From: Natronomonas salina
Lineage (GTDB): Archaea; Halobacteriota; Halobacteria; Halobacteriales; Haloarculaceae
Length of the DNA: 64,000 nt
Reading direction: 5' to 3'
Assembly (NCBI RefSeq): GCF_013391105.1
Contig: NZ_CP058335.1
Coordinates: 930,001-994,000 of the forward strand
In this document: positions 1 through 64,000 of the stretch, in pieces
Layout: each line of letters begins with the position of its first letter
Position numbering within the stretch: the stretch's first letter is position 1
Position numbers and translations under genes: made by a program
Notes under the pieces: generated by a model
What the model was told of the DNA's origin: nothing
Seen by the model: the letters and a program-made list of their open reading frames with translations, nothing else
Databases searched by the model: none

Positions 1-231
1 CCCGACGTCGACCGCCCGACCCGACGGGGCGAACTCGGCGGCAGCGAGGACGCCACGTTCCTCATGCAGTACGTCCAGGACAACGGCGGCCTCGCGACCT
101 ACGTCAGCGTCGGCACCGACCACCCCGGCGGCCACCACACCGCCACCTTCGACGTCGACGAGGACTCCCTCGAGATCGGTGTCGACGTCCTGCGCGACGC
201 CATCGTCTCGATCAGCAGAAACGAACCCTGA
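1..231 (+). CDS. M20-family amidohydrolase, C-terminal end (partial)
   Basis: This is the last 76 codons of a gene whose start lies before the window; the stop is TGA at 229-231. The visible peptide contains GSEDATFLM, then GTDHPGGHHT and FDVDEDSL. A GSED-type segment followed by a His-rich segment and an FDxDE segment is typical of the C-terminus of M20 zinc amidohydrolases of the hippuricase / N-acyl amino acid hydrolase type, where the Glu and His bind the metal. These cytosolic enzymes cleave N-acyl or aminobenzoyl-amino acid bonds. Substrate cannot be judged from the fragment. Confidence 0.7.
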   Translation, partial: PDVDRPTRRGELGGSEDATFLMQYVQDNGGLATYVSVGTDHPGGHHTATFDVDEDSLEIGVDVLRDAIVSISRNEP

Positions 232-375
232 GCGTCGGTGCCCTGCCTGACTTATACGAGTCGGGCCCGGGCGAGACGTTGCCCGTCGAGGGCGACGATC
301 GCGAGAAGGACGAGAACGGTCAGATCGAGCGTTCCTGCGATCCCGGCCAGCGGTTTCGGGTCGCGCGTGGAGAAC

Positions 376-546
376 TCACGGTTCTGCGGGCTCCTCGATC
401 AGGGTGAAGGACGCGTCGCCGCACTTCCCGTCTTTCTCGGTGCCGATGGGGACGATACTCCCGTCGGGCCAGACGCTCACGACGATGATCGCGCCGCAGT
501 TCTCGCACTCGGCGACACCGCGGTTCTTGGCTGTTGCCTGGGACAT
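376..546 (-). CDS. small Cys-containing (zinc-finger-like) protein, 56 aa
   Basis: This short acidic reading frame starts MSQATAKNRG and carries CENC at residues 14-17 and a further Cys at 42. One CxxC pair plus a single Cys is an incomplete zinc ribbon; a fourth ligand could come from another residue or from dimerisation. Codon third positions are GC-rich, as in neighbouring genes, which supports coding. A possible TATA-like sequence on the minus strand lies at about 615-622, so the leader would be 65-70 nt. The gene is divergent from the DUF4013 gene. The function is unknown; small zinc-finger proteins are abundant in haloarchaea and often regulatory. Confidence 0.6.
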   Translation of the reverse strand: MSQATAKNRGVAECENCGAIIVVSVWPDGSIVPIGTEKDGKCGDASFTLIEEPAEP

Positions 547-777
547 GGGTGGGCTCCCGACAGCGACTGTCGGCTACTGTACTAGTGCGGTCCCTCCGGG
601 GAAAGGCTCCCGTCTAAATAATTTGGTCCGCCTAATCCTCACACCCTCTTGCCCCGAGCAGTTCGGACTGATTCCGGGCCTCGGACAAGTCTTTTTACTG
701 ATATATTACTCGCCAAGTCGTCAGAGATGCGTGTTTGTGCCTGTTAACGTAGATATAGAATAACCTGAGCTCCGATA

Positions 778-786
778 TGTATAAGC
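778..786 (+). promoter_or_regulatory. TATA box of the DUF4013 gene
   Basis: TGTATAAGC is centred about 28 nt upstream of the ATG at 810, the spacing expected for a leaderless haloarchaeal transcript. It supports the 810 start over the in-frame ATG at 777, which overlaps the box. Confidence 0.6.
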
Positions 787-809
787 TATCTGCGGCCGTA
801 CGTATCTCC

Positions 810-1505
810 ATGTCCTCGATAGAAGACTCGTTGACGTACCCCATGGAGAGCGACGACTGGCTCGTGACCGTCCTCATCGGCGGGGTCCTCACGTTCCTGA
901 GCTTCCTCGTCGTCCCGATGTTCCTCGTGTCCGGCTACCTCGTCCGCGCGATCCGCGCGAACCTCGACGGCGAACCGGAGCCGCCCGCCTTCGGCGACTG
1001 GGGCGAACTGCTCGTCGACGGCCTCAAGGCCACCGTCATAGGATTCGTCTACATGCTCGTCCCGCTGATCGTGATGTCCGTCACGGTCGGCGGCGCGGTG
1101 CTGGCGATGGCTACCGGCAGCGAGGCCGGAGCAGTGGCCGGGATCGGCGGGATGATGATCGGCCTGCTGCTCTCGTTCGTCCTGGTGCTGCTGTTCGGCT
1201 ACCTGTCGGCGGTCGGCATCGTCAACTTCGCCCGCGAGGAGCGCTTCGGCGCCGCCTTCGACGTCGCGGTCCTCCGCGACGTCGGCTTCGATATGAAGTT
1301 CGCGGTCCCGTACCTCGTCTCGGTCGGCGTCCTCGTCGTCGCCGGAATCGTCGCCTCAATCCCCGTGGTCGGGTTCGTCCTCGGCGTGTTCGTCAGCTTC
1401 TACGCGCTGATCGTCGCGGCCCGGCTGTGGACCGACGGCTTCACGCAGGCGCGCGACCCCGCCGGCTCGAACCGCCGGCGCGAACTCGACGAGACCGTCG
1501 CCTAG
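810..1505 (+). CDS. DUF4013 family membrane protein
   Basis: The protein has 231 residues and starts MSSIEDSLTYPMESDDW, the usual beginning of haloarchaeal DUF4013 proteins (short amphipathic start, then a Trp before the first membrane segment). About five or six hydrophobic segments follow (roughly residues 22-45, 68-100, 108-135, 160-182, 186-210), and the tail is charged. The family is an uncharacterised integral membrane group common in haloarchaea; no reaction is known. An in-frame ATG lies 33 nt upstream, but the TATA box favours this start. It stands alone between a divergent and a convergent neighbour. Confidence 0.8.
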   Translation: MSSIEDSLTYPMESDDWLVTVLIGGVLTFLSFLVVPMFLVSGYLVRAIRANLDGEPEPPAFGDWGELLVDGLKATVIGFVYMLVPLIVMSVTVGGAVLAMATGSEAGAVAGIGGMMIGLLLSFVLVLLFGYLSAVGIVNFAREERFGAAFDVAVLRDVGFDMKFAVPYLVSVGVLVVAGIVASIPVVGFVLGVFVSFYALIVAARLWTDGFTQARDPAGSNRRRELDETVA

Positions 1506-1541
1506 GGCGACGTCCCGTCTCGAAACCACGTTCTGACGACC

Positions 1542-2039
1542 TCAGAGGAGATACTGTTCTTCGTTCTCGTCCATGTCGACGAAGGAGTCCGCGGCCTCGA
1601 TCAACTCCTCGGCCGTCGAGGAGCCGAAGCCGAACACCTCCGTCCGGACGCCCTCGTGGCGGAGGTGCGTACAGAGGCGGGCGAAGTCGCCGTCGCCGCT
1701 GAACAGGACGAACGTGTCGATCTTCGGGGCGAGCGTCACCGCGTCGAGGCACATCCCGAGGTCCCAGTTGGCCTTCTTCGAGCCGTCGGCGAACGTCTTG
1801 ATGTCCTTGATCTTCGTCTCGAAGCCGATGTCGCGGAGCGCCTCGAAGAAGTCCTCCTCGGAGGGCGAGTCCGCGCGGATGACGTAGGCGATCGCCCGGA
1901 CGAGTTCGCGGTCGGCGACCGCCGCGTCGAGCAGCGCCGTGTAGTCGATGTTCCGGGAGTAGGTGCTGTGGGCCGTGTGATAGAGGTTCTGCGAATCGGC
2001 GATGACCGCGACCCGCTGGGTCTCGTGAATCGGCGGCAT
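1542..2039 (-). CDS. NYN domain protein (LabA-like PIN-fold putative RNase)
   Basis: The protein has 165 residues. VIADSQNLYHTA near the N-terminus, an NWD segment at about 93-95 and SGDGDF at about 113-118 are the acidic motifs of the NYN/LabA branch of the PIN fold, where clustered aspartates bind Mg2+ or Mn2+ for RNA cleavage. Length matches a single-domain NYN protein. It is transcribed in the same direction as the PAC2 gene behind it (52 bp gap) but the two are not obviously one operon. The target RNA is unknown. Confidence 0.85.
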   Translation of the reverse strand: MPPIHETQRVAVIADSQNLYHTAHSTYSRNIDYTALLDAAVADRELVRAIAYVIRADSPSEEDFFEALRDIGFETKIKDIKTFADGSKKANWDLGMCLDAVTLAPKIDTFVLFSGDGDFARLCTHLRHEGVRTEVFGFGSSTAEELIEAADSFVDMDENEEQYLL

Positions 2040-2091
2040 AGTCGGAGTGGTTCTCCCTGCCGGATATGTTTTCGTATCGACCCCGAACCGG

Positions 2092-2832
2092 TCACTGGAA
2101 GCCGCGGATGGGCTTCGCGCGGGTGCTCTGGTTCTGGTCGGTGTCCTGGAGTTGCTTGGCGAGTTGCTCGCGGGCCTCCTGGATCTCGCCGGCCTGCTCG
2201 ACCAGCGCGTCGGTGTCGACGTCGATGCCCGCGATGGGGGCGACGCCGTGCTCGAGGATGGCGCGGGCGGCCTCGGGGTCCGGGAACTGCCCCTCGGTCT
2301 GGACGATGAGCCCGACGGCGTCCAGCCCGATCTCGCCGGCGCGGTGCAGCAAGGCGCCGGTCGGCCCCGTGATCATCCCGCCCTCCCGCGGCGGGACGAG
2401 CCCGGCGTCGTCGATGCGGTGTTCGGCGTCGCCGGTGGCCACGCCGTACAGCTCCGGGGAGTTGCCCTTCTCCTCGACCAGCCCGCTGAGGTAGATCGGG
2501 AAGACGTCGTGCTCCTGGATCCACTCGGTGACGCAGTCGGCGAAGCCGGTCGCCTGCGAGGCCGAGACCGGGACGTCGCTCTGCAGCACCACCAGGTCGT
2601 TCTCCGCGTCGGTGTAGAGCCGGACGGGCGGGTAGAGGTCCGAGCTGTTCGAGCGGTAGACCGACACCTCCGGGATGCCGTCGCAGTGGACGGCCCCGTA
2701 GTAGTCCATCTCGTGTTCCTCGACGAGGTGGTCGGCGGCGATCTTCCCCACGAGGCCTGCGCCGGGCAGTCCCTCCACCAGCACCGGGTCGTCGAAGTCG
2801 ACGTCCTCGCCCTGGACCTGGACGTGTGCCAT
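2092..2832 (-). CDS. PAC2 family protein (proteasome assembly chaperone-like)
   Basis: The protein has 246 residues and starts MAHVQVQGEDVDFDDPVLVEGLPGAG when read past the Met; the VEGLPGAGLVGKIAADHL core in the first 35 residues and the later VATGDAEH and PTGALLHRAGEIGL segments are typical of archaeal PAC2 proteins. The family resembles eukaryotic proteasome assembly chaperone 2 and the ATP-grasp-associated PAC2 proteins. The archaeal function is unproven. The tail is Gln-rich and probably helical (residues about 215-246). It is divergent from the rRNA/tRNA methyltransferase gene, with an 89 bp gap. Confidence 0.8.
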   Translation of the reverse strand: MAHVQVQGEDVDFDDPVLVEGLPGAGLVGKIAADHLVEEHEMDYYGAVHCDGIPEVSVYRSNSSDLYPPVRLYTDAENDLVVLQSDVPVSASQATGFADCVTEWIQEHDVFPIYLSGLVEEKGNSPELYGVATGDAEHRIDDAGLVPPREGGMITGPTGALLHRAGEIGLDAVGLIVQTEGQFPDPEAARAILEHGVAPIAGIDVDTDALVEQAGEIQEAREQLAKQLQDTDQNQSTRAKPIRGFQ

Positions 2833-2921
2833 GGTCTAGCTCAGGGGCGGTGCGAACTTAAGCGTGGGCGCCCGAATGCCCGAACCGACACCGACAAACC
2901 CGGGGCCGCCGGAGGCCGGGT

Positions 2922-3833
2922 ATGGACCCGCTCGCCAGATACGACCCGCTGGTCGACGACCCGGCGGCCTTCCACGCGGCCTGCGAGCGACCGCTGCCCT
3001 CCGTCGTCAGGGTGAACGACATCAAGGCGACGCCCGAGCGCGTCCGGCGAGCCTTCGACGACGCCGGGGTCGACTACGAGCCCGTCGACTGGCACGACGG
3101 TCTGTTCCGGCTCGGCGACGGCGAGAAGCCCGGCAACACCTGGCCGTTCGTCCACGGCTGGGTGTACGGCCAGGAGGAGGTCTCCGCCGTGCCGGCGCTG
3201 GCGCTCGACCCGGACCCCGGCGAGCGCGTGTTCGACTGCTGTGCCGCCCCGGGGAGCAAGACGACCCAGCTGGCCGCACTGATGGACGACCGCGGGCTGC
3301 TCGTCGGCAACGACAACAACCTCGGCCGGCTCTCCGCACTCCGGTCGAACGCCGAGCGCTGCGGGGTGACGAACCTCGTCGTCACCCGCCAGGACGCCCG
3401 GAACTTCTCGCTGAAGCCGCTCTCAGGCGAGCCGTTCGACCGCTCTCTCGTCGACGTCCCCTGCTCCTGCGAGGGGACCGTCCGGAAGAACCCCGACGCG
3501 CTCGAGGGGTGGTCGATGGACCACGTCGAGGGCGTCTCGGGCGTCCAGAAGGGCATCCTGGGCCGGGCAATCGAGGTGACCCGCGACGGCGGCACCGTCG
3601 TCTACTCGACCTGCACGTTCGCGCCCGAGGAGAACGAGGCCGTCCTCCAGCACGCCCTCGAGGAGTACGACTGCCAGCTCGTCGACTACGACCTCGACCT
3701 CGAGCACGTCCCCGGCGTCACGGAGTGGGAGGGCGAGCAGTACGACGACTCGATGGAGCGCGCCAAGCGCATCTACCCGCACCACAACGACACGGGCGGG
3801 TTCTTCTGCGCCAGACTGGAGGTGGGCGCGTGA
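2922..3833 (+). CDS. RsmB/NOP-family RNA (cytosine-C5) methyltransferase
   Basis: The protein has 303 residues. FDCCAAPGSKTTQL (about 104-117) is the SAM-binding motif I of the NOL1/NOP2/Sun family. DVPCSCEGTVRKNP (about 178-191) and YSTCTFAPEENE (about 228-239) hold the two catalytic cysteines of m5C RNA methyltransferases, one forming the covalent intermediate and one releasing product. The substrate is rRNA or tRNA; it cannot be resolved here. A GGAG sequence lies 7-8 nt before the ATG. Its stop overlaps the GTG start of the next gene by 4 bp, implying translational coupling with the PUA-like partner. Confidence 0.9.
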   Translation: MDPLARYDPLVDDPAAFHAACERPLPSVVRVNDIKATPERVRRAFDDAGVDYEPVDWHDGLFRLGDGEKPGNTWPFVHGWVYGQEEVSAVPALALDPDPGERVFDCCAAPGSKTTQLAALMDDRGLLVGNDNNLGRLSALRSNAERCGVTNLVVTRQDARNFSLKPLSGEPFDRSLVDVPCSCEGTVRKNPDALEGWSMDHVEGVSGVQKGILGRAIEVTRDGGTVVYSTCTFAPEENEAVLQHALEEYDCQLVDYDLDLEHVPGVTEWEGEQYDDSMERAKRIYPHHNDTGGFFCARLEVGA

Positions 3834-4333
3834 CCGACAACGACGGCCAGCGGTTCGACCGCCTCCCGGCGACGGCCGACGATCGAGAGGTCGAAGGCCG
3901 CGCCACCCGCCGCGAGGTCGTCGACTGGTGGGTCGAGCGGTTCGGCCTCGACCGCGAGACGTTCGCCGACTACACCTTCTGGGAGAAGGGCGCCGGGAAG
4001 ATCTGGGCGTTCGCCGACGACCTGGACTCCCCCGCCGACGTCGAGGGACTGGGCATGACGTTCCTCCGGACCCGCCAGGAGCACTGGAAGCCGACCACGG
4101 ACGCGGTCCAGCGGTTCGGCCCCGAGGCGACGAAGAACGTGGTCGTCCTCGACGAGGCCGACGCCCGGGCGTTCCTCCGCGGCGAGGACACCGACCCAGA
4201 GTGGGACGGCGACTGGGGCTATCTGATCGCCGCCCACGGGATCGCCGGCGACGTCGAACCCATCGGCGTCGGCCTGTACCTCTACGACGAACTGCGCTCG
4301 CAGATGCCGAAGGGCCGCCAGCGAGACCTGTAG
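3830..4333 (+). CDS. PUA-like / DUF7122-type protein coupled to the RNA methyltransferase
   Basis: The GTG start at 3830 overlaps the TGA of the methyltransferase (GTGA junction). The 167-residue product contains FWEKGAGKIWAF (about 46-57) and a C-terminal stretch with GVGLYLYDELRSQMPKGRQRDL-like ending, which resembles the small RNA-binding PUA-like domain found at the C-terminus of archaeal and eukaryotic NOP2-type enzymes. The coupling suggests it supplies RNA recognition to the preceding enzyme as a separate subunit; that is inference. No catalytic motif is visible. Confidence 0.75.
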   Translation: MTDNDGQRFDRLPATADDREVEGRATRREVVDWWVERFGLDRETFADYTFWEKGAGKIWAFADDLDSPADVEGLGMTFLRTRQEHWKPTTDAVQRFGPEATKNVVVLDEADARAFLRGEDTDPEWDGDWGYLIAAHGIAGDVEPIGVGLYLYDELRSQMPKGRQRDL

Positions 4334-4664
4334 CGTCGGCCGCGGAGGCGGGATACGTTCGTCGAGCCGACCTCGACGAGTCGAGAGGTCCTCCGACGGA
4401 CCCGCAGATTCCGGAGAGTTCCGCCCCCGATTTCTGGACGTTCGGATACCTTAAAGAGACAATATCCGATTGAGGAGTGGTAGACCGTCCAGGGGCGGCC
4501 ACCATTGCTGGACTCACGTCCACAGACACCACTATTACCGATTGTTCGTACAACTAATACGTCGAGATGTACGCAACCAACAGCAAAAGTCCCGAATCGT
4601 TGGTCATAGTTCCAGTATCGACGGCACCAGACGACCCTCGCGCCGCCCGCCTGGGGGTGAGAGG
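4334..4664. other. intergenic region upstream of the NarK-type transporter
   Basis: This 331 bp stretch has no convincing gene. AT-rich segments CCTTAAAG near 4449-4456 and CAACTAATAC near 4551-4560 could be TATA boxes. A perfect short inverted repeat TTGT-tcgt-ACAA lies at 4542-4553. The in-frame reading frame that extends back from the transporter into this region has atypical composition and is probably not translated. Confidence 0.4.
4653..4660 (+). promoter_or_regulatory. Shine-Dalgarno sequence of the NarK-type gene
   Basis: GGGGGTGA matches the 3' end of archaeal 16S rRNA and sits four bases before the ATG at 4665. It decides for this start rather than the in-frame ATG at 4470 and implies a leadered transcript. 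Confidence 0.6.
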
Positions 4665-5993
4665 ATGGGCCTGATCAGGATGACCAAGTGGCGGACGCTC
4701 GTGCTCGCCACCGCGGGGTTCAACTTCTCCTTCCTCATCTGGTTCTCCTTCGCCCCGTTCACCGGGCCGATGGCCGAGGAGTTCGGCCTGTCGCTGGCCG
4801 AGATCGGCATCCTCGCGAGCGCGGCCATCTGGCTGGCGCCGTTCGGCCGCATCCTCACCGGCTGGCTCTCCGACAAGTACGGCGCGCCGACGGTGTTCGC
4901 CATCGTGCTCACCTACGTCGGCGTGTTCTCGATGGCGAGCGCGTTCGCGCAGTCCTACGCCGTCTTCTTCGTCGAGCGGCTCATCGTCGCCACGGCGGGA
5001 ATCACGTTCGTCATCGGCATCCAGCACGTCTCCGAGTGGTTCGAGGAGGCGCAACTCGGCACCGCCGAGGGCATCTACGCGGGCGTCGGAAACGCCGGCG
5101 CCGCGGGCGGCGCGCTGATCCTCCCGCGTGTGTTCGGCGCCGACTGGAGCGGGCCGCTGTTCGAGACGAACTGGCGGGCGGCGTTCTTCTACACGGGCGT
5201 CGTCTCCATCCTGCTGGCCGTCGTCTACTACTCGCTCGGCGAGGCCGCGAAGACCGAGGCGAAGCGCCAGGCGACAAAGGAGAGCGCGAGTTTCAAGGGC
5301 TGGCTCTACACGGCGACCCGCTACGGGACCGTCGTCCTCGCGCTCGCGTACGTGATGAGCTTCGGGCTGGAGCTGTCGATGAACGGCTGGCTGGCCACCT
5401 ACTACCGCGAGGGCTTCGCCACCGACGACCTCGTGCTCGCGAGCACCTTCACCGCGACGTTCTCCGTGGCCGCCGGTCTGTTGCGACCCATCGGCGGCTA
5501 CGTCAGCGACCTGCTCGCGCGCAAGGAGAAGGACATCCTGCCGTTCTTCACCGGCCGGTACCGCGAGCAGTGGACGTTCGTCTCGCTGTGCTTCATCGTC
5601 GTCTCGATGTTCGGGATGACGCTGGCCGGCCTCTCCGGCCGGGTGATGGTCGCCGTCGGCGCCGGCTTCGTCGTCGGGATGGCCTGCGCGTTCACCGAGG
5701 GCGCCATCTTCGCGCAGGTCCCCGCGATGTTCCCGAACAGTTCCGGCGCGGTCGCGGGCGTCGTCGGCGGCGTCGGCACGGTCGGCGGTATCGTCTACCC
5801 GCTCGTGTACTCCGCGCCGTTCCTGGCGAGTCTGCACACCGGCTACTCCATCGTCGCCGCATCGATGATCCCCATCGTCCTGCTGGCCGCCTGGGTGTTC
5901 CAGCCCGACGTCGCCGAGCGGGCGACCACGGACGGCCTCGTCGGCAGCAGTTCCGGCGGCAGTGGCGGGACGACGCCCAGCGTCGACGACTGA
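4665..5993 (+). CDS. narK: NarK-type nitrate/nitrite MFS transporter
   Basis: The protein has 442 residues with about 12 membrane segments. The first segment ([18 protein letters not shown]) and [13 protein letters not shown] after helix 2 are typical of the nitrate-nitrite porter (NNP) branch of the major facilitator superfamily. [16 protein letters not shown] (about 127-142) matches the NNP nitrate signature region in helix 5. It should move nitrate or nitrite across the cytoplasmic membrane. No nitrate reductase or assimilation gene lies in the window, so the physiological direction is open. The C-terminus is a Ser/Gly-rich tail. Confidence 0.8.
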
Positions 5994-6007
5994 TTGCTGC
6001 TCCGGGC

Positions 6008-7510
6008 TCACTCCTTCTCCCGGACCGTCCCGCCGGACAGCCCCTCCCACTCGACCCGGTAGCCGAGCCGGGAGAGCGCCGCCGAGGCGTCGTCGATGCC
6101 CCGCTCGTCGAGCACCGCTTCGGCCGCCGCGAGGTCCACCCCGGCTTCGATCTCCTCCGCGACGGCGTCGAGGACCGACGGGCGGACCAGCGTCCGGCCG
6201 ATCCGCTCGTGCTCGGGGAACGCGACGTCCTCGACGGCCGACTCCGGGACGCCGTACTCGTCTGCGAGCGCCTCGATGGTCGTGACGTCGGCCTCCGGCG
6301 CGAGTTCCGCCGGCAGCGACGCCGCGCTCTCGGCTCGTAGCTCCGTCTCGTACGGCCGGAGCGCGTCGCGGACGTCCTTCAGCCGGACCGTCCCCGAGTA
6401 GGGGATGGCGCGGTGTCCCTCGGCCTCGATGGCCTCGCCGACGCCCAGCGACTCGTCGTAGGCGACGACGAACGCCACGTCCTCGAGGTCCGCGAACCGC
6501 GAGAGCTTCTTCTCGACGTACTCGGGCGTCCAGAACCCCATCACCTCGAAGAACACCCTGTAGTCGCCGTGCTTCCAGTCGAAGGCGAAGTCGGGGATGA
6601 CGACGTGCTCGCCGGCCGCCAGCGGCTCCGGCTCGCGGACGATCGCCCAGTCGAGGTCAAGCGAGTCGAAGCGCGCGTAGAAGTCCGACTCGACGCCGCT
6701 GTCGAAGGTCGGCTCCGCGACCGGCTCGGTCCCCGGCACCGAGACGTCGCCGTCGTCGAGGGTCAGCAGCCGCTCGGTCCCCCGGTCGTCGATGTCGGCT
6801 TCGAGGTGCCACTCGTGGGCCTTCGCGACCGTCCGCAACAGCCGCGCGAACCGCGTCCCGTAGCGACGCGAGCGCCGGAACAGCGCGTCGGGGCCGGTGA
6901 CGACCACCTCCCGTCCCTCGTCGGTCCGGCGGATCTCGTACATCAGCCGCAGGCGCTTGACCGCCGAGACGAGCGCCTTCGGGTCCGAGGAGCGGACGCG
7001 GACCTCGACGGCGTCGAAGAGGGCGGTTTGAGCCAGCGAGAGGTCGTACTGGCGTCGCAGCGATTCCGGGTCGTAGCTCGCGTCCACGTCGACCAGCACC
7101 TGCTCGACCTCGCGGTCGGCGAACAGCGACGCCTCGACGGCTCCCGGGTCGGCGTCCAGCCGGTCGGCGGCCGCGGCGAGGGCCTGCTCTCGCTCGGACT
7201 CCGTCACCACGCCGACGTCCTCGGCCGCCTCGAACGCGGCCGTCCGGGCGCGACGCGGGTCGACCGCGGCCCGCGTCTCGAAGGTCGCCTCCCGCTCCAG
7301 GAGCTTGGCGAACCCCCGGACGAGTTTGAAGTCGTCGGCCTCCCGCTCCAGGTCCGTCAATGCCGCCTGGAGGGTCTCGCGGCGCTCGCCGACGTGCTCC
7401 CGGTAGACGTCGAGGACCGTACCGGCGAGCGCCTCGTCTCCGGGGTCGGAGAAGCGAGGCTGGTAGCCGCCGCCGGCCCGCGAGACGCGCAGGAGGTCCT
7501 TCGTCAGCAC
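6008..7510 (-). CDS. DUF790 family nuclease Bax1 (XPB partner)
   Basis: The start is taken as GTG at 7510, giving LTKDLLRVSRAGGGYQPRF directly after the start, the conserved beginning of DUF790 proteins; an in-frame start 66 nt upstream adds unrelated residues. The product has 500 residues. The C-terminal half contains DFAFDWKHGDYRVFFEVMGFWTP-type sequence (about 330-355), a PD-(D/E)xK-like nuclease core with acidic residues and E-V-M-G-F-W. Bax1 is the structure-specific endonuclease that works with archaeal XPB helicase in nucleotide excision repair. The XPB gene lies 11.5 kb away (19025-20461) rather than adjacent. Confidence 0.85.
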   Translation of the reverse strand: MLTKDLLRVSRAGGGYQPRFSDPGDEALAGTVLDVYREHVGERRETLQAALTDLEREADDFKLVRGFAKLLEREATFETRAAVDPRRARTAAFEAAEDVGVVTESEREQALAAAADRLDADPGAVEASLFADREVEQVLVDVDASYDPESLRRQYDLSLAQTALFDAVEVRVRSSDPKALVSAVKRLRLMYEIRRTDEGREVVVTGPDALFRRSRRYGTRFARLLRTVAKAHEWHLEADIDDRGTERLLTLDDGDVSVPGTEPVAEPTFDSGVESDFYARFDSLDLDWAIVREPEPLAAGEHVVIPDFAFDWKHGDYRVFFEVMGFWTPEYVEKKLSRFADLEDVAFVVAYDESLGVGEAIEAEGHRAIPYSGTVRLKDVRDALRPYETELRAESAASLPAELAPEADVTTIEALADEYGVPESAVEDVAFPEHERIGRTLVRPSVLDAVAEEIEAGVDLAAAEAVLDERGIDDASAALSRLGYRVEWEGLSGGTVREKE

Positions 7511-7604
7511 TGGGTGGGAGTCGGCAGGCGACCGCCAAAAGTGCCCCGGCGTGGCGGTGCCGGAACCGCAAAGCACTACTCCGATATCCGTCTACCCCTT
7601 CGCC

Positions 7605-8534
7605 GTGTATCGATTCTCCCGGACGCTCGGCTACCTCGCGTTGCTCGCTACCCCGGGTGCCCTGCTGGCGGCAGCGTTCCTCGGCGGCGACGCGACGCCG
7701 ACGGTCGGCGTCACCGGCGCCACGGTGCTCGCCGGGAGCGTCGGCGCGCTCGTCGAGGGCGAACGCCTCTTCGGCGCGGTCGACGACCCGGGGTTCGGGA
7801 TCGCCGACGCCGCCGACGGGCTCGCCGTTCCGGCCGCCGCGGTCGTCACCTACGTCCTGAACGTCGAGGCCGGTCTCGGGCCGGTCGTCGCCTCGGCGCT
7901 CGTCGGCCTCGTCGCGGGCGTCGCGCTCCCCGAGGTCGACGCGTCGGCCTACTGCGGGACCTTCGTCGGGATGGCCTCCGCGCAGGTGTTCCCCGCCCTC
8001 GAGTACGTCGCCCTGGCCGGCGTGCTCTCGGGTGCGGCCTACGTGGCGACCGACGACCTCTTCGCCGGCTTCGGCGGCAAACTCGGCACGATCGCCCTCT
8101 TCGGCTGCGCGAGCGTCGTCGCACTCACCGGCGCCGGCTTCGGATCGGGCGACCCGCTCCCCCTCTCGAACGCCTGGCCGATCGTCCCCGTAGCCGCGGC
8201 GGGGGCCGTCGCGGCGGTCGTCGCGAGCCTGCGGCTGGAGTGGGGCGCTGTCGTCGGGTCGGCCGTCGTCGGCCTCGTCGCAGGCGTCGCGCTCCCGGCC
8301 GTCTCCCGGACCGGCGAGACGCTCGCCGCGGTCGCGTTCTGCGCCTCCTTCGTCGGGATGTCCTCGACGGATCGCCTCCGGAGCGAGGCCCACGTCGCCG
8401 TCGCCGGCGGCCTCTGCGGGCTCGTCTTCGTCGCTGTCGCGACGGTCTTCGCCGGCGCCGGCGGCAAGCTTGGGACCATCGCCTTCGTCTCCTGTCTCTC
8501 GGTCGCCGGCGCCGAACGGCTCCTCCTGGACTAG
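7605..8534 (+). CDS. membrane protein with two internal repeats
   Basis: The product has 309 residues if it starts at GTG 7605 (VYRFSRTLGYLALLA); GTG 7551 is an alternative adding 18 residues. It is almost entirely hydrophobic, about nine or ten membrane segments. Two halves repeat the same sequence: SALVGLVAGVALPEV then TFVGMAS then FAGFGGKLGTIALFGC in the first, and SAVVGLVAGVALPAV then SFVGMSS then FAGAGGKLGTIAFVSC in the second, about 130 residues apart. This indicates duplication and fusion, common in transporters. I do not recognise a family with a known function. Its stop overlaps the convergent endonuclease III stop (shared CTAG). Confidence 0.65.
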   Translation: MYRFSRTLGYLALLATPGALLAAAFLGGDATPTVGVTGATVLAGSVGALVEGERLFGAVDDPGFGIADAADGLAVPAAAVVTYVLNVEAGLGPVVASALVGLVAGVALPEVDASAYCGTFVGMASAQVFPALEYVALAGVLSGAAYVATDDLFAGFGGKLGTIALFGCASVVALTGAGFGSGDPLPLSNAWPIVPVAAAGAVAAVVASLRLEWGAVVGSAVVGLVAGVALPAVSRTGETLAAVAFCASFVGMSSTDRLRSEAHVAVAGGLCGLVFVAVATVFAGAGGKLGTIAFVSCLSVAGAERLLLD

Positions 8535-9412
8535 TCGCCGGTCGATTCGGCGGCCTCCGGCGCCTCCGCCGGGTCGACGACCTCGCCGGTCTCCGGGTAG
8601 ACCCCGACCTGGTCGCAGAGGTCGGCCATCGGACAGGCCTCGGGGTCCTCGAGGCAGGCCGGCTTGCGCGCGGTGCAGTACTCGCGGCCGAACTGGATCA
8701 TGGCGGTGTGACCGAAGCCGCACTTCTCGGCGGGGACGTCGCGCTCGAGGTGTTCGCGGACGGCCTCGTGGTCGGCGTCGGCGGGCGCGACGCCCAGCCG
8801 GCGCGCGATGCGGTGGACGTGGGTGTCCACGGGGAAGACGCCGCCGCGACCGCCCGCGAACAGCAGGACGCAGTCGGCCGTCTTCGGCCCGACGCCCTTC
8901 ATGTCGAGCAGCGTCTCGCGGACGGCCGCGGGTTCGGCGACGGTGACGAACTCGTCGAAGCCGTCCTCGCCGCCGTACTCGTCGACGATCCGCTCGGCGA
9001 GGCGGATCAGGGTCTTCGACTTCTGGTTGTAGAGGCCCGCCGAGGAGATGGTCTCGGCGAGGTCGTCCTGGGAGGCGTCGGCCAGCGCCGCCGCGAGGTC
9101 CACGTCGTCTCGCGGCTCGCTCCGTTCACCGCTCGACCGTTCCGAGGCGCGTGGCGCCTCGCTCCCCCCGTATCGCTCCATCAGCGCGTCGTGGGCCGGC
9201 TGGCTCGCCTTGTCGGAGGTGTTCTGGCTCAGTATCGTCCGGACGAGACACTCGAAGGCGTCGCGGCCGCCGTAGGTCTTCTGCCAGTACAGCTCCCCCA
9301 AGCGGTCGACGACGCGCTCGGCGCGCGATCCCGCGTCGTTCGGGTCGAACTCGTCGAACGCGCCGCCGCCGGCGGTCCCCCCGGAGATGTTCTCGGCGGG
9401 TTCGTCGTTCAT
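8531..9412 (-). CDS. nth: endonuclease III family DNA glycosylase with insertion
   Basis: The protein has 293 residues with start ATG 9412. The helix-hairpin-helix MKGVGPKTADCVL carries the catalytic Lys and VDTHVHR the catalytic Asp of HhH-GPD DNA glycosylase/AP lyases, which excise oxidised pyrimidines in base excision repair. The C-terminal cluster motif is CTARKPACLEDPEACPMADLC, four Cys with spacing 6-6-5 rather than the usual 6-2-5, still likely to hold [4Fe-4S]. Between YGG and VDLAAAL there is an extra Ser/Glu/Arg-rich segment EAPRASERSSGERSEPRDD at about 82-100, encoded by hairpin-forming repeat-like DNA. A second, more canonical paralogue is at 41033-41716. Confidence 0.85.
   Translation of the reverse strand: MNDEPAENISGGTAGGGAFDEFDPNDAGSRAERVVDRLGELYWQKTYGGRDAFECLVRTILSQNTSDKASQPAHDALMERYGGSEAPRASERSSGERSEPRDDVDLAAALADASQDDLAETISSAGLYNQKSKTLIRLAERIVDEYGGEDGFDEFVTVAEPAAVRETLLDMKGVGPKTADCVLLFAGGRGGVFPVDTHVHRIARRLGVAPADADHEAVREHLERDVPAEKCGFGHTAMIQFGREYCTARKPACLEDPEACPMADLCDQVGVYPETGEVVDPAEAPEAAESTGD
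9112..9160 (-). repeat. repeat-related hairpins inside the endonuclease III gene
   Basis: Read on the minus strand, GAGGCGC-cac-GCGCCTC (9144-9160) is followed by GCGGT-gaacggagcga-GCCGC (9112-9132). The second has an 11-nt loop that fits the loop consensus of the intergenic repeats R1-R4. The segment encodes an in-frame low-complexity insert in the glycosylase. Confidence 0.5.
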
Positions 9413-9471
9413 ACCCACGCGTTAGGACCCCCACCTCAAATGCGTGTCCGACGCCGCTCGTCGCCGTCGGG

Positions 9472-9918
9472 TCAGCAGCTCTCCCGGGCGGGTCCGAACG
9501 CGACCTTGTAGTTGCCGTTGGCCTTGCACTCCTGGATCGACCGGATGACGTACGTCTCGTCCTGGACGAGTTCCGCCTCGTTCGGGATGACGTACATCGA
9601 CGCGTCGGACTCGTCGTCGTCGGAGTCGCAGTACTGTATGTCGTACAGGAGGTACGTCTGGTCGGCCGACTCCCCCGACATACAGCTCGCCGCTCGCGTG
9701 GCCGATTCGGGCATGGACGACAGCGTGAAGGGACGGTTCCGGTCGGGCTCCTCGTCCACCTGCGCGCGGCCGCCGCGCTTGTTCGAGGTCGCGGCGCTGC
9801 TCGAGAGGCCGCCCGAGACGCTCCCGGTGACCGCACCGCCGGCTGCGAGCGCGCCGGTCGCCACCGCGCCGTTTCGAAGGATGCTACGTCGACTCAGGGT
9901 AGGTTCGTCGTCGGTCAT
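9472..9918 (-). CDS. Tat-exported hypothetical protein
   Basis: The 148-residue product starts with LSRRSILRNGAVATGALAAGG at residues 8-28, a twin-arginine signal (RRSILR) with hydrophobic stretch and no lipobox, so it is probably exported folded and may stay anchored. The mature part has five cysteines (in ASCMSG, IQYCDS, IQECKAN and the C-terminal RESC), which could form disulfides or bind metal, and an acidic DSDDDES patch. I do not recognise the family. It stands alone between endonuclease III and a Tat lipoprotein protease, all on the minus strand. Confidence 0.65.
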   Translation of the reverse strand: MTDDEPTLSRRSILRNGAVATGALAAGGAVTGSVSGGLSSSAATSNKRGGRAQVDEEPDRNRPFTLSSMPESATRAASCMSGESADQTYLLYDIQYCDSDDDESDASMYVIPNEAELVQDETYVIRSIQECKANGNYKVAFGPARESC

Positions 9919-10046
9919 GGGGTCTCCGGCTCCGGTGAGCCGGGCGGACGTACACGCAACCGGTTGGAAAGCCTTGTACCTGCAGTGCCCGGGGGATTAA
10001 GTCGTCTAGAACCCGACAAGATTGAGGCGGCGGTGGGATTCCGCGG

Positions 10047-10829
10047 TCAGCGCCAGCCGTCGACCCGGTCGAGGACGGTCTCGATTGGCGCCGCCGTCGT
10101 CTTCCCGACCTGGGGCAGCCGGGTGAACACCTCGTCGGAGCGGGTGTGCGGCGAGTTCTCGGGGGCGGTCGTTCCGCTGACGAGGCCGACGACGGTGCCG
10201 TCGGCCGTCAGCAGCGGACCGCCGCTGTTGCCCTGCGAACTCGGGACCGTCGAGAGCAGCCAGTCGATGCGCTCGAGGTGCTGGTCGTACCGCCCCGCCG
10301 AGATGATCCACTTGCCCGTCCGCGAGGGGTGGCCGATGGTCAGCAGCGGGTCGCCGCTGGAGAGGTCGTCGCTGCTGCCGGTCGGCAGCGCCTCGAGGCC
10401 GGAGATGTCGGTCCGGAGGAGGCCGACGTCCGGGTCGAGGTCGGCCTCGTAGTCGACCGTCTCGGCCTCGCCGGTCTCGCCGCCGAACGTCTCGACGGTG
10501 AACGTGTCGCCGAGTTCGGCGACGTGGGCGTTCGTCACGACGTAGCCGGCATCCGCGTCGAGCACCCAGCCCGTCCCGCTCCCTCGGCCGTACTCGAGGT
10601 GGAGGACCGACTCGCGCGCCTCGACGGCCGTCTCGCGCAGGCGCTCGCGGGTGGCGTCGTCGAACTCCGGTTCGCCCTCCGAGACGAGGTCCGGTCCGGA
10701 CTGCTGTCTGACCCGGTCGACCTCCGTCCGGACCTGTTCGAGCCCCTCCCGGGCCGAGCAGCCCGCGAGGGCGCCGGCGACACCCGCGGCGCCGACCGAG
10801 AGGAGTCTCCGTCGCGTGAGATCGGACAT
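10047..10829 (-). CDS. trypsin-like serine protease, Tat lipoprotein (S1C/DegP-like, no PDZ)
   Basis: The 260-residue product starts MSDLTRRRLLSVGAAG and has LAGC at about 21-24, a Tat signal followed by a lipobox, so it is probably lipid-anchored outside the cell. The triad is visible: His in VVTNAHV, Asp in DPDVGLL and Ser in QGNSGGP, the arrangement of DegP/HtrA-type proteases. The usual C-terminal PDZ domain is absent; the protein ends about 45 residues after the catalytic Ser. A likely role is extracytoplasmic protein quality control or processing. An AT-rich GAGAATCTACTT about 28-35 nt upstream may be its promoter. Confidence 0.85.
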   Translation of the reverse strand: MSDLTRRRLLSVGAAGVAGALAGCSAREGLEQVRTEVDRVRQQSGPDLVSEGEPEFDDATRERLRETAVEARESVLHLEYGRGSGTGWVLDADAGYVVTNAHVAELGDTFTVETFGGETGEAETVDYEADLDPDVGLLRTDISGLEALPTGSSDDLSSGDPLLTIGHPSRTGKWIISAGRYDQHLERIDWLLSTVPSSQGNSGGPLLTADGTVVGLVSGTTAPENSPHTRSDEVFTRLPQVGKTTAAPIETVLDRVDGWR

Positions 10830-10913
10830 ACCAGTCGTACTCGGCGCGGAGGCAAGTAGATTCTCCCATCCAACGGTCGAAATCGGGCGTCCGGCACGCT
10901 CCGCGACGGCTCG

Positions 10914-11327
10914 TCACTCCACCCGGAGGACGCACTCCAGGTCGGCGCCGCCGGCGAGGGCGTCGACGAGCGCCCGGTCGACGTCGGCCGCGGCGGCGTC
11001 GGCCGCCACCATCACGGTCCGGTCGTCGACGTAGTCGCTGGTCCGGCCGACCAGGCTCCGGTCGCTCTCGAAGGTCAGTTCGGGGTGGCCGCGGCCCCGG
11101 ATCACCTGCTCGTGGCCGTCCGCGCGGAGCGTCGCGGTGATGGTCGCCTCGCTGGACCGGCACGCCTCGACGAACGCCTCGTCGAAGTCGGCCGGGACCG
11201 CGTCGGCCTCGACGGCGAGGATGCAGTCGCCCGCGGGCGTGAGCCAGTCGTCGCTCGTCAGCTCGAAGGTGCTCGCGTGCTCGGCGCCGACGTTCTCGTG
11301 GCCCGTGGCCCGGACGAGTTCTTCCAT
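10914..11327 (-). CDS. DUF371 family protein
   Basis: The protein has 137 residues and begins MEELVRATGHENVGAEHAST; the G-H-x-N-V and LTPAGDCILAVEAD segments are characteristic of the archaeal DUF371 family, a small conserved protein of unknown function. The length is normal. A TATA-like GTATAAAAACCC lies on the minus strand at about 11393-11404, giving a leader of about 50 nt. No functional partner is evident from the neighbours. Confidence 0.8.
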   Translation of the reverse strand: MEELVRATGHENVGAEHASTFELTSDDWLTPAGDCILAVEADAVPADFDEAFVEACRSSEATITATLRADGHEQVIRGRGHPELTFESDRSLVGRTSDYVDDRTVMVAADAAAADVDRALVDALAGGADLECVLRVE

Positions 11328-11426
11328 GCCGGGTGGGACTGCGGGCGGCCACTTCAGCCGTCCGCTCTGGGCCGCCCGGCCGCTCGAGAGCGGGTTTTTA
11401 TACTGCGCCGCGGCGTGTGGTAACCC

Positions 11427-11465
11427 CTATCGTTTGATTTCGCGGTGCTTGGTAGCTCCTTTCAT
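11427..11465 (-). CDS. possible 12-residue micro-ORF with Shine-Dalgarno
   Basis: The minus strand reads MKGATKHREIKR then stop. GGAGGT lies eight bases before the ATG, an almost perfect Shine-Dalgarno sequence, and an AT box (TTTAAAAA) lies about 20-25 nt upstream. The peptide is strongly basic, unlike typical acidic haloarchaeal proteins. It could be a translated small peptide, a leader ORF for the DUF371 gene downstream, or chance. Only conservation in relatives would decide. Confidence 0.3.
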   Translation of the reverse strand: MKGATKHREIKR

Positions 11466-11483
11466 GGGTGTGGACCTCCGGAA

Positions 11484-11493
11484 TTTTTAAATA
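11484..11493 (+). promoter_or_regulatory. symmetric TATA box, coiled-coil gene (and possibly micro-ORF)
   Basis: TTTTTAAATA is nearly palindromic and could seat TBP in either direction. On the plus strand it would start a transcript near 11510-11515, leaving a leader of about 140 nt before 11652. On the minus strand it lies just upstream of the 12-codon ORF. Confidence 0.5.
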
Positions 11494-11651
11494 CGGCAAC
11501 CCAGTAGTAACGAGTACCAGAACGCGTCCGGCGTTCGGCAGCATCGTCAGCCGACCAGAATGACAGGTCAAACCTTCCTTGTACGGCGACCGAACCGCTC
11601 GGTAGCCCTTGCTGTCCGCGGCCGGAGCGGTAATGGAGTAGAACGATAACC

Positions 11652-12542
11652 ATGGCTGAGTCAATAGACGAATCCAAGAACGTAGAACTGACAGACGACG
11701 ACCTCGAGAACAAGTCCAAGGGGCAGCTCATCAAGCTCGCCGGGCAACTCCGCGACCGGCGGAACGAGCTGAACCAGATGGCCTCCGAGCGGGCCTCGAA
11801 GCGCGACGAGCTCAACGCCAAGACCCGCGAGAAGGTCGACGAGGCCCAGGAGCACCGCGAGAAGCGCGACGAGCTCAACGAGCAGGTCCAGGAGCACAAA
11901 GAGAAGCGCAACGAGCTCAACGCCGAGGCCAACGAGCTGTTCGACAAGGTCGACGACCTCAAGGACGACCTCGAGCTCAACGAGGGCAAGAGCGTCGACA
12001 AGCTCAAAGAGGAGATCGAGGAACTCGAGTTCAAGCAGCAGACCGAGGTCCTCTCGACCGAGGACGAGCGCGAACTCATCGAGAAGATCGAGGACAAGCG
12101 CGAGAAGCTCTCCGACCGGAAAGAGAAGCTCGACCAGGGCGGCGACCTCGAGGAGATCAAGGAGGAGGCCCAGGAGGTCCGTGCGGAAGCCTCCAAGCAC
12201 CACCAGAAGGTCACCGAACTCGCCGACAAGGCCCAGGAGCACCACAACCAGATGATCGAGGCCTACCGCGAGGCCGACGACATCCGCGACGAGGCCGACG
12301 AGTGGCACGAGAAGTTCGTCGACGCCCAGGAGGCGGCCGACCGCCACCACGAGGACTTCGTCCGCGTCCAGAAGCGCCTGCGCGAACTGGACAAGGAGGA
12401 GGAGGAAGAGCGCAAGGGCGACCGCGCAGAGGAGCGCGAGGCCGCCAAGGAAGAGGCCGAGGAGATCTACCAGAAGTTCAAGGAAGGCGAGACCCTCGAC
12501 ACCGAGGACCTGATGAAGCTGCAGAAGGCCGGCAAGCTGTAA
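11652..12542 (+). CDS. archaeal coiled-coil protein (COG1340-like)
   Basis: The 296-residue product is almost entirely charged and helical, rich in Glu, Lys, Asp and Arg, with heptad-like repeats such as KRDELNAK, KRDELNEQ and KRNELNAE (residues about 55-95). It matches the archaeal coiled-coil group COG1340; some databases label haloarchaeal members phosphoserine phosphatase, but no phosphatase motif (DxDxT) is present, so that name should be avoided. Its role is unknown; ribosome or RNA association has been suggested only by distribution. It has its own promoter and a long leader, and it converges on dnaJ. Confidence 0.8.
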   Translation: MAESIDESKNVELTDDDLENKSKGQLIKLAGQLRDRRNELNQMASERASKRDELNAKTREKVDEAQEHREKRDELNEQVQEHKEKRNELNAEANELFDKVDDLKDDLELNEGKSVDKLKEEIEELEFKQQTEVLSTEDERELIEKIEDKREKLSDRKEKLDQGGDLEEIKEEAQEVRAEASKHHQKVTELADKAQEHHNQMIEAYREADDIRDEADEWHEKFVDAQEAADRHHEDFVRVQKRLRELDKEEEEERKGDRAEEREAAKEEAEEIYQKFKEGETLDTEDLMKLQKAGKL

Positions 12543-12613
12543 CCCCGGACGCTACTTTCGGCTCGCGTTTTCGACCGTGCTGATTCCCGGATAGTGCCCA
12601 CTTCGTGATCGCC

Positions 12614-12792
12614 GAGCATCCGCGAGCGAAGCGAGCGGTTCACCGCGCCCGAACGTAGTGAGGGCGCGGCCTTTTTCATCGACGTTCGTCAGAGCGAAGC
12701 TCTGACGCAGCCCATCAGAAATCGAAGATTTCTGAGGACGTTTTTCGAGGAGTGGGTCGCGCGGAGCGCGACCCCGACGAAGAAAAAGGTCG
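12614..12792 (+). repeat. modular hairpin repeat R1
   Basis: In order: block A (GAGCATCCGCGAGCGAAGCG.. to GGTTCACC), hairpin CCGCGCCC-gaacgtagtga-GGGCGCGG (12643-12669), block C CCTTTTTCATCGACG, hairpin CGTCAGAG-cgaag-CTCTGACG (12687-12707), hairpin TCAGAAAT-cgaag-ATTTCTGA (12715-12735), block D GACGTTTTTCGAGGAGTGG, hairpin GGGTCGCGC-gga-GCGCGACCC (12754-12774) and block E CGACGAAGAAAAAGGTCG. It fills the gap between the convergent coiled-coil gene and dnaJ. The U-rich block C after a stable hairpin could terminate transcription. The same architecture recurs at R2, R3 and R4. Confidence 0.75.
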
Positions 12793-12793
12793 G

Positions 12794-13944
12794 TTAGAAG
12801 GAGTTCTTCAGCTTCTCGAAGAACCCCTGCTCGACGTCGATCTCCTCGCCGCCGGCTTCGGCGAAGGCCTCGAGTGCCTCCCGCTGCTCCTCGTTCAGCG
12901 ACTCGGGTGTAACGACCCGGACCTGGACGTAGAGGTCGCCGTGACCGCGGCGCTGGAGCCGGGGCATGCCCTTGCCCTTGAGGCGGAAGGTCTCGCCGCT
13001 CTGGGTGCCCTTCGGGATGTCCATCTCGACGGCGCCGTCGAGCGTGGGCACCTCGACGGTGTCGCCGAAGACGGCCTGCGGGAACGAGATCGGGTGGCGG
13101 TACTGCAGGTCGTCGCCGTCGCGGTCGAACTCGGGGTGGTCCTCGACCTGGACCTCGACGAGGAGGTCGCCGTTCCGGGCGCCGCGCTCGCCGGGCGCGC
13201 CCTCGCCGTCCATCCGGAGGGTCTGGCCGCTCCGGATGCCGGCCGGGACCTCGACCTGCAGGGTGGCCTCGTTGCGGACCTGGCCGTCGCCGCGGCAGGT
13301 CGAACAGGTCTCCGAGTAGATGGTGCCCTGGCCCTCGCACTCCCGGCAGGTCTGGGTCTGCTGGACGCGGCCGAGCGGGGTCTGGCGGACGGTGGTCTGC
13401 TGACCGCGACCGTTACAGGCCGGGCAGGTCCGGGAGTCGGCCTCCGGCGGGTGGCCGGCGCCGTCGCAGTCGGGGCACTGCTCGGGTCGGGTGACGGTCA
13501 GCTGCTTCGTGACGCCCTCGTAGGCGTCCTCGAGGTCGACGGCGAGGCGGGTCTTGAGGTCGGCGCCCTGCTGGGGGCCGGAGCGGGAGCCGCCGCCACC
13601 GCGCCGAAGAACTGCTCGAAGATGTCGTTCATCCCGCCGCCGCCGAAGGGGTCCTGGCCGCCCATCCCGCCCATGCCGCCGGCGCCCCGGCCGCCGGAGT
13701 CGGTCGCGCCGCGCTTGTCGGCCTGCTCGAAGCGCTCGTGGCCGAGCTGGTCGTACATCTGGCGCTTCTCGTCGTCGGTCAGCACCTCCTTGGCCTTCTG
13801 GACCTTCTTGAACTTCTCCTCGGCGTCCGGTTCGTCGGAGACGTCGGGGTGGTACTCCGAGGCCTTCTCGCGGTACGCCTTCTTGATCTCGTCCTCGCTC
13901 GCGTCCCGGGAGACGCCCAGCACCGAGTAGAAGTCCTCGCTCAT
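12794..13944 (-). pseudogene. dnaJ: chaperone DnaJ, interrupted by a one-base frameshift
   Basis: The first frame (from ATG 13944) encodes the J domain ([23 protein letters not shown] at about 32-34), which stimulates DnaK, and a Gly-rich linker up to FEQFFG. At 13601-13602 one base is missing in a GGC/GGT run; the rest continues in another frame to 12794. That frame encodes the four zinc-binding CxxCxGxG motifs (CPDCDGAG, CPACNGRG, CRECEGQG, CSTCRGDG) and the C-terminal substrate-binding domain ending KLKNSF. Restoring one base gives a normal full-length DnaJ of about 384 residues. A sequencing or assembly error in the GC run is a real alternative to true inactivation. A TATA-like CTTTTCAAG lies about 35 nt upstream. 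Confidence 0.85.
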
Positions 13945-14035
13945 TCGTTGTGGGTGCTAGACGATTGAGGTACTTGAAAAGAACGGGTCTGGGTCACGAA
14001 CTGACGCCGCAGCGACACGAGCCGGGCTGCGCGAA

Positions 14036-14045
14036 TCGTTAACAC
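14036..14045 (+). promoter_or_regulatory. TATA box of the Rieske fusion gene
   Basis: TCGTTAACAC is centred 27 nt before the ATG at 14068, which predicts a leaderless transcript. It lies in the divergent region shared with dnaJ. Confidence 0.5.
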
Positions 14046-14067
14046 GATGTGACCCGTTGGGGACGGT

Positions 14068-15861
14068 ATGGCCGCCGAGAACTACGTTCCAGTCTGCGAC
14101 CTGGGGGAACTGGAGGCCGAGGGCCGCACCGTCGTCTCGGAGGACGGACAGGCCATCGCGCTGTTCTTCCACGAGGGCGAGGTCCACGCCGTCGACAACC
14201 GCTGTCCGCACATGGGGTTCCCGCTGGTCCGGGGCACCGTCGAGGAGGGCGTCCTGACCTGCCACTGGCACCACGCCAGGTTCGAACTCGAGGCGGGCGA
14301 CACCTTCGACCCCTGGGCCGACGACGTCCAGACGTTCCCGGTCGAGGTCCGCGACGACCGGGTGTACCTCGACCCGGACCCGGAGCCGACCGTCCCGCCG
14401 GCGACCCGCTGGCGCAACCGGCTGGCCGACGGCCTCCAGGAGAACATCTCGCTGGTGCAGGCGAAGGCCATCCTGGGGATCGACGACGCGGCGCGGAGCA
14501 CAATGGACGAACCAGACAGCGATGGGAGCGAGCCGAATGACGACCGCGGCGACGGCTTCCGGACGCCGCTGGAGACGGCCGTGGACTTCGGGACGAAGTA
14601 CCGCGCTTCCGGCTGGGGCAGCGGGTTGACGACCCTCTCATACATGGCCGAACTCTACCCACAGGTCGGCAGCCGGGACCGACGCCGGGCGATGTTCGCC
14701 GGGGTCCGCGCCGTCGCCGACGACGTGGCGGGGGAGGCGCCGCGGTTTCAGCAGTACGCCTTCGAGAACCGCGACCTCTCGAAGGGGCGCCTGAAGTCCT
14801 GGTTCCGCGAGAACTGCGAGGTCCGCGACGAGGACGGCGCCGAGCGGACGCTCCTCACCGCCGTCGAGACGCTGCCGCGAGAAGACGTCGTCGAGATCCT
14901 CGTCGCCGCCGCGACCGACCACCTCTACGTGAACGCCAGCCACACGCTGGACTTCGTCAACAGCGCGCTCGCGACCCTCGAGCACCTGGACTGGGACGAG
15001 CACGCCGCGCCGGTGCTCGCCTCGACCGTGCCGCTGTTCACCGACGCGACCCGCTCCGAGGAGCTCTCGTCGTGGCGCCAGCCCGTCGACGTGGCCGAAC
15101 TCTGCTTCGACGCCCACGACCGCCTCGAGGACCTCGTCGCCGCCGGTCGCGGCGAGCGCTGGACGGAACCTGAGGGGTTCGTCGAGACCCTCCTGTCGGA
15201 CGACCCCGAGGCGATCGTCGACGCGCTCTGCGGCGCCATCGCCGACGGCGCCACCCAGCGGGAACTCACCGACGCCGTCGCCCGCGCGGCCACCCGTCGC
15301 GTCGCCCACTTCGCGACCAACAACGAGTTCAACGACTGGGACACCGTCCACCACACGCTGATGTACGCCAACGCCGCCCACGAAATGGCCGGCCGAACCG
15401 ACGCCGTCGAGGTCTACCGCGCCTGCTTCGACGGCGCGATCAGCGTCTACCTCGACCGGTTCCTCAACAGCCCCCGCGCGCCGGTTCCCGAGGCCGGCGG
15501 CGACCGCGACCCGGAGGCCGTCCGCGCCGAGTTGCTCGAGGCCTTCGACGAGCAGGGCCAGGTCGAGCGCGCCGCCCGCCTGGTCGTCGAGCACTTCGAG
15601 TGCGGCGGCGACCCGGCGGCCCTCCGGCGCGTCCTGGGGCGCGGGCTGCTGCGGGAGGACGCCGGGTTCCACACCCTCCAGAACGTCTCGGCTGCGTTCC
15701 GGCGCTTCGACGGCCTCGACGACGAGGCCGAACGACGGCTCGCGCTCGTCGCCGGCGCCCGCTACCTCGCGGCCCACACCCCCACGCGCCGGGAGCACGA
15801 GCAGACCTTCTCCATCGCGACCCGGCTCCACCGCGGCGAGCGCCTCCACGAGTCCGAGTGA
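14068..15861 (+). CDS. Rieske [2Fe-2S] protein fused to a large helical domain
   Basis: The product has 597 residues. Residues 1-110 form a Rieske ferredoxin domain with the ligand boxes CPHMGFPL (Cys46, His48) and CHWHHARF (Cys65, His68). A linker with an acidic DEPDSDGSEPNDD stretch follows at about 149-161. The remaining 430 residues are Ala/Leu/Glu-rich, probably all alpha-helical, with His/Asp-rich segments such as NEFNDWDTVHHTLMYANAAHEM (given in part) that could bind metal. No membrane segment is seen, so it should be a cytosolic redox protein. The helical domain matches no family I can name. It lies between dnaK and dnaJ on the opposite strand. Confidence 0.75.
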   Translation: MAAENYVPVCDLGELEAEGRTVVSEDGQAIALFFHEGEVHAVDNRCPHMGFPLVRGTVEEGVLTCHWHHARFELEAGDTFDPWADDVQTFPVEVRDDRVYLDPDPEPTVPPATRWRNRLADGLQENISLVQAKAILGIDDAARSTMDEPDSDGSEPNDDRGDGFRTPLETAVDFGTKYRASGWGSGLTTLSYMAELYPQVGSRDRRRAMFAGVRAVADDVAGEAPRFQQYAFENRDLSKGRLKSWFRENCEVRDEDGAERTLLTAVETLPREDVVEILVAAATDHLYVNASHTLDFVNSALATLEHLDWDEHAAPVLASTVPLFTDATRSEELSSWRQPVDVAELCFDAHDRLEDLVAAGRGERWTEPEGFVETLLSDDPEAIVDALCGAIADGATQRELTDAVARAATRRVAHFATNNEFNDWDTVHHTLMYANAAHEMAGRTDAVEVYRACFDGAISVYLDRFLNSPRAPVPEAGGDRDPEAVRAELLEAFDEQGQVERAARLVVEHFECGGDPAALRRVLGRGLLREDAGFHTLQNVSAAFRRFDGLDDEAERRLALVAGARYLAAHTPTRREHEQTFSIATRLHRGERLHESE

Positions 15862-15906
15862 GCGGCGGCCCCGGCGTTTATGGGTTCCCCAGCCGAACAG
15901 CCGACC

Positions 15907-16065
15907 ATGCCAGAGGTGCACCTCGACCAGGAGACCGTCGACCGGCTGGACACGCTCCGGGTGGAAGACGAGTCCTACGACGAGATCGTGACGGAACTCA
16001 TCAACATCTACGAAGCGGAGGAGATGACCCTCTTCCACGGCGGCGACCAGGTCGGTCCGGACTGA
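15907..16065 (+). CDS. small DUF7557-type protein (possible antitoxin-like)
   Basis: The 52-residue product begins MPEVHLDQETVDRLDTLRVE and contains SYDEIVTELINIYE, the short strand-helix-helix pattern of ribbon-helix-helix or antitoxin-like haloarchaeal proteins (V-x-L-x-x-E-T-x-x-x-L-D-x-L ... S-Y-D-E-I-V). No toxin gene lies next to it; the upstream neighbour, 45 bp away and in the same direction, is the Rieske fusion. It may be cotranscribed with that gene. DNA binding is inferred only from the pattern. Confidence 0.65.
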   Translation: MPEVHLDQETVDRLDTLRVEDESYDEIVTELINIYEAEEMTLFHGGDQVGPD

Positions 16066-16153
16066 CCGGGCCGAAGCGGCGGCTTCTTCGGTAGTCTCGC
16101 TCGATAGCGCGGAGAAAATCGAACTCGGTCGGTAGCTACAGCGAGCGGGGGAG

Positions 16154-18139
16154 TTACTCGTCCCCGTCTTCGTCCTCGTCCTCGACGTCCTCGAAGTCGG
16201 CGTCGACGTACTCCTCGTCCTCGCCGCCCTCGGCGCCGCCACCGCGGGGGCCCGGGCCGGGACCGCCCATGTTACCCGCGCCGGCCGCGCCGCCCGGACC
16301 GGCGCCGCCCGGACCGGCACCGCCCGGCCCTGCGCCTGCGGCACCGCCCGCGCCGCCGGCGCCGGCGGCCTGCTGCTGGTACATCTGCTTGCCGATCTCC
16401 TGGAGCTCCTCGGAGAGGCTCTCGGTGGCCGACTCGAGGGCCTCGGTGGCCTCGTCGAGCTCGTCGCCGCTCGCGTCGGCGTACTCCTCGAGGGCCTCCT
16501 GGACGCGGTCGATCTCGGCCTCGATGTCCGCCTGGAGGTCGTCGTCGACCTCCGCCTCGTTCTCGTCGAGGAGCTTCTCGGCCCGCTGGACCGAGGACTC
16601 GGCCTCGTTGCGCGCCTCGACGAACTCGCGGCGCTTCTCGTCCTCCTCGGCGTGCTGTTCGGCCTCCTCCTGCATCTGCTCGATCTCCTCGTCGGAGAGG
16701 CCGACGCCGCCCTCGATGGTGATGTCCTCCTTGTTGCCTGAGCCCTGGTCCTCGGCGGTGACGTTGACGATGCCGTTCTCGTCGATGTTGAACGACACCT
16801 CGATCTGGGGGGTGCCCGCGGGCGCCGGCGGGATGCCGGTCAGCTGGAAGGCGCCGAGCAGTTCGTTCTCCTCGGCGATCTCGCGTTCGCCCTGGAAGAC
16901 GCGGACGTTCACCGACGTCTGGTTGTCGGCGGCGGTCGTGAAGACCTTCGACTCCTCGGTCGGGATGGTCGTGTTCTTGTCGATGAGCCGCTCGAAGAGA
17001 CCGCCCTTCACCTCGATGCCGAGCGAGAGCGGCGTGACGTCCAGCAGGACGATGTCGTCGACGTCCCCGGAGAGGACGCCGCCCTGGATGGCCGCGCCGA
17101 GGCCGACCGCCTCGTCGGGGTTGACGTTCTTCTTCGGCTGCTGGCCGGTCATGTCGGCGACCTTCGCCTGGACCTGCGGCATCCGGGTGGAGCCGCCGAC
17201 GAGGATGACCTCGTCGATGTCGGACTTGTCGTAGCCGGCGTCCTGGAGGGCCTGCTCGGTCGGCTCGACGGTCCGGTCGACGAGGTCCTCGGTGAGGGAC
17301 TCGAACTTCGCGCGCGTCAGTTTCTCCTCGAGGTTGAGCGGCCCCTCGTCGGTCGCCGCGATGAACGGGAGGTTGATGGTGGTCTCCTTCCGCGAGGAGA
17401 GCTCGATCTTCGCCTCCTCGGCGGCGTCCTTCAGCCGCTGGAGGGCCTGCCGGTCGTCGCGGAGGTCGATGCCGTGTTCGTCCTCGAAGCTGTCGGCGAG
17501 GTACTCGATGATCGCCTCGTCCCAGTCGTCGCCCCCGAGGTCGTTGTCCCCGTTGGTCGCGACGACCTCGTAGACGCCGCCGCCGAGGTCGAGGATGGAG
17601 ACGTCGAAGGTGCCGCCCCCGAGGTCGTAGACGAGGACGGTCTGGTCGGACTCGTCGTCCAGCCCGTAGGCCATCGCGGCCGCCGTCGGCTCGTTGACGA
17701 TGCGCTCGACCTCGAAGCCGGCGATCTCGCCGGCGTCCTTCGTGGCCTGCCGCTGCTTGTCGTTGAAGTACGCCGGGACCGTGATGACGGCCTTCTCGAC
17801 GTCGTCGCCCAGGTACTCCTCGGCGTCGCGCTTGATCTTCTGGAGGATCATCGCCGAGATCTGCTCGGGCGTGTACTCCTCGTCCTCCACCTCGACGGTG
17901 TAGTCGTCCTCGCCCATGTGGCGCTTGATGGACTGGATCGTGTCCTCCGGGTTCTGGACGGCCTGGTTCTTCGCGGGCTTGCCGACCAGGCGCTCGCCGT
18001 CGTCGGTGAACGCGACGACGGACGGGGTCGTCCGCTCGCCCTCGCCGTTCACGATGATCTCGGGGTCGCCACCCTCCATCACCGCGAAGGCGGAGTTGGT
18101 GGTACCGAGGTCGATACCGAGAATCTTGTTGCTCGCCAT
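16154..18139 (-). CDS. dnaK: molecular chaperone DnaK (Hsp70)
   Basis: The product has 661 residues with start ATG 18139 ([20 protein letters not shown]). The ATPase domain shows the phosphate-binding motifs [22 protein letters not shown] and LVGGSTRMP; the substrate-binding domain follows from about 385; the lid is acidic and helical; the tail is a Gly/Pro/Ala-rich repeat ([12 protein letters not shown]-like) ending EDEDEDGDE. It folds proteins with DnaJ and GrpE in the cytosol. Order on the strand is grpE, dnaK, then dnaJ 2.2 kb further. A TATA box sits 30 nt upstream, so it can be transcribed separately from grpE. Confidence 0.97.
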
Positions 18140-18165
18140 GTTACCCGTCACTACCGGACAGAATC

Positions 18166-18174
18166 GGTTAAAAG
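18166..18174 (-). promoter_or_regulatory. TATA box of dnaK
   Basis: On the minus strand CTTTTAACC is centred about 31 nt before the dnaK ATG. It fits a strong haloarchaeal promoter with a very short leader, and shows dnaK need not rely on read-through from grpE. Confidence 0.55.
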
Positions 18175-18272
18175 TTGCTAGATACTGCGACCCACGACCG
18201 CGCGCTACGTGGTCCCTTCTGTCGGTTTTCGACGCTCCCGATCCCGACGACCGGGAACTATAAACAGAACCG

Positions 18273-18932
18273 CTATTCGCCGTCTTCCGCGACGGTCACC
18301 TGCGCCGCCCGCAGCACCTTTCCGGCCATCTCGTAGCCGGGGCGGTGGACCTCGGCGACCGTCCCCCCGGGCTGGTCGCTCTCGACGCGCAGGAGCACCT
18401 CGTGGCGCTGCGGGTCGACCTCGGTGCCCGGCTCGGGCTCGATCGGGTCGACGTTCTCGTCGGTCAGGACGTCGTCGAGCAGCCGGAACGTCGCTTCGAC
18501 GCCCTCGCGGATGTCGGCGTCGTCGTCCTGCTCGAGGGCGCGCTTGAGGTTGTCCCGGACCTCAAGCAGCCGCTCGACGAGGTCCTCGGTCGCGCGCTCG
18601 CGCTCCTGCTGCTGGCGCTTCTTCTGTCGCTTCTTGTAGTTCTGGAACTCGGCCTGCTTGCGCTTCAGGCGCGACTCGAGGTCCTCGACCTCCAGTTCGA
18701 GCTCGTCGTTTCGCGCCCGGAGGTCGGCGATCTCGCCGGCGACCTCCTCCGGCTCCTTGTCAGCCACCCGCTCGGCAATCGCGTCCTCGTCGATCTCGGA
18801 GGCCGGGTCCGCCGACGTCTCGCCCGACTCGTCCGCCGCGTCGGACCCCTCACCCTCGACCGACTCGTCGACGGGTTCCTCGTCGCCCTCGCGCTCGGCG
18901 TCCGCCGACTCCTCGCGCTCCGTGTCGCTCAT
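18273..18932 (-). CDS. grpE: nucleotide exchange factor GrpE
   Basis: The product has 219 residues. The first 75 are an extremely acidic, unstructured extension typical of haloarchaeal GrpE. A long coiled coil follows (about 76-135, [20 protein letters not shown] then NYKKRQKKR), and then the beta domain, with the signature-like [21 protein letters not shown] and the ending [16 protein letters not shown]. GrpE releases ADP from DnaK. It is the first gene of the chaperone group, 133 bp before dnaK on the same strand and divergent from the XPB gene. Confidence 0.95.
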
Positions 18933-18953
18933 ACACGGACCGTGCCCGCCTGC

Positions 18954-18963
18954 GGCAATAAGG
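18954..18963 (-). promoter_or_regulatory. TATA box of grpE
   Basis: On the minus strand CCTTATTGCC is centred about 26 nt before the grpE ATG, consistent with leaderless initiation. Confidence 0.5.
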
Positions 18964-19024
18964 GTTGAGAAAACGGACGGGGCGAGGGCGTCGGAGTTAA
19001 GCCCGCCCGCCGACGACCCCCGGT

Positions 19025-20461
19025 GTGGTCACGCTCCGGTTCGACGAGGGCACGGTCCGCATCGACGGCGACGGGGCGTCGGCCCTCGACGGCCTGTCGT
19101 TCGTCGAGGTCGACGCCCGCTCGGAGAGCCGCCGCGCCCCCGCCTACCGCTACCCGTTCCTGGTGTCGACCTGCCACAACCGGAGCCTCCCAGTCGAGGA
19201 CGCCGTCCTGGACCTCCCCGAGGTCGGCGACCTGACGACCGACTACGAGCTCCGCGGCTACCAGGAGGACGCCCTCGAGGCCTGGCACGGCGCGAACGAC
19301 CGCGGCGTCGTCGAACTCCCGACCGGCAGCGGCAAGACCGTCCTGGCCATCGGGGCGATGACCGACCTCGACACCCCGACGCTGGTCGTCGTCCCCACCA
19401 TCGACCTCCTGGAGCAGTGGCGCCGCGAACTCGAGGCCGAATTCGGGGACAGCGTCGCCGTCGGACAGCTCGGCGGCGGCGAGCAGCGCGTCGAGCCGAT
19501 TACCGTCGCCACCTACGACTCCGCGTACCTCCGCGCCGACGAACTCGGCGACCGCTTCGGCCTGCTCGTCTTCGACGAGGTCCACCACCTCGGCGGCGAG
19601 GGCTACCGGGATATCGCCCGCCTGATGGCCGCACCCGCCCGGATGGGCCTCACCGCCACGTTCGAGCGCCCCGACGGCGCCCACGAGGCGGTCGAGGAGC
19701 TCGTCGGCAGCGTCGTCTACCGCCGCTCGGCCGACGACCTCGCGGGCGAGCACCTCGCCGACTACGACATCAAGCGAATCGAGGTCGACCTCACCCCCGA
19801 GGAGCGCGAGCGCTACGAGGCCCACCAGGGCACCTTCACCGACTACCTCGCGTCCTCGAACATCGACATGCGGAGCGGCAGCGACTACCAGGAACTCGTC
19901 AAGCGCTCCGGCTCCGACCCCCGGGCCCGGGAGGCGCTCCTCGCGAAGCAGCGCGCCCGCGAGGTGATGATGAACGCCGACCGGAAAGTCGAGGCCCTCG
20001 CGGAGATCCTCGAGCGCCACAGCGACGACCGCATCATCGTCTTCACCGCGTTCACCGACCTCGTCTACGACCTCGCCGAGCGGTTCCTCCTCCCGCCGAT
20101 CACCAGCGAGACCGGCGCCGACGAACGTCGCGAGATCCTCGAGCGGTTCCGCCGCGGCGACTACTCCCGCGTCGTCGCCGCCAACGTCCTCGACGAGGGC
20201 GTCGACGTCCCCGACGCCAACGTCGCCGTCGTCCTCTCGGGTTCGGGCAGCGAGCGAGAGTTCACCCAGCGCCTCGGGCGCGTCCTCCGCCCGAAGGACG
20301 ACGAGGGCACCGGATCAGGGGGCGCCGAATCCCGGAGTTCCGAACCCCGAGGGTCGGAGCCAGCCGAGTCCCCAGCGCGGCCCGGCCCCGGGCGCGCGCT
20401 GCTCTACGAGGTCGTCACCAGCGAGACCGCCGAGGAGCGCGTCGCGCGGCGGCGGCGGTAG
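19025..20461 (+). CDS. XPB/Rad25-type DNA repair helicase
   Basis: The GTG start gives a 478-residue protein. An N-terminal damage-recognition-like domain (1-75) is followed by LRGYQEDALEAW, Walker A PTGSGKT (about 97-103), DEVHH (motif II, about 184-188), GLTATFERPDGAHE, and helicase domain 2 with IIVFTAFTDLV and QRLGRVLRPK (motif VI). XPB opens DNA in nucleotide excision repair together with Bax1. The position equivalent to the RED motif reads RPD. A Gly/Ser/Pro-rich insert of about 28 residues lies between RPKDD and RALLYEV. The gene is divergent from grpE and co-directional with two small genes. Confidence 0.88.
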   Translation: MVTLRFDEGTVRIDGDGASALDGLSFVEVDARSESRRAPAYRYPFLVSTCHNRSLPVEDAVLDLPEVGDLTTDYELRGYQEDALEAWHGANDRGVVELPTGSGKTVLAIGAMTDLDTPTLVVVPTIDLLEQWRRELEAEFGDSVAVGQLGGGEQRVEPITVATYDSAYLRADELGDRFGLLVFDEVHHLGGEGYRDIARLMAAPARMGLTATFERPDGAHEAVEELVGSVVYRRSADDLAGEHLADYDIKRIEVDLTPEERERYEAHQGTFTDYLASSNIDMRSGSDYQELVKRSGSDPRAREALLAKQRAREVMMNADRKVEALAEILERHSDDRIIVFTAFTDLVYDLAERFLLPPITSETGADERREILERFRRGDYSRVVAANVLDEGVDVPDANVAVVLSGSGSEREFTQRLGRVLRPKDDEGTGSGGAESRSSEPRGSEPAESPARPGPGRALLYEVVTSETAEERVARRRR

Positions 20462-20491
20462 TGCTATGCCCCGAGCGGCTGACGGACCACC

Positions 20492-20845
20492 GTGTCGCTC
20501 GACCGCTCCCACCTCGTGAACCGCCGACTGACCGTCGCCTTCGTCCTTCAGGTCGTCGGGTACGCCGCGCTGCTCGCCGTCTACCCCCACAGCGAGCCAT
20601 CCGCCGTCGCCGAGGCGCTCCAGGTGCTGCCGACCCCACTTCTGGTCGTGGTCGCGCTGCCAGCGCTCCCGGCGCTGGCCCTTACCCTGGCCGTCGGCGC
20701 GGTCCTGTCGGCCGTCGGCGCGGCTCCCGAGTCCGTCCCCGCGCTCCTGCTCGCCCGCGGCGACGTGCTGTTCTTCGTCTGCGCCTACGTCGTCGCCGTC
20801 GCGAGCGCGCCCCTGAGTCGGCGGGCGGCGGAACTGACCGACTGA
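20492..20845 (+). CDS. small membrane protein
   Basis: The GTG start 30 bp after the helicase gives 117 residues, beginning SLDRSHLVNRRLTVAFVLQVV after the start. Three hydrophobic segments (about 14-32, 48-70, 86-107) suggest an integral membrane protein. The third-position GC bias is as in neighbours. No family is recognised. Its close spacing suggests cotranscription with the XPB gene, without implying a repair role. Confidence 0.6.
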   Translation: MSLDRSHLVNRRLTVAFVLQVVGYAALLAVYPHSEPSAVAEALQVLPTPLLVVVALPALPALALTLAVGAVLSAVGAAPESVPALLLARGDVLFFVCAYVVAVASAPLSRRAAELTD

Positions 20846-20895
20846 AACCGCCGACGCGTCGTAATCCCCATCAGTGACCCCGCCGAGGCTGGCCC

Positions 20896-21162
20896 ATGGG
20901 CGAACTGGTCACCGCGCTCGGCAGCCTCGAGGGCTGGCGGAGCGAGGGGTACGCCGCACGGGTCCACTACGAGGGCGCCGCCGACCGCTACAGCGTCGAG
21001 TTCTACGAGCCGACCGAACGGGTGATCTACTGGGCGGTGCGCGACGACGACGAGGCGGTGCCGGTGGGCCGCGACGACGTCCCCGGACCGCTCCGGCAGC
21101 GCGTCCGCGAGGACCTCACCGAGGCCGGGGTCGACCCGGACGTCGAGAGCCGGACGCTGTAA
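20896..21162 (+). CDS. conserved hypothetical protein, 88 aa
   Basis: The product begins MGELVTALGSLEGWRSEGYAAR and contains EFYEPTERVIYWAVRDDDE, then VGRDDVPGPLRQRVREDL. It looks like a small alpha/beta soluble domain; similar short haloarchaeal proteins of the DUF7538 type exist, but I am not sure of the assignment. There is no signal or membrane segment. It is co-directional with the gene upstream at 50 bp. Confidence 0.6.
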   Translation: MGELVTALGSLEGWRSEGYAARVHYEGAADRYSVEFYEPTERVIYWAVRDDDEAVPVGRDDVPGPLRQRVREDLTEAGVDPDVESRTL

Positions 21163-21256
21163 GGTCACCCGGCGACCGACGCGCGGACGCCGCTCTCTGG
21201 ACGCCGTCGGCGGTCATCGGCTTGCCCTCTGCCGGTTTTGGCTCCGTTTTCCGGCG

Positions 21257-21285
21257 GCGTAAAACGTCGACGGGGGCGTAAAACG
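21257..21285 (+). repeat. direct repeat GGCGTAAAACG
   Basis: Ten-base units GCGTAAAACG-like occur at 21257-21266 and 21276-21285, 19 bp apart (nearly two helical turns), with related A-rich words (GACGCAAAG, GACGCTAAATCG) further on. They lie 130-160 bp upstream of the small gene at 21416 and could be regulator binding sites. Confidence 0.35.
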
Positions 21286-21415
21286 ACGCGAATCGGACGC
21301 AAAGTATCTCGCTAACACCTTACGTCCCAGGAGAAACGACGCTAAATCGACCGAAGTCGACCCAAAGCTCTGGCCCTTACTTTATCCTATAGGCCACAGG
21401 ACACGACGAGGCATC

Positions 21416-21589
21416 ATGTCCAACTCCGACCACCGCGAACCGGGAACCGAACCGACCCCCGAAGGCCCCGAGATCGACCTCCTCCACTACGACGACGAGG
21501 GGACCGTGAAGTTCTTCGAGCCGGAGGCTTTCGGCGCGTACATCGTCGTCGACGAGTTCAACGTGGTCGAGCTCTGCGAGGCCGTCTGA
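21416..21589 (+). CDS. small acidic protein (DUF7331-like), 57 aa
   Basis: The product begins MSNSDHREPGTEPTPEGPEID, followed by LLHYDDEGTVKFFEPEAFGA and VVDEFNVVELCEAV. The pattern of a disordered acidic head and one small beta-rich unit with YDDEGTVxF resembles the haloarchaeal DUF7331 group. A TATA-like TACTTTATCC lies at about 21379-21388, giving a very short leader. The function is unknown; it may be a small regulatory or accessory protein. Confidence 0.65.
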   Translation: MSNSDHREPGTEPTPEGPEIDLLHYDDEGTVKFFEPEAFGAYIVVDEFNVVELCEAV

Positions 21590-21653
21590 GCGGTCGGGCC
21601 AGGAGAGCGCAGCTCGGTCCGTCGACCCGACGGCCGTACGTTCGCCGGCTCGA

Positions 21654-23579
21654 CTACTTGAACCGGAACGTCTCGAGGTTCTTCGGCGCGAACGTCCGCA
21701 TGTTGAACTCGTGGTACAGCGCCGAGGAGAGGTCCTGGACCGACGACTCGTCGCCGTGGACGCAGAGGACCTTCTCCGGCCGGGGGTTCATCGTGCGGAC
21801 GAAGTTCATCAGCCCCTGGCGGTCGGCGTGGCCCGAGAAGCCGTCGACGGTCTCGACGTCCATGTTCAGCGTCAGGGTGGAGCCGCCGCGACTGCCGCCG
21901 CGGTCGTTCATCGGAATCTCGTCCCAGCCGTTCTGGATGCGGCGGCCGAGCGTCCCCTGTGCCTGGTAGCCGACGAAGGTGAGCGTCGAGTCCTCCTCCG
22001 CGCCGACGTGCTCGAGCCAGGACATGATGGGGCCGCCGGTGACCATCCCGGACGTCGAGAGGATGATGCAGGGGCCGCCGTCGGCGACCTCCTGGCGCTC
22101 GTCCTCGCCGCCGTCGATGTGGTTGAACTGCTCGGCGAGGAACGGGTTCTCGTCGTCGTGGAAGATGCGGTCCCGGAGGTCGTCGCGGAGGTACTCGGGG
22201 TAGGTCGTGTGGATGGCCGTCGCCTCCCAGATCATCCCGTCGAGGTGGACGGGCATCTCGGGGATCTTGCCGCTGCGCATCGCCTCCTCGAGGACGAGCA
22301 TGATCTCCTGGGAGCGGCCGACCGCGAAGGCGGGGATGAGGACCTTCCCGCCCTGGTCGTGGGTCCGGTTGATGACCTCGGCGAGTTTCGCCTCTGAGTC
22401 CTCCTGGTCCGTCTGGTAGTCGTTTCGGCCGCCGTAGGTCGACTCCATGACGAGCGTCTCGACGCGCGGGAAGTCGTTGACGGCGCCGTTGAACAGGCGG
22501 GTGTCGTCGTAGTGGATGTCGCCGGAGAAGGCGACGTTGTAGAGGCCGTCGCCGACGTGGAAGTGCGAGACCGCCGAGCCCAGGATGTGCCCGGCGTTGT
22601 GGAACGTGAGCTTCAGGTCCGGCGCGATGTCGGTGACGTCGCCGTACTCCAGCGGGATGCAGTGCTTGATGGCCTCCCGGACCTGCTCGGACTCGTACGG
22701 GGGCGCGCGTCCCTCCTTGGCCGCGACGTCGAGGTAGTCCAGCGTCAGCAGGCCCATCAGGTCGCGGGTCGGCTCCGTGCAGTAGATGGGACCGTCGTAG
22801 CCGTACTTGAACAGCAGCGGGATGAGCGCCGAGTGGTCGAGGTGGGCGTGGGTCAGGACGACGGCGTCGATGTTCTGGGCGCCGGCGCCCAGGGCCTCGG
22901 GGATCTGGAGGTACGGCACCTCGCCCTCCGCGCCCGGCTTGTCGCCGCAGTCGACGAGGACGCGCGTCTCCGGGGTGTTGAGGATGAAGCCCGCGCGGCC
23001 GACCTCGCGGCAGCAGCCCAGCGTCGTGATGCGGACCCACTCGTCGTCGGACATCTCCTCGCGGTGGATCTGCCGGCCCACGCGCTCGAGGATGTCGCGG
23101 CGCTCGTCGCGCTCCTGCTTCAGGAAGTTCCGGACGTTCGAGACCGTCGAGGACTCGATGGGCGGCGTCCGGACGACCTCCGGGGTCCAGCCGACCTGCT
23201 GGGTGATCTCCCGGAGCGTCGAGCCGTGCCTGCCGATGACCATCCCTGGCTTCTCGGCCTCGATGACGACCTCGCCGGTGTCGGCGTGGAAGTCCAGGTC
23301 CGTCACGCCCGCCTCGTCGGGGATGACCTTCCGGATCTCCTCGCGGGCCGTCTCCGGCCGGGAGAGGACGTCGGGGTCCGGGCGGACGGTGATCCGCTTC
23401 CGGAGCTTCGAGGCGAGGCGCCGCACGAGGTCGCCGTCGCCCGCGAACTTCTTCGGGTCGCGGGTGTAGACGACGAGCTCCGGGCCCTCGTACTTCACGT
23501 CCGAGATGGAGATGTCGCTCGGTACTTCGCTGACGATCGTTTCCTTGATATCTTCGAGTTGCCGCTCTACTGCGCTCAT
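21654..23579 (-). CDS. fttA: beta-CASP ribonuclease aCPSF1 / transcription termination factor FttA
   Basis: The product has 641 residues, the normal family length. Residues 1-145 hold two KH-type RNA-binding units, the second with the GxxG loop GRHGST. The metallo-beta-lactamase domain starts at about 180 and contains LTHAHLDHSAL, the HxHxDH zinc site; the beta-CASP domain carries the later metal-binding motifs, with SGHADRQ and CVHGD near the C-terminus. The enzyme cleaves nascent RNA 3' ends and terminates archaeal transcription. It is monocistronic, and the short in-frame sequence before ATG 23579 gives no better start. Confidence 0.95.
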   Translation of the reverse strand: MSAVERQLEDIKETIVSEVPSDISISDVKYEGPELVVYTRDPKKFAGDGDLVRRLASKLRKRITVRPDPDVLSRPETAREEIRKVIPDEAGVTDLDFHADTGEVVIEAEKPGMVIGRHGSTLREITQQVGWTPEVVRTPPIESSTVSNVRNFLKQERDERRDILERVGRQIHREEMSDDEWVRITTLGCCREVGRAGFILNTPETRVLVDCGDKPGAEGEVPYLQIPEALGAGAQNIDAVVLTHAHLDHSALIPLLFKYGYDGPIYCTEPTRDLMGLLTLDYLDVAAKEGRAPPYESEQVREAIKHCIPLEYGDVTDIAPDLKLTFHNAGHILGSAVSHFHVGDGLYNVAFSGDIHYDDTRLFNGAVNDFPRVETLVMESTYGGRNDYQTDQEDSEAKLAEVINRTHDQGGKVLIPAFAVGRSQEIMLVLEEAMRSGKIPEMPVHLDGMIWEATAIHTTYPEYLRDDLRDRIFHDDENPFLAEQFNHIDGGEDERQEVADGGPCIILSTSGMVTGGPIMSWLEHVGAEEDSTLTFVGYQAQGTLGRRIQNGWDEIPMNDRGGSRGGSTLTLNMDVETVDGFSGHADRQGLMNFVRTMNPRPEKVLCVHGDESSVQDLSSALYHEFNMRTFAPKNLETFRFK

Positions 23580-23767
23580 GAGTTAGAAATCCTCGGTCTG
23601 GGGGTCCCGGGCCCGCGGCGCACCGCTGTCGACGCGGACCGGCGGTCCGTCGGACTGGATGCGTGACAACAGGTCATGGATTCGTATCTGCGGTTGACTG
23701 TCGTCGTCGGTCGACGACCGCGGGAGGGTCCGGAAAACCCGCTCGTACTCGGACCTAACCGACTACT

Positions 23768-23778
23768 CATATAAAACC
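23768..23778 (+). promoter_or_regulatory. TATA box of the gene at 23796
   Basis: CATATAAAACC is centred 23-24 nt upstream of ATG 23796. It is one of the clearest TATA boxes in the window and predicts a leaderless mRNA. Confidence 0.6.
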
Positions 23779-23795
23779 CTTCGCAAACGTTAGTT

Positions 23796-24275
23796 ATGCG
23801 AGTCACGACAGACGCAGTCGTCGACGAGTACGAGTGGATCCGCGGCCGCGCGGCCGTCCCCGAACTGATCAACGACGTCAGAGACCGCCTCGGCCCCCTG
23901 TTCGACACCGAGGTCGATCACGTGACGACCGATCGGTATCGGGAGGAGGTCGACGAGGTCTTCGCGGACGGCGATCGCGCGGTCAACGTCGCGGCGCTCT
24001 CGGCCATCCTCCGGGACCTCGACTGCGAGGGCGACTACCCCGGGTTCGTCGTCGACGAGTTCCTGGGCCGGAAGCTCGCGGCGACGGTCGCCGGCGGCGA
24101 ACCGCGGGCGCTGCTGGCCGAGGCGACGTTCCACTTCGCGGACGTGCACACGCACGGACCCGACGACGAAGCTGCGGGCGCGGACGACCTCGACGCCGCG
24201 CTGGCGGCGGGCTTCCAGTCCCGGCTGCCCGGCTGGGCGTGGACCGAGTCGGAGAGTCCCTTCGCGGTGGAGTAG
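23796..24275 (+). CDS. conserved haloarchaeal hypothetical protein, 159 aa
   Basis: The product begins MRVTTDAVVDEYEWIRGRAA and is acidic and probably helical, with SAILRDLDCEGDYPGFVVDEF in the middle and FHFADVHTHGPDDE near 112-125. The HxHGPDDE stretch might bind metal, but no known site is matched. There is no signal peptide or membrane segment. It is followed 30 bp later by the cupin gene in the same direction, so the two may be cotranscribed. I do not recognise a function. Confidence 0.65.
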   Translation: MRVTTDAVVDEYEWIRGRAAVPELINDVRDRLGPLFDTEVDHVTTDRYREEVDEVFADGDRAVNVAALSAILRDLDCEGDYPGFVVDEFLGRKLAATVAGGEPRALLAEATFHFADVHTHGPDDEAAGADDLDAALAAGFQSRLPGWAWTESESPFAVE

Positions 24276-24305
24276 CCTTATCCCGGCGCCGACCCCGGTA
24301 CCGCC

Positions 24306-24788
24306 ATGGAACGCGTCTCCATCGACGACGTCGAGGCGGAACCGCACCCGATGGGCGTCAACCGCGAGCGCCGCGTCCTCACGGACGCCCTCGGGGCCGA
24401 GGAGATGACCGCCGTCCACTACGAACTGGAGCCGGGCGAGCAGTTCTCCGGCGGCCTCCACACCCACCACGACCAGGAGGAGGTCTTCTACGTGCTGGAG
24501 GGGACCGCGACGTTCGAACACGGGACCGACGGCGAGAAGACGGACGTGGAGGCGGGCGAGGTGATCCGATTCGAGCCCGGCGAGTTCCAGTGCGGCCGCA
24601 ACGAGAGCGAGGACATCGTGGTCGGCCTGGCGCTGGCGGCGCCCGGCAGCCAGCACGACTGGGAGCAACTGGAGTCGTTCGCGCCCTGCGGCGAGTGCGG
24701 CGAGGTCACCGCCCACGGCGTCCGCGAACCCGACCGGGACTTCGTCATCTACTGCAAGGAGTGCGGCAACGAGATGCAGATCGCCTGA
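24306..24788 (+). CDS. cupin domain protein with C-terminal zinc ribbon
   Basis: The product has 160 residues. The cupin motif 1 is clear in GGLHTHHDQEEVFYVLEG (about 41-58), with the His and Glu metal ligands; motif 2 surrounds EAGEVIRFEPGEFQCG. The last 45 residues hold CGECG and CKECG, two CxxC knuckles that should bind zinc. The combination suggests a sensor or regulator rather than a plain enzyme, but no activity can be assigned. Confidence 0.8.
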   Translation: MERVSIDDVEAEPHPMGVNRERRVLTDALGAEEMTAVHYELEPGEQFSGGLHTHHDQEEVFYVLEGTATFEHGTDGEKTDVEAGEVIRFEPGEFQCGRNESEDIVVGLALAAPGSQHDWEQLESFAPCGECGEVTAHGVREPDRDFVIYCKECGNEMQIA

Positions 24789-24873
24789 ACGCGACGGCCG
24801 TCAACCTTTTCTGGTTACGTTCTGGACGGATGTTCCCCAAAGAAGTTACGTGGCTCCGCGGAGATGAGTCTGT

Positions 24874-25095
24874 ATGGAATCGCTGCGCCGGCGGCCCCAC
24901 CAGCGACTCTCCCGGGCGGTCGTCAAGACGCTCGGCTACCGGCTGTTCATGGTGTGTATCACTGTCGCCGTCGCCTTCCTGGTCGTCGACGACGTCGGCG
25001 CGGCGCTGAGCATCGGCCTCGTGACGAACCTCCTGAAGACCGGGACGTACTTCGTCTACGAGCGCGCGTGGGACCACGTCGACTGGGGCGTCTGA
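24874..25095 (+). CDS. DUF2061 membrane protein
   Basis: The 73-residue product begins MESLRRRPHQRLSRAVVKT and contains YRLFMVCITVAVAFLVVDDV and GLVTNLLKTGTYFVYERAWD, the standard DUF2061 layout of two short membrane segments with a conserved K-T-x-x-Y-R and Y-x-Y/F-E-R-x-W. The family is small and uncharacterised. It may be leaderless; the coordinates place it between the cupin gene and proS, all on the plus strand. Confidence 0.8.
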   Translation: MESLRRRPHQRLSRAVVKTLGYRLFMVCITVAVAFLVVDDVGAALSIGLVTNLLKTGTYFVYERAWDHVDWGV

Positions 25096-25176
25096 GGACG
25101 GCCCGCCGGCCCTCGCGGCGTCCGACCGCCCGGACGATACGCCGGACTTAATACCGCGCTGGAGGAGGGTCCGTGT

Positions 25177-26628
25177 ATGAGCGGCGAGCAGGAACTCGGC
25201 ATCACCGAGTCCAAAGAACACAGTCCCGGAGAATGGTACGCCGAGGTCGTCCAGAAGGCGGGTCTCGCGGACTACGCGCCGATGGGCGGGTTCATCGTCA
25301 CCCGGCCCCGCGGCTACGCCCTGTGGGAGCGCCTCCAGGACCACCTCGACGGCTGGTTCAAGGAGACCGGCGTCCAGAACACGTACTTCCCTCTCTTCAT
25401 CCCCGAATCCTACCTGGAGCGGGAGAAGGACATCGTCGAGGGGTTCGACCCCGAGGTCGCGTGGGTGACCCACGGCGGCCACGACGAACTCGAGGAACGG
25501 CTGGCGGTCCGGCCTACCTCCGAGTCGATCATCACGCCCTTCATCGCCGAGTGGGTCCGCAGCTACCGCGACCTCCCGATGCGGCTGAACCAGTGGTGCT
25601 CCGTGGTCCGGTGGGAGGCCACCGAGACGAAGCCGTTCTTCCGCACCAAGGAGTTCCTCTGGCAGGAGGGCCACACCGCCCACGCCGACGGCGAGGACGC
25701 CTGGAACGAGACGATGACCCGCCTCGACCAGTACGGTCGGCTCTACGAGGAGGTCATGGGCATCCCCGGGATGAAGGGCCGCAAGCCCGACCACGACAAG
25801 TTCCCGGGCGCCGAGACGACGACGACCATCGAGGCGCTGATGCCCGACGGCAAGTCCGTCCAGGCCGGCACCTCCCACCACCTCGGGACCTCCTTCGCGG
25901 AGGCCTTCGACATCACGTTCACCGACGAGGACGAGGAGGAGCGGCTGGCACACACCACCTCCTGGGGGCTGTCGTGGCGCGCGCTCGGCGCGCTCATCAT
26001 GACCCACTCCGACGGCCAGGGGCTCGTCGTCCCGCCCGCCCTCGCGCCCACGCAGGTCGTCGTCGTCCCCATCTGGCAGGAGGACACCGAGGAGGAGGTC
26101 AAGGAGTACGCCGCCGACCTCGCGGCCGAACTCGACGAGGCGTTCCGCGTCGAACTCGACGACCGCGACGAGCGCAACCCCGGCTTCAAGTTCAACGAAC
26201 ACGAGCTGAACGGCGTCCCGCTCCGCATCGAGATCGGCCCCCACGAGGTCGAGGACGACGAGGCCACGCTCGTCCACCGCCCCGACGGCGAGAACGAGGT
26301 CGCCGACCGCGAGACCATCGTCGACGGCGTCGACGAGGCCCTCGACACCATCTACGCGAAGCTCTACGCCGCCGCCGAGGAGAACCTCGAGGAGAACGTC
26401 CGCGAGGCCCACGGCCGCGGCGAGATCCTCGGCACCATCGGCAAGCACGGCGGCTACGTCAAGACCGGCTGGTGCGGCGACGAGGCCTGCGACGACGAGA
26501 TCAAAGAGGAGATCTCCGCCGAGATCGTGATGCTCCCGCTGGACGAGGACGAGGAGCCCGTCCACGACACCTGCGGGGTCTGCGGCGAGGAGGCGGTCGA
26601 GACCGCCTACTTCGCGAAGAGTTACTAA
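25177..26628 (+). CDS. proS: prolyl-tRNA synthetase
   Basis: The product has 483 residues, the archaeal/eukaryotic-type length. Class II motifs are visible: RPTSESI (motif 2 region begins with the preceding VRWEATETKPFFRTKEF), and the proline-site GTSHHLGTSF. The anticodon-binding domain follows (VVVPIWQED). The C-terminal domain has GWCGDEACDD and TCGVCGEEA, a zinc site, and ends in KSY; the terminal Tyr is conserved in this type and reaches towards the active site. It charges tRNA-Pro. Confidence 0.96.
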   Translation: MSGEQELGITESKEHSPGEWYAEVVQKAGLADYAPMGGFIVTRPRGYALWERLQDHLDGWFKETGVQNTYFPLFIPESYLEREKDIVEGFDPEVAWVTHGGHDELEERLAVRPTSESIITPFIAEWVRSYRDLPMRLNQWCSVVRWEATETKPFFRTKEFLWQEGHTAHADGEDAWNETMTRLDQYGRLYEEVMGIPGMKGRKPDHDKFPGAETTTTIEALMPDGKSVQAGTSHHLGTSFAEAFDITFTDEDEEERLAHTTSWGLSWRALGALIMTHSDGQGLVVPPALAPTQVVVVPIWQEDTEEEVKEYAADLAAELDEAFRVELDDRDERNPGFKFNEHELNGVPLRIEIGPHEVEDDEATLVHRPDGENEVADRETIVDGVDEALDTIYAKLYAAAEENLEENVREAHGRGEILGTIGKHGGYVKTGWCGDEACDDEIKEEISAEIVMLPLDEDEEPVHDTCGVCGEEAVETAYFAKSY

Positions 26629-26631
26629 CAC

Positions 26632-26825
26632 CCACTTTTTGCACCTCCCTCGGGTCGCGGAGCGACCCTCGGTCGGGCAAAAACTTGGGGAAAATATGCG
26701 CGCGTGCTCCTTCCGCGGCGCTCCCTCCGGTCGCGCCGCGATTCAGTCCGCGCGCGCTACGGCGACTCGCTCCCTACGGTCGCTCGTCGCCGGGAACCGC
26801 GCTCCCTTCGGTCGCGCGGATACTC
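26632..26825 (-). repeat. modular hairpin repeat R4
   Basis: Read on the minus strand it begins GAGTATCCGCGCGACC and contains hairpins CCGCGC-gaccgaaggga-GCGCGG (26797-26819), GGCGAC..gaccgtaggga..GTCGCC (26761-26791), GCGGCGC-gaccggaggga-GCGCCGC (26715-26739) and GGGTCGC-tcc-GCGACCC (26652-26668), then GTGCAAAAAGTGGG. It is the most hairpin-rich member of the R1-R4 family. It lies between convergent proS and the antiporter gene, in a 246 bp gap, where it could act as a bidirectional terminator. Confidence 0.7.
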
Positions 26826-26874
26826 TGTTCTACCAAACGCCAGTCGTGGCGACGCACCAGAACCAGGAGCAACG

Positions 26875-28113
26875 CTACTCCGGGACCACGTCCACGTCGT
26901 CCATGATGACCAGGTCGTCGTGTTCCCGCAGCCACTCGACGCCCCACTTGACCGTCGGCGGGACCAGGACGGTCGTGAAGATGGCCGTGAACACGAGGAT
27001 AGAGAAGAGGTTCTCGCCGATGATGCCGGCCTGGAGCGCGATGAGGACGATGATGATCTCGACGGTGCCGCGGCCGTTCATCCCGAGGCCGATGACCAGC
27101 CCCTCGCGGGAGGACAGCTTCGTCGGCAGCGCGAACAACCAGCTGCCGACGATCTTGCCGGCGAACGCGGCGGTCACGATGAGGGCCAGGAGCGGGAGGT
27201 TCTCGGTGAACACTCCCAGCGTGAGCTCGAAGGCGACGGAGACGAAGAAGATGGGGGCGAAGAAACCCATCGAGAGGTCGTAGATGACGTCGTACATGTG
27301 CTGGTAGATGTCGGGTTCCAGCTGGGCCTGCCGCAGGAAGAGCCCGGCCACGAACCCGCCGATGATCGAGTGAAGGTCGACGAGCGCCGCGAAGTACGCG
27401 AACGCGAGCGCCACGACGAGTGCGACCGTGAACGCGGAGGTCTTGTCGACGAACTCGTGGCGGCCCATCCAGTCTTCGAGGTACTCCCAGAGGTACGGGA
27501 GGACCCGGTCGCCGAAGGCGAGCGCCACGACGAAGAACAGCAGTGCCCTGCCTGCGACCAGCGCGAGGCCGACCAGCGTCACCTCCCCGGTCTCGACGAA
27601 GCCCATGATGCCGGTGAAGACGACCATCACGCCGACGTCCGACAGCAGGGCACCGCCGAGCAGGACGCCGGCGATACGGGTATCGAGGATGTCGAGGTCG
27701 ACGAGGATCCGCGACTTCGTCGCCAGGGAGGTGGCGGCCATCGCGATGCCGACGAACAGCGACTGTTCGACGTTCATCCCGGCGACGACGCCGACCCCGT
27801 AGCCGAGCCCGAACGGGACGAGGAACCCCCCGAGCGCGATCATCAGCGACTGCGGACCGAGGGCGAAGAGGTCGTTGATGTCGACCTCCATCCCGACGTA
27901 GAGCATCAGGAGGAAGACGCCGAGCTCCGCCAGGATCTCGATCGTCCCGCTCGGTTCCAGCAGCCCGAGCAACGCCGGGCCGAACACGATCCCCGCCAGG
28001 ATCTCGCCCATCAGCGCCGGGTACCCCGCCCGCTCGGCGAGCAGTCCGAACACCCACGCCACGGTGAGAATCAACAGCAGGTTCAACAGATCGATCCCCG
28101 CAGCTTCCACCAT
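26875..28113 (-). CDS. cation:proton antiporter (CPA2/Kef-type membrane domain)
   Basis: The product has 412 residues and about 12-13 membrane segments. GYPALMGEILAGIVFGPALLG near the N-terminus, the LLMLYVGMEVD segment and GLGMNGRGTVEIII near the C-terminus are typical of Na+/H+ or K+/H+ exchangers of the CPA2 superfamily. There is no cytosolic RCK/TrkA-N domain, so it is the bare transport module. It should exchange a monovalent cation for protons, important for pH and ion balance at high salt. Ion specificity is not readable. Confidence 0.88.
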   Translation of the reverse strand: MVEAAGIDLLNLLLILTVAWVFGLLAERAGYPALMGEILAGIVFGPALLGLLEPSGTIEILAELGVFLLMLYVGMEVDINDLFALGPQSLMIALGGFLVPFGLGYGVGVVAGMNVEQSLFVGIAMAATSLATKSRILVDLDILDTRIAGVLLGGALLSDVGVMVVFTGIMGFVETGEVTLVGLALVAGRALLFFVVALAFGDRVLPYLWEYLEDWMGRHEFVDKTSAFTVALVVALAFAYFAALVDLHSIIGGFVAGLFLRQAQLEPDIYQHMYDVIYDLSMGFFAPIFFVSVAFELTLGVFTENLPLLALIVTAAFAGKIVGSWLFALPTKLSSREGLVIGLGMNGRGTVEIIIVLIALQAGIIGENLFSILVFTAIFTTVLVPPTVKWGVEWLREHDDLVIMDDVDVVPE

Positions 28114-28201
28114 GGTCGATTAGTCCGCTTCGACCGTTAGGAAACCCGGGGGCACCGGCAATCCGAATCGACGCTCAACTGTGAGAAGACCACATATTCC
28201 G

Positions 28202-28264
28202 CCCCTTATATCTCCTTGTATGGGGTAAATCCACCATTAGTCTTTGAGGGGAAGCCTCTTATTG
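28202..28264 (+). promoter_or_regulatory. promoter and possible operator of gltB
   Basis: A TATA-like CCTCTTATTG (28255-28264) is centred about 27 nt before ATG 28287. Upstream, CCCCTTATA-tctcct-TGTATGGGG (28202-28225) is an imperfect inverted repeat with 7 of 9 paired positions. The latter is a candidate binding site for a dimeric regulator, for example an Lrp-type protein; no experimental link is known here. Confidence 0.45.
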
Positions 28265-28286
28265 TGCTACTCGTGTAGAGACGGTA

Positions 28287-31200
28287 ATGTCCGAGCGAAC
28301 CAACTCCGCCGCGAGCACGGCAGGGCTCGCGGATCCAAACGACTACCGCGCCAACTGCGGGGTAGGCGTCGTCATGGACCTCGACGGCGACGTCACCCAC
28401 CGGCCGGTCGCGGACGGCCTCGAACTGCTCGAGAACCTCGAACATCGGGGGACGACCGGAGCCGAAGAGAACACCGGCGACGGCGCCGGCATCCTACTGC
28501 AGACGCCGCACGACTTCTTCGCCGACGAGATCGACGATCTGCCCGAACCGGGCGAGTACGCCGTCGGCTCGATCTTCATGCCGCAGGACCCCGACGCCAC
28601 CGCCCACCTCCAGGACGTCGTCGAGGAGGTCCTCGCCGACCACGGCCTCGACGTCTTCGCGTGGCGGGAGGTCCCCACAGACAACTCGTCGCTGGGCCAG
28701 ACCGCCGTCGACTCCGAGCCGGTCGTCGTGCAGTGTTTCGTCCGCTCCGACCTCGCCGGCGACGACTTCGACCGCGCGCTCTACGTCGGCCGCCGCGACC
28801 TCGAGAACACGGTCGAGGAGCGCAACCCCGAGGGGGCCGCTCGCTTCTACGTCTGCTCGCTCGACCGCGAGACCGTGGTCTACAAGGGCCTCCTGACCGC
28901 CGAGCAACTTCCCGAGTACTACCCCGAACTCACCGACGAGCGGATGACCTCCACCTTCGCGATGGTCCACGCCCGCTTCTCGACGAACACCCTCGGCGCG
29001 TGGCACCTCGCCCACCCCTACCGCAACATCATCCACAACGGCGAGTTCAACACCATCCAGGGGAACATCAACTGGATGCGGGCCCGCGAGGACGACCTCG
29101 AGCACCCCGAGTTCGGCGACGACATCGAGACCCTCCACCCGATCATCAACGACCCCGAGCAGTCCGACACCGCCTCCGTCGACAACGCCCTCGAACTGCT
29201 GATGCAGGGCGGCCGCGACATGCCCCACGCCCTCCGGATGCTCATCCCCGAAGCGTGGCGCGGCGAGGCCAACCGTGTCCCCGAGGACCGACGCGAGTGG
29301 TACGACTACCACGCCTCGCTCGTCGAGCCGTGGGACGGCCCCGCCCTCGTGGCGGCCACCGACGGCGAGCGCGTCGGCGCGGTACTGGACCGCAACGGGC
29401 TCCGCCCCTGCCGGTACGACGTCACGAGCGACAACCGGGTCATCATGGCCAGCGAGGCCGGCGCCCTCGAACCCGACTTCGGCGAGATCGAGCGCCGCGA
29501 CCGCCTCCAGCCCGGCCAGCTCTTCGTCGCCGACCCCGAGGAGGGCCGGGTCGTCCCCGACGAGGAGATCTTCGACGAGCTCGTCGACGGGAAGTACGGC
29601 GAGTGGGTCGACGACGAGCAGGTCTCGATCGACGACGTCGCCGACGGCGACGACGCGCTCCCGCGCGGCGAGGTCGACGGGCTCCGCGCCCACCAGGCGC
29701 TGTACGGCTACACGAACGACGAGATGAACCACCTCATCGAGCCGATGGCTAAGGAGGGGAAGGACCCCGTCGGGTCGATGGGCGACGACACGCCGCTGTC
29801 TGTCCTCTCGCAGTTCAACCGCCCGCTGTTCACCTACTTCAAGCAACTGTTCGCGCAGGTCACCAACCCGCCGCTCGACTACATCCGCGAGGAGCTGGTC
29901 ACCTCCCTGGAGTCCCGGCTCGGCTACCAGCGCAACCTCCTCGACGAGTCGCCCGAGCACGCCCGCCAGCTCGTCCTCGACTCGCCGATCCTTCGGGACG
30001 CCCAGACCGAGTCGATCAAGTCCCTCGACGGCGGCGACGGCGAGCTCTCCTCGTACGTCCTCGACATCACCTTCGATCCGGACTCTGACCTCGAGACCGC
30101 CGTCGAGGAGGTCCGCGCGGAGGCGACCGAGGCCGCTCGCGAGCACGACATCGTCGTGCTCTCCGACCGTGAGGCCGGCGAGGACGCCATCCCGATCCCG
30201 GCGCTGCTCGCGATGGGCGGCGTCCACCACCACCTCGTCCGGAACGGACTCCGGAACCACGTCGGCATCGTCCTGGAGTCCGGCGACCCCCGGGCCGTCC
30301 ACCACGTCGCCACCTGCATCGGCTACGGCGCCGGCGCGGTCAACCCCTACCTCGCCTACCAGTCCATCACCGACCTCGTCGCCGGCCCCGACGGCGCCGA
30401 CGAGGAGAAGGCCATCGAGGCGTACGTCAAGGCCGTCGAGGACGGCCTGCTGAAGACGATGGCGAAGATGGGCATCTCGACGGTCGAGTCCTACCAGGGC
30501 GCCCAGATCTTCGAGGCGGTCGGCCTCGACTCCGACTTCGTCGCCGAGTACTTCGAGGGGACGACGGCCCGCACCGAGGGCATCGACATCGACGACGTCG
30601 AGGCCGACCTCCGGAAGCGCTACGAGGTCGCCTTCGGCGACGACCCCGAACTCGAGACCCAGGGCGAGTACGAGCACCGCTCGTCGGGCATGTTCCACGA
30701 GTGGAACCCCGAGTCGGTCGGCACCCTCCAGAAGGCCGTCCGGCAGGGTGACTACGAGCAGTACCAGGAGTTCGCCGAGCAGATGAACGACCAGCGGGAG
30801 AACCTCCAGACGCTCCGCGGCCTCATGGAGTTCGACTCCGACCGCGACTCGGTCCCGCTCGAGGAGGTCGAGCCCGTCGAGGACATCGTCCAGCGGTTCT
30901 CCACCGCCGCGATGAGCCTCGGGAGCCTCTCGCCGGAGGCCCACGAGAACAACTCCATCGCGATGAACCGCCTCGGCGGCAAGTCCAACACCGGCGAGGG
31001 CGGCGAACCGCCGGAGCGCTTCGACACCGAGAAGGAGTGCAACGTCAAGCAGGTCGCCTCCGGCCGCTTCGGCGTCACCTCCGCGTACCTCTCGAACGCC
31101 GAGGAGATCCAGATCAAGATGGCCCAGGGGTCGAAGCCCGGCGAGGGCGGCCACCTCCCGGGCCGGAAGGTCAACGAGATGATCGCTCACGTCCGGTACT

Positions 31201-32819
31201 CGACGCCGGGGGTCGGCCTCATCTCGCCGCCACCGCTGCACGACATCTACTCGATCGAGGACCTCAAGCAGCTCATCCACGACCTCAAGGCCGCCAACCC
31301 GGAAGCCGACATCAACGTGAAGCTGGTCTCCGAGGCCGGCATCGGCACCATCGCCGCGGGCGTCGCGAAGGCCAACGCCGACGTCGTCCACATCTCCGGC
31401 CACTCCGGCGGCACGGGCGCCTCCCCGAAGACCTCCATCAAGAACGCCGGGCTGCCGTGGGAACTCGGCCTCGCGGAGGCCAACCAGATGCTCTGCTCGA
31501 CGGACCTCCGCTCCCGGATCAAGGTGACCGTCGACGGCGGGATGAAGACCGGCTACGACGTCGCCGTCGGCGCGCTGCTCGGCGCCGAGGAGTACGTCTT
31601 CGGCACCGCCTCGCTGGTCACCTCGGGCTGTGTGATGGCCCGGCAGTGCCACGAGAACACCTGCCCGGTCGGCGTCGCCACCCAGCGCGAGGAGCTCCGG
31701 AACCGCTTCCCCGGCGAGCCCGAGCACGTCATCAACTACATGACGTTCATCGCCCAGGAGCTCCGCGAGATCATGGCCGAACTCGGCTTCCGCTCCGTCG
31801 AGGAGATGATCGGCCGCGTCGACGCCCTCGCACAGCGGGACGACGTCGAGCAGGAGAAGGCGCGGAAGCTCGACCTCTCGGCTATCCTCGCGGAGCCCGC
31901 CAGCGACGCGCGGACGAAGACCGAGCCGCAGACCCACGAGATCGACGAGTCCCTCGACTGGGGCATCATCGAGGACGCCGCGGCCGCCCTCGAGAACGGC
32001 GAGCCGGTCCACCTCGACCGCGACATCTCGAACAACCACCGGGCGGTCGGCGCGACGCTGTCGAACCGCATCTCCCGGGAGTACGGCGTCGACGGCCTGC
32101 CGGACGACACACTCACCGTCGACTTCGGCGGCACCGCCGGCCAGAGCTTCGGCGCCTTCCTCCAGGACGGCGTGACGATGCAGCTGACCGGCACCGCCAA
32201 CGACTACGTCGGCAAGGGCCTCTCCGGCGGGAAGCTCGTCGTCAACACGCCGAACGACGCGCCCTACGAGCCCGAGAAGAACATCCTCGTCGGGAACGTC
32301 GCCCTTTACGGCGCGACCCAGGGCGAGGCCTACATCAACGGCAAGGCCGGCGAGCGCTTCGCCGTCCGGAACTCCGGCGTGAAGGCGGTCGTCGAGTCCG
32401 TCGGCGACCACGGCTGCGAGTACATGACCGGCGGCGTCGTCGCCTGTCTCGGCGACACCGGCAAGAACTTCGCCGCGGGGATGTCCGGCGGCGTCGCCTA
32501 CGTCCTCGACCGCGAGGGCGACTTCGAGGAGAAGGTCAACTACGGCATGGTCTCGACCAGCCAGGAACTGGACGCGAAGGACCGCGAGATGCTCCGCCGC
32601 CTCGTCGAGAACCACCACGCCCACACCGACTCCGACCGCGCCGAGTACGTCCTCGAGCACTGGGAGGAGGAGGTCGAGAAGTTCGTGAAGGTGCTGCCGG
32701 ACGCCTACGCGGAGATCATCGCCGAGCGGGAGGACGCCGACGTCCGCGACGAGCTCCCCGAGTCGGCCACCCCCGAGGCCGCCGCCGACGCGACCGGCCA
32801 CGTCGCCTCGGACGACTAG
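28287..32819 (+). CDS. gltB: glutamate synthase large subunit
   Basis: The product has 1510 residues. A short N-terminal extension precedes NCGVGVV, where Cys24 would become the N-terminal nucleophile of the class II glutamine amidotransferase domain (to about 400). A central domain and the FMN-binding domain follow, with GGTGASPKTSIKNAG, then the [3Fe-4S] motif CVMARQCHENTC, and the C-terminal GxGxG beta-helix (GGTAGQSFGAF, GKGLSGGKLV). It makes two glutamates from glutamine and 2-oxoglutarate. No gltD subunit gene is in the window, so the electron donor may be ferredoxin or a distant subunit. Confidence 0.97.
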   Translation: MSERTNSAASTAGLADPNDYRANCGVGVVMDLDGDVTHRPVADGLELLENLEHRGTTGAEENTGDGAGILLQTPHDFFADEIDDLPEPGEYAVGSIFMPQDPDATAHLQDVVEEVLADHGLDVFAWREVPTDNSSLGQTAVDSEPVVVQCFVRSDLAGDDFDRALYVGRRDLENTVEERNPEGAARFYVCSLDRETVVYKGLLTAEQLPEYYPELTDERMTSTFAMVHARFSTNTLGAWHLAHPYRNIIHNGEFNTIQGNINWMRAREDDLEHPEFGDDIETLHPIINDPEQSDTASVDNALELLMQGGRDMPHALRMLIPEAWRGEANRVPEDRREWYDYHASLVEPWDGPALVAATDGERVGAVLDRNGLRPCRYDVTSDNRVIMASEAGALEPDFGEIERRDRLQPGQLFVADPEEGRVVPDEEIFDELVDGKYGEWVDDEQVSIDDVADGDDALPRGEVDGLRAHQALYGYTNDEMNHLIEPMAKEGKDPVGSMGDDTPLSVLSQFNRPLFTYFKQLFAQVTNPPLDYIREELVTSLESRLGYQRNLLDESPEHARQLVLDSPILRDAQTESIKSLDGGDGELSSYVLDITFDPDSDLETAVEEVRAEATEAAREHDIVVLSDREAGEDAIPIPALLAMGGVHHHLVRNGLRNHVGIVLESGDPRAVHHVATCIGYGAGAVNPYLAYQSITDLVAGPDGADEEKAIEAYVKAVEDGLLKTMAKMGISTVESYQGAQIFEAVGLDSDFVAEYFEGTTARTEGIDIDDVEADLRKRYEVAFGDDPELETQGEYEHRSSGMFHEWNPESVGTLQKAVRQGDYEQYQEFAEQMNDQRENLQTLRGLMEFDSDRDSVPLEEVEPVEDIVQRFSTAAMSLGSLSPEAHENNSIAMNRLGGKSNTGEGGEPPERFDTEKECNVKQVASGRFGVTSAYLSNAEEIQIKMAQGSKPGEGGHLPGRKVNEMIAHVRYSTPGVGLISPPPLHDIYSIEDLKQLIHDLKAANPEADINVKLVSEAGIGTIAAGVAKANADVVHISGHSGGTGASPKTSIKNAGLPWELGLAEANQMLCSTDLRSRIKVTVDGGMKTGYDVAVGALLGAEEYVFGTASLVTSGCVMARQCHENTCPVGVATQREELRNRFPGEPEHVINYMTFIAQELREIMAELGFRSVEEMIGRVDALAQRDDVEQEKARKLDLSAILAEPASDARTKTEPQTHEIDESLDWGIIEDAAAALENGEPVHLDRDISNNHRAVGATLSNRISREYGVDGLPDDTLTVDFGGTAGQSFGAFLQDGVTMQLTGTANDYVGKGLSGGKLVVNTPNDAPYEPEKNILVGNVALYGATQGEAYINGKAGERFAVRNSGVKAVVESVGDHGCEYMTGGVVACLGDTGKNFAAGMSGGVAYVLDREGDFEEKVNYGMVSTSQELDAKDREMLRRLVENHHAHTDSDRAEYVLEHWEEEVEKFVKVLPDAYAEIIAEREDADVRDELPESATPEAAADATGHVASDD

Positions 32820-33138
32820 AACCCACTCGTTCCTCCCTCGGAAAGACGCTCGGTCGGTCCGAACTGCGCTGCGATTGTCGCCGTATCCTGGCTACGACAT
32901 TCCGTCCCCGGAGCGATAGTACCACACAGAACGAGCGTATTCTCTTCGGACGCTGCGGTCACGGAGTAGCTCTCCCGGATCAGCTGATTCGGAACATCGG
33001 TCACTAGACAAACTTAGTGGGACCAGTCGAGGGGATTTCCTGTCGGGATGGACGGCATTCAGATCTGGGTCAGATTACTACGAGCAACAAGGTCCCACAA
33101 AAGCTATCCTCGGCCGAGTTAAGTTCCAGAGGCCCCCG
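32820..33138. other. intergenic region after gltB
   Basis: This 319 bp stretch is visibly less GC-rich than its surroundings. A minus-strand 62-codon ORF (32816-33004) converges on the gltB stop and begins MTDVPNQLIRESYSV, but its codon third positions are not GC-biased and it has no clear promoter, so it is not called. A GAGTTAAGTT box at about 33116-33125 may belong to the lipoprotein gene. Confidence 0.4.
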
Positions 33139-33582
33139 ATGACAATTACCCCCTCCAGTCCCTCCGTCAGCGGCCGGCTGCTGCTAGCAACGGTCCTGCT
33201 TATCGGCTTGCTCACCGTCGCCGGCTGTAGTACGACCGACGACTACGCGACGGAGGCCGACGAACCCACGACCGGCGCGGTGATCGAGACACTCTCGTTC
33301 GTCGATATCAACGAGATGGACGGCGCCCGGTACGAACTCCGGTACAGCCTGAACGCGAGCGATACTGCCGCGTACAACGTCGAGGTCTACGAACTCACGG
33401 ACGACGAAGCCGAGTTCGTCTCGATCTCCGACCTGAACTCCGGTGAGTCACAGTACCGAAACGACGTCCCGCCGCCGTGGGACGCCGGTGAGACCCGCCG
33501 GTACGAACTCCGGATCGTCGACGAAGCCGACAGCACGGTCGTCGACACGATTAGCTTCCGTATCACCAAAGAGGGCGCCTGA
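33139..33582 (+). CDS. secreted lipoprotein, 147 aa
   Basis: The N-terminus is a Sec-type signal with a hydrophobic stretch LLLATVLLIGLLT and the lipobox VAGC at about 27-30; no twin Arg precedes it. The mature part is acidic and probably beta-rich, with YELRYSLN and RRYELRIVDEAD repeats of similar strand pattern, suggesting an Ig-like or FxLD-type extracellular fold. No family is assigned. Its GC content is lower than neighbouring genes, and it stands alone in a lower-GC block. Confidence 0.7.
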   Translation: MTITPSSPSVSGRLLLATVLLIGLLTVAGCSTTDDYATEADEPTTGAVIETLSFVDINEMDGARYELRYSLNASDTAAYNVEVYELTDDEAEFVSISDLNSGESQYRNDVPPPWDAGETRRYELRIVDEADSTVVDTISFRITKEGA

Positions 33583-33778
33583 CCACGTCGATCGACCACT
33601 TTGGCGCTGCCCGAAGACGTTCGGTCGCCGCAGTAGAATCCCTTCGACGGCCGCTAGATTTCGACAGTCGACCTCACGTAGTCCGGCGTACCGCTCGCGT
33701 TCGAGTGCGACGGGGGACGATTGGACGGTTTTGCCAGAACGTATGGTACTGATGGGGTCGCCGTGTGCGCTACACCCT

Positions 33779-36700
33779 ATGTCAGACGAAGACCGGTTCT
33801 CCGACGCACCAGTCTCGCGGCGGCGGTTCGTCCAGCTGTCGGCCGCCACCGGCGCCGCGCTGTCGCTGCCCGGCAACGCGACGGCCGACGCCGACGCCGA
33901 GGCGTTCGATCCGGCGTACCAGTACGTCCTGAACCACACACCCGAGGACTACCGCGTCCCCACGCTGATCACGTTCTCCGGGGCCGCGGGCCTGGATGCC
34001 TTCGACGCCCTGGGGGTAGGCGAGTCAGTCCGCACCACTACGACCCCGACGCCGGCGGCGTACGCCCGGTTGACGACCGCCGAGGCCCAGCAGACGGCCG
34101 AACTGCCCGCGGCCGACGAGTTCCAGTTCTCGCCCGGGTCGAACCCGTTCTGGCGGATCGGCTACTACCCGGCGGGGATCTTCCCGGAGCCGCGGCGGTC
34201 GATCGACTACATCGGCTTCGAGCAACTGAAGGACGGCCTCGCGGAGCTCGAGCGCCGCGCGACGAGTACCGAGTACGACACATACCGCGACCGGATCCGC
34301 GTCAAGAACGTGGGGCGCTCGCCCGGCCACACCAACAACATCACCGACCGGCCGGACCCGAAGGGGATGTACGTCGCGGAACTCACGAACTTCGACTCCG
34401 ACGTCCCCTTCGAGGAGAAGGAGAAGGTCTTCTTCTCCTGCTCGCTGCACGGCCTCGAGATGGCCGGGCGGGAGACCGGCGCCCGCGTGCTCGAGAACGT
34501 GGTCCGGGGGTCGGAACCCGACGTCGACGGCAGCGACGCCAAGCTCGAACCGCTGCTCGACGAAGTCGTCGTCATCGTCGGGTTCGTCAACCCCGACGGC
34601 TGGGCGGTCCGGAACCCGCAGTACGACTCCGGGTGGCAGCTCGGCGGTCCCGGGACGGACTTGCCACGCGTCCCCGCGGCGCCGCTGTACGAGCGCGGGA
34701 ACGCCGAGGTCTACGACACGAACCGGCAGTACCCAGCAGTCGGGTACATCTCCCCGGCCCACTACCCGGCCGCGCCGGCGAACTACGAGGGCGAGGAGCC
34801 GTCGTACGTCCGCGAGAAGGTCCCCGACGCGAAGTCGCTCGTCGACTACTTCCAGGACTACGAGAACCTCAACTACGGCGCCGACCTCCACGGGATGCCC
34901 ATCGGCAACGAGTTCGTGCTGGGGCTCATCAGCCAGGACCAGTTCAACACCCGCGAGCTCCACGAGGTCTACGAGATGTGCCGCAGCATCGACGAGACCC
35001 TGGAGACGGCGCTGGGCCGCTGGGCGACCGTCGGCGACGTCCGGACCCAGCTCGTCGGCGACGACCAGTACGACCCGGTGCTGTTCGGGGTCCTCCCGAC
35101 AGAGGCGTTCGACTACGCCACCATCTACGACACCATCGGCTACACCGTCACGGGCGCGTTCCTCGACTGGATGGCCCACCCCGAGCCCGTCGGCCTCGAC
35201 ATGACGACGCTGGACTTCGAGATGTCGTTCAACCACATGCTCGGCGGGAACGTCTACAACCCCGAGCTGTTCGAGATGGAGGTCACCGGCTACCGGGCGG
35301 CCATCCGGACGATCACCGACTTCGCCGTCAACAACTCCGACACGCCGACCACAGACGAGGAGTTCGCCACGGAGACCGAGACCGGCGGCGACCAGGTCGC
35401 CTACGTCACGACCGGCGAGCCGGGAGCAGAGGACGACGCGCTCCGGCGGACCGACGACCAGCTCGTCTTCGACACCGAGGGGACCACCGCCGAGACGACC
35501 GCCGAGGAGACCGACCTGTCCGCGACCCTGACCGAACTCACCTTCGACGTCGAGGAGGCCGACCTCCACAGCATGGGTGTCCACCTCCACGGCGAGGGCG
35601 TCCTCGCCGACCTGGAGCTCGTCTCGCCCGCCGGCGAGACTGTGTACAGCCACAGCGGCGTCACCTCCGAGCGCGCCGGCGGGAAGTGCTGCGGCCTGCC
35701 GGAGTTCACCGTCGGCGACCCCGAGCCGGGGACCTGGACGCTCCGGGTCGAGAACCACCGCGACGCCGCCCAGACCGTCGAGTTCCAGCGGTGGACGCTG
35801 GCAGCCCAGTCCACCCCCGACCCGACCGCCGCCTGGGACGGCGAGGGCTACGAGCAGGCGCCCTACGACGTGACGCCCTTCGCGTTCTTCGAGGACTACC
35901 AGGCCGCCGAGAAGCGGGGCGTCCTGCGGGAGTTCATCCAGGACGGCGGCGCCCTGGAGCCGGTCACCGTCGACGAGGTGAAGGCCGGCGCGCTGTCGGG
36001 GTACGACCACGCCGTCCTCATCCACGACTACGTCTCGCCGACCGAGCGCATCTCCGAGGGCGTCACCGAGAACCGGAAGGCGGACGTCGACGGGGGCGTC
36101 GTCGACGAGGACTACCTCGCCGAACTCGACGAGTTCGTGGACGGCGGCGGCAACCTCGTCGTCACCGACACGGGGGCGTACGTCCTGCCCCACCTGGACA
36201 ACGACCTCGTCGACGGGTCCGCCATCGGCGCCGACGCCGTCCAGCGGCAGTACCTCGACGTCGCCCGCTTCACGGACAAGGACCTCTCGCACCCGCTGTT
36301 CGACGAGAGCGTCCGGCCGATCCAGAACCAGCTCTGGAAGGTCCAGCCGTTGGGCTACCAGGTCACCGGCGACGCGCCGATGGACCTCGTCGACGAGGCG
36401 GCGTTCACCGAGGCGGCCGCCGACGGCGTCGCCTCCGTCGCCGGCTGGACGAACGGCCTGGTCGCCGCCGGGTCGATCACCGAGAGCGCGGACTCGGGCC
36501 GCGGCGTCCACTTCGTCTCCTCGCTGCTCCCGCCGGCGACGCAGGCGAACCTGCACCCCTTCGGCCTGCAGAACTACACCGTGACGTTCCTCGGCAACGT
36601 CCTGTTCACGTCGGCGCTCGGATTCACGCAGGTCCGAGAGACCGGCGACGAGACCCGCGAGTACGGCCGCACCCGCGACTGGGGCGTCGAGGGCGGCAGC

Positions 36701-37093
36701 GGCGGCGGCCTCTCGGCGACCGGCAGCCGCGAGTCGGACGGCAACGCCGCGACCGCCGGCGACGCCCACCGCGTCCGGCTGCAGCTGGACGGCATCACCG
36801 GCGCCGACGGCGAGGTCGAGGTCCGCGACAGCTTCCCGTCGGAGTGGCGCTTCCTCGGGAGCTTCAGCGACGGCGAAGCGGTCGAGGACGGCGTCGTCTC
36901 CTTCGGGACGGTCGACCCGAACGCAGACGACTTCGACGGTGCGTCCTACACCTACTTCGTCGAGGCGCCGGAGGGCGTCGAGAACACCGACCAGTACACG
37001 CTCGGTCCCGCGGAGGTCGTCGCCGCGGACGGCGAAGAGGCCACCGAGTTCGCCGGCACCCAGGACGTCCTGCTGGTCGGCGCCTCCGTCTGA
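33779..37093 (+). CDS. large Tat-secreted M14 zinc carboxypeptidase with extra domains
   Basis: The product has 1104 residues, with start ATG 33779 just before SRRRFVQLSAATGAALSLPG, a Tat signal with no lipobox. The M14 domain follows (about 140-560): SLHGLEMAGRE supplies the HxxE zinc ligands and DLHGMP a possible later His. From about 585 a proprotein-convertase P-like beta domain appears (LTFDVEEADLHSMGVHLHG ... GTWTLRVENH). The rest (about 690-1104) contains a Rossmann-like GLDYDH..VVTDTGAYVLP region and a beta-rich C-terminal part. It probably degrades extracellular peptides. There is no C-terminal anchor. Confidence 0.8.
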   Translation: MSDEDRFSDAPVSRRRFVQLSAATGAALSLPGNATADADAEAFDPAYQYVLNHTPEDYRVPTLITFSGAAGLDAFDALGVGESVRTTTTPTPAAYARLTTAEAQQTAELPAADEFQFSPGSNPFWRIGYYPAGIFPEPRRSIDYIGFEQLKDGLAELERRATSTEYDTYRDRIRVKNVGRSPGHTNNITDRPDPKGMYVAELTNFDSDVPFEEKEKVFFSCSLHGLEMAGRETGARVLENVVRGSEPDVDGSDAKLEPLLDEVVVIVGFVNPDGWAVRNPQYDSGWQLGGPGTDLPRVPAAPLYERGNAEVYDTNRQYPAVGYISPAHYPAAPANYEGEEPSYVREKVPDAKSLVDYFQDYENLNYGADLHGMPIGNEFVLGLISQDQFNTRELHEVYEMCRSIDETLETALGRWATVGDVRTQLVGDDQYDPVLFGVLPTEAFDYATIYDTIGYTVTGAFLDWMAHPEPVGLDMTTLDFEMSFNHMLGGNVYNPELFEMEVTGYRAAIRTITDFAVNNSDTPTTDEEFATETETGGDQVAYVTTGEPGAEDDALRRTDDQLVFDTEGTTAETTAEETDLSATLTELTFDVEEADLHSMGVHLHGEGVLADLELVSPAGETVYSHSGVTSERAGGKCCGLPEFTVGDPEPGTWTLRVENHRDAAQTVEFQRWTLAAQSTPDPTAAWDGEGYEQAPYDVTPFAFFEDYQAAEKRGVLREFIQDGGALEPVTVDEVKAGALSGYDHAVLIHDYVSPTERISEGVTENRKADVDGGVVDEDYLAELDEFVDGGGNLVVTDTGAYVLPHLDNDLVDGSAIGADAVQRQYLDVARFTDKDLSHPLFDESVRPIQNQLWKVQPLGYQVTGDAPMDLVDEAAFTEAAADGVASVAGWTNGLVAAGSITESADSGRGVHFVSSLLPPATQANLHPFGLQNYTVTFLGNVLFTSALGFTQVRETGDETREYGRTRDWGVEGGSGGGLSATGSRESDGNAATAGDAHRVRLQLDGITGADGEVEVRDSFPSEWRFLGSFSDGEAVEDGVVSFGTVDPNADDFDGASYTYFVEAPEGVENTDQYTLGPAEVVAADGEEATEFAGTQDVLLVGASV

Positions 37094-37175
37094 CCGGTAT
37101 CGCGCAGGCAAGCGACCAGCTGACTCCGGCCGGAGCGTCCCCACCTTTTTCGCGCCGCGGCGTCCAGGCTGGTAC

Positions 37176-38171
37176 ATGACAGCCCACGCGCTCGTCGTCG
37201 GCGGCACGCGCTTCATCGGTCGCCACACCGTCGAGGAGTTCCTCGAGGCCGGCTACGACGTGACCGTCTTCAACCGCGGGAACCACGAGAACCCCTTCGC
37301 CGACCGCCAGGGCGTCGACCGCGTCGAGGGCGACCGCACCAACGACGCCGACCTCCGGCGGGCCGCCCTCGACGTCGACCCGGACGTCGTGGTCGACTGC
37401 GTCGCCTACTACCCGCGGGACGTCCACACCGCGACGGATATCTTCGAGGACGTCGACGCCTACGTCTACATCTCCTCGGGGGCCGCCTACGGCGCCGAGA
37501 CCATCCCCAAGCGGGAGGACGAGACCGCCCTCGAGGAGTGCTCCGCCGACGAGGCCATCGACGACTCCTACGAGACCTACGGCAAGCGGAAGGCCGAGGG
37601 GGACCGCGCCGTCTTCGAGGCCGCTGGCCGCGGCGTGAACGCGATGGCCGTCCGGCCGCCGGTCGTCTACGGCCCCCACGACTACACCGAGCGGTTCGAC
37701 TACTGGATCGACCGCGTCGACACCCACGACCGCATCGTCGTCCCCGGCGACGGGACGAACCTCTGGCACCTCGTCTACGTGAAGGACGTCGCCAGCGCCC
37801 TCCGGACCGTCGCCGAGGAGGGGACGCCGGGCGAGGCCTACAACGTCGGCGACGACCACGCGCCCGTCCTCGACGAGTGGGTGGACCTGCTGGCCGACGC
37901 CTGCGACACCGACGTGGAGACGGTCCACGCGAGCGCCCGCGAACTGGGCGCCGTCGACGTCGAACCCGGCGACTTCCCCATCTACCGCCACTACCCGCAC
38001 CTGCTCGACACGACGAAGCTCCGATCGCTCGGCTGGGAGTCGACGCCACACGAGGAGGCGCTGGCCGTGACCGTCGCCGACCACCGCGACTCCGACCGGA
38101 CGGGTCGCGAGGAGGGACCGGACCGCGAGACCGAGGAGCGGCTGATGAGCGTCCTGGAGACCGTCGAGTAA
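37176..38171 (+). CDS. NAD-dependent epimerase/dehydratase family protein
   Basis: The product has 331 residues. VVGGTRFIGRH at the N-terminus is the Rossmann dinucleotide loop (GxxxxIG), and YETYGKRKAEGD (about 131-142) contains the YxxxK catalytic pair of extended short-chain dehydrogenases. The sequence looks like the CSP41-type branch often annotated as epimerase. It probably acts on a nucleotide sugar or related compound; the substrate is unknown. CCTTTTT 26-31 nt before the ATG may be the TATA box. Next is egsA, 65 bp downstream. Confidence 0.85.
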   Translation: MTAHALVVGGTRFIGRHTVEEFLEAGYDVTVFNRGNHENPFADRQGVDRVEGDRTNDADLRRAALDVDPDVVVDCVAYYPRDVHTATDIFEDVDAYVYISSGAAYGAETIPKREDETALEECSADEAIDDSYETYGKRKAEGDRAVFEAAGRGVNAMAVRPPVVYGPHDYTERFDYWIDRVDTHDRIVVPGDGTNLWHLVYVKDVASALRTVAEEGTPGEAYNVGDDHAPVLDEWVDLLADACDTDVETVHASARELGAVDVEPGDFPIYRHYPHLLDTTKLRSLGWESTPHEEALAVTVADHRDSDRTGREEGPDRETEERLMSVLETVE

Positions 38172-38206
38172 CGGCGGCGGCCGGCGGGGCGGCGAAGAGG
38201 CCAAAC

Positions 38207-38216
38207 GGTTTTATCG
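38207..38216 (+). promoter_or_regulatory. TATA box of egsA
   Basis: GGTTTTATCG is centred about 25 nt before the ATG at 38237, consistent with leaderless transcription. Confidence 0.5.
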
Positions 38217-38236
38217 CCCCCTCGCACACTCCAGGT

Positions 38237-39295
38237 ATGTTCGAGAAGTCCACGTGGATCCGCCTGCCGCGGAGCGTCGTGGTCGGCCACGGCGTCCTGG
38301 ACCGGACGGTCGAGGCCGTCGAGGAGCTCTACCTCGACGGGCGACCGCTGATCGTCACCAGTCCCACGCCGAAGGACCTGGCGGCCGACCGCCTCGTCGC
38401 CACCTTCGAGGACGCCGGCTTCGACCCCGCGGTCACCGTCGTCGAGGAGGCCTCCTTCGCGGCGGTCGAGGGGGTCCTGGAGACCGCCCGGGAGGCGGAC
38501 ACGGGCTTCCTGATTGGCCTGGGCGGGGGCAAGCCCATCGACATCGCGAAGATGGCGGCCGACGAGCTGGGGGTCGGGTTCGTCTCCGTGCCGACGGCGG
38601 CGAGCCACGACGGCATCGTCTCCGGGCGGGGGTCGGTCCCCGACGGCGACTCACGGCACTCCGTGGCGGCGGACCCGCCGCTGGCCGTCGTCGCCGACAC
38701 CGAGCTCATCGCGAACTCGCCGTGGCGGCTCACGACGGCGGGCTGTGCCGACATCATCTCCAACTACACCGCGGTGAAGGACTGGCAGCTCGCCAACCGG
38801 CTGAAGAACGTCGAGTACAGCGAGTACGCCGGGGCGCTCTCCCAGATGACCGCCGAACTGCTCGTCGAGCAGTCCGACGCCATCAAGCGGGGCCTCGAGG
38901 AGTCCGCCTGGGTCGTCGTGAAGGCGCTCGTCTCCTCGGGCGTCGCCATGTCCATCGCCGGCTCCTCGCGGCCAGCCTCCGGCGCCGAGCACCTCATCTC
39001 CCACCAGCTGGACCGCATCGCGCCCGACGCGGCGCTGCACGGCCACCAGGTCGGCGTCGCCGCCATCGTCACGGAGTACCTCCACAGCGGCGAGGGCGGC
39101 GACTGGCGGCGCGTCCGCGACGCGCTGGCCGGCATCGACGCGCCGACGACCGCCGCGGAGCTGGACGTCTCCGACGAGCAGTTCCTCCAGGCGACGACGA
39201 CCGCCCACGAGATCCGGGACCGCTACACCATCCTCGGGGACGGCATCGAGGAGGCCGCCGCCGTCGAGGCGGCGACGAAGACCGGCGTCCTGTAG
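38237..39295 (+). CDS. egsA: sn-glycerol-1-phosphate dehydrogenase
   Basis: The product has 352 residues. GLGGGKPIDIAKM is the NAD(P)-binding loop of the iron-type dehydrogenase / G1PDH fold, PTAASHDGIVS the phosphate and metal region (Asp ligand), and SGAEHLISHQLD with HGHQVGVAAI give two zinc-binding His. The enzyme reduces dihydroxyacetone phosphate to sn-glycerol-1-phosphate, the stereochemical backbone of archaeal lipids. It is a genus-independent archaeal marker. It has its own promoter. Confidence 0.96.
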   Translation: MFEKSTWIRLPRSVVVGHGVLDRTVEAVEELYLDGRPLIVTSPTPKDLAADRLVATFEDAGFDPAVTVVEEASFAAVEGVLETAREADTGFLIGLGGGKPIDIAKMAADELGVGFVSVPTAASHDGIVSGRGSVPDGDSRHSVAADPPLAVVADTELIANSPWRLTTAGCADIISNYTAVKDWQLANRLKNVEYSEYAGALSQMTAELLVEQSDAIKRGLEESAWVVVKALVSSGVAMSIAGSSRPASGAEHLISHQLDRIAPDAALHGHQVGVAAIVTEYLHSGEGGDWRRVRDALAGIDAPTTAAELDVSDEQFLQATTTAHEIRDRYTILGDGIEEAAAVEAATKTGVL

Positions 39296-39385
39296 CGCGC
39301 GGGAGCCGGGATTAACCGGCCATATTTATACCAGCTGCGGGGAGGATGCGTCGGATTTATTCGTGTGGTTTCCCTCGCCGGGGAC

Positions 39386-39847
39386 ATGACCGCACGCCAG
39401 CCGTCCGAGGGGGTGTCCTCGTACCTCGATTCGCTGTACGACGCGTACGACGGGTTCGACGTGACCCAGACGACCGTGAGCGTCGACCCCGAGGAGTTCG
39501 AGGCCGTCGCCGAGCGGGGCGACGTCGCCGAGGTCCGCGTCCAGGTCGAGGGCGCGGAGGGGCTGCTGGCCGTCCCCGGCGACGACGAGTGGGCGCGCCC
39601 GGGCGGCCTCGTCACCGGCGACCGACCCCTGGACGCGACCGCCGAGGAACTGGTCCGGCGGCAGACCGGCGTCGACTGCACGGTCGAGGACCTGCGGAAG
39701 GTGACGCTGCTCTGCCTGCAGTGCGAGGCGACCGGCGACCAGGTCTGGGAGCTGGTCGCCCTGTTCGAGGCCACCGCGCTGGCGGGGACGCCGACGGCCG
39801 AGGCCGCCTGGCGTGACCGACTCCCGGGCTCTTCGGCGGCCTTCTAG
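39386..39847 (+). CDS. degenerate Nudix-like protein
   Basis: The product has 153 residues from ATG 39386 (a GTG at 39365 is less likely because a TATA-like GGATTTATTC lies about 25-30 nt before the ATG). The order EGLLAVPGDDEWARPGGLV then DATAEELVRRQTGV then LCLQCEATG..WELVALFEA mirrors the beta-strand, Nudix-loop helix, strand arrangement of Nudix hydrolases, but the REUxEExGU core residues are not preserved. It is probably a catalytically inactive relative, perhaps a sensor. The stop is shared (CTAG) with the convergent acetyltransferase. Confidence 0.65.
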   Translation: MTARQPSEGVSSYLDSLYDAYDGFDVTQTTVSVDPEEFEAVAERGDVAEVRVQVEGAEGLLAVPGDDEWARPGGLVTGDRPLDATAEELVRRQTGVDCTVEDLRKVTLLCLQCEATGDQVWELVALFEATALAGTPTAEAAWRDRLPGSSAAF

Positions 39848-40368
39848 CGCTCGTCGGCGAGCAGTCCGTACCGGACGACATCGGCGCGCTCGCCGTCGAC
39901 GTAGGCGTGCTCGCGGAACCGTCCCTCTTCGACGAAGCCGTTCTTCTCGAGGACCCGCTGGCTTCCCTCGTTCGGCGCCAGGGCGTTGGCGTAGAGCTTC
40001 TCCAGCCGGCGCTGGTCGAAGGCGTAGTCGACGACCAGCTCGACCGCCTCCGTCGCGTAGCCGTGGCCGTGGGAGTCCGGCTCGACGTAGTAACCGAGTT
40101 CGGCGACTCCCCAGTCGGGGTCGATGTCGTTCAGCCCGACGATGCCGACCGGGGTCCGGTCGTGGCAGACGAGCAGGTGCGTCTCCCCGTCGTCGGCGAC
40201 GACGTGCTCGTAGAACTCCCGCTCGTCGGTCATGGTCTGGGGCTCCGCCAGGAACAGCGACCGCCAGACGCGGGGGTCGTTCATGACGCCGTAGAGGAAC
40301 TCGAGGTCGTCCTCCTCGAGGACGTGGAGGTCGACGCGGTCGCCGCGGAGGAATCTGGGACCGGGCAT
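39844..40368 (-). CDS. GNAT family N-acetyltransferase (RimJ/RimL-like)
   Basis: The product has 174 residues. ELGYYVEPDSHGHGYATEA (about 90-108) is the acetyl-CoA pyrophosphate loop of GNAT enzymes and NEGSQRVLEKNGF (about 135-147) the following conserved helix of the RimJ/RimL subgroup. This subgroup acetylates protein N-termini, aminoglycosides or small amines; the substrate is not readable. It is monocistronic and convergent with the Nudix-like gene. Confidence 0.88.
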   Translation of the reverse strand: MPGPRFLRGDRVDLHVLEEDDLEFLYGVMNDPRVWRSLFLAEPQTMTDEREFYEHVVADDGETHLLVCHDRTPVGIVGLNDIDPDWGVAELGYYVEPDSHGHGYATEAVELVVDYAFDQRRLEKLYANALAPNEGSQRVLEKNGFVEEGRFREHAYVDGERADVVRYGLLADER

Positions 40369-40407
40369 ACCCCTCAGGTGCGCTCCGGTGGGTTCAAACT
40401 ATCGGCG

Positions 40408-40953
40408 TCATCGGCTCGCAAACCGGTACTTCAGTTCGCGGTAGGCGCCGACGAGGAGCCGGTCGACGCCGACGGCGACGAGGACGACGCCGACGACGAC
40501 CACGACTCCCCACGCGACGTTGACGGGGTCGACGGGCGGGAGGGGCTCCTCGGCGGCCACCCGCTCGAGGATCAGCAGCGCGCCCTCCTGTCGGGAGAGC
40601 GCCGGGCCGAACCCGCGCCACACCGCGGCGACGCCGAGGACGGCGACGACGAGGTGGACGAGGTGCGCCCGCGGCGTCGGGCGACGCTGCTCGTAGTACC
40701 GCGCCGCCACGTCGCGGGCGGCGAACTCGTGGGGGTTCGGTTCCAGCTGGCGGCGCCCCTCGTAGAGCAGCGCCGCGAGGAAGACCACGGCGGCGACGCC
40801 GTAGAGGGCGGATTCCGCGGGCGCGAAGCCGATGGCGGTGGCGACGGTCTCCGCCGCAGCCGCCGTCACCGCCGCGAGCGCGCCGACGAGAAGCAGCGTC
40901 CGGACGGTCCCGTGTTCGGGGTCGTACGTCCTGACGCCGCGTCGCTGGGCCAT
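40408..40953 (-). CDS. membrane protein of unknown function, 181 aa
   Basis: The product begins MAQRRGVRTYDPEHGTVRTL, followed by four hydrophobic segments (about 20-42, 47-64, 98-115, 145-165) with a charged loop ARYYEQRRPTPRAH between the second and third. Ends KYRFASR. It may be cotranscribed with the acetyltransferase 39 bp further on. I do not recognise the family. Confidence 0.6.
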   Translation of the reverse strand: MAQRRGVRTYDPEHGTVRTLLLVGALAAVTAAAAETVATAIGFAPAESALYGVAAVVFLAALLYEGRRQLEPNPHEFAARDVAARYYEQRRPTPRAHLVHLVVAVLGVAAVWRGFGPALSRQEGALLILERVAAEEPLPPVDPVNVAWGVVVVVGVVLVAVGVDRLLVGAYRELKYRFASR

Positions 40954-41032
40954 ACCGGCCGGAACACCCCGGGCGACTTAAGCGTCCGGTCGAACCCGAC
41001 AGGGAAAAGAGGGCCCCGTTCCGTCCTCGCGT

Positions 41033-41716
41033 ATGGGCACGCCGCTGGAGTCACGCGAACGGCAGGTCGTCGAGGTCCTCGAGCGCCTCTACGAGGAGTA
41101 CCCCGAACCCGACATCTCCCTGGAGTTCTCGAACCGCCTGGAGCTGCTCGTCGCGGTCGTCCTCTCGGCGCAGTGCACCGACGAGCGCGTCAACGAGGTC
41201 ACCGAGGAGCTCTTCGAGAAGTACCGGACGGCGGCCGACTACGCCGAGGCCGACGAGGAGGAACTGGCGGAGGACATCTACGGCATCACCTACCACAACA
41301 GCAAGGCCGGCTACCTGAAGTCCGCCGGCGAGGCGATCGTCGAAGAGCACGACGGCGAGGTCCCCGACACCATGTCGGCGCTGACGGAGCTGTCGGGCGT
41401 CGGCCGGAAGACCGCAAACGTCGTCCTCCAGCACGGCCACGAGGTCGTCGAGGGCATCGTCGTCGACACGCACGTCCAGCGGCTCTCCCGCCGGCTCGGG
41501 CTGACCGAGGAGACCGCCCCCGAGAAGATGGAGCGGGACCTCATGGAGATCGTCCCGGAGGACGACTGGAAGGAGTACACCCACCTGCTCATCAGCCACG
41601 GCCGGGAGACCTGCACGGCGCGGAACCCCGACTGCGAGGACTGCGTCCTGGAGGACGTCTGTCCGTCCTCGCGGCTCGACAGCGAGGTCGACCTCGCGGA
41701 CGGCTCGGAGTGGTAG
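41033..41716 (+). CDS. nth: endonuclease III
   Basis: The product has 227 residues, canonical length. The HhH motif LSGVGRKTANVVL contains the catalytic Lys, VDTHVQR the catalytic Asp, and CTARNPDCEDCVLEDVC the 6-2-5 spaced Cys of the [4Fe-4S] cluster. It removes oxidised pyrimidines and cleaves AP sites. It is the canonical paralogue of the divergent enzyme at 8531-9412. It converges on the small membrane protein gene (stops 4 bp apart). Confidence 0.94.
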   Translation: MGTPLESRERQVVEVLERLYEEYPEPDISLEFSNRLELLVAVVLSAQCTDERVNEVTEELFEKYRTAADYAEADEEELAEDIYGITYHNSKAGYLKSAGEAIVEEHDGEVPDTMSALTELSGVGRKTANVVLQHGHEVVEGIVVDTHVQRLSRRLGLTEETAPEKMERDLMEIVPEDDWKEYTHLLISHGRETCTARNPDCEDCVLEDVCPSSRLDSEVDLADGSEW

Positions 41717-41719
41717 CGC

Positions 41720-42205
41720 TCAGAAGTGGACGTACAGCGAGACGTACCGGGCGACGCCCGTGAGGAACGCGACGATCCAGCAGGCGGTGTAGCCGAAGAC
41801 GCCGATCCGGATTCGGCGCCGCCAGAAGCGCATGTTCTCGTCGCCGATCTCGTCGAGCAGGACGTCCTCGTCGTAGTCGCTGTAGAGGCCGTGCTCGTAC
41901 TTCGCGCGGAACACGCGGACGATGCCGGTGAGCCCGAACGCGAGGAAGGCGTAGGCCTGCAGCCCGAAGAAGGCGTGGGCGGCGGCGAACCCGCCGAGCT
42001 GTTCGAGGAGCCGCGGGAGCATCCAGGCGAGCAGCGGCACCGTCGTCAGCGTCAGCCCGACGAGGATGAACTTCAGGTGGTAGATCAGGACGCTCCAGGT
42101 GACCGCCTCGGCGTCGAGCATGATCCAGGCCCCGTAGACGAGACAGGGGAAGCTGGCCGCGACCGAGAGGAGGACGACGGTCGCCACCAGGGCGTCGGAG
42201 GCCAT
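41720..42205 (-). CDS. membrane protein beside the cytochrome bc cluster (DUF7321-like)
   Basis: Start is ATG 42205 (MASDALVATVVLLSVAAS); the product has 161 residues and four membrane segments (about 4-24, 38-60, 70-92, 135-155), with an acidic loop YDEDVLLDEIGDE. The family is found next to haloarchaeal bc complex genes, which suggests an accessory or assembly role; that is known only from context. It is divergent from the next gene with 136 bp between. Confidence 0.65.
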   Translation of the reverse strand: MASDALVATVVLLSVAASFPCLVYGAWIMLDAEAVTWSVLIYHLKFILVGLTLTTVPLLAWMLPRLLEQLGGFAAAHAFFGLQAYAFLAFGLTGIVRVFRAKYEHGLYSDYDEDVLLDEIGDENMRFWRRRIRIGVFGYTACWIVAFLTGVARYVSLYVHF

Positions 42206-42341
42206 CGGCGGCGGTACGCCCGGGGGCCGTTTCAACGTGCCGAGTCGTCCCCGTCGCGGCCCACCTGCCCCTCTCGCGTCCCTCTCGCGCCCCGGTCGCG
42301 GGTCGCAAGGCGTAAGCCACCGACGGTCCTACGGGCGGCTG

Positions 42342-43304
42342 ATGGCCGATCCCCGGCAGTCCTCCGACGAGGGCGACGACGAGGACCAGCGTGGCGGCGG
42401 CCACGAGCAGCGAGACGGCGATGGCCGCGGCGACGGCAGCCGCGCCGGCGCCGGGTCGAGCGGGGACGACGCCGTAAACGAGGAGCTCTCGACCGAGGAG
42501 CTCCGCGAGCGGGTCGAGGCCGAGTACGACTTCGAGAACTTCGGCGCACGGGAGATGGAGGAGATGTCGGTCGAGGAGTGGGAGGCGGTCTTCGACCCCG
42601 ACGCCTGGATCACCGGCGAGGCGCTCCTCGACCGCGTCGAGCGGGAGCTGCGGGCGAACGTCCACCGCAGGGAGGTCTTCGCCGTCGTCGAGCGCGTCGG
42701 CGACGGCGACGACGACCGGGTGGTGGCGTACTCCGACGAGGGGTACGTCATCGTCCGCCCCGACGGCTCCATCCAGGGCACCGGGACGATCCTCCGGGAC
42801 GTCGAGCCGATGGTCGCGCTCTGCTCGATGGAGGACTACGACGTGCCGGACGTCGACGACGACGCCGGCCTCCCCGACCCCGACGCGGTCGCCGAGGGCA
42901 GCGGCGACCTCGGCAACAAGATGCTGCAGGTCGTCGCCGGCGCGACGGCGCTGTCCGGCGTCGGGTTCGTCCTGGCGTGGGTGGCGAGCGTCGTCGGCGT
43001 CCTCGACCTCGGGTTCGCCGGCGCCATCGTCCTCACGCTCGGGCTCGTCTTCCTCGTCGTGGGGACGCTCCTCTTCGTGACCGTCGCCAACGCCCGGCTC
43101 TCCGACCGGATGCGCTCCGAGCAGTACCGCGACCGGCTGCGGGCGGTCGGCGCCGGCGCCGAGGAGCGCCCCGAGTTCCTGCCGGACGACGCCTTCGAGG
43201 CCGGCGGGACCGAACTGGAGCGGGCGATGGCGGAGATCCACCGCGAGGCCCTCGAGGCCGCCGACGAGTCGAGCGGTCGGTCACCGGACGAAGAGTCCCG
43301 CTGA
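42342..43304 (+). CDS. DUF7319-like membrane protein of the bc cluster
   Basis: The product has 320 residues. The first 45 are disordered and acidic (GDGRGDGSRAGAG-like). A soluble domain follows with ENFGAREMEEMSVEEWEAVFD (about 65-85, in part) and VIVRPDGSIQGTGTILRD. Two membrane segments at about 205-225 and 230-250 precede a charged tail. No redox motif is visible. Position and orientation just before the halocyanin and Rieske genes suggest an accessory subunit or assembly factor of the complex. There is a 165 bp gap to the next gene, which has its own promoter. Confidence 0.65.
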   Translation: MADPRQSSDEGDDEDQRGGGHEQRDGDGRGDGSRAGAGSSGDDAVNEELSTEELRERVEAEYDFENFGAREMEEMSVEEWEAVFDPDAWITGEALLDRVERELRANVHRREVFAVVERVGDGDDDRVVAYSDEGYVIVRPDGSIQGTGTILRDVEPMVALCSMEDYDVPDVDDDAGLPDPDAVAEGSGDLGNKMLQVVAGATALSGVGFVLAWVASVVGVLDLGFAGAIVLTLGLVFLVVGTLLFVTVANARLSDRMRSEQYRDRLRAVGAGAEERPEFLPDDAFEAGGTELERAMAEIHREALEAADESSGRSPDEESR

Positions 43305-43435
43305 GACCGGCCGTCGCCCGCTGAGACGACGGCACGAGGGGCTCCCTCGACGGCCCCGATCGCTCGTTTTCGAGAACCCCACTGACAGCCGTTCAGGCGG
43401 CCGTAGAACGGCGCTTCACGCGACCGCCATCGGTG

Positions 43436-43444
43436 GGTTTAAGC
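43436..43444 (+). promoter_or_regulatory. TATA box of the bc operon
   Basis: GGTTTAAGC is centred 30 nt before the halocyanin ATG at 43470 and probably drives the tightly spaced operon through 46975. Confidence 0.55.
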
Positions 43445-43469
43445 ACGAACAGTCCACATCCTCGGGTGT

Positions 43470-44135
43470 ATGAAAAGGCGGGACTTCATGCGTACCGCTG
43501 GCGGTGCGACCATCGCCGCGGGCGCGACAGCAGGTGCGGCCCAGCCGGCCGTCGCATCCTCCTCCGGAGGTGGCGAAGAGGGCGGCGGAGGTGGCGATCA
43601 GGTACCCGACTTCGGATCGTACCTCGAGGACGCCAACGGCTTCAGCACGGACAGCATCCAGGACGCCCGAGGCGAGGACTCGGTGACCGTCGAGGTCGGC
43701 GCGGGCGACGGCCTGGCGTTCGACTCCGCCGGAATCTGGGTCTCCCCCGGCACGACCATCACCTGGGAGTGGACCGGCGAAGGCGGCAACCACAACGTCC
43801 TGCCCAACGAGGGCCCCGCCGGCTTCGAACACGAGGAAACCATCGGTGAATCCGGCTACACCTTCGAGTACGAGGTGACCGAGGAGGACGCCGGCATCAC
43901 GACGTACTACTGCCAGCCCCACGAGGGCCAGGGCATGAAGGGCGGCGTCGCCGTGGGCGACGACGTCGAGACGACCTCGGCGGGCAACGAGATGAAGGAG
44001 CCCCGGGAGTTCGGCGTCGACATCCACGAGCACTGGGTCGGCGTCACCGTCGTCCTGATGATGTCCGTCTCGATGGTGTTCACGTTCTTCACGCTGAAGT
44101 ACGGCGAGTCGCCGCACACGAGCGGGGGTGACTGA
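43470..44135 (+). CDS. halocyanin-domain blue copper protein, membrane-anchored
   Basis: The product has 221 residues. A Tat signal (KRRDFMRTAGGATIAAG) is followed by a Gly-rich linker and a cupredoxin domain with copper ligands His108 (GGNHNV), Cys148 (TTYYCQPH), His151 and Met156. Unlike typical halocyanins, a C-terminal membrane helix follows at about 190-212 (VVLMMSVSMVFTFFTLK), so the copper centre is tethered at the outer face. It probably accepts electrons from the Rieske protein in place of cytochrome c1. It is the first gene of a five-gene run with 2 bp gaps. Confidence 0.88.
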   Translation: MKRRDFMRTAGGATIAAGATAGAAQPAVASSSGGGEEGGGGGDQVPDFGSYLEDANGFSTDSIQDARGEDSVTVEVGAGDGLAFDSAGIWVSPGTTITWEWTGEGGNHNVLPNEGPAGFEHEETIGESGYTFEYEVTEEDAGITTYYCQPHEGQGMKGGVAVGDDVETTSAGNEMKEPREFGVDIHEHWVGVTVVLMMSVSMVFTFFTLKYGESPHTSGGD

Positions 44136-44137
44136 CC

Positions 44138-44533
44138 GTGGCGGACAACAGCTACGGCGCGATCCACCGCTACGAGCCGGCCCGCGAGAGCACCGTCGCC
44201 GCCATCACCATCGTCGTCCTGGCGGTCCTCCAGATCGTCCTGGTCGGCGTGTTCACCTACGGCCTGACCGCCGGCTGGGCGGTCGGGACCTCCACGGGGA
44301 CCGAAGCGGGGAACGTCCTGCTCGGCCTCCTGCTGGCGGCGATCTTCATCAACCTCGCGTTCATCCTCCTGCTGTACCGCAAGGAGTTCCTCCCGGACGT
44401 GATGGTCGTCAAGAAGCGCCGCCGGAAGTGGGAGGACCTTTACGTGCGCGAGGAGGATATGCACGGCGAGGAGCTTACCGACGGCATGGGTGACAAACTG
44501 AAACGTGCTATCTATCCCTACTACAAGCGATAA
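44138..44533 (+). CDS. DUF7318-like small membrane subunit
   Basis: GTG start 2 bp after halocyanin. The 131-residue product has two membrane segments (about 22-45 and 60-80), a cytosolic basic stretch KKRRRKWEDLYVREED and ends KRAIYPYYKR. No cofactor motif is visible. The 2 bp spacings on both sides show it is part of the operon, so it is probably a structural subunit of the bc complex. The exact family number is from memory. Confidence 0.75.
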   Translation: MADNSYGAIHRYEPARESTVAAITIVVLAVLQIVLVGVFTYGLTAGWAVGTSTGTEAGNVLLGLLLAAIFINLAFILLLYRKEFLPDVMVVKKRRRKWEDLYVREEDMHGEELTDGMGDKLKRAIYPYYKR

Positions 44534-44535
44534 CC

Positions 44536-45381
44536 ATGAGTGAAGACAAGTACCCGAGCGAGTCCGGACGACGGCGGTTCGTGAAGGGGGTCGTGGGCAG
44601 CGCGGCCCTCTCCGGCGTCGGCGTGGGCGGCGCGGCGACGGTCGACATCGCGACCCAGCCGTCCGGCGGCGGCGGGGGACCGACCCCCTACGTCGGCATC
44701 GAACTGGTGGGCGGCCCCGCCCCGCGCGGGATGCCGTACATCCCCGTGGAGATCGCCGACAACGGCGATATCCGCGGCGTGTGGCCCGAGGTCGAGGAGG
44801 TCACCGAGGCCGGGACGACCTACGAGGTCGCCCAGACGCAGATCGGTGGCCAGACGTACTCCTCGGAGTGGTTCCAGTACTGCGGCCGACAGAACGCCCA
44901 GGGCGTCGTACCGAGCGCCGACCAGGACAACACCTTCGTCTCCATCGACAGCCCGCCCTACGAGTGGCAGTCAAGCGAGCTGAGCGGCGGGGACCCGCTC
45001 AACATCGAGCACTTCTCCGACTACGACTCGTGGGGCAACGAGATCGGCGACGAGGGCGTCGGCAAGCCCGCCCGCGCGAGGTGGCGCTCGGAAGGGACCG
45101 ACAGCGTCCTCCCGGTCACGGTCATCCGGAGCCCGCTCATCGAAGAGAAGGCCCAGCAGGACGGTGAGGTCGGGGAGTGGTACTCCGCGGCGTCGGCCCA
45201 GGGCGTCATCGCCTACATGAACGTCTGTACCCACTTCTGCTGTGTGCCTGGGTACAAGGTGTCGGGCGACGCCGCGACGTACGACATCGCCAACGGCGTG
45301 TACTGCCAGTGCCACCAGTCGCGATACGACCCGTTCTCCCCCGAGTTCGGGACGTTCGTCGCCCTCCCGAGACCCGAGTGA
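44536..45381 (+). CDS. Rieske iron-sulfur protein of the bc complex
   Basis: The product has 281 residues. GRRRFVKGVVGSAALSG near the N-terminus is a Tat signal that also serves as membrane anchor. The cluster-binding boxes are CTHFCC and CQCHQSRYDP, giving two Cys and two His ligands plus the disulfide Cys pair. Between them and the anchor there is a long insertion (about residues 60-200) not typical of bacterial Rieske proteins. It carries electrons from quinol at cytochrome b to halocyanin. Confidence 0.93.
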   Translation: MSEDKYPSESGRRRFVKGVVGSAALSGVGVGGAATVDIATQPSGGGGGPTPYVGIELVGGPAPRGMPYIPVEIADNGDIRGVWPEVEEVTEAGTTYEVAQTQIGGQTYSSEWFQYCGRQNAQGVVPSADQDNTFVSIDSPPYEWQSSELSGGDPLNIEHFSDYDSWGNEIGDEGVGKPARARWRSEGTDSVLPVTVIRSPLIEEKAQQDGEVGEWYSAASAQGVIAYMNVCTHFCCVPGYKVSGDAATYDIANGVYCQCHQSRYDPFSPEFGTFVALPRPE

Positions 45382-45383
45382 CA

Positions 45384-46190
45384 ATGAGCCTGGAACCAAA
45401 AGACGAACACGACCACGAAGCGTGGATGGAGACGAAGGACCTCTCGCCGATCGAGGAGGTCTACCTCACCGCGCTCATCTGGATGGACAAGCGCCTCCGC
45501 ATCGTCGACTACCTCGAGATGCTGGAGGACATGTACTACAAGACGAACCTCCAGATGCCGAAGAGCCACACCGAACAGTACAACCTCGACAACAAGTTCT
45601 GGTACTGGTACCCGCTGTACGCCCTCGGGTCGTTCAGTACCATCGCCTACGTCGTCGCGGCGATAACCGGGGCGCTGCTGGGCTTCTACTACGCCCCGTC
45701 GACCGCGACGGTCGGCGAGGGGGCCCAGACGGTCGCCTACTCGAACGTCCTGTTCATCATGGGCGACCTGAACTTCGGACTGTTCCTCCGGAGCCTCCAC
45801 CGCTGGTCCGCACAGGTGATGACGGCGGCCGTGTTCCTGCACATGCTCCGCGTGTACTTCACGGGAGCGTACAAGGAACCCCGCGAGCTGAACTGGATCA
45901 TCGGCATCATCCTCATCTCGCTGACGATGGTCTTCGGCTACACGGGCTACCTGCTGCCGTGGAGCCAGCTGTCGTACTGGGCGGGACAGATCGGCGTCGA
46001 GATGGCGCTGTCCATCCCCCTGATAGGCGAGTGGGCCGCACAGCTCATCTTCGGGGGGTTCACGCTCGGTGAGGCGACGCTCCAGCGGATGTACATCCTG
46101 CACGTGTTCATCCTGCCGTTCGTGGTGACGGCGATCATCGCCGTCCACATCGGCATCGTCTGGATGCAGGGCATCGCGGAACCCCACTGA
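45384..46190 (+). CDS. petB: cytochrome b, N-terminal half (b6-like)
   Basis: The product has 268 residues with four core membrane helices. Haem ligands are in SLHRWSAQVMTAAVFLHMLRV (two His, 13 residues between) and ILHVFILPFVVTAIIAVHIG (two His, 14 between); the 14-residue spacing in the second pair is the cytochrome b6-type pattern rather than the bc1 pattern. It is the quinol-oxidising haem subunit. The protein is split from the C-terminal half, as in b6f complexes. 2 bp gaps on both sides. Confidence 0.93.
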   Translation: MSLEPKDEHDHEAWMETKDLSPIEEVYLTALIWMDKRLRIVDYLEMLEDMYYKTNLQMPKSHTEQYNLDNKFWYWYPLYALGSFSTIAYVVAAITGALLGFYYAPSTATVGEGAQTVAYSNVLFIMGDLNFGLFLRSLHRWSAQVMTAAVFLHMLRVYFTGAYKEPRELNWIIGIILISLTMVFGYTGYLLPWSQLSYWAGQIGVEMALSIPLIGEWAAQLIFGGFTLGEATLQRMYILHVFILPFVVTAIIAVHIGIVWMQGIAEPH

Positions 46191-46192
46191 TC

Positions 46193-46975
46193 ATGACCGA
46201 CGAAGAACCCACAACCGACGGCGGCGAACCGAAGACGGACGGAGGCGGCATCGTGCCGCAGGACGACCAGGCGCCGACCTGGTCGGAGCGCAAGGAGCGC
46301 TCGCAGGGCCTCTCGCGGCTCACCTACGAGTACTTCGAACGGTCGCGCCGCGAGGACGAGGACCTCCGGCGGGCCTCCGACTACGTCGAGCGCGACGTGC
46401 TCGCGTTCCCGACCTGGCCCCACGAGATGATCCGCAACCTCGCGCTCACGTCGTTCTTCATGGGCCTGCTGCTGTTCATCTCGGCGGCCATCCCGCCGCA
46501 CCTGCCGGGGCCGGCCGACCCGAACTCCACGCCGGCGGTCATCCTGCCGGACTGGTACCTCTACTGGTCGTTCGGCCTGCTCAAGCTGACGCCGATCAAC
46601 CCCGAGCTCTCGCTGCTCGGCGGCGAGAAGCTCATGGCCGACCGGACGTACGGGGTCCTGGCGAACCTCGTCGTCGTCGGCATCATCGCGGTCGTCCCGT
46701 TCCTGAACAAGGGGAGCGCCCGCCGTCCCGTCGAGGAGCCCTTCTGGGCCGCCGTCGGCGTCGGCGGCGTCGTCTTCGCGTTCACCATCGCGGTGCTCGC
46801 GGTCCAGAACCTCATCCTGGAGACGTTCCCCATCACGAAGAACGAGCTGTTCGACCTGACGTTCATGCTCCCGGTCGTCGTGGGCTTCGTCGCCTACTCG
46901 GTGCTGAAGACGATGCGCGAGGGGTACATGTTCGAGCTGAACCGCCGGTACTACCGGCTGCGACCGCCGAAGTAG
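46193..46975 (+). CDS. petD: cytochrome b, C-terminal half (subunit IV-like)
   Basis: The product has 260 residues. A hydrophilic, acidic N-terminal extension of about 75 residues precedes three or four membrane segments. PDWYLYWSFGLLK is the quinol-site signature (PEWY in bc1, PDWY in some other complexes). It pairs with the N-terminal half encoded 2 bp upstream to complete cytochrome b. It is the last gene of the tight operon; a new TATA box follows. Confidence 0.92.
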   Translation: MTDEEPTTDGGEPKTDGGGIVPQDDQAPTWSERKERSQGLSRLTYEYFERSRREDEDLRRASDYVERDVLAFPTWPHEMIRNLALTSFFMGLLLFISAAIPPHLPGPADPNSTPAVILPDWYLYWSFGLLKLTPINPELSLLGGEKLMADRTYGVLANLVVVGIIAVVPFLNKGSARRPVEEPFWAAVGVGGVVFAFTIAVLAVQNLILETFPITKNELFDLTFMLPVVVGFVAYSVLKTMREGYMFELNRRYYRLRPPK

Positions 46976-46994
46976 ACCGGCCCCCGTTCCGGCA

Positions 46995-47003
46995 CTTTTA
47001 CTC
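46995..47003 (+). promoter_or_regulatory. TATA box of the DUF7315-like gene
   Basis: CTTTTACTC is centred about 28 nt before ATG 47028, so the two small downstream genes can be transcribed separately from the bc operon. Confidence 0.5.
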
Positions 47004-47027
47004 GTACCCGCGACGTTGCTACGTTCG

Positions 47028-47366
47028 ATGACCGACGACGAGCCTCGGCAGTCCGGAGCGCCGCCGGAGGAGTCCGGCCCCGAACCCGGCGGCCGCGAGG
47101 TCGTCGTCCCGATGCGCCTCTACAAGACCGTCACCGTCTTCTCGACGCTGGTCGCCGTCGTCGCCATCCTCGGAGGGTTCGTCCTGCTCGACCGCGGCAC
47201 ACAGCGGGCGACGGCGAGTCCCGACGAGGTGAGCCTGCCGGTCGTGGCCCTCGGGCTGGCGCTCATCGTCGGCGGCAGCGCCGTCTACGCCTTCTCCACG
47301 CGGTTCCGGACCGAGGGAATGGGAAAACCTAAAGACGACACCGACGAACCAACGAACAATGGCTGA
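47028..47366 (+). CDS. DUF7315-like small membrane protein
   Basis: The 112-residue product begins MTDDEPRQSGAPPEESGPEP, an acidic disordered head, then VVPMRLYKTVTVFSTLVAVVA with a first membrane segment at about 37-56 and a second at about 76-95. It overlaps the next gene by 8 bp. It recurs with haloarchaeal bc clusters and is a candidate accessory subunit; no cofactor motif is present. Confidence 0.7.
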   Translation: MTDDEPRQSGAPPEESGPEPGGREVVVPMRLYKTVTVFSTLVAVVAILGGFVLLDRGTQRATASPDEVSLPVVALGLALIVGGSAVYAFSTRFRTEGMGKPKDDTDEPTNNG

Positions 47367-47631
47367 CGAATTCGCCAAGGGACTCGGTATCCTCACCGGC
47401 GGGGGACTCGTGTGGATGGCCATCTCCGCGTGGCTCACGACGGCGGGCTTCGAAGGGAGACAGCTCCTCGCGGCCCCGCCGAGCGACGTCGGGACCTACG
47501 GCGAGCTCGCGCTCGTGATCCGCGACGTGACCGGCTGGTTCATCATCTTCGGCGTGCTGGCCTTCTGGGTGCTCATCCCGAGCATCCGGCAGGTCCAGCA
47601 GTACCGCAGGTCCCGCGCCGACCAGTCGTAG
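47359..47631 (+). CDS. DUF7314-like small membrane protein
   Basis: The 90-residue product begins MADEFAKGLGILTGGGLVWM and has two membrane segments (about 10-28 and 58-77). The 8 bp overlap with the upstream gene implies translational coupling. It is another probable accessory subunit of the bc cluster. The downstream region is convergent and empty. Confidence 0.7.
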   Translation: MADEFAKGLGILTGGGLVWMAISAWLTTAGFEGRQLLAAPPSDVGTYGELALVIRDVTGWFIIFGVLAFWVLIPSIRQVQQYRRSRADQS

Positions 47632-47993
47632 TCCGCAGAACCGACTCCCTTCTCCCGCGACCTCGCCGTCGTTCCTGCTTCGCGTCTCTCCCTCCCTGGC
47701 CATCGGCTCGCCGTTCTGGACCTCGAGGTGACGGGACGCCTGCGCCTCCCGCTGGGGACGCCTCAATTGTCTCTCTCGTTCTCTCGCCGGTTCTCCGGAC
47801 AGGACACTGCTCGCGTCTCCGGTTGGCCAAAAGACGTAGATACGAATCGACGACGGGGTATCGCACTCTGCCGTCGCGTGCGGGGCTCACGAGATACTAT
47901 CCACGAGGAGTGGCTCGGACGAGGAATGGACCGAATGACGCCGAACGCGCGGTGGGCGTCGGCGAGAAGCAGGCGAGTGGAACGCGGCGGCGA
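47632..47993. other. convergent intergenic region, no gene seen
   Basis: This 362 bp stretch lies between two converging transcripts. The reading frames crossing it are Arg/Ser-rich and look like chance. There is a pyrimidine-rich TCTCTCTCGTTCTCTCG tract near 47769-47785. No tRNA or repeat was recognised. Confidence 0.4.
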
Positions 47994-48434
47994 TCAGATG
48001 ATGGCGTTCCAGAAGGGGAAGAAGTTCGCGAGGATCTGGTAGACGGCGTACGCGAGGATGAGCATCGAGCCACCGATGGAGCCCCACGGCCGCTCGATGG
48101 CCCAGCCCTGGCGGGCCTCGACCCGGCGGGCCTCGAACTCGAAGAAGTCCGAGAGGAACAGCCCGACCGCGAACAGCGAGAAGATCATCCCGGTGTGGCG
48201 GTCGACGGTCATGAAGTAGAAGGACGCGATGACGAGCAGGAAGCTCGTCCCCACCCGGATCGGGTTCCGGCTGACCCGCTCGTCGTCCTCGCCCTCCTCG
48301 ACCTGGTTGGTGATCTGTCGGTACTCGAAGGCCCGGCTGGCGATGTTGACGACCACGAGCACCAGGAGCACGTAGATCAACACCGGCTCCAGGAGGGTGT
48401 CCACCGGGCCGAACAGCGTCACCGATGAGTCCAT
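47994..48434 (-). CDS. DUF7313-like membrane protein
   Basis: Start is ATG 48434, which has a TATA box 27 nt upstream; the product has 146 residues beginning MDSSVTLFGPVDTLLEPVLI. Four membrane segments (about 15-33, 60-80, 84-100, 118-140) are separated by short loops, the first rich in acidic residues. It belongs to the set of small families that accompany haloarchaeal bc clusters, here in convergent orientation. Function is unknown. Confidence 0.7.
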   Translation of the reverse strand: MDSSVTLFGPVDTLLEPVLIYVLLVLVVVNIASRAFEYRQITNQVEEGEDDERVSRNPIRVGTSFLLVIASFYFMTVDRHTGMIFSLFAVGLFLSDFFEFEARRVEARQGWAIERPWGSIGGSMLILAYAVYQILANFFPFWNAII

Positions 48435-48457
48435 ACCTGTAGCGTCTGTCCGGGGCC

Positions 48458-48465
48458 CATTAATG
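48458..48465 (-). promoter_or_regulatory. TATA box of the DUF7313-like gene
   Basis: CATTAATG, a palindrome, is centred 27 nt before the ATG at 48434 on the minus strand. Confidence 0.5.
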
Positions 48466-48636
48466 TGTTTCCAAATCGGGGCTCCCGCGGCGGAGACCGG
48501 GGCGACCCCGTCGATTTCCCGACGACGGGGCGCGAGAAACGGGTTCGCCGGCGGCGCCGGACAGTCCCGATACCGTCGTGGGGACACCGGAGAACCGGGG
48601 GTCACCTTCGGCGGGACGAGACGCCGGCTCGCTCGG

Positions 48637-49698
48637 TCAGACCTGCCGATCGACGACGAACTCCGAGAACCCGACGAGCTTCTCTTCGGGGCCGGGTTCG
48701 AGCTCCATGGACTCGAGGTGCGTCTTCGAGCGTTCGGAGAGGTCTTCGGCCACGCCGCGGGCGTACTCGACGCTGCCGGCGTCCTCGAGGATCTCGATTG
48801 CCTCGACGACCTCCTCGTCGGTGTTCTCCTCGGTCCAGAGCAGGTCCTCGAGTCGGGCCGCCCGCTCCGGGGGCGCGTGCTCGGCCGCGTGGATGGCCAT
48901 CAGCGTCTTCTTCCCCTCGCGGACGTCGTTGCCGACGCCCTTCCCGAAATCGCCGCCCTCCTCGAGGGCGTACTCGACGTCGAGGACGTCGTCGGCGATC
49001 TGGAAGGCGACGGCCATGTCCTCGGCGTAGTCGGCCGCCGGCGTCTCGTACTCGCGGGTCTCCGTGACGATGGCGGCCAGCCGGGCGACGATGCGGCCGA
49101 GACAGCCGGTCTTGCAGGCGCACATCTCCAGGTACTCGTCCTCGGAGATGGTGATCTCCTTCTCGTTGTGCCAGCAGATGTCCATCCCCTGGCCGAGGTG
49201 CGTCCGGTTCAGCTCGTGCATCAGCATCTCGTAGGCGTCGAGTCTGACGTCCGCCGGGAGGTCGCCGGGGTCGCGGGTGATGATCTTCAGCGGCAGGAAG
49301 TACATCGCGTTGCCGGCGTTGAGCGCGACGTCGGTGCCGTGGACGTGGTGGAGTGCGGGGCCGCCGCGGCGGTGGGTCGCGCCGTCCTCGACGTCGTCGA
49401 CGATGATGGTGCCGTTGTGGAGGACCTCGGGGATGACGGCGTACTCCAGGTACTCCTCGGGGTCCTCGCCGAAGGCGTCGACGAACAGCAGGAACAGCAC
49501 GGCCCGCCAGCGCTTGCCGCCGCGGTCCAGCAGCTCCCAGATGGGGTCGGCCAGCGCCCGCTGGATGGCGGTGGGGTCGTACGCGTAGCTCGCCTCGCCG
49601 AAGTAGTCGGTGAGGTACGCGTCGTCGACCGCCCGCGGCAGCATCGATTCGATGGTCTCGTCGACCACCGGCCGCCACTCGTCGAGTACGCTGCGCAT
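48637..49698 (-). CDS. idsA: polyprenyl (geranylgeranyl/farnesyl) diphosphate synthase
   Basis: The product has 353 residues from ATG 49698. The first aspartate-rich motif is in TIIVDDVEDGATHRRGG (DDxxD form DDVED) and the second in AFQIADDVLDVEY. These bind Mg2+ and the diphosphates in trans-isoprenyl diphosphate synthases. The region immediately before DDVED lacks very bulky residues at the usual positions, compatible with C15-C25 products. It supplies the isoprenoid chains of archaeal lipids. No partner subunit is adjacent. Confidence 0.92.
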   Translation of the reverse strand: MRSVLDEWRPVVDETIESMLPRAVDDAYLTDYFGEASYAYDPTAIQRALADPIWELLDRGGKRWRAVLFLLFVDAFGEDPEEYLEYAVIPEVLHNGTIIVDDVEDGATHRRGGPALHHVHGTDVALNAGNAMYFLPLKIITRDPGDLPADVRLDAYEMLMHELNRTHLGQGMDICWHNEKEITISEDEYLEMCACKTGCLGRIVARLAAIVTETREYETPAADYAEDMAVAFQIADDVLDVEYALEEGGDFGKGVGNDVREGKKTLMAIHAAEHAPPERAARLEDLLWTEENTDEEVVEAIEILEDAGSVEYARGVAEDLSERSKTHLESMELEPGPEEKLVGFSEFVVDRQV

Positions 49699-49833
49699 AT
49701 CATGTGGCTCGCCGCGGGAAGGTAAAAACCCTCCCGTGGCGGGGCGGTCGGCCGAGTCCGGCGAGGCGGTTCGCCGACCCCACCGGCCCGCGATGGGCGC
49801 CTTTTTGACCTCCCGGTCCCTTGCCTCGGCCAG

Positions 49834-50559
49834 ATGAGCGGACAGCGCGTGGGCGTCGTCGGGGACGCGGAGCTGGCGGCCGCCGTCGAGGCCGGCGGCG
49901 GGACCGCGGTGGACGGGGCGTTCGACGAGGTGGCGCTGGTCGTCGCCGGCGGGGAGGCGTCGCTGGTGGACGTCGCCCGCCGCGGGGTCGACGCGCCGGT
50001 CCTCCCGGTCGGCGGCGCCGACGGCGTCGGTTCGGTCGCCCGCGACGACGCCGAAGCGGCCGTGCGGCGCGTCCTCGACGGCGAGTTCGACACGACCCGC
50101 CACCCCGTCGTGACCGTCGAGGAGGCGGCCGACGGGTCGGCGGTCGCCGGCGCGGGGGCGCTGTTCGACGTCGCCCTCGTGGCCGCGGAGCCGGCCCGCA
50201 TCTCCGAGTTCGCGGTCCGCTCTGGCGGGGAGGCGGTCGCCCGGTTCCGCGCCGACGGCGTCGTCGCCTCGACGCCGGCCGGCAGCGCCGGGTACAACCG
50301 CGCGGCCGACGGCCCGTTGGTCGCCCCGGAGACCGACGTGGTCGCGGTCGTGCCCATCGCACCCTTCGCGACCCACGCAGACCGCTGGGTGCTCCCGCTC
50401 GACGACGTGACGCTCTCCGTGGAGCGCGACGAGACGCCCGTCGAACTCCTCGCCGACGGCCGCACCGAGGCGACGGTCGCCGCCGACGACCCGGTCTCCC
50501 TCTCGGAGGGCGCCGACCTCCGGACGGTCGTCGTCCCCGAGAGCGAGCCATTCTTCTGA
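49834..50559 (+). CDS. NAD-kinase-like protein lacking the GGDG motif
   Basis: The product has 241 residues. ADGVVASTPAGSAGYNRAADGP (shown in two parts: ADGVVASTPAG and SAGYNRAADGP, about 145-165) is the conserved NAD-binding signature of ATP-NAD kinases. The N-terminal GGDG motif, which holds the catalytic Asp, is not recognisable; the best candidate reads GGADGVGS. The NE motif also is changed (EPARISEF). It is therefore a divergent family member, possibly inactive or with altered specificity. It may be co-transcribed with the M42 peptidase 46 bp downstream. Confidence 0.75.
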   Translation: MSGQRVGVVGDAELAAAVEAGGGTAVDGAFDEVALVVAGGEASLVDVARRGVDAPVLPVGGADGVGSVARDDAEAAVRRVLDGEFDTTRHPVVTVEEAADGSAVAGAGALFDVALVAAEPARISEFAVRSGGEAVARFRADGVVASTPAGSAGYNRAADGPLVAPETDVVAVVPIAPFATHADRWVLPLDDVTLSVERDETPVELLADGRTEATVAADDPVSLSEGADLRTVVVPESEPFF

Positions 50560-50605
50560 ACGAGGAAATCTTGCCGTTTATCCCGCTCGACCACCCACAG
50601 CGTGT

Positions 50606-51661
50606 ATGCCACCGTTCGACCACGACCTGCTCGTCTCCCTCACCGAAGCCCGCGGCGTCCCCGGCTACGAGGACCGGGTCCGCGAACTCGTCCGCGAGGA
50701 ACTCGAACCCCACGTCGACCGCGTCCGCTCGGACGCGATGGGCAACCTCGTGGGCACCATCGAGGGGAGCGAGACCCCCGACTTCGAGGTCGCCGTCCCG
50801 GCGCACATGGACGAGATCGGCTTCATGGTCCGGAACGTGACCGACGAGGGCTTCCTCGAACTCGACGCCCTCGGCGGGTGGGACCCGCGCATCCTCCGCG
50901 CCCAGCGCGTCACCGTCCACACCGACGACGGCGACGTCCCCGGGCTCATCGGCTCCGTCCCGCCGCACACGCTCTCCGAGGAGGAACGGGAGAAACAGCA
51001 GCAGGTCGAGGACGTCCACGTCGACCTCGGGCTGGACGGCGAAGACGCCGCCGAGCGAGTCGCCGTCGGCGACCTCGTCACGATGGACCAGACCACCGAG
51101 CGCGTCGGCGAGTTCGTCACCGGCAAGTCGCTGGACAACCGCGTGTCGGTCTTCGCGATGCTGGAGGCCGCCCGTCGGCTCGAGGACCCGGCCGCGACGG
51201 TCCACCTCGCCGCGACCACCCAGGAGGAGGTCGGGCTCCGCGGAGCCGAGGCCCTCGGCGTCGACCTCGACCCGGACCTCGTCCTCGCCCTCGACACCAC
51301 CGTCGCCAACGACGTCCCCGGCTTCGACGCCGGCGAGCGCGTGACGGAACTCGGCGAGGGCGCCGGCATCAAGCTGAAGGACTCCAGCGTCATCACGAAC
51401 CACAAGGTCCACCGGCGGCTGCGGTCGCTCGCCGAGGACCGCGAGATCGCCCACCAGCTGGAGGTCCTGCCGGCCGGCGGCACCGACACCGGCGGCCTGC
51501 AGCGCACCTCCGGGGCGACCCCCGCGGGGGCAATCTCCGTGCCGACACGCTACCTCCACACGCCGACCGAGAGCGTCCACGAGGCGGACGTCGCCGCCGT
51601 GATCGACCTGCTCGTCGGCTTCCTCGAGACCGAGGACGGCGAACACGATTACACACTCTAG
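50606..51661 (+). CDS. M42 family metallo-aminopeptidase
   Basis: The product has 351 residues. VPAHMDEIGFM (His ligand, about 64-74), SLDNRVS (bridging Asp), TTQEEVGLRGA (Glu catalytic and ligand) and PTRYLHTPTE (last His ligand) are the ordered metal-site motifs of M42 (TET/deblocking) aminopeptidases. These form large tetrahedral dodecamers that degrade peptides released by the proteasome in the cytosol. An ALDTTVAND segment gives the remaining Asp ligand. No signal is present. Confidence 0.93.
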   Translation: MPPFDHDLLVSLTEARGVPGYEDRVRELVREELEPHVDRVRSDAMGNLVGTIEGSETPDFEVAVPAHMDEIGFMVRNVTDEGFLELDALGGWDPRILRAQRVTVHTDDGDVPGLIGSVPPHTLSEEEREKQQQVEDVHVDLGLDGEDAAERVAVGDLVTMDQTTERVGEFVTGKSLDNRVSVFAMLEAARRLEDPAATVHLAATTQEEVGLRGAEALGVDLDPDLVLALDTTVANDVPGFDAGERVTELGEGAGIKLKDSSVITNHKVHRRLRSLAEDREIAHQLEVLPAGGTDTGGLQRTSGATPAGAISVPTRYLHTPTESVHEADVAAVIDLLVGFLETEDGEHDYTL

Positions 51662-52014
51662 GCTGGCGGCCGTTCGCGCATCTTCTCCGCACGGTCGCCT
51701 TCGTGCGCTCTGACCCGCTTCGGTTCACTTTGATCGAACTCCGTAGTTTCCAGGTAGTTCGAGAAACCGGCCGTCTCGATTCCTATCGGATGGGTTTACG
51801 AACCACCTACTGACCACGTCCCTTCGCCACCTCCGACTCTCGCCTTACCCCGAATCCCGGGCTTACCACCCGCCCGTTTCGTGAACCGTCTCCCTCCATT
51901 AATTGATGTCTCGTGTATCACGGACCAGGGAGCCACACCAACCATGACCGCCTCAGTGACAGGACCCACGACAGCGCAGCCCTCCAGAGCGTATCTCCGA
52001 CCAGGGAGGCGCCC
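51662..52014. other. leader and promoter region of the surface beta-helix gene
   Basis: The 353 bp stretch has no gene. A TATA-like CCATTAATTGATG lies at about 51896-51908, which predicts a leader of about 90 nt. GGGAGG at 52004-52009, five bases before ATG 52015, is a good Shine-Dalgarno sequence and decides the start. TAGTTTCC and GTTCGAGAAACC near 51742-51770 form a weak inverted pattern of unknown meaning. Confidence 0.45.
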
Positions 52015-53691
52015 ATGAATCGCTTACTGGTGACCCTGGTCGCCGTCGGCGCCTGTAGCCTCGTCGCGTTCGGCGCGTTCGCGTCGACCGCGGCCGCCCA
52101 GGCGGAGTCGCCGACCGAGATAGACGACTGTACGGTCGTCGACGAGTCCGGCGAGTACGAACTCACCGAGGACGTCGAGACCGATCAGACGGACAGCTGT
52201 ATCGAGATCCGGGCCGACGACGTCACCATCGACGGGAACGGCCACGTCCTGCAGGGCCCCGGCGCCGACCAGAACGGTACCGGCATCGACCTCCACTCGG
52301 ACGGCGACAACAGCGGCCTGGTCGTCCGGAACGTCGAGATCGCCGGCTGGAGTACCGGCCTCTACGCCGGCGGCGACTACGAACTGGAGGATGCCGTCGT
52401 CCGCGACAACGGCGACGGACTCCACCACCACCAGGGCGGCGCCGAACGACTGGAGAACGTCACCGTCGAGAACAACGACCGCGGGATGTACTCGATGATG
52501 GCCGGGACGAGCGGGACTGACGTGACGGTCCGCGAGAACGGCGTCGGGATCGTCGGCGAAGACGGGGGTAACTACGGACTCGAGTCCTCCCGCCTCGTCG
52601 ACAACGACGAGGCGGGAGCCAAGATCCTGCACAGCAGCCAACTGAACCTCAGCGACTCGACGGTCAGCGGCAACGGCGGCCACGGACTGTACTTCCCGCC
52701 GTACGGGTTCCCCGTCTGGGGCTACGTCGAGAACACGACCGTCACCGACAACGGCGGCGACGGGATCCACGTCGCGAACGACGTCCACGACCCCGTCCGG
52801 CTCGTCGACGTCACGGTCCGGAACAACGACGGCCACGAGGTGAACGCGAACCCCGAAGAGAGCAAGTCCCCGCTGGTCACCGCCACCGGCCTCCAGGTGG
52901 GCCAGTCAGCCACGACCGCTTTCGACGAGGAGTCGGTCCGTCTCGAACCGGTCGACCGCGACGACCTGCCGCCGCGCGAGGACGCGACCGCGACGGGCGA
53001 CGGTCTGAACGTCTCTGGCCCCGTCGACGGCCCGGTCCAACTCGAACTCGGCGTCGACGCCGACGACGAGACGGTCGACCTCTGGCGGCACGACGGCACC
53101 GGGTGGGAGACCGTCGAAGAGGACCTCGCGGTCTCCGACGGGACCGTCGAGACGTCCGTCGACCGTAACGGCACTTACGCGACGGGAACCGAGACCGACG
53201 ACTCCGGCGGAACCGGGGACGATTCGGACGATTCCGACGGCTCCGAGGACGATTCCCAGGACGGCACGGACGATACCGGCGACGACTCCGACGGTACGGA
53301 CGATACCGGCGACTCGGGGGAGGACTCCGATCCATCCGACGACAACGGCGACAAGTCGACGCCGACGCAGACCCCGTCCGACGACGACGGCGAGAAGGAC
53401 GGGAAGACGGACACGCCGACCGACTCGAAGGATTCGTCGGACTGCGGGTGTTCCGCCGCTGACGGTGACGACGGCGAATCCGACGAGAATTCGACGTCCA
53501 CTGACGAGCCGACCGACTCTGCCGATGACCAGCAACAGACCGACGAGACCGAAGACGAGACGACCGCCGACGCCGATACACAGGACACCGACGACGACGA
53601 CGGTTCGCAAGCCGACGCGCCCGGCTTCGAGCCGGTGGTCGCCCTGGTCGCGCTGCTCGCCGGTGCGCTCCTGGCGCGGCGTCGAGAATAG
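52015..53691 (+). CDS. NosD-like beta-helix surface protein with PGF-CTERM anchor
   Basis: The product has 558 residues. A Sec signal (RLLVTLVAVGACSLVAFGAF) is followed by a right-handed parallel beta-helix (about 35-290) of repeats such as DNGGDGIHVAND and ENVTVENNDRGM. A beta domain of about 100 residues comes next, then a long Asp/Ser/Thr/Gly-rich linker (about 400-530), probably O-glycosylated. The C-terminus has APGFEPVVALVALLAGALLARRRE in outline: PGF, hydrophobic segment, Arg cluster, the archaeosortase A sorting signal. It should be a lipid-anchored cell-surface protein. A CGCS motif in the linker may form a disulfide. Confidence 0.85.
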   Translation: MNRLLVTLVAVGACSLVAFGAFASTAAAQAESPTEIDDCTVVDESGEYELTEDVETDQTDSCIEIRADDVTIDGNGHVLQGPGADQNGTGIDLHSDGDNSGLVVRNVEIAGWSTGLYAGGDYELEDAVVRDNGDGLHHHQGGAERLENVTVENNDRGMYSMMAGTSGTDVTVRENGVGIVGEDGGNYGLESSRLVDNDEAGAKILHSSQLNLSDSTVSGNGGHGLYFPPYGFPVWGYVENTTVTDNGGDGIHVANDVHDPVRLVDVTVRNNDGHEVNANPEESKSPLVTATGLQVGQSATTAFDEESVRLEPVDRDDLPPREDATATGDGLNVSGPVDGPVQLELGVDADDETVDLWRHDGTGWETVEEDLAVSDGTVETSVDRNGTYATGTETDDSGGTGDDSDDSDGSEDDSQDGTDDTGDDSDGTDDTGDSGEDSDPSDDNGDKSTPTQTPSDDDGEKDGKTDTPTDSKDSSDCGCSAADGDDGESDENSTSTDEPTDSADDQQQTDETEDETTADADTQDTDDDDGSQADAPGFEPVVALVALLAGALLARRRE

Positions 53692-53817
53692 TCAGTTCAC
53701 TCACTTCTCTTCGATCGACCGCCTGCGCTCGCGGAGCCCCGTCGGCCTCGAGAACCGACCGCGCTGCTCGACGTGGAATACGAACTCGAGTCGCGCATCT
53801 ACGCCCGGAACGTCACC

Positions 53818-54579
53818 TCAGTCCGCCGCTTCGACGGACTCCTCGGCCCCGCCCGCCGCGCGAGGGCGGACCGCGTCGGCCAGCGTGACCACGAGGCCGA
53901 GGAACCAGCCCAGCGGGGTGGCGATGCCGACCCACATGAGGACGACCGCGATGCCCTCGAGACTGAAGTTCGAGCGGAGGTACGCCTCGATGCCGTACAC
54001 GGACAGGACGTTGTCGAGCAGGAAGATCGCGAGCGTCTCGCTGCGCTCGAGGACGCCGCTCAGCGAGGGGTCGTACAGCGCCGCGACGACCGGCGGCAGG
54101 AAGACGGCGTTCATCGCGAACGGGTAGGCGAACAGGACCGTCGTTCCGCGGCCGCCGACCCGGGAGAACAGCGCCGCCAGTCCCGCCGAGAGGACGGCGA
54201 CCGCGCTGGCCGCGCCGACGGCGAGGAAGCCGTCGAACTCCAGGCGGACGTGCGCCAGGGCGGTGAGGCCCCCCCACAGCAGCGTCGTCAGCAGGAGGAC
54301 GCCGACGACGCCGAGCCGCGTCGAGGCGCTGTCGAAGCGCTTCGCGTTGAACCGGACGGCGAAGCCGACGAGCAACAGCGGGTACAGCAGGGCGACGATC
54401 GGAGCGCCGAGCGCCGCCCACGCCCGGTACTTGATTCGGTCGCCGCTGGTCCGGGGTTTCCACTTCCCGAGTACCTGGTGGACCGCGGTCCGCTGTCGCG
54501 GGAAGACGAGTTCCATCCACGTCTCGTGGAGCCGCACGACGTCTATCCTGACCCCTTCGACGATCCCGCCCTCGGACAT
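53818..54579 (-). CDS. membrane protein of unknown function, 253 aa
   Basis: The product begins MSEGGIVEGVRIDVVRLHETWM and has about five or six membrane segments (about 55-76, 87-107, 113-135, 145-170, 180-200, 215-237). ATG 54579 is preferred to an in-frame ATG at 54591 because an AT box (CTATTTTTGG) lies about 25 nt before it. LHETWMELVFPRQR and KWKPRTSGDRIKYR near the N-terminus are conserved-looking. The family is not recognised. It converges on the surface protein gene. Confidence 0.65.
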   Translation of the reverse strand: MSEGGIVEGVRIDVVRLHETWMELVFPRQRTAVHQVLGKWKPRTSGDRIKYRAWAALGAPIVALLYPLLLVGFAVRFNAKRFDSASTRLGVVGVLLLTTLLWGGLTALAHVRLEFDGFLAVGAASAVAVLSAGLAALFSRVGGRGTTVLFAYPFAMNAVFLPPVVAALYDPSLSGVLERSETLAIFLLDNVLSVYGIEAYLRSNFSLEGIAVVLMWVGIATPLGWFLGLVVTLADAVRPRAAGGAEESVEAAD

Positions 54580-54653
54580 ACCCTGACCCATCCGTCGGGT
54601 CCAAAAATAGGTTCCGGCGACCTCACGATGCGTACCCGCCGACACCGGGTCCC

Positions 54654-55484
54654 CTACCAGGCGTCGGGGGCGAAGTCGGGGTGGACCTGCCGCTCGGTCC
54701 GGTCGATGTCGTCGATGCGCTCGACCTCCTCGTCGGACAGCGAGGCCCCCAGCGACTCCCAGTTGTCCCGGATGTGGTCCTCGCCGGTCGCCTTCGGGAT
54801 GGCGGTGACGCCCTTCTCGCGGAGCCACGCGAGGCTGACCTGCGCCGCGCTGGCGTCGTGGGCGTCGGCGATCTCGGAGATGACGTCCACGTCGAAGACG
54901 TCCCCCCGCGCGAGCGGCGAGTAGGCGACGAGTTCGATATCGGTGTCCGCGCAGTACTCGCGGAGCTCGCGCTGCTGGAGCAGCGGGTGCATCTCCACCT
55001 GGTTCGCGAAGATGGGTGCGTCGATGGCGTCCTGGGCCGTCTCGAGGTGCTCCGGCTCGAAGTTCGAGACGCCGATCCGGTCGATCTTGCCGTCCTCCTT
55101 CAGCTCCTCGAGGGCGCCGAGGGTCTCCTCGGCCTCGTACTCGCGGGCCGGCCAGTGGACGTACAGGAGGTCGAGATAGTCGGTGCCGAGGCGGTCGAGG
55201 CTCTCCTCGGTCGACTCGATCACGTCGTCGTGGGAGAGCTCGTCGATCCAGACCTTCGTCGCGAGGAAGACGTCCTCGCGGTCGACGTCCGCCGCGGCGA
55301 TGCCGTCGCCGACGGCGTCCTCGTTGCCGTAGATCTGGGCGGTGTCGACGTGCCGGTAGCCCGCCTCGAGGGCCGTCCGGACCGACTCCGCGCACTGCTC
55401 GGCGTCGTCGTTCTCCCACGTTCCCAGTCCCAGTACAGGCATCCCGTTCCGCTCCGGCGCGCTGCGGCGCTCCTGGTTCGACAT
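54654..55484 (-). CDS. aldo/keto reductase
   Basis: The product has 276 residues. LGLGTWENDDAEQC begins the TIM barrel; GYRHVDTAQIYGNE holds the catalytic Asp and Tyr, ATKVW the Lys and DLLYVHWPA the His of the AKR tetrad. The NADPH-binding C-terminal segment (IPKATGEDHIRDN) is normal. It reduces aldehydes or ketones with NADPH, substrate unknown. It is divergent from the MFS transporter, separated by about 145 bp. Confidence 0.9.
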   Translation of the reverse strand: MSNQERRSAPERNGMPVLGLGTWENDDAEQCAESVRTALEAGYRHVDTAQIYGNEDAVGDGIAAADVDREDVFLATKVWIDELSHDDVIESTEESLDRLGTDYLDLLYVHWPAREYEAEETLGALEELKEDGKIDRIGVSNFEPEHLETAQDAIDAPIFANQVEMHPLLQQRELREYCADTDIELVAYSPLARGDVFDVDVISEIADAHDASAAQVSLAWLREKGVTAIPKATGEDHIRDNWESLGASLSDEEVERIDDIDRTERQVHPDFAPDAW

Positions 55485-55629
55485 GCCCGGAGGTTGTCCC
55501 GTGGGCTCGAAAACGGTTGGGGCGGCGGCGAGGGCCGCCGCGACCGTTCCGGGCTCTCGTGGCGGTTCCGCGACACGGGCGTGCCGCTACCCAAAGGATG
55601 TTGCCGGCGGCTCGGGTACGCTCGCGTGC

Positions 55630-56799
55630 TTGCAGTACCGCTACGTCGTCCTGACGCTGTGTACGCTCGCGTTCGCCGCGACGATGGTCGCCAGACTGGC
55701 TATCAGTCCGGTGGTCCCGGCCATCACCGCGGACTTCGGCGTCTCCAAGGGCGCCGTCGGGCTGGCGCTGTCAGGGATGTGGGCCGCCTACGCGCTCTCG
55801 CAGTTCCCCTCCGGCGTCCTGGCGGACCGCGTCGGCGAGCGGCGCGTCGTCCTCGCGGCCGTCGGCGTGACGGCCGTCGCCAGCCTCCTGCTGACGGTGT
55901 CGCCGAACTTCCCCGTCTTCGCGCTCACGGTCGTCCTGCTGGGCTCCGGTGCCGGCCTCCACTACAGCGTCGCCACGTCGTTCATCGCGAAGCACTTCGA
56001 GCAGGTCGGCCGCGCCATCGGCGTCCACGTCGCCGGCGGTCCCGTCGCCGGCCTGCTCGCGCCGGTCGCGGCCGCGGCCGTCGGCGCGCGGTACGGCTGG
56101 CGGGCCGCGATGCTGCTCGGCGCCGCCGTCGCCGTCCCGACGTTCCTCCTCTTCCGGTGGCAGATCGGCGCGACCCGGCCGTCGCGGCCCGACGTCTCGA
56201 TGCGCTCGCGGTTCGAACTCGAACCGCTCCGCGAGCTGCTCTCCCGGCCGCAAATCCGCTACACGACCCTGATGGCCGTCGGCGGGGCGTTCTGCTGGCA
56301 GGCGACTGCGTCGTTCCTGCCGGCGTTCCTCATCGAGCACCACGGCCACTCGGCCGCGCGGGCGAGCGCGCTGTTCTCGGCGTACTTCGTCGTCCACGGC
56401 GCCACCCAGCCGGTCCTCGGCGGCATCTCCGACCGGCTGGGGCGGGACGCCACCGCGGCGACGGCGTTCGGCGCCGGCGTCGTCGGGTTCGGCGCGCTGG
56501 TCGTCGGGTCGGGGCTGGTCGTCCTCGCCGCCATCCCGCTGGTCGGCGTCGCCATGTCGTGGGGCGCGCCCGTCCAGTCGCGGTTCATCGACCACCTGGG
56601 GGAGGGCGAGCGCGCCGCGGGGTTCGGCCTGGTCCGGACCGTCTACATGCTGCTGGGGGCGACCGGCAGCGTCGTCGTCGGCGCGCTGGCCGACGTCTCC
56701 GGCTGGACGGCCGCGTTCGGCCTGCTCGTGGCCCTGCTGGCCGCCGAGTTCCTGCTGGCCGTCGGTCCCGCCGTCCGGTCGCGATACCGGCGGGCGTAG
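55630..56799 (+). CDS. MFS transporter
   Basis: The product has 389 residues if it starts at TTG 55630 (QYRYVVLTLCTLAFAATM follows); an in-frame ATG at 55483 would add 49 residues of unlikely composition and overlap the reductase start. CCCAAAGG at about 55592 may be the TATA box. There are 12 membrane segments; SGVLADRVGERR after helix 2 and GGISDRLGRDATA after helix 8 are the MFS loop signatures. Substrate is unknown. The gene lies upstream of the first geranylgeranyl reductase on the same strand. Confidence 0.8.
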   Translation: MQYRYVVLTLCTLAFAATMVARLAISPVVPAITADFGVSKGAVGLALSGMWAAYALSQFPSGVLADRVGERRVVLAAVGVTAVASLLLTVSPNFPVFALTVVLLGSGAGLHYSVATSFIAKHFEQVGRAIGVHVAGGPVAGLLAPVAAAAVGARYGWRAAMLLGAAVAVPTFLLFRWQIGATRPSRPDVSMRSRFELEPLRELLSRPQIRYTTLMAVGGAFCWQATASFLPAFLIEHHGHSAARASALFSAYFVVHGATQPVLGGISDRLGRDATAATAFGAGVVGFGALVVGSGLVVLAAIPLVGVAMSWGAPVQSRFIDHLGEGERAAGFGLVRTVYMLLGATGSVVVGALADVSGWTAAFGLLVALLAAEFLLAVGPAVRSRYRRA

Positions 56800-56812
56800 A
56801 CGCAAGTGAGGG

Positions 56813-56821
56813 TTATTTATG
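56813..56821 (+). promoter_or_regulatory. TATA box of the first geranylgeranyl reductase
   Basis: TTATTTATG is centred 28 nt before ATG 56845. The in-frame ATG at 56806 lies upstream of the box and is therefore not used. Confidence 0.6.
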
Positions 56822-56844
56822 CTACACCGTGTATACGCCCGAAC

Positions 56845-58215
56845 ATGACCGCGGAAACGTACGACATCGTCGTCGTCGGGGGCGGAACGGCGGGCTGTTT
56901 CGCCGCGGCGAGGGCCGCCAAGGAGGGCCTGGACGTGGCCGTCCTCGAGCGCAAGACCGAGGAAGAGGGGGGCCGCATCGCCTGCGGCGACGCCATCAAG
57001 GGGACGAGCACGTTCCCCGACGTCATCGATCTGGACTATCTCAAGGAGGAGTCCTTCACCAACCAGGGGATCACGCTCGCGCGCTTCGAGAACCCGAAGA
57101 CGGGCAACGACCTCGACATCGGCTTCCGGGGCGGCAACGGCGCCATCGTCGACCGAAAGCGCTACGGCGAGGTGCTGCTCGAGGAGGCCGACCGCCTCGG
57201 CGCCGAGATCCACTACGACACCGTCGTCCGCGACGTCGTCCAGAACGGGGCGGTGACCGGCGTGACGGCCACCTCGAAGGGCTCCGTCCGGGAGTACGAG
57301 GCCGACGTCGTCATCGACGCCGCCGGCGCACTGTCGCTGCTGCAGGACAAGGGCGACTTCGGCGACGCGACCTTCGACACGAACGTCAACTACCAGCAGT
57401 TCTGCTCGGCCTACCGCGAGGTCATCGAGGTCGAGGAGCCCGTCGACTGGCACAACGCGATCGTCTTCAAACCGACCGCCGAACTCGGCTACCTGTGGTA
57501 CTTCCCGCGGACGCCGACGGAGATCAACGTCGGCCTCGGCTTCCAGATGAACAAGCCGCCGATGAAGCTCGTCGAGGAGCTGAAGAAGGACCTCCGGAAC
57601 CGCGAGGAGTTCCAGGGCGCGACGGTCAAGGACAAGCTCGGCGCCGCGCTGCCGACCCGCCGGCCCTACGACTCCGCGGTCGCCCCCGGCTACATGGCCG
57701 TCGGCGACGCCGCGGGCCACGTCAACCCCTGTACCGGCGGCGGCATCCCCGGCGCCGCGAAGGCCGGCACGTGGGCGGCCGAGGCCGCCATGGACGCCAT
57801 CGCGGACGGCACCGTCCAGGAGGACGCCCTCTGGGAGTACAACCGGCGCGTCCAGACGGACTTCGGGAAGCGCTTCGCCGCGATGGACCTCTACAATATC
57901 TGGGGGTCGAACTACGACGTCGACGACCTGGTCGACATCGTCTCGGCGATGCCCGGCCAGCAGCTCGCCGACGCCCTCGCCCTGGAGGGGACCGCCTCGA
58001 TGAACTGGCCGCTGAAGATCAAGACCGCCGTCAAGACGTTCGGTCACTGGGGGACGCTGTTCGAGCTGAAGAAGCTCAACGAGCTCGCGACGGACCTCAA
58101 GTCGGTCTACGACGACTACCCGACGACGCCCGACGAGTTCCAGGACTGGCGGGCCCGCCGCGACGACCTGATGGACGACGTCTACGACCTGACCGGCGCG
58201 GACCCCAAGTACTGA
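56845..58215 (+). CDS. geranylgeranyl reductase family protein, copy 1
   Basis: The product has 456 residues. VVVGGGTAGCFAA is the FAD-binding GxGxxG motif, IACGDAIKG a conserved active-site region, and GDAAGHVNPCTGGGIPGA the second FAD motif of the GGR family. YLWYFPRTPTEINVG is the family substrate-site motif (YxWxFPK-like). The enzyme saturates double bonds in geranylgeranylated lipids to make archaeol. Its length equals copy 2 (60937-62307), and stretches of the two genes are identical at DNA level. Confidence 0.92.
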   Translation: MTAETYDIVVVGGGTAGCFAAARAAKEGLDVAVLERKTEEEGGRIACGDAIKGTSTFPDVIDLDYLKEESFTNQGITLARFENPKTGNDLDIGFRGGNGAIVDRKRYGEVLLEEADRLGAEIHYDTVVRDVVQNGAVTGVTATSKGSVREYEADVVIDAAGALSLLQDKGDFGDATFDTNVNYQQFCSAYREVIEVEEPVDWHNAIVFKPTAELGYLWYFPRTPTEINVGLGFQMNKPPMKLVEELKKDLRNREEFQGATVKDKLGAALPTRRPYDSAVAPGYMAVGDAAGHVNPCTGGGIPGAAKAGTWAAEAAMDAIADGTVQEDALWEYNRRVQTDFGKRFAAMDLYNIWGSNYDVDDLVDIVSAMPGQQLADALALEGTASMNWPLKIKTAVKTFGHWGTLFELKKLNELATDLKSVYDDYPTTPDEFQDWRARRDDLMDDVYDLTGADPKY

Positions 58216-58256
58216 CGCCCTCGTCACCGCCCGCTGCCCGACTCTATATAGATAGC

Positions 58257-58274
58257 CCGCCGCTCCGGCGGCGG
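58257..58274 (+). terminator. hairpin downstream of reductase copy 1
   Basis: CCGCCGC-tccg-GCGGCGG forms a 7-bp stem 41 nt after the stop codon, with TATATAGATA just before it. There is no long U-tract after it, so its role as terminator is uncertain. Confidence 0.35.
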
Positions 58275-58326
58275 CTCGCTATTCAGATAGAATCCATATC
58301 CGTCAGCTGGGCCTCTACCCGGAACG

Positions 58327-58548
58327 ATGACGGAGATTTCAGTCGCCAGCGACCCGGCGGCCACGCCGGACCGACGTCCGCGAGTTCGTCGAGATGTTCC
58401 GGACGAGGTACGACGGCGCCCGGCTGGTCGCGAAACGCGGTCGCGAGCGCCCGCTGCAGACCGTCGGCGAGTTCCGCTCTCCCAGCCGACGTTCACGACG
58501 TACCTCCGGAGCGCCGAGCGGAAGATCTACGGGGAGCTCTTCGAGGGA
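58327..58548 (+). pseudogene. fossil C-terminus of a Bat-type HTH-10 regulator
   Basis: The sequence begins MTEISVASDPAATPD; after a +1 shift at about 58371 it reads DVREFVEMFRTRYDGARLVA and RGRERPLQTVGEFR; after a deletion it resumes as LSQPTFTTYLRSAERKIYGEL. These are the linker, the E-R-P-x-Q-T segment and the second helix of the bacterio-opsin activator-like (Bat, HTH-10) C-terminal domain. About 45 residues containing the first helix (normally LTDRQREAL-like) are missing at the junction 58477. It is a decayed gene, not functional. Confidence 0.6.
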
Positions 58549-58578
58549 ACACCCAGATTCGGCCGACCCGTCACAACG

Positions 58579-58585
58579 CTTAGTT
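58579..58585 (+). promoter_or_regulatory. TATA box of the amidase gene
   Basis: CTTAGTT is centred 28 nt before ATG 58610, directly after the fossil regulator, consistent with leaderless initiation. Confidence 0.45.
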
Positions 58586-58609
58586 CACCGGCGGGTGAGA
58601 TACGGGTGC

Positions 58610-60049
58610 ATGAGTCTCTACTTCCGGTCCGCGGTCGAGATCGCCGAGGACGTCCGCTCGGGAGAACTGGACCCAGTCGACGTCGTCGACGACTTCGTCG
58701 ACCACATCCACGAACGGAACGAGGTGACGAACGCCTACGTCACGGTCCTCGACGAGGACGCGCGCGAACGGGCCCGCGAAGTCCGAGAGCAGGTCGAAGC
58801 GGGCGAGGACCTCCCGCTGGCCGGCGTCCCGCTGGCGATGAAGGACCTCTCGGAGACGAAGGCGGGCGTCCGGCACACGATGGGCCTGAAGCCGCTCACC
58901 GACAACGTCGCCGAGGAGACCAGCGTCACCATCCGACGCCTCGAGGACGCCGGCGCCGTCGTCGTCGGGACCACCAACACCCCCGAACTCGGTCACACGC
59001 CCGTGACGGACAACATGCTCCAGGGGCCGACCGGGACGCCGTTCGACCCCGAGCGCAACGCCGGCGGCTCCTCCGGCGGGTCGGCCGGCGCGCTCGCCGA
59101 CGGCCTCTGCGCGCTGGCGACCGGCTCGGACGTCGGCGGCTCGCTGCGGAACCCCGCGTCCTGCTGCGGCGTCGCCTCGGTGAAGCCGACGATGGGCCTC
59201 GTCCCCCGGGGCAACCAGGTGAACGGCTTCCGCGGCCACACCCCCGTCGGCGTCCTGGGGCCGATGGCCCGCGACGTCGAGAGCCTCGGACTGATGCTCG
59301 ACGTCCTCGCCGGCCGCCACCGCGTCGACCCCTTCAGCGTCCCGAAGCAGGCCGACTACGCCGCCGCGGCCGCCGACCCGCTGGACCCCGAGGACCTGTC
59401 GTTGGCGTACTCGCCGGACCTCGACGTCTTCGCCGTCGAGCCCGAGGTCCGCGAGGCCGTCCGGTCCACGCTCGACGACCTCGAGGCCGCCGGCGCCACC
59501 GTCGACGAGGTCACCCTCGAGACGCCGTCGAAGGGCGACCTGACCCACGCCTACAGCGTCGCGGTCACGACGTTCTTCTCGACCGCCGTCGCCGAGATCG
59601 AGCAGTCGCTGGGCGTGGACCTCCTCGACGACCACGCCGAGGAGGTGCCGACGGACCTCCAGACGCTCGTCTCGATGGGCGACAGCCACGACATCGCCGA
59701 GTACGCCCGCGCCGACTTCCCCCGGACCGACCTCTACCACGCCGTCGAAGACGCCCTCGAGGGGTACGATGCCCTCGTCTGCCCGACGCTTGCCACCCTC
59801 CCGCTCGGCCTGCAGGCGGACTTCCCCGCCGAGATCGACGGCGAGCCCACCGGCGGGATGCCGACCGCGTGGATGCTCTCGTGGCTGTTCAACATGACCG
59901 GCCACCCCGTGGTCAACGTCCCCGCCGACACCGCGGAGGGTCTGCCCGTCGGGATGCAGCTCGTCGGCGAGACGTTCTCGGAGCCGCAGCTCCTCGGCGT
60001 CGCTCGCGCCGTCGAAGAGACCTCGCCGTGGAGCTACCCCGGCGCGTAA
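58610..60049 (+). CDS. amidase signature family hydrolase
   Basis: The product has 479 residues. The Ser-cisSer-Lys triad is visible: Lys in PLAMKD (about 80), cis-Ser in GGSSGGSAGA (about 153-162) and the nucleophile Ser in GSDVGGSLR (about 176-184). These enzymes hydrolyse amides or make Glu/Asp-tRNA amide bonds; the lack of GatB or GatC genes nearby and the sequence suggest a stand-alone amidase of unknown substrate. Its stop touches that of the convergent ferredoxin gene. Confidence 0.9.
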   Translation: MSLYFRSAVEIAEDVRSGELDPVDVVDDFVDHIHERNEVTNAYVTVLDEDARERAREVREQVEAGEDLPLAGVPLAMKDLSETKAGVRHTMGLKPLTDNVAEETSVTIRRLEDAGAVVVGTTNTPELGHTPVTDNMLQGPTGTPFDPERNAGGSSGGSAGALADGLCALATGSDVGGSLRNPASCCGVASVKPTMGLVPRGNQVNGFRGHTPVGVLGPMARDVESLGLMLDVLAGRHRVDPFSVPKQADYAAAAADPLDPEDLSLAYSPDLDVFAVEPEVREAVRSTLDDLEAAGATVDEVTLETPSKGDLTHAYSVAVTTFFSTAVAEIEQSLGVDLLDDHAEEVPTDLQTLVSMGDSHDIAEYARADFPRTDLYHAVEDALEGYDALVCPTLATLPLGLQADFPAEIDGEPTGGMPTAWMLSWLFNMTGHPVVNVPADTAEGLPVGMQLVGETFSEPQLLGVARAVEETSPWSYPGA

Positions 60050-60391
60050 TCAGTCGTCCGCCGCCGCTGTGTCGTCGCCGCCCGACGCCTCCACGTCGGC
60101 GTCGTCCTCGATGCTCGGCGGGTACTTCCCGCGGTCGAGCTTCAGGTCGGACTGCGGGCGCGCCATGCACGTCAGCGCGTACTTCTCGGCCTCCTCTTCG
60201 GTCAGCCCGCGGGCCGCCGGCTGGGTCACCTCGCCCTCCTCGATCTTCGCCGAGCACGCCAGACACATCCCCACGCGGCAGGAGTACTCCTGGGCGATAC
60301 CCTCCTCAATGCAGCGCTTGAGGATGGTATCCTTGTCGGAGACGGTGATCTCCTCACCGGTCCCGACGAACTCGACGGTGTAGTCGGTCAT
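60050..60391 (-). CDS. [2Fe-2S] ferredoxin
   Basis: The product has 113 residues from ATG 60391. The plant-type cluster pattern is CRVGMCLACSA then C in YALTCMARP, three Cys closely spaced (4 and 2) and a fourth about 35 residues later. A Lys/acidic tail ends the protein. It transfers electrons in the cytosol. It lies between the two geranylgeranyl reductases, which need a reductant, so it is a plausible donor; that is inferred from position. Repeat R2 occupies its upstream region. Confidence 0.92.
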   Translation of the reverse strand: MTDYTVEFVGTGEEITVSDKDTILKRCIEEGIAQEYSCRVGMCLACSAKIEEGEVTQPAARGLTEEEAEKYALTCMARPQSDLKLDRGKYPPSIEDDADVEASGGDDTAAADD

Positions 60392-60431
60392 GCCCGGCCG
60401 TACGGGCAACCGGGTCAAAAACTCTTCCCAA

Positions 60432-60627
60432 CGACCTTTTTCTTCGTCGGGTTTCCTCGCGCGCCGGAGGCGCGCTGCGGGAACCGCGTGGCGGCTTCGC
60501 CGCCACGTTATCGGTTGCCGGCGAAGCCGGCAACCCACTCCTCGAAAAACGTCGATGAAAAAGGCCGGACGCTCCCTTCGGTCGCGTCCGGTGAACCGCT
60601 CGGTCGCTTCGCTCCCTCGCGGATGCT
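60432..60627 (-). repeat. modular hairpin repeat R2
   Basis: Read on the minus strand: block A AGCATCCGCGAG..GAGCGGTTCACC, hairpin CCGGACGC-gaccgaaggga-GCGTCCGG (60565-60591), block C GGCCTTTTTCATCGACG, block D GTTTTTCGAGGAGTGGGT, hairpins GTTGCCGGC-ttc-GCCGGCAAC, CGTGGCGG-cgaag-CCGCCACG and GCGCGCC-tcc-GGCGCGC, and block E CGACGAAGAAAAAGGTCG. Order and single-stranded blocks match R1, while stems differ. It ends 40 bp before the ferredoxin start. Confidence 0.75.
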
Positions 60628-60747
60628 GGATTACTACTTATGGTTTATACTACGAAATTTCGGCACTGATACACCCTCAGTAGCATGGATATTGTCAGCA
60701 GCATGGGATTCTCTCCAGAACCCCGGCGCCCACGCAAAAGCGCGGTC

Positions 60748-60899
60748 GAGTATCCGTGAGGGAGCGCAGCGACCGAGCGGTTCACCCGCGCGAACGTAGT
60801 GAGCGCGGGTAGCGACGAGTGACCGTAGGGAGCGAGGAGCTATTTTTCATCGACGTTTTTGCCGGGCGGCCGCCAGGCCGCCCGTGCAAAAAGGTCGTT
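60748..60899 (+). repeat. modular hairpin repeat R3
   Basis: GAGTATCCGTGAGGGAGCG.. to GAGCGGTTCAC is followed by hairpin CCCGCGC-gaacgtagtga-GCGCGGG (60785-60809), a second GACCGTAGGGA loop, TTTTTCATCGACGTTTTT, a hairpin CGGGCGGC..GCCGCCCG and GTGCAAAAAGGTCGTT. It faces away from R2 across a 120 bp AT-richer core (60628-60747), so the two form an inverted pair. Its E block ends 38 bp before reductase copy 2. Confidence 0.75.
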
Positions 60900-60936
60900 G
60901 TAAAGAGTTTTGCCGCCCGGGACTGGAAGACCGGGT

Positions 60937-62307
60937 ATGACCACGTTCGAGTACGACGTCGTGATCGTCGGCGCCGGCACCGCCGGCTGTTACGCCGGCG
61001 CGACGATCGCAGAGGCCGGATACGACGTCGTCATCGTCGACCGGAAGGACGAGGAGGAGGCGGGTCACATCGCCTGCGGCGACGCGCTCAAGGGAGCCAA
61101 CAAGTTCCCCGAGTCGATCCCGAAGTCCCACATCGAGGACTCCTTCACCAACACGGACGTCGACCACGGCCAGTTCGAGATCCCCCAGGAGGACGTCGTC
61201 CTCGACATCCCGGTGCCCGGCGAACTGGCGGTCATCGACCGCTGGGACTACGGCCGGCGCATCATCGACGGCGCCGACCGTGCCGGCGCGGAGTTCCACT
61301 ACGACACCATCGTCCAGGACGTCGTCCAGGAGGACGACGGGCGGGTGACCGGGCTGAAGGCCCGCAAGCAGGGCGAGTCGCTGACCTACGAGGCCGAGAT
61401 TGTCCTCGACGGGGCGGGCGCGCTCTCGATCCTGCAGGACAAGGCGGACCTCGAGGACGCGACCTTCGACACGAACGTCAACTACTCGCAGTTCGCCTCG
61501 GCGTACCGCGAGGTCATCGAGGTCGAGGAGCCGGTCGAGTGGTCCGACGCCCTGGTGTTCAAGCCGACGAAGCGCGCGGCGGGCTACCTGTGGTACTTCC
61601 CGCGGACGCCGACGGAGATCAACGTCGGCCTCGGCTTCCAGATGAACGAGGAGCCGATGAAGCTCGTCCAGGACCTCCGTGAGGACATCAGCCAGCGCCC
61701 CGAACTGCAGGGCGCGACGGTCAAGGACAAGCTCGGCGCCGCGCTGCCGACCCGTCGGCCCTACGACTCGGCGGTCGCCCCCGGCTACATGGCCATCGGC
61801 GACGCCGCCGCACACGTCAACCCGATCAGCGGCGGCGGCATCGCGGGGGCCGCCTACGCCGGGCAGTACGCCGGCGAGCAGGCAGTCGAAGCCATCGAGG
61901 ACGGCGACGTCGGCGAAGAGAACCTCTGGCGGTACAACGAGCGGGTGATGGACCACTACGGCGGCCGCTACGCGGCCCTCGACATCTACAACATCTTCTC
62001 GACGGCCTACGACCTCGACGACCTGCTGGCGCTGCTCGGCGCGCTCCCCGGCGACAGCATCTCCGAGGCGCTGTACTCCGGGTCGGCGAACGTCGGCCTC
62101 GGGCTGAAGCTGAAGGTGGCCTACGAGACGTTCGGCCACTGGGGGACGCTGAAGAACCTCTACGACACGAAGAAGCTCGCCGACCGGCTCCTGGAGCACT
62201 ACGAGTCGTACCCCTCCAGTCCGGACGGCTTCCCGGAGTGGCGCCGCCAGCGCGACCGGATCATGGACGACATCTACGCCGAGACCGGCGCCGAGCCGAA
62301 GTACTAG
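60937..62307 (+). CDS. geranylgeranyl reductase family protein, copy 2
   Basis: The product has 456 residues. FAD motif VIVGAGTAGCYAG, IACGDALKG and GDAAAHVNPISGGGIAGA are present, and YLWYFPRTPTEINVG is the substrate-site motif. It is a paralogue of copy 1. Differences concentrate in the first 120 residues and the tail, suggesting different substrates (for example a different lipid stage or menaquinone). The upstream region is built from repeat R3, and its 3' end overlaps the convergent regulator gene by 4 bp. Confidence 0.92.
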   Translation: MTTFEYDVVIVGAGTAGCYAGATIAEAGYDVVIVDRKDEEEAGHIACGDALKGANKFPESIPKSHIEDSFTNTDVDHGQFEIPQEDVVLDIPVPGELAVIDRWDYGRRIIDGADRAGAEFHYDTIVQDVVQEDDGRVTGLKARKQGESLTYEAEIVLDGAGALSILQDKADLEDATFDTNVNYSQFASAYREVIEVEEPVEWSDALVFKPTKRAAGYLWYFPRTPTEINVGLGFQMNEEPMKLVQDLREDISQRPELQGATVKDKLGAALPTRRPYDSAVAPGYMAIGDAAAHVNPISGGGIAGAAYAGQYAGEQAVEAIEDGDVGEENLWRYNERVMDHYGGRYAALDIYNIFSTAYDLDDLLALLGALPGDSISEALYSGSANVGLGLKLKVAYETFGHWGTLKNLYDTKKLADRLLEHYESYPSSPDGFPEWRRQRDRIMDDIYAETGAEPKY

Positions 62308-62594
62308 TCGATCGTAAAGACCGGCTCGCCGACGTTCTCGCTCTTGCACTCGGGACAGCGCGACGGCCGGTTCGTGAGGTCGTCGAACTCGTCGAAGCCG
62401 CAGTCGCGGCACTCCGGCGGCGCCGCGAGGAGTTGCTCGTCGGTGCCCTCCAGGGACTTCGCGATGTGCTCGACGTGAGAGAGCGCCGACGCCGTGGTGA
62501 TACCGAACTCCTCGGCGAGCGTGGCGGCCTCGGCTGGCTGGCCCCGGAGGAAGTCGGCGATCCGCTGCCGGGTCGTCCGGTCTGCACCCTGCAT
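62304..62594 (-). CDS. HTH domain plus zinc ribbon, putative transcription regulator
   Basis: The product has 96 residues from ATG 62594. Residues 1-50 form a winged-helix-like unit (RIADFLRGQPAEAATLAEEF, then TASALSHVEHI), and CRDCG with CPECKSENVG is a C-terminal zinc ribbon. The layout matches small haloarchaeal and methanogen regulators. It may regulate neighbouring genes but no operator is evident. The stop overlaps the reductase stop. Confidence 0.82.
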   Translation of the reverse strand: MQGADRTTRQRIADFLRGQPAEAATLAEEFGITTASALSHVEHIAKSLEGTDEQLLAAPPECRDCGFDEFDDLTNRPSRCPECKSENVGEPVFTID

Positions 62595-62625
62595 ACCACC
62601 CGCTGGGAGCCCGGCGGGCAAAACG

Positions 62626-63597
62626 CTACTGGGGACCGCTGTTCGTCAGCTGGGTGTGCGCGCCGAGCAGCGCGCCAGCGAGGTCGACGTTCTCGATGTG
62701 GGTCCCCTCGTCGATGATGGTGTCGTGGATCTCGCAGTCCTGGACGACGGCGTCCTCGAAGACGATGGAGTGGTCGAGCGTCGAGTCGACGATCTCGGCG
62801 TCGGCCATCACGTGGACGTTGTCGCCGATGGTCGATCGCTCGACGTCGGCGGACTCGGCGATGACGCTGTCGCCGTCGAGTTCCCAGGCGATGGCCTCCA
62901 GGTACGACTCCGGCGTCCCGATGTCGTACCAGGGCTCCTCGAAGACGAAGGCGTTGACCGCCTCCCGGGACTGGAGCCACTGGAGGAACCACCCGGGCTC
63001 GTCGGGGTTGTTGTCGCCGGAGAGGTACTCCTCGAACCGGATCGACTCAGCCGGGAAGGCGTAGCAGGCGATGGAGACGAGCGTGCTGTTCGGTTCCTCG
63101 GGCTTCTCTTGGAAGTCGACGACGCGCTCGCCGTCGAGCTCCACGAGCCCGTAGGACTTGGCCTTCTCGCGGTCGCCGACGTCGTAGGCGGCCAGCGTCG
63201 CCGAACCCTTCTCGAGGAAGTAGTCGACGAAGTCCGAGAGATCGAAGCCGATGAGGTTGTCACCGGCGACGACGAGGAGGTCGTCGTCGACCCCCTCGCG
63301 CTCGACCAGCTGGCCGAGCGCGCCGACGACGCCGAACTTCTCGGACTCCTCGGTGGTCTCCTCGACGGAGATGCGGGGCTTCTCGAAGTCGCTGTCCGCG
63401 ATGTGTTCCTCGAAGTCCTCGGCGAACCGCTCGTTGGTGGAGACGTACACCTCGTCGATGCGGTCGTCTTCCTCCAGCGGCTGGAAGATCCGGTCGATGA
63501 CGGTGTCCTCGCCGATGGGGAGGAGCATCTTCGGGCGGTGCTTCGTGATCGGCCACAGGCGCGTCGCGTATCCCCCTGCAAGGACGACGGCTTTCAT
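62626..63597 (-). CDS. sugar-phosphate nucleotidyltransferase
   Basis: The product has 323 residues. VLAGGYATRLWPITKHRPKML is the signature GG-x-x-T-R-L-x-P-x-T-x-x-x-P-K of NTP:sugar-1-phosphate nucleotidyltransferases; the first residues MKAV and the later VAGDN match the metal-binding D. From about 235 a left-handed beta-helix of hexapeptide-like repeats follows. It activates a sugar, probably for glycan or S-layer glycosylation. Which sugar and nucleotide is not readable. It has a clear TATA box. Confidence 0.9.
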   Translation of the reverse strand: MKAVVLAGGYATRLWPITKHRPKMLLPIGEDTVIDRIFQPLEEDDRIDEVYVSTNERFAEDFEEHIADSDFEKPRISVEETTEESEKFGVVGALGQLVEREGVDDDLLVVAGDNLIGFDLSDFVDYFLEKGSATLAAYDVGDREKAKSYGLVELDGERVVDFQEKPEEPNSTLVSIACYAFPAESIRFEEYLSGDNNPDEPGWFLQWLQSREAVNAFVFEEPWYDIGTPESYLEAIAWELDGDSVIAESADVERSTIGDNVHVMADAEIVDSTLDHSIVFEDAVVQDCEIHDTIIDEGTHIENVDLAGALLGAHTQLTNSGPQ

Positions 63598-63620
63598 TGT
63601 CAGAACCGACAGAAGCCGCG

Positions 63621-63630
63621 ATTATGATTC
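63621..63630 (-). promoter_or_regulatory. TATA box of the nucleotidyltransferase
   Basis: On the minus strand GAATCATAAT is centred about 28 nt before ATG 63597, consistent with a leaderless mRNA. Confidence 0.5.
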
Positions 63631-63777
63631 TTTTGCAACCGAGGGTCTACGGGGGATGAGGCGGCCAGCGCCGCCGTGATCTGAGCAGTGCGGCGGTCCG
63701 CCAGCGCGGGTGTGCGGCGCGACGGGCCGTCTTAGCGGAGTGCCCGCGAGAGCGGTCGCGAGCGCCGCCTGTCCGCC

Positions 63778-64000
63778 CTACCCGAGCCACGCGTCTTCGA
63801 CGATTAGGGAACCCCGGGTGCCATCGAACTCGGTGTCGTACTCCAGTTCGATCGGCCGCTCCATGTGCGGGCCGTCGGTGACGAGGGTCTCGAACTCCCC
63901 GCCCTCGCCGAGGACGTGGACGCCGTACTCGTCGTTCAGCGCCTCGAGTTCGGCGATCGCGTCGGCGTCGAGGGTCCGCCCCAGCCACGACTCGTCCAGG
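63778..64000 (-). CDS. dph6: diphthine-ammonia ligase, C-terminal part (partial)
   Basis: The gene runs off the end of the window; the stop TAG is at 63778-63780. The visible 73 residues contain LDESWLGRTLDADAIAELEAL, then EYGVHVLGEGGEFETLVTDGP. GEGGEFETLVTDGP is the hallmark of the Dph6/DUF71 ATP-binding domain, which amidates diphthine on elongation factor 2. The upstream part with the SGGKDS pyrophosphatase motif lies outside. Confidence 0.85.
   Translation of the reverse strand, partial: LDESWLGRTLDADAIAELEALNDEYGVHVLGEGGEFETLVTDGPHMERPIELEYDTEFDGTRGSLIVEDAWLG

Follow-up and report, generated by a model that had tools for sequence, protein, structure and literature searches.

Four copies of a modular repeat (R1 to R4) lie between genes in the window, the whole stretch of 64,000 nucleotides of Natronomonas salina DNA analysed here, and they raise the question of whether their hairpins reflect selection on a structure and what such an element might do where genes end or begin. 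A first-pass annotation had described shared, unpaired blocks separated by hairpins with compensatory stem changes, and had suggested that the repeat might terminate transcription, stabilise RNA, be mobile or bind a protein. That account is partly confirmed: it was largely right, and the family is larger than it described. The four copies exist at the positions it gave, and we find that they are members of a single directional composite element family, with R1 and R3 on the plus strand and R2 and R4 on the minus strand:

12614..12792, plus strand: R1 composite element, a full element between a coiled-coil protein gene (ends 12542, plus) and dnaJ (stop 12794, minus)
12620..12638, plus strand: R1 hairpin 1, CCGC[GA]GC GAA GC[GA]GCGG
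12643..12669, plus strand: R1 hairpin 2, CCGCGCCC-GAACGTAGTGA-GGGCGCGG, 37.7 bits in the covariance-model search
12670..12677, plus strand: R1 CCTTTTTC (T5C), directly 3' of hairpin 2 and terminator-like on the plus strand
12684..12739, plus strand: R1 inserted two-hairpin module, ..GCAGCCCATCAGAAAT..GAGGACG
12740..12792, plus strand: R1 core with hairpin 4, G-TTTTT ... AAAAA-G-GTCG
26629..26825, minus strand: R4 composite element, between proS (stop TAA 26626-26628, plus) and a cation/H+ antiporter gene (26875-28113, minus)
26795..26821, minus strand: R4 hairpin 1, cap GACCGAAGGGA, 39 bits
26714..26740, minus strand: R4 hairpin 3, cap GACCGGAGGGA, enclosed by an outer GCGCGCG/CGCGCGC stem, 37.5 bits
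60432..60627, minus strand: R2 composite element; the gene for a 2Fe-2S ferredoxin (60050-60391, minus) has its start codon 42 nt beyond the A5 end
60565..60591, minus strand: R2 hairpin 2, CCGGACGC-GACCGAAGGGA-GCGTCCGG, 39.5 bits
60432..60442, minus strand: R2 basal arm and A5, where the plus strand reads CGACCTTTTTC
60748..60899, plus strand: R3 composite element; a geranylgeranyl-reductase-like gene (60937-62307, plus) has its start codon 41 nt beyond the A5 end
60784..60810, plus strand: R3 hairpin 2, cap GAACGTAGTGA, 38.4 bits
60851..60897, plus strand: R3 core, CGAC-G-TTTTTGCC [hp4] GTGC-AAAAA-G-GTCG

The A5 end of R1 lies 3 nt from the dnaJ stop codon TAA, and on the other strand its core reads CTTTTTC just 3' of that stop; in R4 a T5 on the plus strand (26636-26640) starts 7 nt after the proS stop. 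The stems noted earlier are present (CCGCGCCC/GGGCGCGG in R1, CCGGACGC/GCGTCCGG in R2 and CCCGCGC/GCGCGGG in R3), and hairpin 2 of R2 is followed by CCTTTTTC on the minus strand (60564-60557). Of the shared blocks, R4 is without CCTTTTTCATCGACG and AAAAAGGTCG. It has the other version of the end, ATATTTTCCCCAAGTTTTTGCC...GTGCAAAAAGTGGG, which differs in the last third of the element and carries TTTTCCCC and CACTTTTTGCAC in place of hairpin-CCTTTTTC. Nor are most of the blocks unpaired as had been described; they are stem arms, with CATCCGC/GCGGTTC flanking hairpin 1 and CGAC/GTCG forming the basal stem around T5/A5. Two-hairpin modules of the R1 type also occur in copies elsewhere in the same genome, at 78281, 503481, 513404 and 3379767.

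The dnaJ gene beside R1 (window 12794-13960, minus) seems frameshifted, its C-terminal half and J-domain half lying in different frames (at about 13.5 kb), which appears to be an assembly error or a pseudogene. R2 and R3 point outward from a 120-bp AT-rich stretch (window 60627-60748) with TATA-like sequences, towards two divergent genes; this stretch may hold a lost small gene or a shared promoter. In R1 (12670-12677 with 12782-12789) and in R2 (60557-60564), CCTTTTTC can pair perfectly with GAAAAAGG in place of the covarying basal stem, and the element may switch between these folds.

The capped hairpin

The window contains six capped hairpins (loop GA.CG.AG.GA, stem of at least 4 bp), where first-order Markov sequences would be expected to give 0.05. 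Rather than being open, the 11-nt loop reported by the first-pass annotation forms a structured cap with the grammar GA-N-C(GNA)G-N'-GA. Here C4-G8 closes a GNA triloop, G1A2/G10A11 make a tandem GA step, and loop positions 3 and 9 (N and N') are complementary in all 20 capped hairpins from the sampled stretches of the genome whose stems have 3 bp or more (G-C in nine, C-G in seven and A-T in four). Among look-alikes with unpaired flanks N and N' are often not complementary. In an alignment of 16 hairpins, for which the outer stem was a selection criterion and the N-N' pair was not, both partners change in 9 of the 10 pairs, with a covariation score of 0.848 compared with 0.207 when shuffled and at most 0.19 when slid. 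Longer hairpins follow the same grammar as short Watson-Crick stems divided by GA/GA steps, for example hairpin 1 of R2 (CCGC[GA]GG[GA]GC GAA GC[GA]CC[GA]GCGG). A kink-turn or L7Ae site was rejected by inspection, as the GA/GA steps have no 3-nt bulge; counting every 2x2 loop flanked by short helices proved too noisy, and a folding-based count took its place.

A covariance model of the 27-nt hairpin gave 130 matches at E<=10 in the N. salina genome, and the 115 retained for clustering fall into 55 clusters. In almost every cluster all hairpins share a strand and are separated by constant distances of about 29 and 44 nt. A few weak matches within genes are not this element. At C1:2293259, 2313221 and 426450 of the same genome, capped hairpins lie within apparent open reading frames of acidic linkers.

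Composite architecture and covariation of the core

When the clusters are laid side by side a fixed 5'-3' order emerges, namely GCATCCGC[hp1]GCGGTTC[hp2], an optional hp3, a T-tract and the core stem. In fuller form the 5' part reads GAGCATCCGC[hp1]GCGGTTC-C[hp2], and hp2 is followed either directly by CCTTTTTCATCGACG, or by a third hairpin within its own covarying outer stem (GCGCCC/GGGCGC, GCGCGCG/CGCGCGC or GCGAGCGCC/GGCGCTCGC) and then ATATTTTCCCCAAG. The core, TTTTTGC[hp4]GCAAAAA-G plus a closing tetranucleotide, forms a stem of four basal base pairs, a G.G mismatch, T5/A5 and hp4.

The basal tetranucleotides before G-T5 and after A5-G, which except for one fixed A lie outside the search pattern, are perfectly complementary in 101 of 110 distinct copies from other genomes, whereas 10,000 permutations averaged 23.6 perfect pairs and never exceeded 39. 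Nine combinations are found (CCAC/GTGG, CGAA/TTCG, CGAC/GTCG, CCAT/ATGG, GAAC/GTTC, GCAA/TTGC, GCAC/GTGC, GGAA/TTCC and GAAA/TTTC), and since identical combinations recur across different families they do not represent one inherited change. Across 36 distinct core sequences 97.5% of cells pair, with a covariation of 0.331 against 0.080 +/- 0.017 when shuffled and at most 0.063 when slid, permutation and slide both being controls that ignore phylogeny. Selection on the structure, as first proposed, is thus strongly supported by covariation beyond shuffled, permuted and slid controls, and far above the shuffled alignments that had been suggested as a test. In the folded copies, G.G mismatches (159 1x1 loops) and GA/GA steps (69 2x2 loops) are conserved. 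Wobble (GT) pairs make up only 1.5% of the standard pairs in the core, versus 8.3% in a small control of nine tRNAs and 14.4% in shuffles. A G.U pair becomes A.C when the opposite strand folds, so that folding of both strands or upkeep of a palindrome at the DNA level would give few wobbles, and the rarity seen here likely reflects DNA-level maintenance or a function on both strands. Even so, the plus strand folds more stably in 96% of cores, and caps upstream of the core number 48 on the plus and 5 on the minus strand.

Reach of the family

The N. salina genome holds at least 35 copies, and we conclude that the family consists of previously uncatalogued structured DNA repeats of about 130-300 bases, dispersed in salt-loving archaea. 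The exact block CCTTTTTCATCGACG occurs only twice in the whole genome, in R1 and R2, and therefore an exact-block search alone would have missed the family. Further copies in related genomes, which the first-pass annotation had asked for, are numerous: within the order, the core pattern CTTTTTCNNNNANGTTTTTN{8,38}AAAAA matches 47 of 146 genomes, belonging to 22 of the 56 genera, while its reversed control gave no match in the same 146 genomes. The named matches are mainly from Haloarculaceae (Haloarcula, Halorientalis, Halomicrobium, Halosimplex, Natronomonas and Halovenus). Within that family the hairpin was found in all 22 genera sampled, and in a sample of the phylum in 17 genomes of the order and, outside the order, in one genome with a single weak match; shorter-core matches in unrelated archaeal MAGs are possibly due to chance. 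No Rfam family reached its gathering threshold, relaxed thresholds gave no real match either, and a search of open-licence papers, which is weak evidence for novelty, returned no published description. Carriage by viruses was rejected, the nine core-pattern matches in viral contigs being AT-rich chance matches, and so was carriage by plasmids, where there was one weak match (31%).

Placement relative to genes and a putative two-way terminator

The sample of the N. salina genome comprises stretches totalling about 0.78 Mb, chosen partly around matches and hence element-enriched, with genes called by a simple codon-based score. In 25 of its 32 copies the A5 end faces the stop codon of an opposing gene, mostly at 1-6 nt and in a few cases at about 20 nt (range 1-21). 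Most of the other seven end before a co-directed start codon, at 40, 40, 41, 41, 42 and 51 nt, and a haloarchaeal TATA box would lie just downstream of such ends. The gene on the 5' side of the element may have either orientation (16:16). In other genomes a downstream gene was called for 98 copies, and 52 of these have an opposing stop at a distance of 4-12 nt; some copies have no stop codon nearby. Where the element abuts a gene, that gene ends in TAA or TAG in 19 of 24 cases, versus 248 of 595 genes overall. In these element-enriched stretches a T5 within 30 nt after the stop is found in only 41 of the 595, at least 27 of them in the CAC-T5-GC/AC form typical of the element. On the plus strand, a perfect GC-rich hairpin ends no more than 3 nt from a T5C in 82 of 110 copies, compared with 27 of 110 random positions. 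Intergenic RNA 3' ends of Haloferax volcanii carry a motif of a T stretch plus TC, and in a reporter T5C terminated 95% of transcripts in vivo (PMC7237163). The same feature occurs here as hairpin-CCTTTTTC on the plus strand of CTTTTTC-type copies (R1 and R2), and as the T5 behind the opposing stop on the minus strand.

Taken together, these observations suggest, with a probability that we put at roughly 60%, that the R1-R4 family is a modular, structured, bidirectional terminator or insulator of haloarchaea, dispersed by duplication or mobilisation. Of the roles first offered, that of a putative terminator gains support from the hairpin-T5C on one strand, the T5 directly behind stop codons on the other, and the placement at stops and promoters. 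A polymerase moving in the plus direction of the element would transcribe hp1 and hp2 and be released at T5C, and the polymerase of the opposing gene would be released at the T5 behind its own stop codon, with the hairpins perhaps aiding release or shielding the RNA 3' end. Copies that end ahead of a promoter might protect it from read-through. Such a two-way terminator would suit convergent genes, and between tandem genes it would stop the upstream gene as well as antisense transcripts; copies might then be retained because clean gene ends are useful. Several features sit less easily with a terminator. Pairing that is almost only Watson-Crick is uncommon in ordinary selected RNAs, though it would be explained by function on both strands or by homogenisation of the DNA. 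If the opposing polymerase stops at T5, most of the structure never enters that RNA, and a pure terminator needs neither the copies distant from stops nor the capped hairpins within genes. The placement could also mirror tolerance of insertion instead of selection for termination.

If the terminator reading is true, haloarchaea hold dispersed structured terminators whose grammar (GNA caps, GA/GA steps and G.G mismatches around a T5/A5 helix) is recognisable across genera, which would improve the annotation of gene ends and allow native parts to be used in tests of archaeal termination and 3'-end protection. It would also be an example of terminators that spread like mobile DNA.

Spread, gene-tail duplications and alternative explanations

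That the repeat might be a mobile element had been among the first suggestions, and it is supported by two observations: relatives differ in whether they carry the element at one orthologous site, and a quarter of copies have gene-tail duplications beside them. Of 28 genomes compared downstream of proS, most have no element, among them the only same-genus genome in the sample, and the remainder, across genera, carry it in either orientation and with differing end versions. At two of these loci, L248 (G023) and L251 (G016), the proS stop is followed by the element and then by a second copy of the proS tail, and in L251 the two tails differ mostly at synonymous sites. More generally, a direct repeat of the upstream gene's tail flanks 28 of 110 copies (25%) as against 1 of 571 gene ends. 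The repeats are 31-136 nt, longer in tandem arrays; the stop codon is often where the first tail ends, and the second begins 4-16 nt beyond A5. Of the differences between paired tails 35 are synonymous and 14 are not, several of the latter being in misassigned frames; the pattern hints at acquisition of one tail from another lineage and not at neutral drift of a copy. Gene tail and element together form tandem arrays, with a period of 142-182 nt and two to three copies, at L167 (G039:C2:2825415-2825836), G029:C1:2763330-2763672, L229 and L222. Elements of differing versions and orientations also occur in several genera at the 3' ends of the same genes, namely thermosome (L093, L096, L097 and 2478884 of the N. 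salina genome), a gene ending in EGELDYQ (L141 and L142) and proS, so that acquisition seems to recur at certain genes. These flanking duplications point to a process acting at stop codons that is worth explaining in its own right.

A tentative extension of the terminator reading is that the element is a mobile, structure-coded terminator cassette that is copied directly behind stop codons by means of its ends; in doing so it would duplicate or import the upstream gene's 3' tail and supply two-way terminators. Such a cassette, whose existence is conceivable though doubtful, would possibly also move homologous tails of genes from one lineage to another. New copies might arise by templated insertion, by recombination with donor DNA or through a transposase.

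We consider it unlikely that the family is simply a non-autonomous mobile repeat (REP/REPIN-, PATE- or MITE-like) with no cellular function, whose hairpins a transposase recognises in single-stranded DNA and whose placement reflects insertion preference or tolerance. Such a repeat would agree with the lineage-specific amplification seen in N. salina (24 near-identical ends, none in four same-genus genomes), with the variation at proS, the flanking duplications and the scarcity of wobble pairs, as well as with capped hairpins within coding sequence and GNA caps that match C(GNA)G, an extraordinarily stable DNA mini-hairpin motif (PMC4686876). However, N. salina has a single Y1_Tnp (IS200-type) transposase gene, and neither element-like ends nor similarity was seen at its locus, for which reason an IS200 origin was rejected. 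Hairpins within a cluster are nearly all on the same strand, unlike the inverted pairs of BIMEs and REPINs, and a selfish repeat needs no abutment at 1-12 nt from stop codons, no T5C and T5 on opposite strands and no maintained basal pairing.

Improbable in our view is a DNA-level structure to which a protein or recombinase binds, either a cruciform or an extruded single strand; one example would be an attC-like site behind genes that swaps gene tails between lineages. Such a structure would account for strand-asymmetric folding (the plus-strand core folds more stably in 96% of copies), for the G.G mismatches and GA/GA steps, and for structure being conserved and not sequence. It would likewise fit the start of the duplicated tails beyond A5, their frequent stop at the stop codon and their mostly synonymous differences, yet it leaves the T-tracts on both strands unexplained. 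Highly improbable is an independently transcribed family of structured small RNA genes, for despite a long, stable and covarying structure (-80 to -112 kcal/mol minimum free energy in R1-R4) there is no promoter-like sequence before 41 of 45 copies (the TATA-like sequence upstream of just 4 of 45 element 5' ends led us to reject an independent promoter), copy position depends on the neighbouring genes, and Rfam has no match.

Comparison with known systems

As judged from its sequence, the element would act like a bidirectional intrinsic terminator and disperse like an interspersed repeat. Bacterial bidirectional Rho-independent terminators have a GC hairpin with a T tract, and an A tract on the other side, such that both strands can terminate. 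The element shares with them a layout usable for both strands, with a GC-rich hairpin and T tract on one strand and a T tract for the opposite strand, but differs in having its T tract inside the stem (T5 pairs with A5), G.G mismatches, GA/GA steps, accessory hairpins and an archaeal host. Integron attC sites, which are defined by R/L boxes with a 5'-RYYYAAC / GTTRRRY core and by a cognate integrase, stand directly behind stop codons, conserve structure over sequence and have strand-asymmetric mismatches; here the likeness is a resemblance in position and asymmetry only.

Similar to the element, the PATEs of Haloquadratum are small, transposase-free haloarchaeal elements with palindromes, derived from IS605 ends and causing no target duplications (PMC3119063), whereas the element has gene-tail duplications at a quarter of copies and no IS200/605 similarity at the single IS200-type locus. 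REP, BIME and REPIN sequences are likewise interspersed extragenic palindromes with tens of copies per genome, for which roles in termination and mRNA stability and possible single-stranded DNA mobilisation have been proposed (PMC3733652, PMC3116915, PMC2817692); unlike them, the element is a composite of 130-300 nt with a fixed order and a T5/A5 core. Two traits that define REP and BIME elements were not found: their inverted-pair or alternating arrangement is not that of our clusters, nearly all of which are single-strand, and the REP tag GTAG/CGTC was not seen at the element ends by inspection (GCATCCGC ... AAAAAGTGG/GGTCG). No dedicated RAYT was recognised, and the one Y1_Tnp gene of the genome, which may be a RAYT or an IS200 TnpA, lacks element-like ends at its locus. 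The intergenic T5C terminators of Haloferax volcanii also place a T stretch followed by C at gene 3' ends and in some cases have a hairpin upstream of the RNA 3' end (PMC7237163). Those, however, are plain T tracts, and their 3' UTRs have a median length of 97 nt (PMC7237163), whereas the element sets its T5C within a conserved multi-hairpin repeat, places a T5 4-12 nt behind the opposing stop codon and carries T tracts on both strands.

Follow-up and report, generated by a model that had tools for sequence, protein, structure and literature searches.

A haloarchaeal Rieske/cytochrome b gene cluster with a tethered halocyanin and an apparently rearranged Rieske head

Introduction

Few components of respiration and photosynthesis are as conserved as Rieske proteins. 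The acceptor protein of the cytochrome b6f complex has a C-terminal helix, as does the halocyanin described here. A split Rieske/cytochrome b complex of haloarchaea was reportedly described by Baymann et al. 2012. The complex studied here is identical with it; its cytochrome b is split and b6-like, and its distribution in haloarchaea is patchy. According to PMC8305020, petABD correspond to HVO_2620/0842/0841 and haloarchaea use menaquinone. PMC3062577 describes the SoxM supercomplex of Sulfolobus, in which a copper protein, sulfocyanin, connects a bc-analogous complex with the oxidase. The literature searched had no report of a rearranged Rieske head, of DUF7318 as a QcrA hairpin or of the co-occurrence of six DUF families, and it named none of the six DUF accessions; judged from the listed search results, a circularly permuted Rieske protein was not reported either.

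Results

Gene content and layout

The window analysed here is the whole stretch of 64,000 nucleotides from Natronomonas salina (NZ_CP058335.1). Its open reading frames contain a cluster of ten families: the two halves of a split cytochrome b, a Rieske protein, a type-1 copper protein and six small families, assigned by Pfam to DUF7313, 7314, 7315, 7318, 7319 and 7321. Open reading frames and Pfam assignments confirmed the position of every gene in an earlier note on this DNA. Its title counted five small families, whereas its own list gave six coordinates; six are present, and two of them (DUF7321 and DUF7313) are corrected here to the minus strand.

DUF7321 (PF24007; 41720-42205, minus strand) is a membrane protein of four helices in which His43, His77, Trp61 and Met62 are invariant; these coordinates are those of the first conserved start, and the reading frame extends to 42235. 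In DUF7319 (PF24003; 42342-43304, plus strand), a hydrophobic region comes after a domain that is mostly soluble. DUF7315 (PF23997; 47028-47366, plus strand) and DUF7314 (PF23996; 47359-47631, plus strand) are small proteins with about two and with two predicted helices, respectively. The small membrane protein DUF7313 (PF23995; 47994-48434, minus strand) is unlinked in some genomes and always retained with petB.

The genes are closely spaced, with 2-bp gaps at four junctions and an 8-bp overlap at one. An identical gene order was found in 51 loci, 26 of which have the Rieske gene elsewhere. It also recurs in many loci of a second set, which comprised 80 of 270 relatives, such that rarer hosts could sit among the remaining 190. 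Because the gene order is repeated across loci, the cluster does not reflect chance.

Cytochrome b

The two halves of cytochrome b matched PF00033 and PF00032. The PetB-like half (45384-46190, plus strand; an alternative GTG start is possible at 45378) spans helices A-D, and its predicted heme ligands, H141/H155 and H242/H257, are conserved in 52/52 orthologs with invariable spacings of 13 and 14. The PetD-like C-terminal half (46193-46975, plus strand) has four hydrophobic helices. The Qo motif PDWY noted earlier for this split cytochrome b is present in all 52 orthologs. Four heme histidines together with the Rieske cluster ligands place the proteins in the Rieske/cytochrome b superfamily.

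The earlier label "b6-type" holds for the histidine spacing and the split, but not beyond. The column of b6 Cys35, the heme c_i cysteine, contains Ala, Ser or Thr in 52/52 orthologs (Ala in the PetB of the window). Since this cysteine is missing and PetD has four predicted helices, the complex is, by its predicted features, not a b6f complex.

Halocyanin and c-type cytochromes

The halocyanin domain protein (43470-44135, plus strand) carries an Arg-Arg signal, a type-1 copper site and a conserved C-terminal membrane helix. It scored 103.4 bits against TIGR03102 (cut-off 93.8), and its cupredoxin domain has the His-Cys-His-Met ligand set of type-1 copper proteins. The ligands H108, C148, H151 and M156 are conserved in all 52 orthologs, and so is the C-terminal hydrophobic helix, in line with the earlier description of a copper protein with a helix of its own. 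In the helix region, H188 (52/52) and the motif KYGES (50/52) are also conserved, which suggests that the helix packs specifically.

CXXCH was found in none of the operon's ten families, and on that scan none of them qualified as cytochrome f. Throughout the genome, neither PF02167 (cytochrome c1) nor PF00034 (cytochrome c) had a match at E<=1. The earlier statement that the operon lacks cytochrome c1 or f is consistent with these results, and gene content supports the proposed bc-type complex with a tethered halocyanin in the same operon. Halocyanin would then accept electrons in a c1-like role.

Rieske protein

The Rieske [2Fe-2S] protein (44536-45381, plus strand) has its predicted cluster ligands in box 1 (C231/H233/C236) and box 2 (C257/C259/H260). 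The boxes CTH.CC and C.CH.S were present in 47/47 sequences, and two extra cysteines (C116 and C235) are invariant. Against PF00355, the window protein scored only 14.6 bits (cut-off 20.3), over profile positions 34-71 of 88.

A segment of the tail type, GPAPRG...IP.E, occupies residues 60-81, before box 1. An HMM of the canonical tail had its best match at residues 60-80, ahead of box 1, in all 47 sequences scored, while 0/282 reversed or shuffled controls reached 5 bits. None of the 47 therefore had its best tail match in the canonical PF00355 order, with the Pro-loop tail after box 2. When the segment was moved to the C-terminal end, the score rose in 42/47 sequences, with a median gain of 9.4 bits, and did not rise in the other 5; six control segment moves gained 0 to 0.3 bits. 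Furthermore, the tail motif lies before box 1 in 78 of the 80 loci and after it in none. The long insertion assumed in the earlier note is thus better read as mainly a moved C-terminal segment, as indicated by both the HMM matches and the re-ordering gains. The head looks circularly permuted, an arrangement that appears to be common to haloarchaea and Hikarchaeia.

An AF2 model of the protein (pLDDT 85.8) matched only Rieske proteins in VIA-align (23 rows), with low Z scores of 2.5-4.6; sequential aligners cannot reveal a permutation. No Rieske protein was among the best 50 Foldseek matches listed for the model, as expected if the segment order differs.

DUF7318

DUF7318 (PF24002; 44138-44533, plus strand) is a two-helix hairpin homologous to the N-terminal part of QcrA from actinobacteria. 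All 40 members matched QcrA_actin (NF050121) at E<=0.01, with a best value of 1.8e-6, far under the full-length cut-off; E-values of single sequences were modest (1e-6 to 1e-2), and the best PDB match reached only E 1.2. A nar-type neighbour gene, represented by a profile of nine sequences, matched DUF7318 and, weakly, QcrA_N. The N-terminal membrane hairpin of QcrA is thus found as a separate gene, and DUF7318 is probably its detached form.

Co-occurrence of the small families with petB

We sampled 136 haloarchaeal genomes, counting split-type petB above 400 bits. Split petB, the Rieske protein and DUF7313, 7314, 7315 and 7318 were present in the same 95/136 genomes. DUF7319 and DUF7321 each occurred in 94 of those 95, always with split petB. 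The exception is one genome (G021), which has petB without either of the two, the only case of small proteins missing where petB/petD are present. In 12 genomes DUF7313 and petB share a contig but lie >30 kb apart, and DUF7315/7314 are relocated in two genomes (G075 and G124). Hence, the small genes are retained despite the unlinking of some of them. Co-absence counts for less than it appears to, because a linked cluster may have been lost, or never gained, in a single event in most lineages. Outside the haloarchaea the complex was not found among 294 genomes of the phylum; the 35 positive ones were all haloarchaeal and already in the sample.

The co-occurrence check proposed in the earlier note was thus positive. 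Its remark that the six families keep close company stands, but its view that they have no known function fails for DUF7318, given the match to QcrA. The small proteins may be subunits.

Known identities were also considered for two families. A CcmI-like c-type cytochrome maturation factor matched 1/37 members of DUF7319, which we attribute to chance. For DUF7321, Pfam models apart from its own matched at most 11/42 members, the best PDB profile match was RCF2 at E 0.88, and Foldseek gave no match at E<=0.001 for the AF2 model (pLDDT 91.3). VIA-align matches to this model included generic four-helix bundles, with Z scores of up to 12.0, and oxidase subunit III (CtaE, CyoC; Z ~9.3-10.1, rmsd 3.0-3.7, 130-135 residues). 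As these scores fall in the tool's range common for helical bundles, we claim neither heme binding nor kinship to COX III.

Discussion

The cluster likely codes for a Rieske/cytochrome b complex that oxidises menaquinol, with a tethered halocyanin in place of cytochrome c1/f, a rearranged Rieske head and DUF7318 as the QcrA hairpin. From gene content, ligands, motif order and co-occurrence, all read in the sequence, we infer the membership of the complex, the electron path and a Q cycle. A Qo site formed by PetB and PetD (PDWY) would oxidise quinol. One electron would go from the Rieske cluster to the tethered halocyanin, where the type-1 copper would accept it, and on to a terminal oxidase, directly or via other halocyanins; the other would reach the inner quinone site by way of the two b hemes. 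In the Rieske head, the segment with the Pro-loop and the last strands would be N-terminal and joined to the membrane anchor, with the other strands and both boxes following. DUF7318 would be a separate gene for membrane helices one and two of a QcrA-like Rieske protein. DUF7314 and DUF7315 are probably small membrane subunits, and DUF7313, DUF7319 and DUF7321 may be subunits or dedicated assembly factors.

A Rieske protein of normal order with a long insertion, in which GPAPRG near the N-terminus is convergent and F.ALPRP is the true tail, seems to us quite improbable. Nearly all members do have a short Pro-containing tail C-terminal to box 2, and the b6f Rieske protein 2zt9_D aligns up to model residue 276 in VIA-align (rmsd 6.2). 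However, the tail HMM preferred the region before box 1 in every sequence, bits rose on re-ordering for the GPAPRG segment alone, and the best 50 Foldseek matches listed were devoid of Rieske proteins. The halocyanin, in turn, could stand outside the complex as an anchored oxidase donor that is merely co-transcribed. Copper-bind domains occur at eight places in the genome, and PMC8305020 reports a fusion of halocyanin with an oxidase subunit; yet the halocyanin gene adjoins DUF7318 in 51/51 loci and its helix residues are conserved, and we regard such a separate donor as unlikely.

That all or most of the small families, DUF7318 excepted, are biogenesis or maturation factors for the complex rather than stoichiometric subunits is a serious possibility, if not the one we prefer. 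DUF7313 and DUF7321 are frequently encoded on the other strand, DUF7313 is sometimes elsewhere, and one genome keeps petB without DUF7319 and DUF7321. Conversely, almost every locus has DUF7318, DUF7314 and DUF7315 beside petB/petD and in the same orientation.

We lean slightly towards a broader reading. A natural circularly permuted Rieske protein would be fixed in haloarchaea and Hikarchaeia, within a bc-type complex that has a tethered cupredoxin acceptor, a split-off QcrA hairpin (DUF7318) and three or more additional lineage-specific subunits. Assembly of this complex would have been complete before haloarchaea and Hikarchaeia diverged. If the head is re-ordered, the segment that covers the cluster can be moved while hinge and quinol chemistry stay. 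If a tethered cupredoxin stands in for a c-type cytochrome, the route from quinol to oxidase is explained in a haloarchaeon without a match to cytochrome c or c1. Moreover, six DUF families gain a testable home in a bc-type complex.

Among known systems, b6f shares the split cytochrome b and the 13/14 histidine spacing. Unlike b6f, the haloarchaeal operon lacks the heme c_i cysteine and cytochrome f, its PetD has four predicted helices and its Rieske protein appears rearranged. In SoxM, a copper protein likewise links a bc-analogous complex to an oxidase; there it belongs to the oxidase supercomplex, whereas the petB operon here has no adjoining oxidase genes. The actinobacterial bcc complex (QcrCAB) is similar in its menaquinol substrate, in an acceptor with a C-terminal helix and in a Rieske protein with a hairpin and a third helix. 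The haloarchaeal complex differs in that it has no diheme c, QcrA is divided over two genes, the Rieske head is apparently re-ordered and cytochrome b is split. DUF7318 and the nar-type Rieske protein map onto successive parts of actinobacterial QcrA. The haloarchaeal nar-linked complex (NarB/NarC) differs by its canonical Rieske order, its unsplit cytochrome b and a hairpin protein with an extra N-terminal part, but shares a separate DUF7318-like hairpin gene 5' of the Rieske gene.

Gene organization and co-occurrence

The haloarchaeal genome containing the window (bases 930001-994000) is a single contig of 3.75 Mb. Reading frames and Pfam matches gave the gene order DUF7321, DUF7319, halocyanin, DUF7318, Rieske, petB, petD, DUF7315, DUF7314 and DUF7313 (41720 to 48434), with DUF7321 and DUF7313 on the opposite strand. 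Successive genes from halocyanin through petD are separated by 2 bp, and the last 8 bp of DUF7315 are shared with the start of DUF7314. Among 51 further loci, the Rieske gene lay between DUF7318 and petB in 25 of the 26 loci outside one family (L050-L074). Within this family the Rieske gene was located elsewhere, and DUF7318 still preceded petB in 25 of 25 loci.

Presence and absence were scored in 136 genomes of the class, and the lists were compared by eye. Split-type petB (>400 bits) was found in 95 genomes and any petB match in 99; genomes G001, G002, G010 and G039 had a petB match solely of a 126-142-bit type. The Rieske profile, DUF7318, DUF7315, DUF7314 and DUF7313 were detected in the identical 95 genomes as split-type petB, and DUF7319 and DUF7321 in 94 each, G021 being the sole petB genome without both. 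The test proposed in the earlier note, co-occurrence of the small families with petB, was therefore positive, with each family in 95 or 94 of the 95 genomes with split-type petB. The complex without DUF7319 and DUF7321 in G021 (locus L079), a small divergent haloarchaeal genome, is perhaps a reduced form.

In 12 genomes, DUF7313 shared a contig with petB but at a distance of >30 kb. In 6 further genomes the two were on different contigs, some of which may be explained by contig breaks. DUF7315 and DUF7314 were relocated in G075 and G124. Such retained unlinked copies carry more weight than absent genomes, because one event can gain or lose a whole linked cluster. The down-weighted absent genomes include four from the window's genus (G036, G037, G049, G099), without split petB, Rieske and all six small families.

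In DUF7321 (41720-42205, minus strand), His43, His77, Trp61 and Met62 were invariant in 42 of 42 sequences. Its predicted fold is a four-helix bundle. The better structural matches included chains of oxidase subunit III, but generic bundles scored above them.

Cytochrome b, halocyanin and c-type cytochromes

Residue conservation was assessed in 52 sequences, i.e. the window and the 51 loci. The four heme histidines of cytochrome b, their spacing of 13 and 14, the PDWY motif and the halocyanin copper ligands were all invariant (52/52). Halocyanin had its C-terminal hydrophobic helix and H188 in 52 of 52 sequences, and KYGES in 50. The CXXCH motif was absent from every aligned member of all ten families, and models of cytochrome c1 (PF02167) and cytochrome c (PF00034) had no match at E<=1 in the whole genome, which encodes eight copper-bind domains. 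The top PDB match of PetB was cyanobacterial cytochrome b6. At the PetB column aligned to Cys35 in FYCLGG of b6, the attachment site of heme c_i, 23 of the 52 sequences have Ala, 16 have Ser and 13 have Thr. PetD has four predicted helices, one of them beyond the stretch to which the model of b6f subunit IV aligns.

Probable re-ordering of the Rieske head

The Rieske protein (44536-45381) carries its cluster ligands in box 1 (C231, H233, C236) and box 2 (C257, C259, H260). In QcrA, GPAARALPQLPITVDEEGYL comes after box 2; its counterpart in the haloarchaeal profile is found at position 60-81, ahead of box 1. A tail profile, built from the tails of nine Rieske proteins of the NarB/NarC nar-linked complex, had a hit in each of the 47 proteins of the split type, at 3.7 to 25 bits with a median of 14.8. 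The best match lay ahead of box 1 in every one of them, and 0 of 282 reversed or shuffled copies attained 5 bits. The remainder of the nar profile never had its best match ahead of box 1 (0/47), and in the six proteins displayed it matched the cluster region best. When residues 57-86 were shifted to the end, the median full-profile score rose from 14.3 to 23.6 bits, with a gain in 42 of the 47 proteins, compared to 0 to 0.3 bits for six control segment shifts. The named scan identified 270 relatives, of which 80 loci were retained; in these 80, the tail-type motif (GPAPRG...IP.E) lay ahead of box 1 in 78 and after box 1 in none.

The AF2 model (47 sequences) had a pLDDT of 85.8, with residues 1-41 below 50, and placed a strand ahead of the tail-type motif and short strands behind it. 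Foldseek listed no Rieske protein among 50 matches. All 23 rows of VIA-align were Rieske proteins (Z 2.5 to 4.6), mostly covering model residues ~85-130 to ~270, with Corynebacterium QcrA on top (Z 4.6, rmsd 4.5, 125 aligned). This outcome for the predicted model fits a permuted Rieske protein, short of proof.

Two further cysteines, C116 and C235, were invariant in 47 of 47 sequences and could be joined in an additional disulfide close to the cluster. Extra rearranged Rieske copies distant from petB occurred in G016, G051, G084, G102, G106, G003, G012, G056, G100, G109 and G123; the second copy in G003 is a fragment-length match.

DUF7318 and the QcrA hairpin

The actinobacterial QcrA model was matched by 40 of 40 aligned DUF7318 members (E<=0.01, best 1.8e-6), at model positions 22-98 by the DUF7318 of the window and at 19-125 by another member. 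In the PDB profile search the best match was 7q21_A, a Rieske chain from a bc1 complex of the actinobacterial type, though with an E-value of 1.2. In the nar-linked complex, the protein encoded ahead of the Rieske protein has a C-terminal region matching DUF7318 (8 of 9 loci searched, E 3e-6 to 7e-3), and the nar-type Rieske protein spans QcrA positions 119-315. From these sequence matches, DUF7318 is probably the QcrA hairpin detached as its own gene, and QcrA therefore seems to be divided over two genes in both haloarchaeal complexes. Passages of PMC4505504 indicate that QcrA apparently has three membrane helices. The separate DUF7318-like hairpin protein of the nar-linked complex (L090-L098) has an additional N-terminal membrane segment.

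Comparison with known systems

The split complex was reportedly described by Baymann in 2012. The literature searched yielded no mention of a permuted Rieske protein or of the six DUF families. Passages of PMC8305020 describe the genes of the haloarchaeal complex as b6f-like, menaquinone as the quinone and halocyanin as the likely carrier, with the complex missing from about a third of haloarchaea. Sulfocyanin is presented as an intermediate in the Sulfolobus supercomplex in part of PMC3062577.

A phylum scan gave hits in 35 of 294 genomes, every one haloarchaeal and already in the class set. One of the 80 named loci, L198, is from a Marine Group IV (Hikarchaeia) bin and has all ten genes in unchanged order. 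This gene order, common to haloarchaea and Hikarchaeia, agrees with an ancestral petB, for which passages of PMC7599335 give weak to moderate support in their common ancestor.

The observation in the earlier note proved sound and richer than first described. We have high confidence in its composition and co-occurrence, consider the re-ordering of the Rieske protein and the assignment of DUF7318 to QcrA quite likely, and have moderate confidence in the subunit status of the proteins and in the proposed mechanism. The complex is of a known type, here in a markedly divergent version. In the nar-linked complex the Rieske protein is canonical, and its hairpin gene lies ahead of the Rieske gene, as DUF7318 does in the window.
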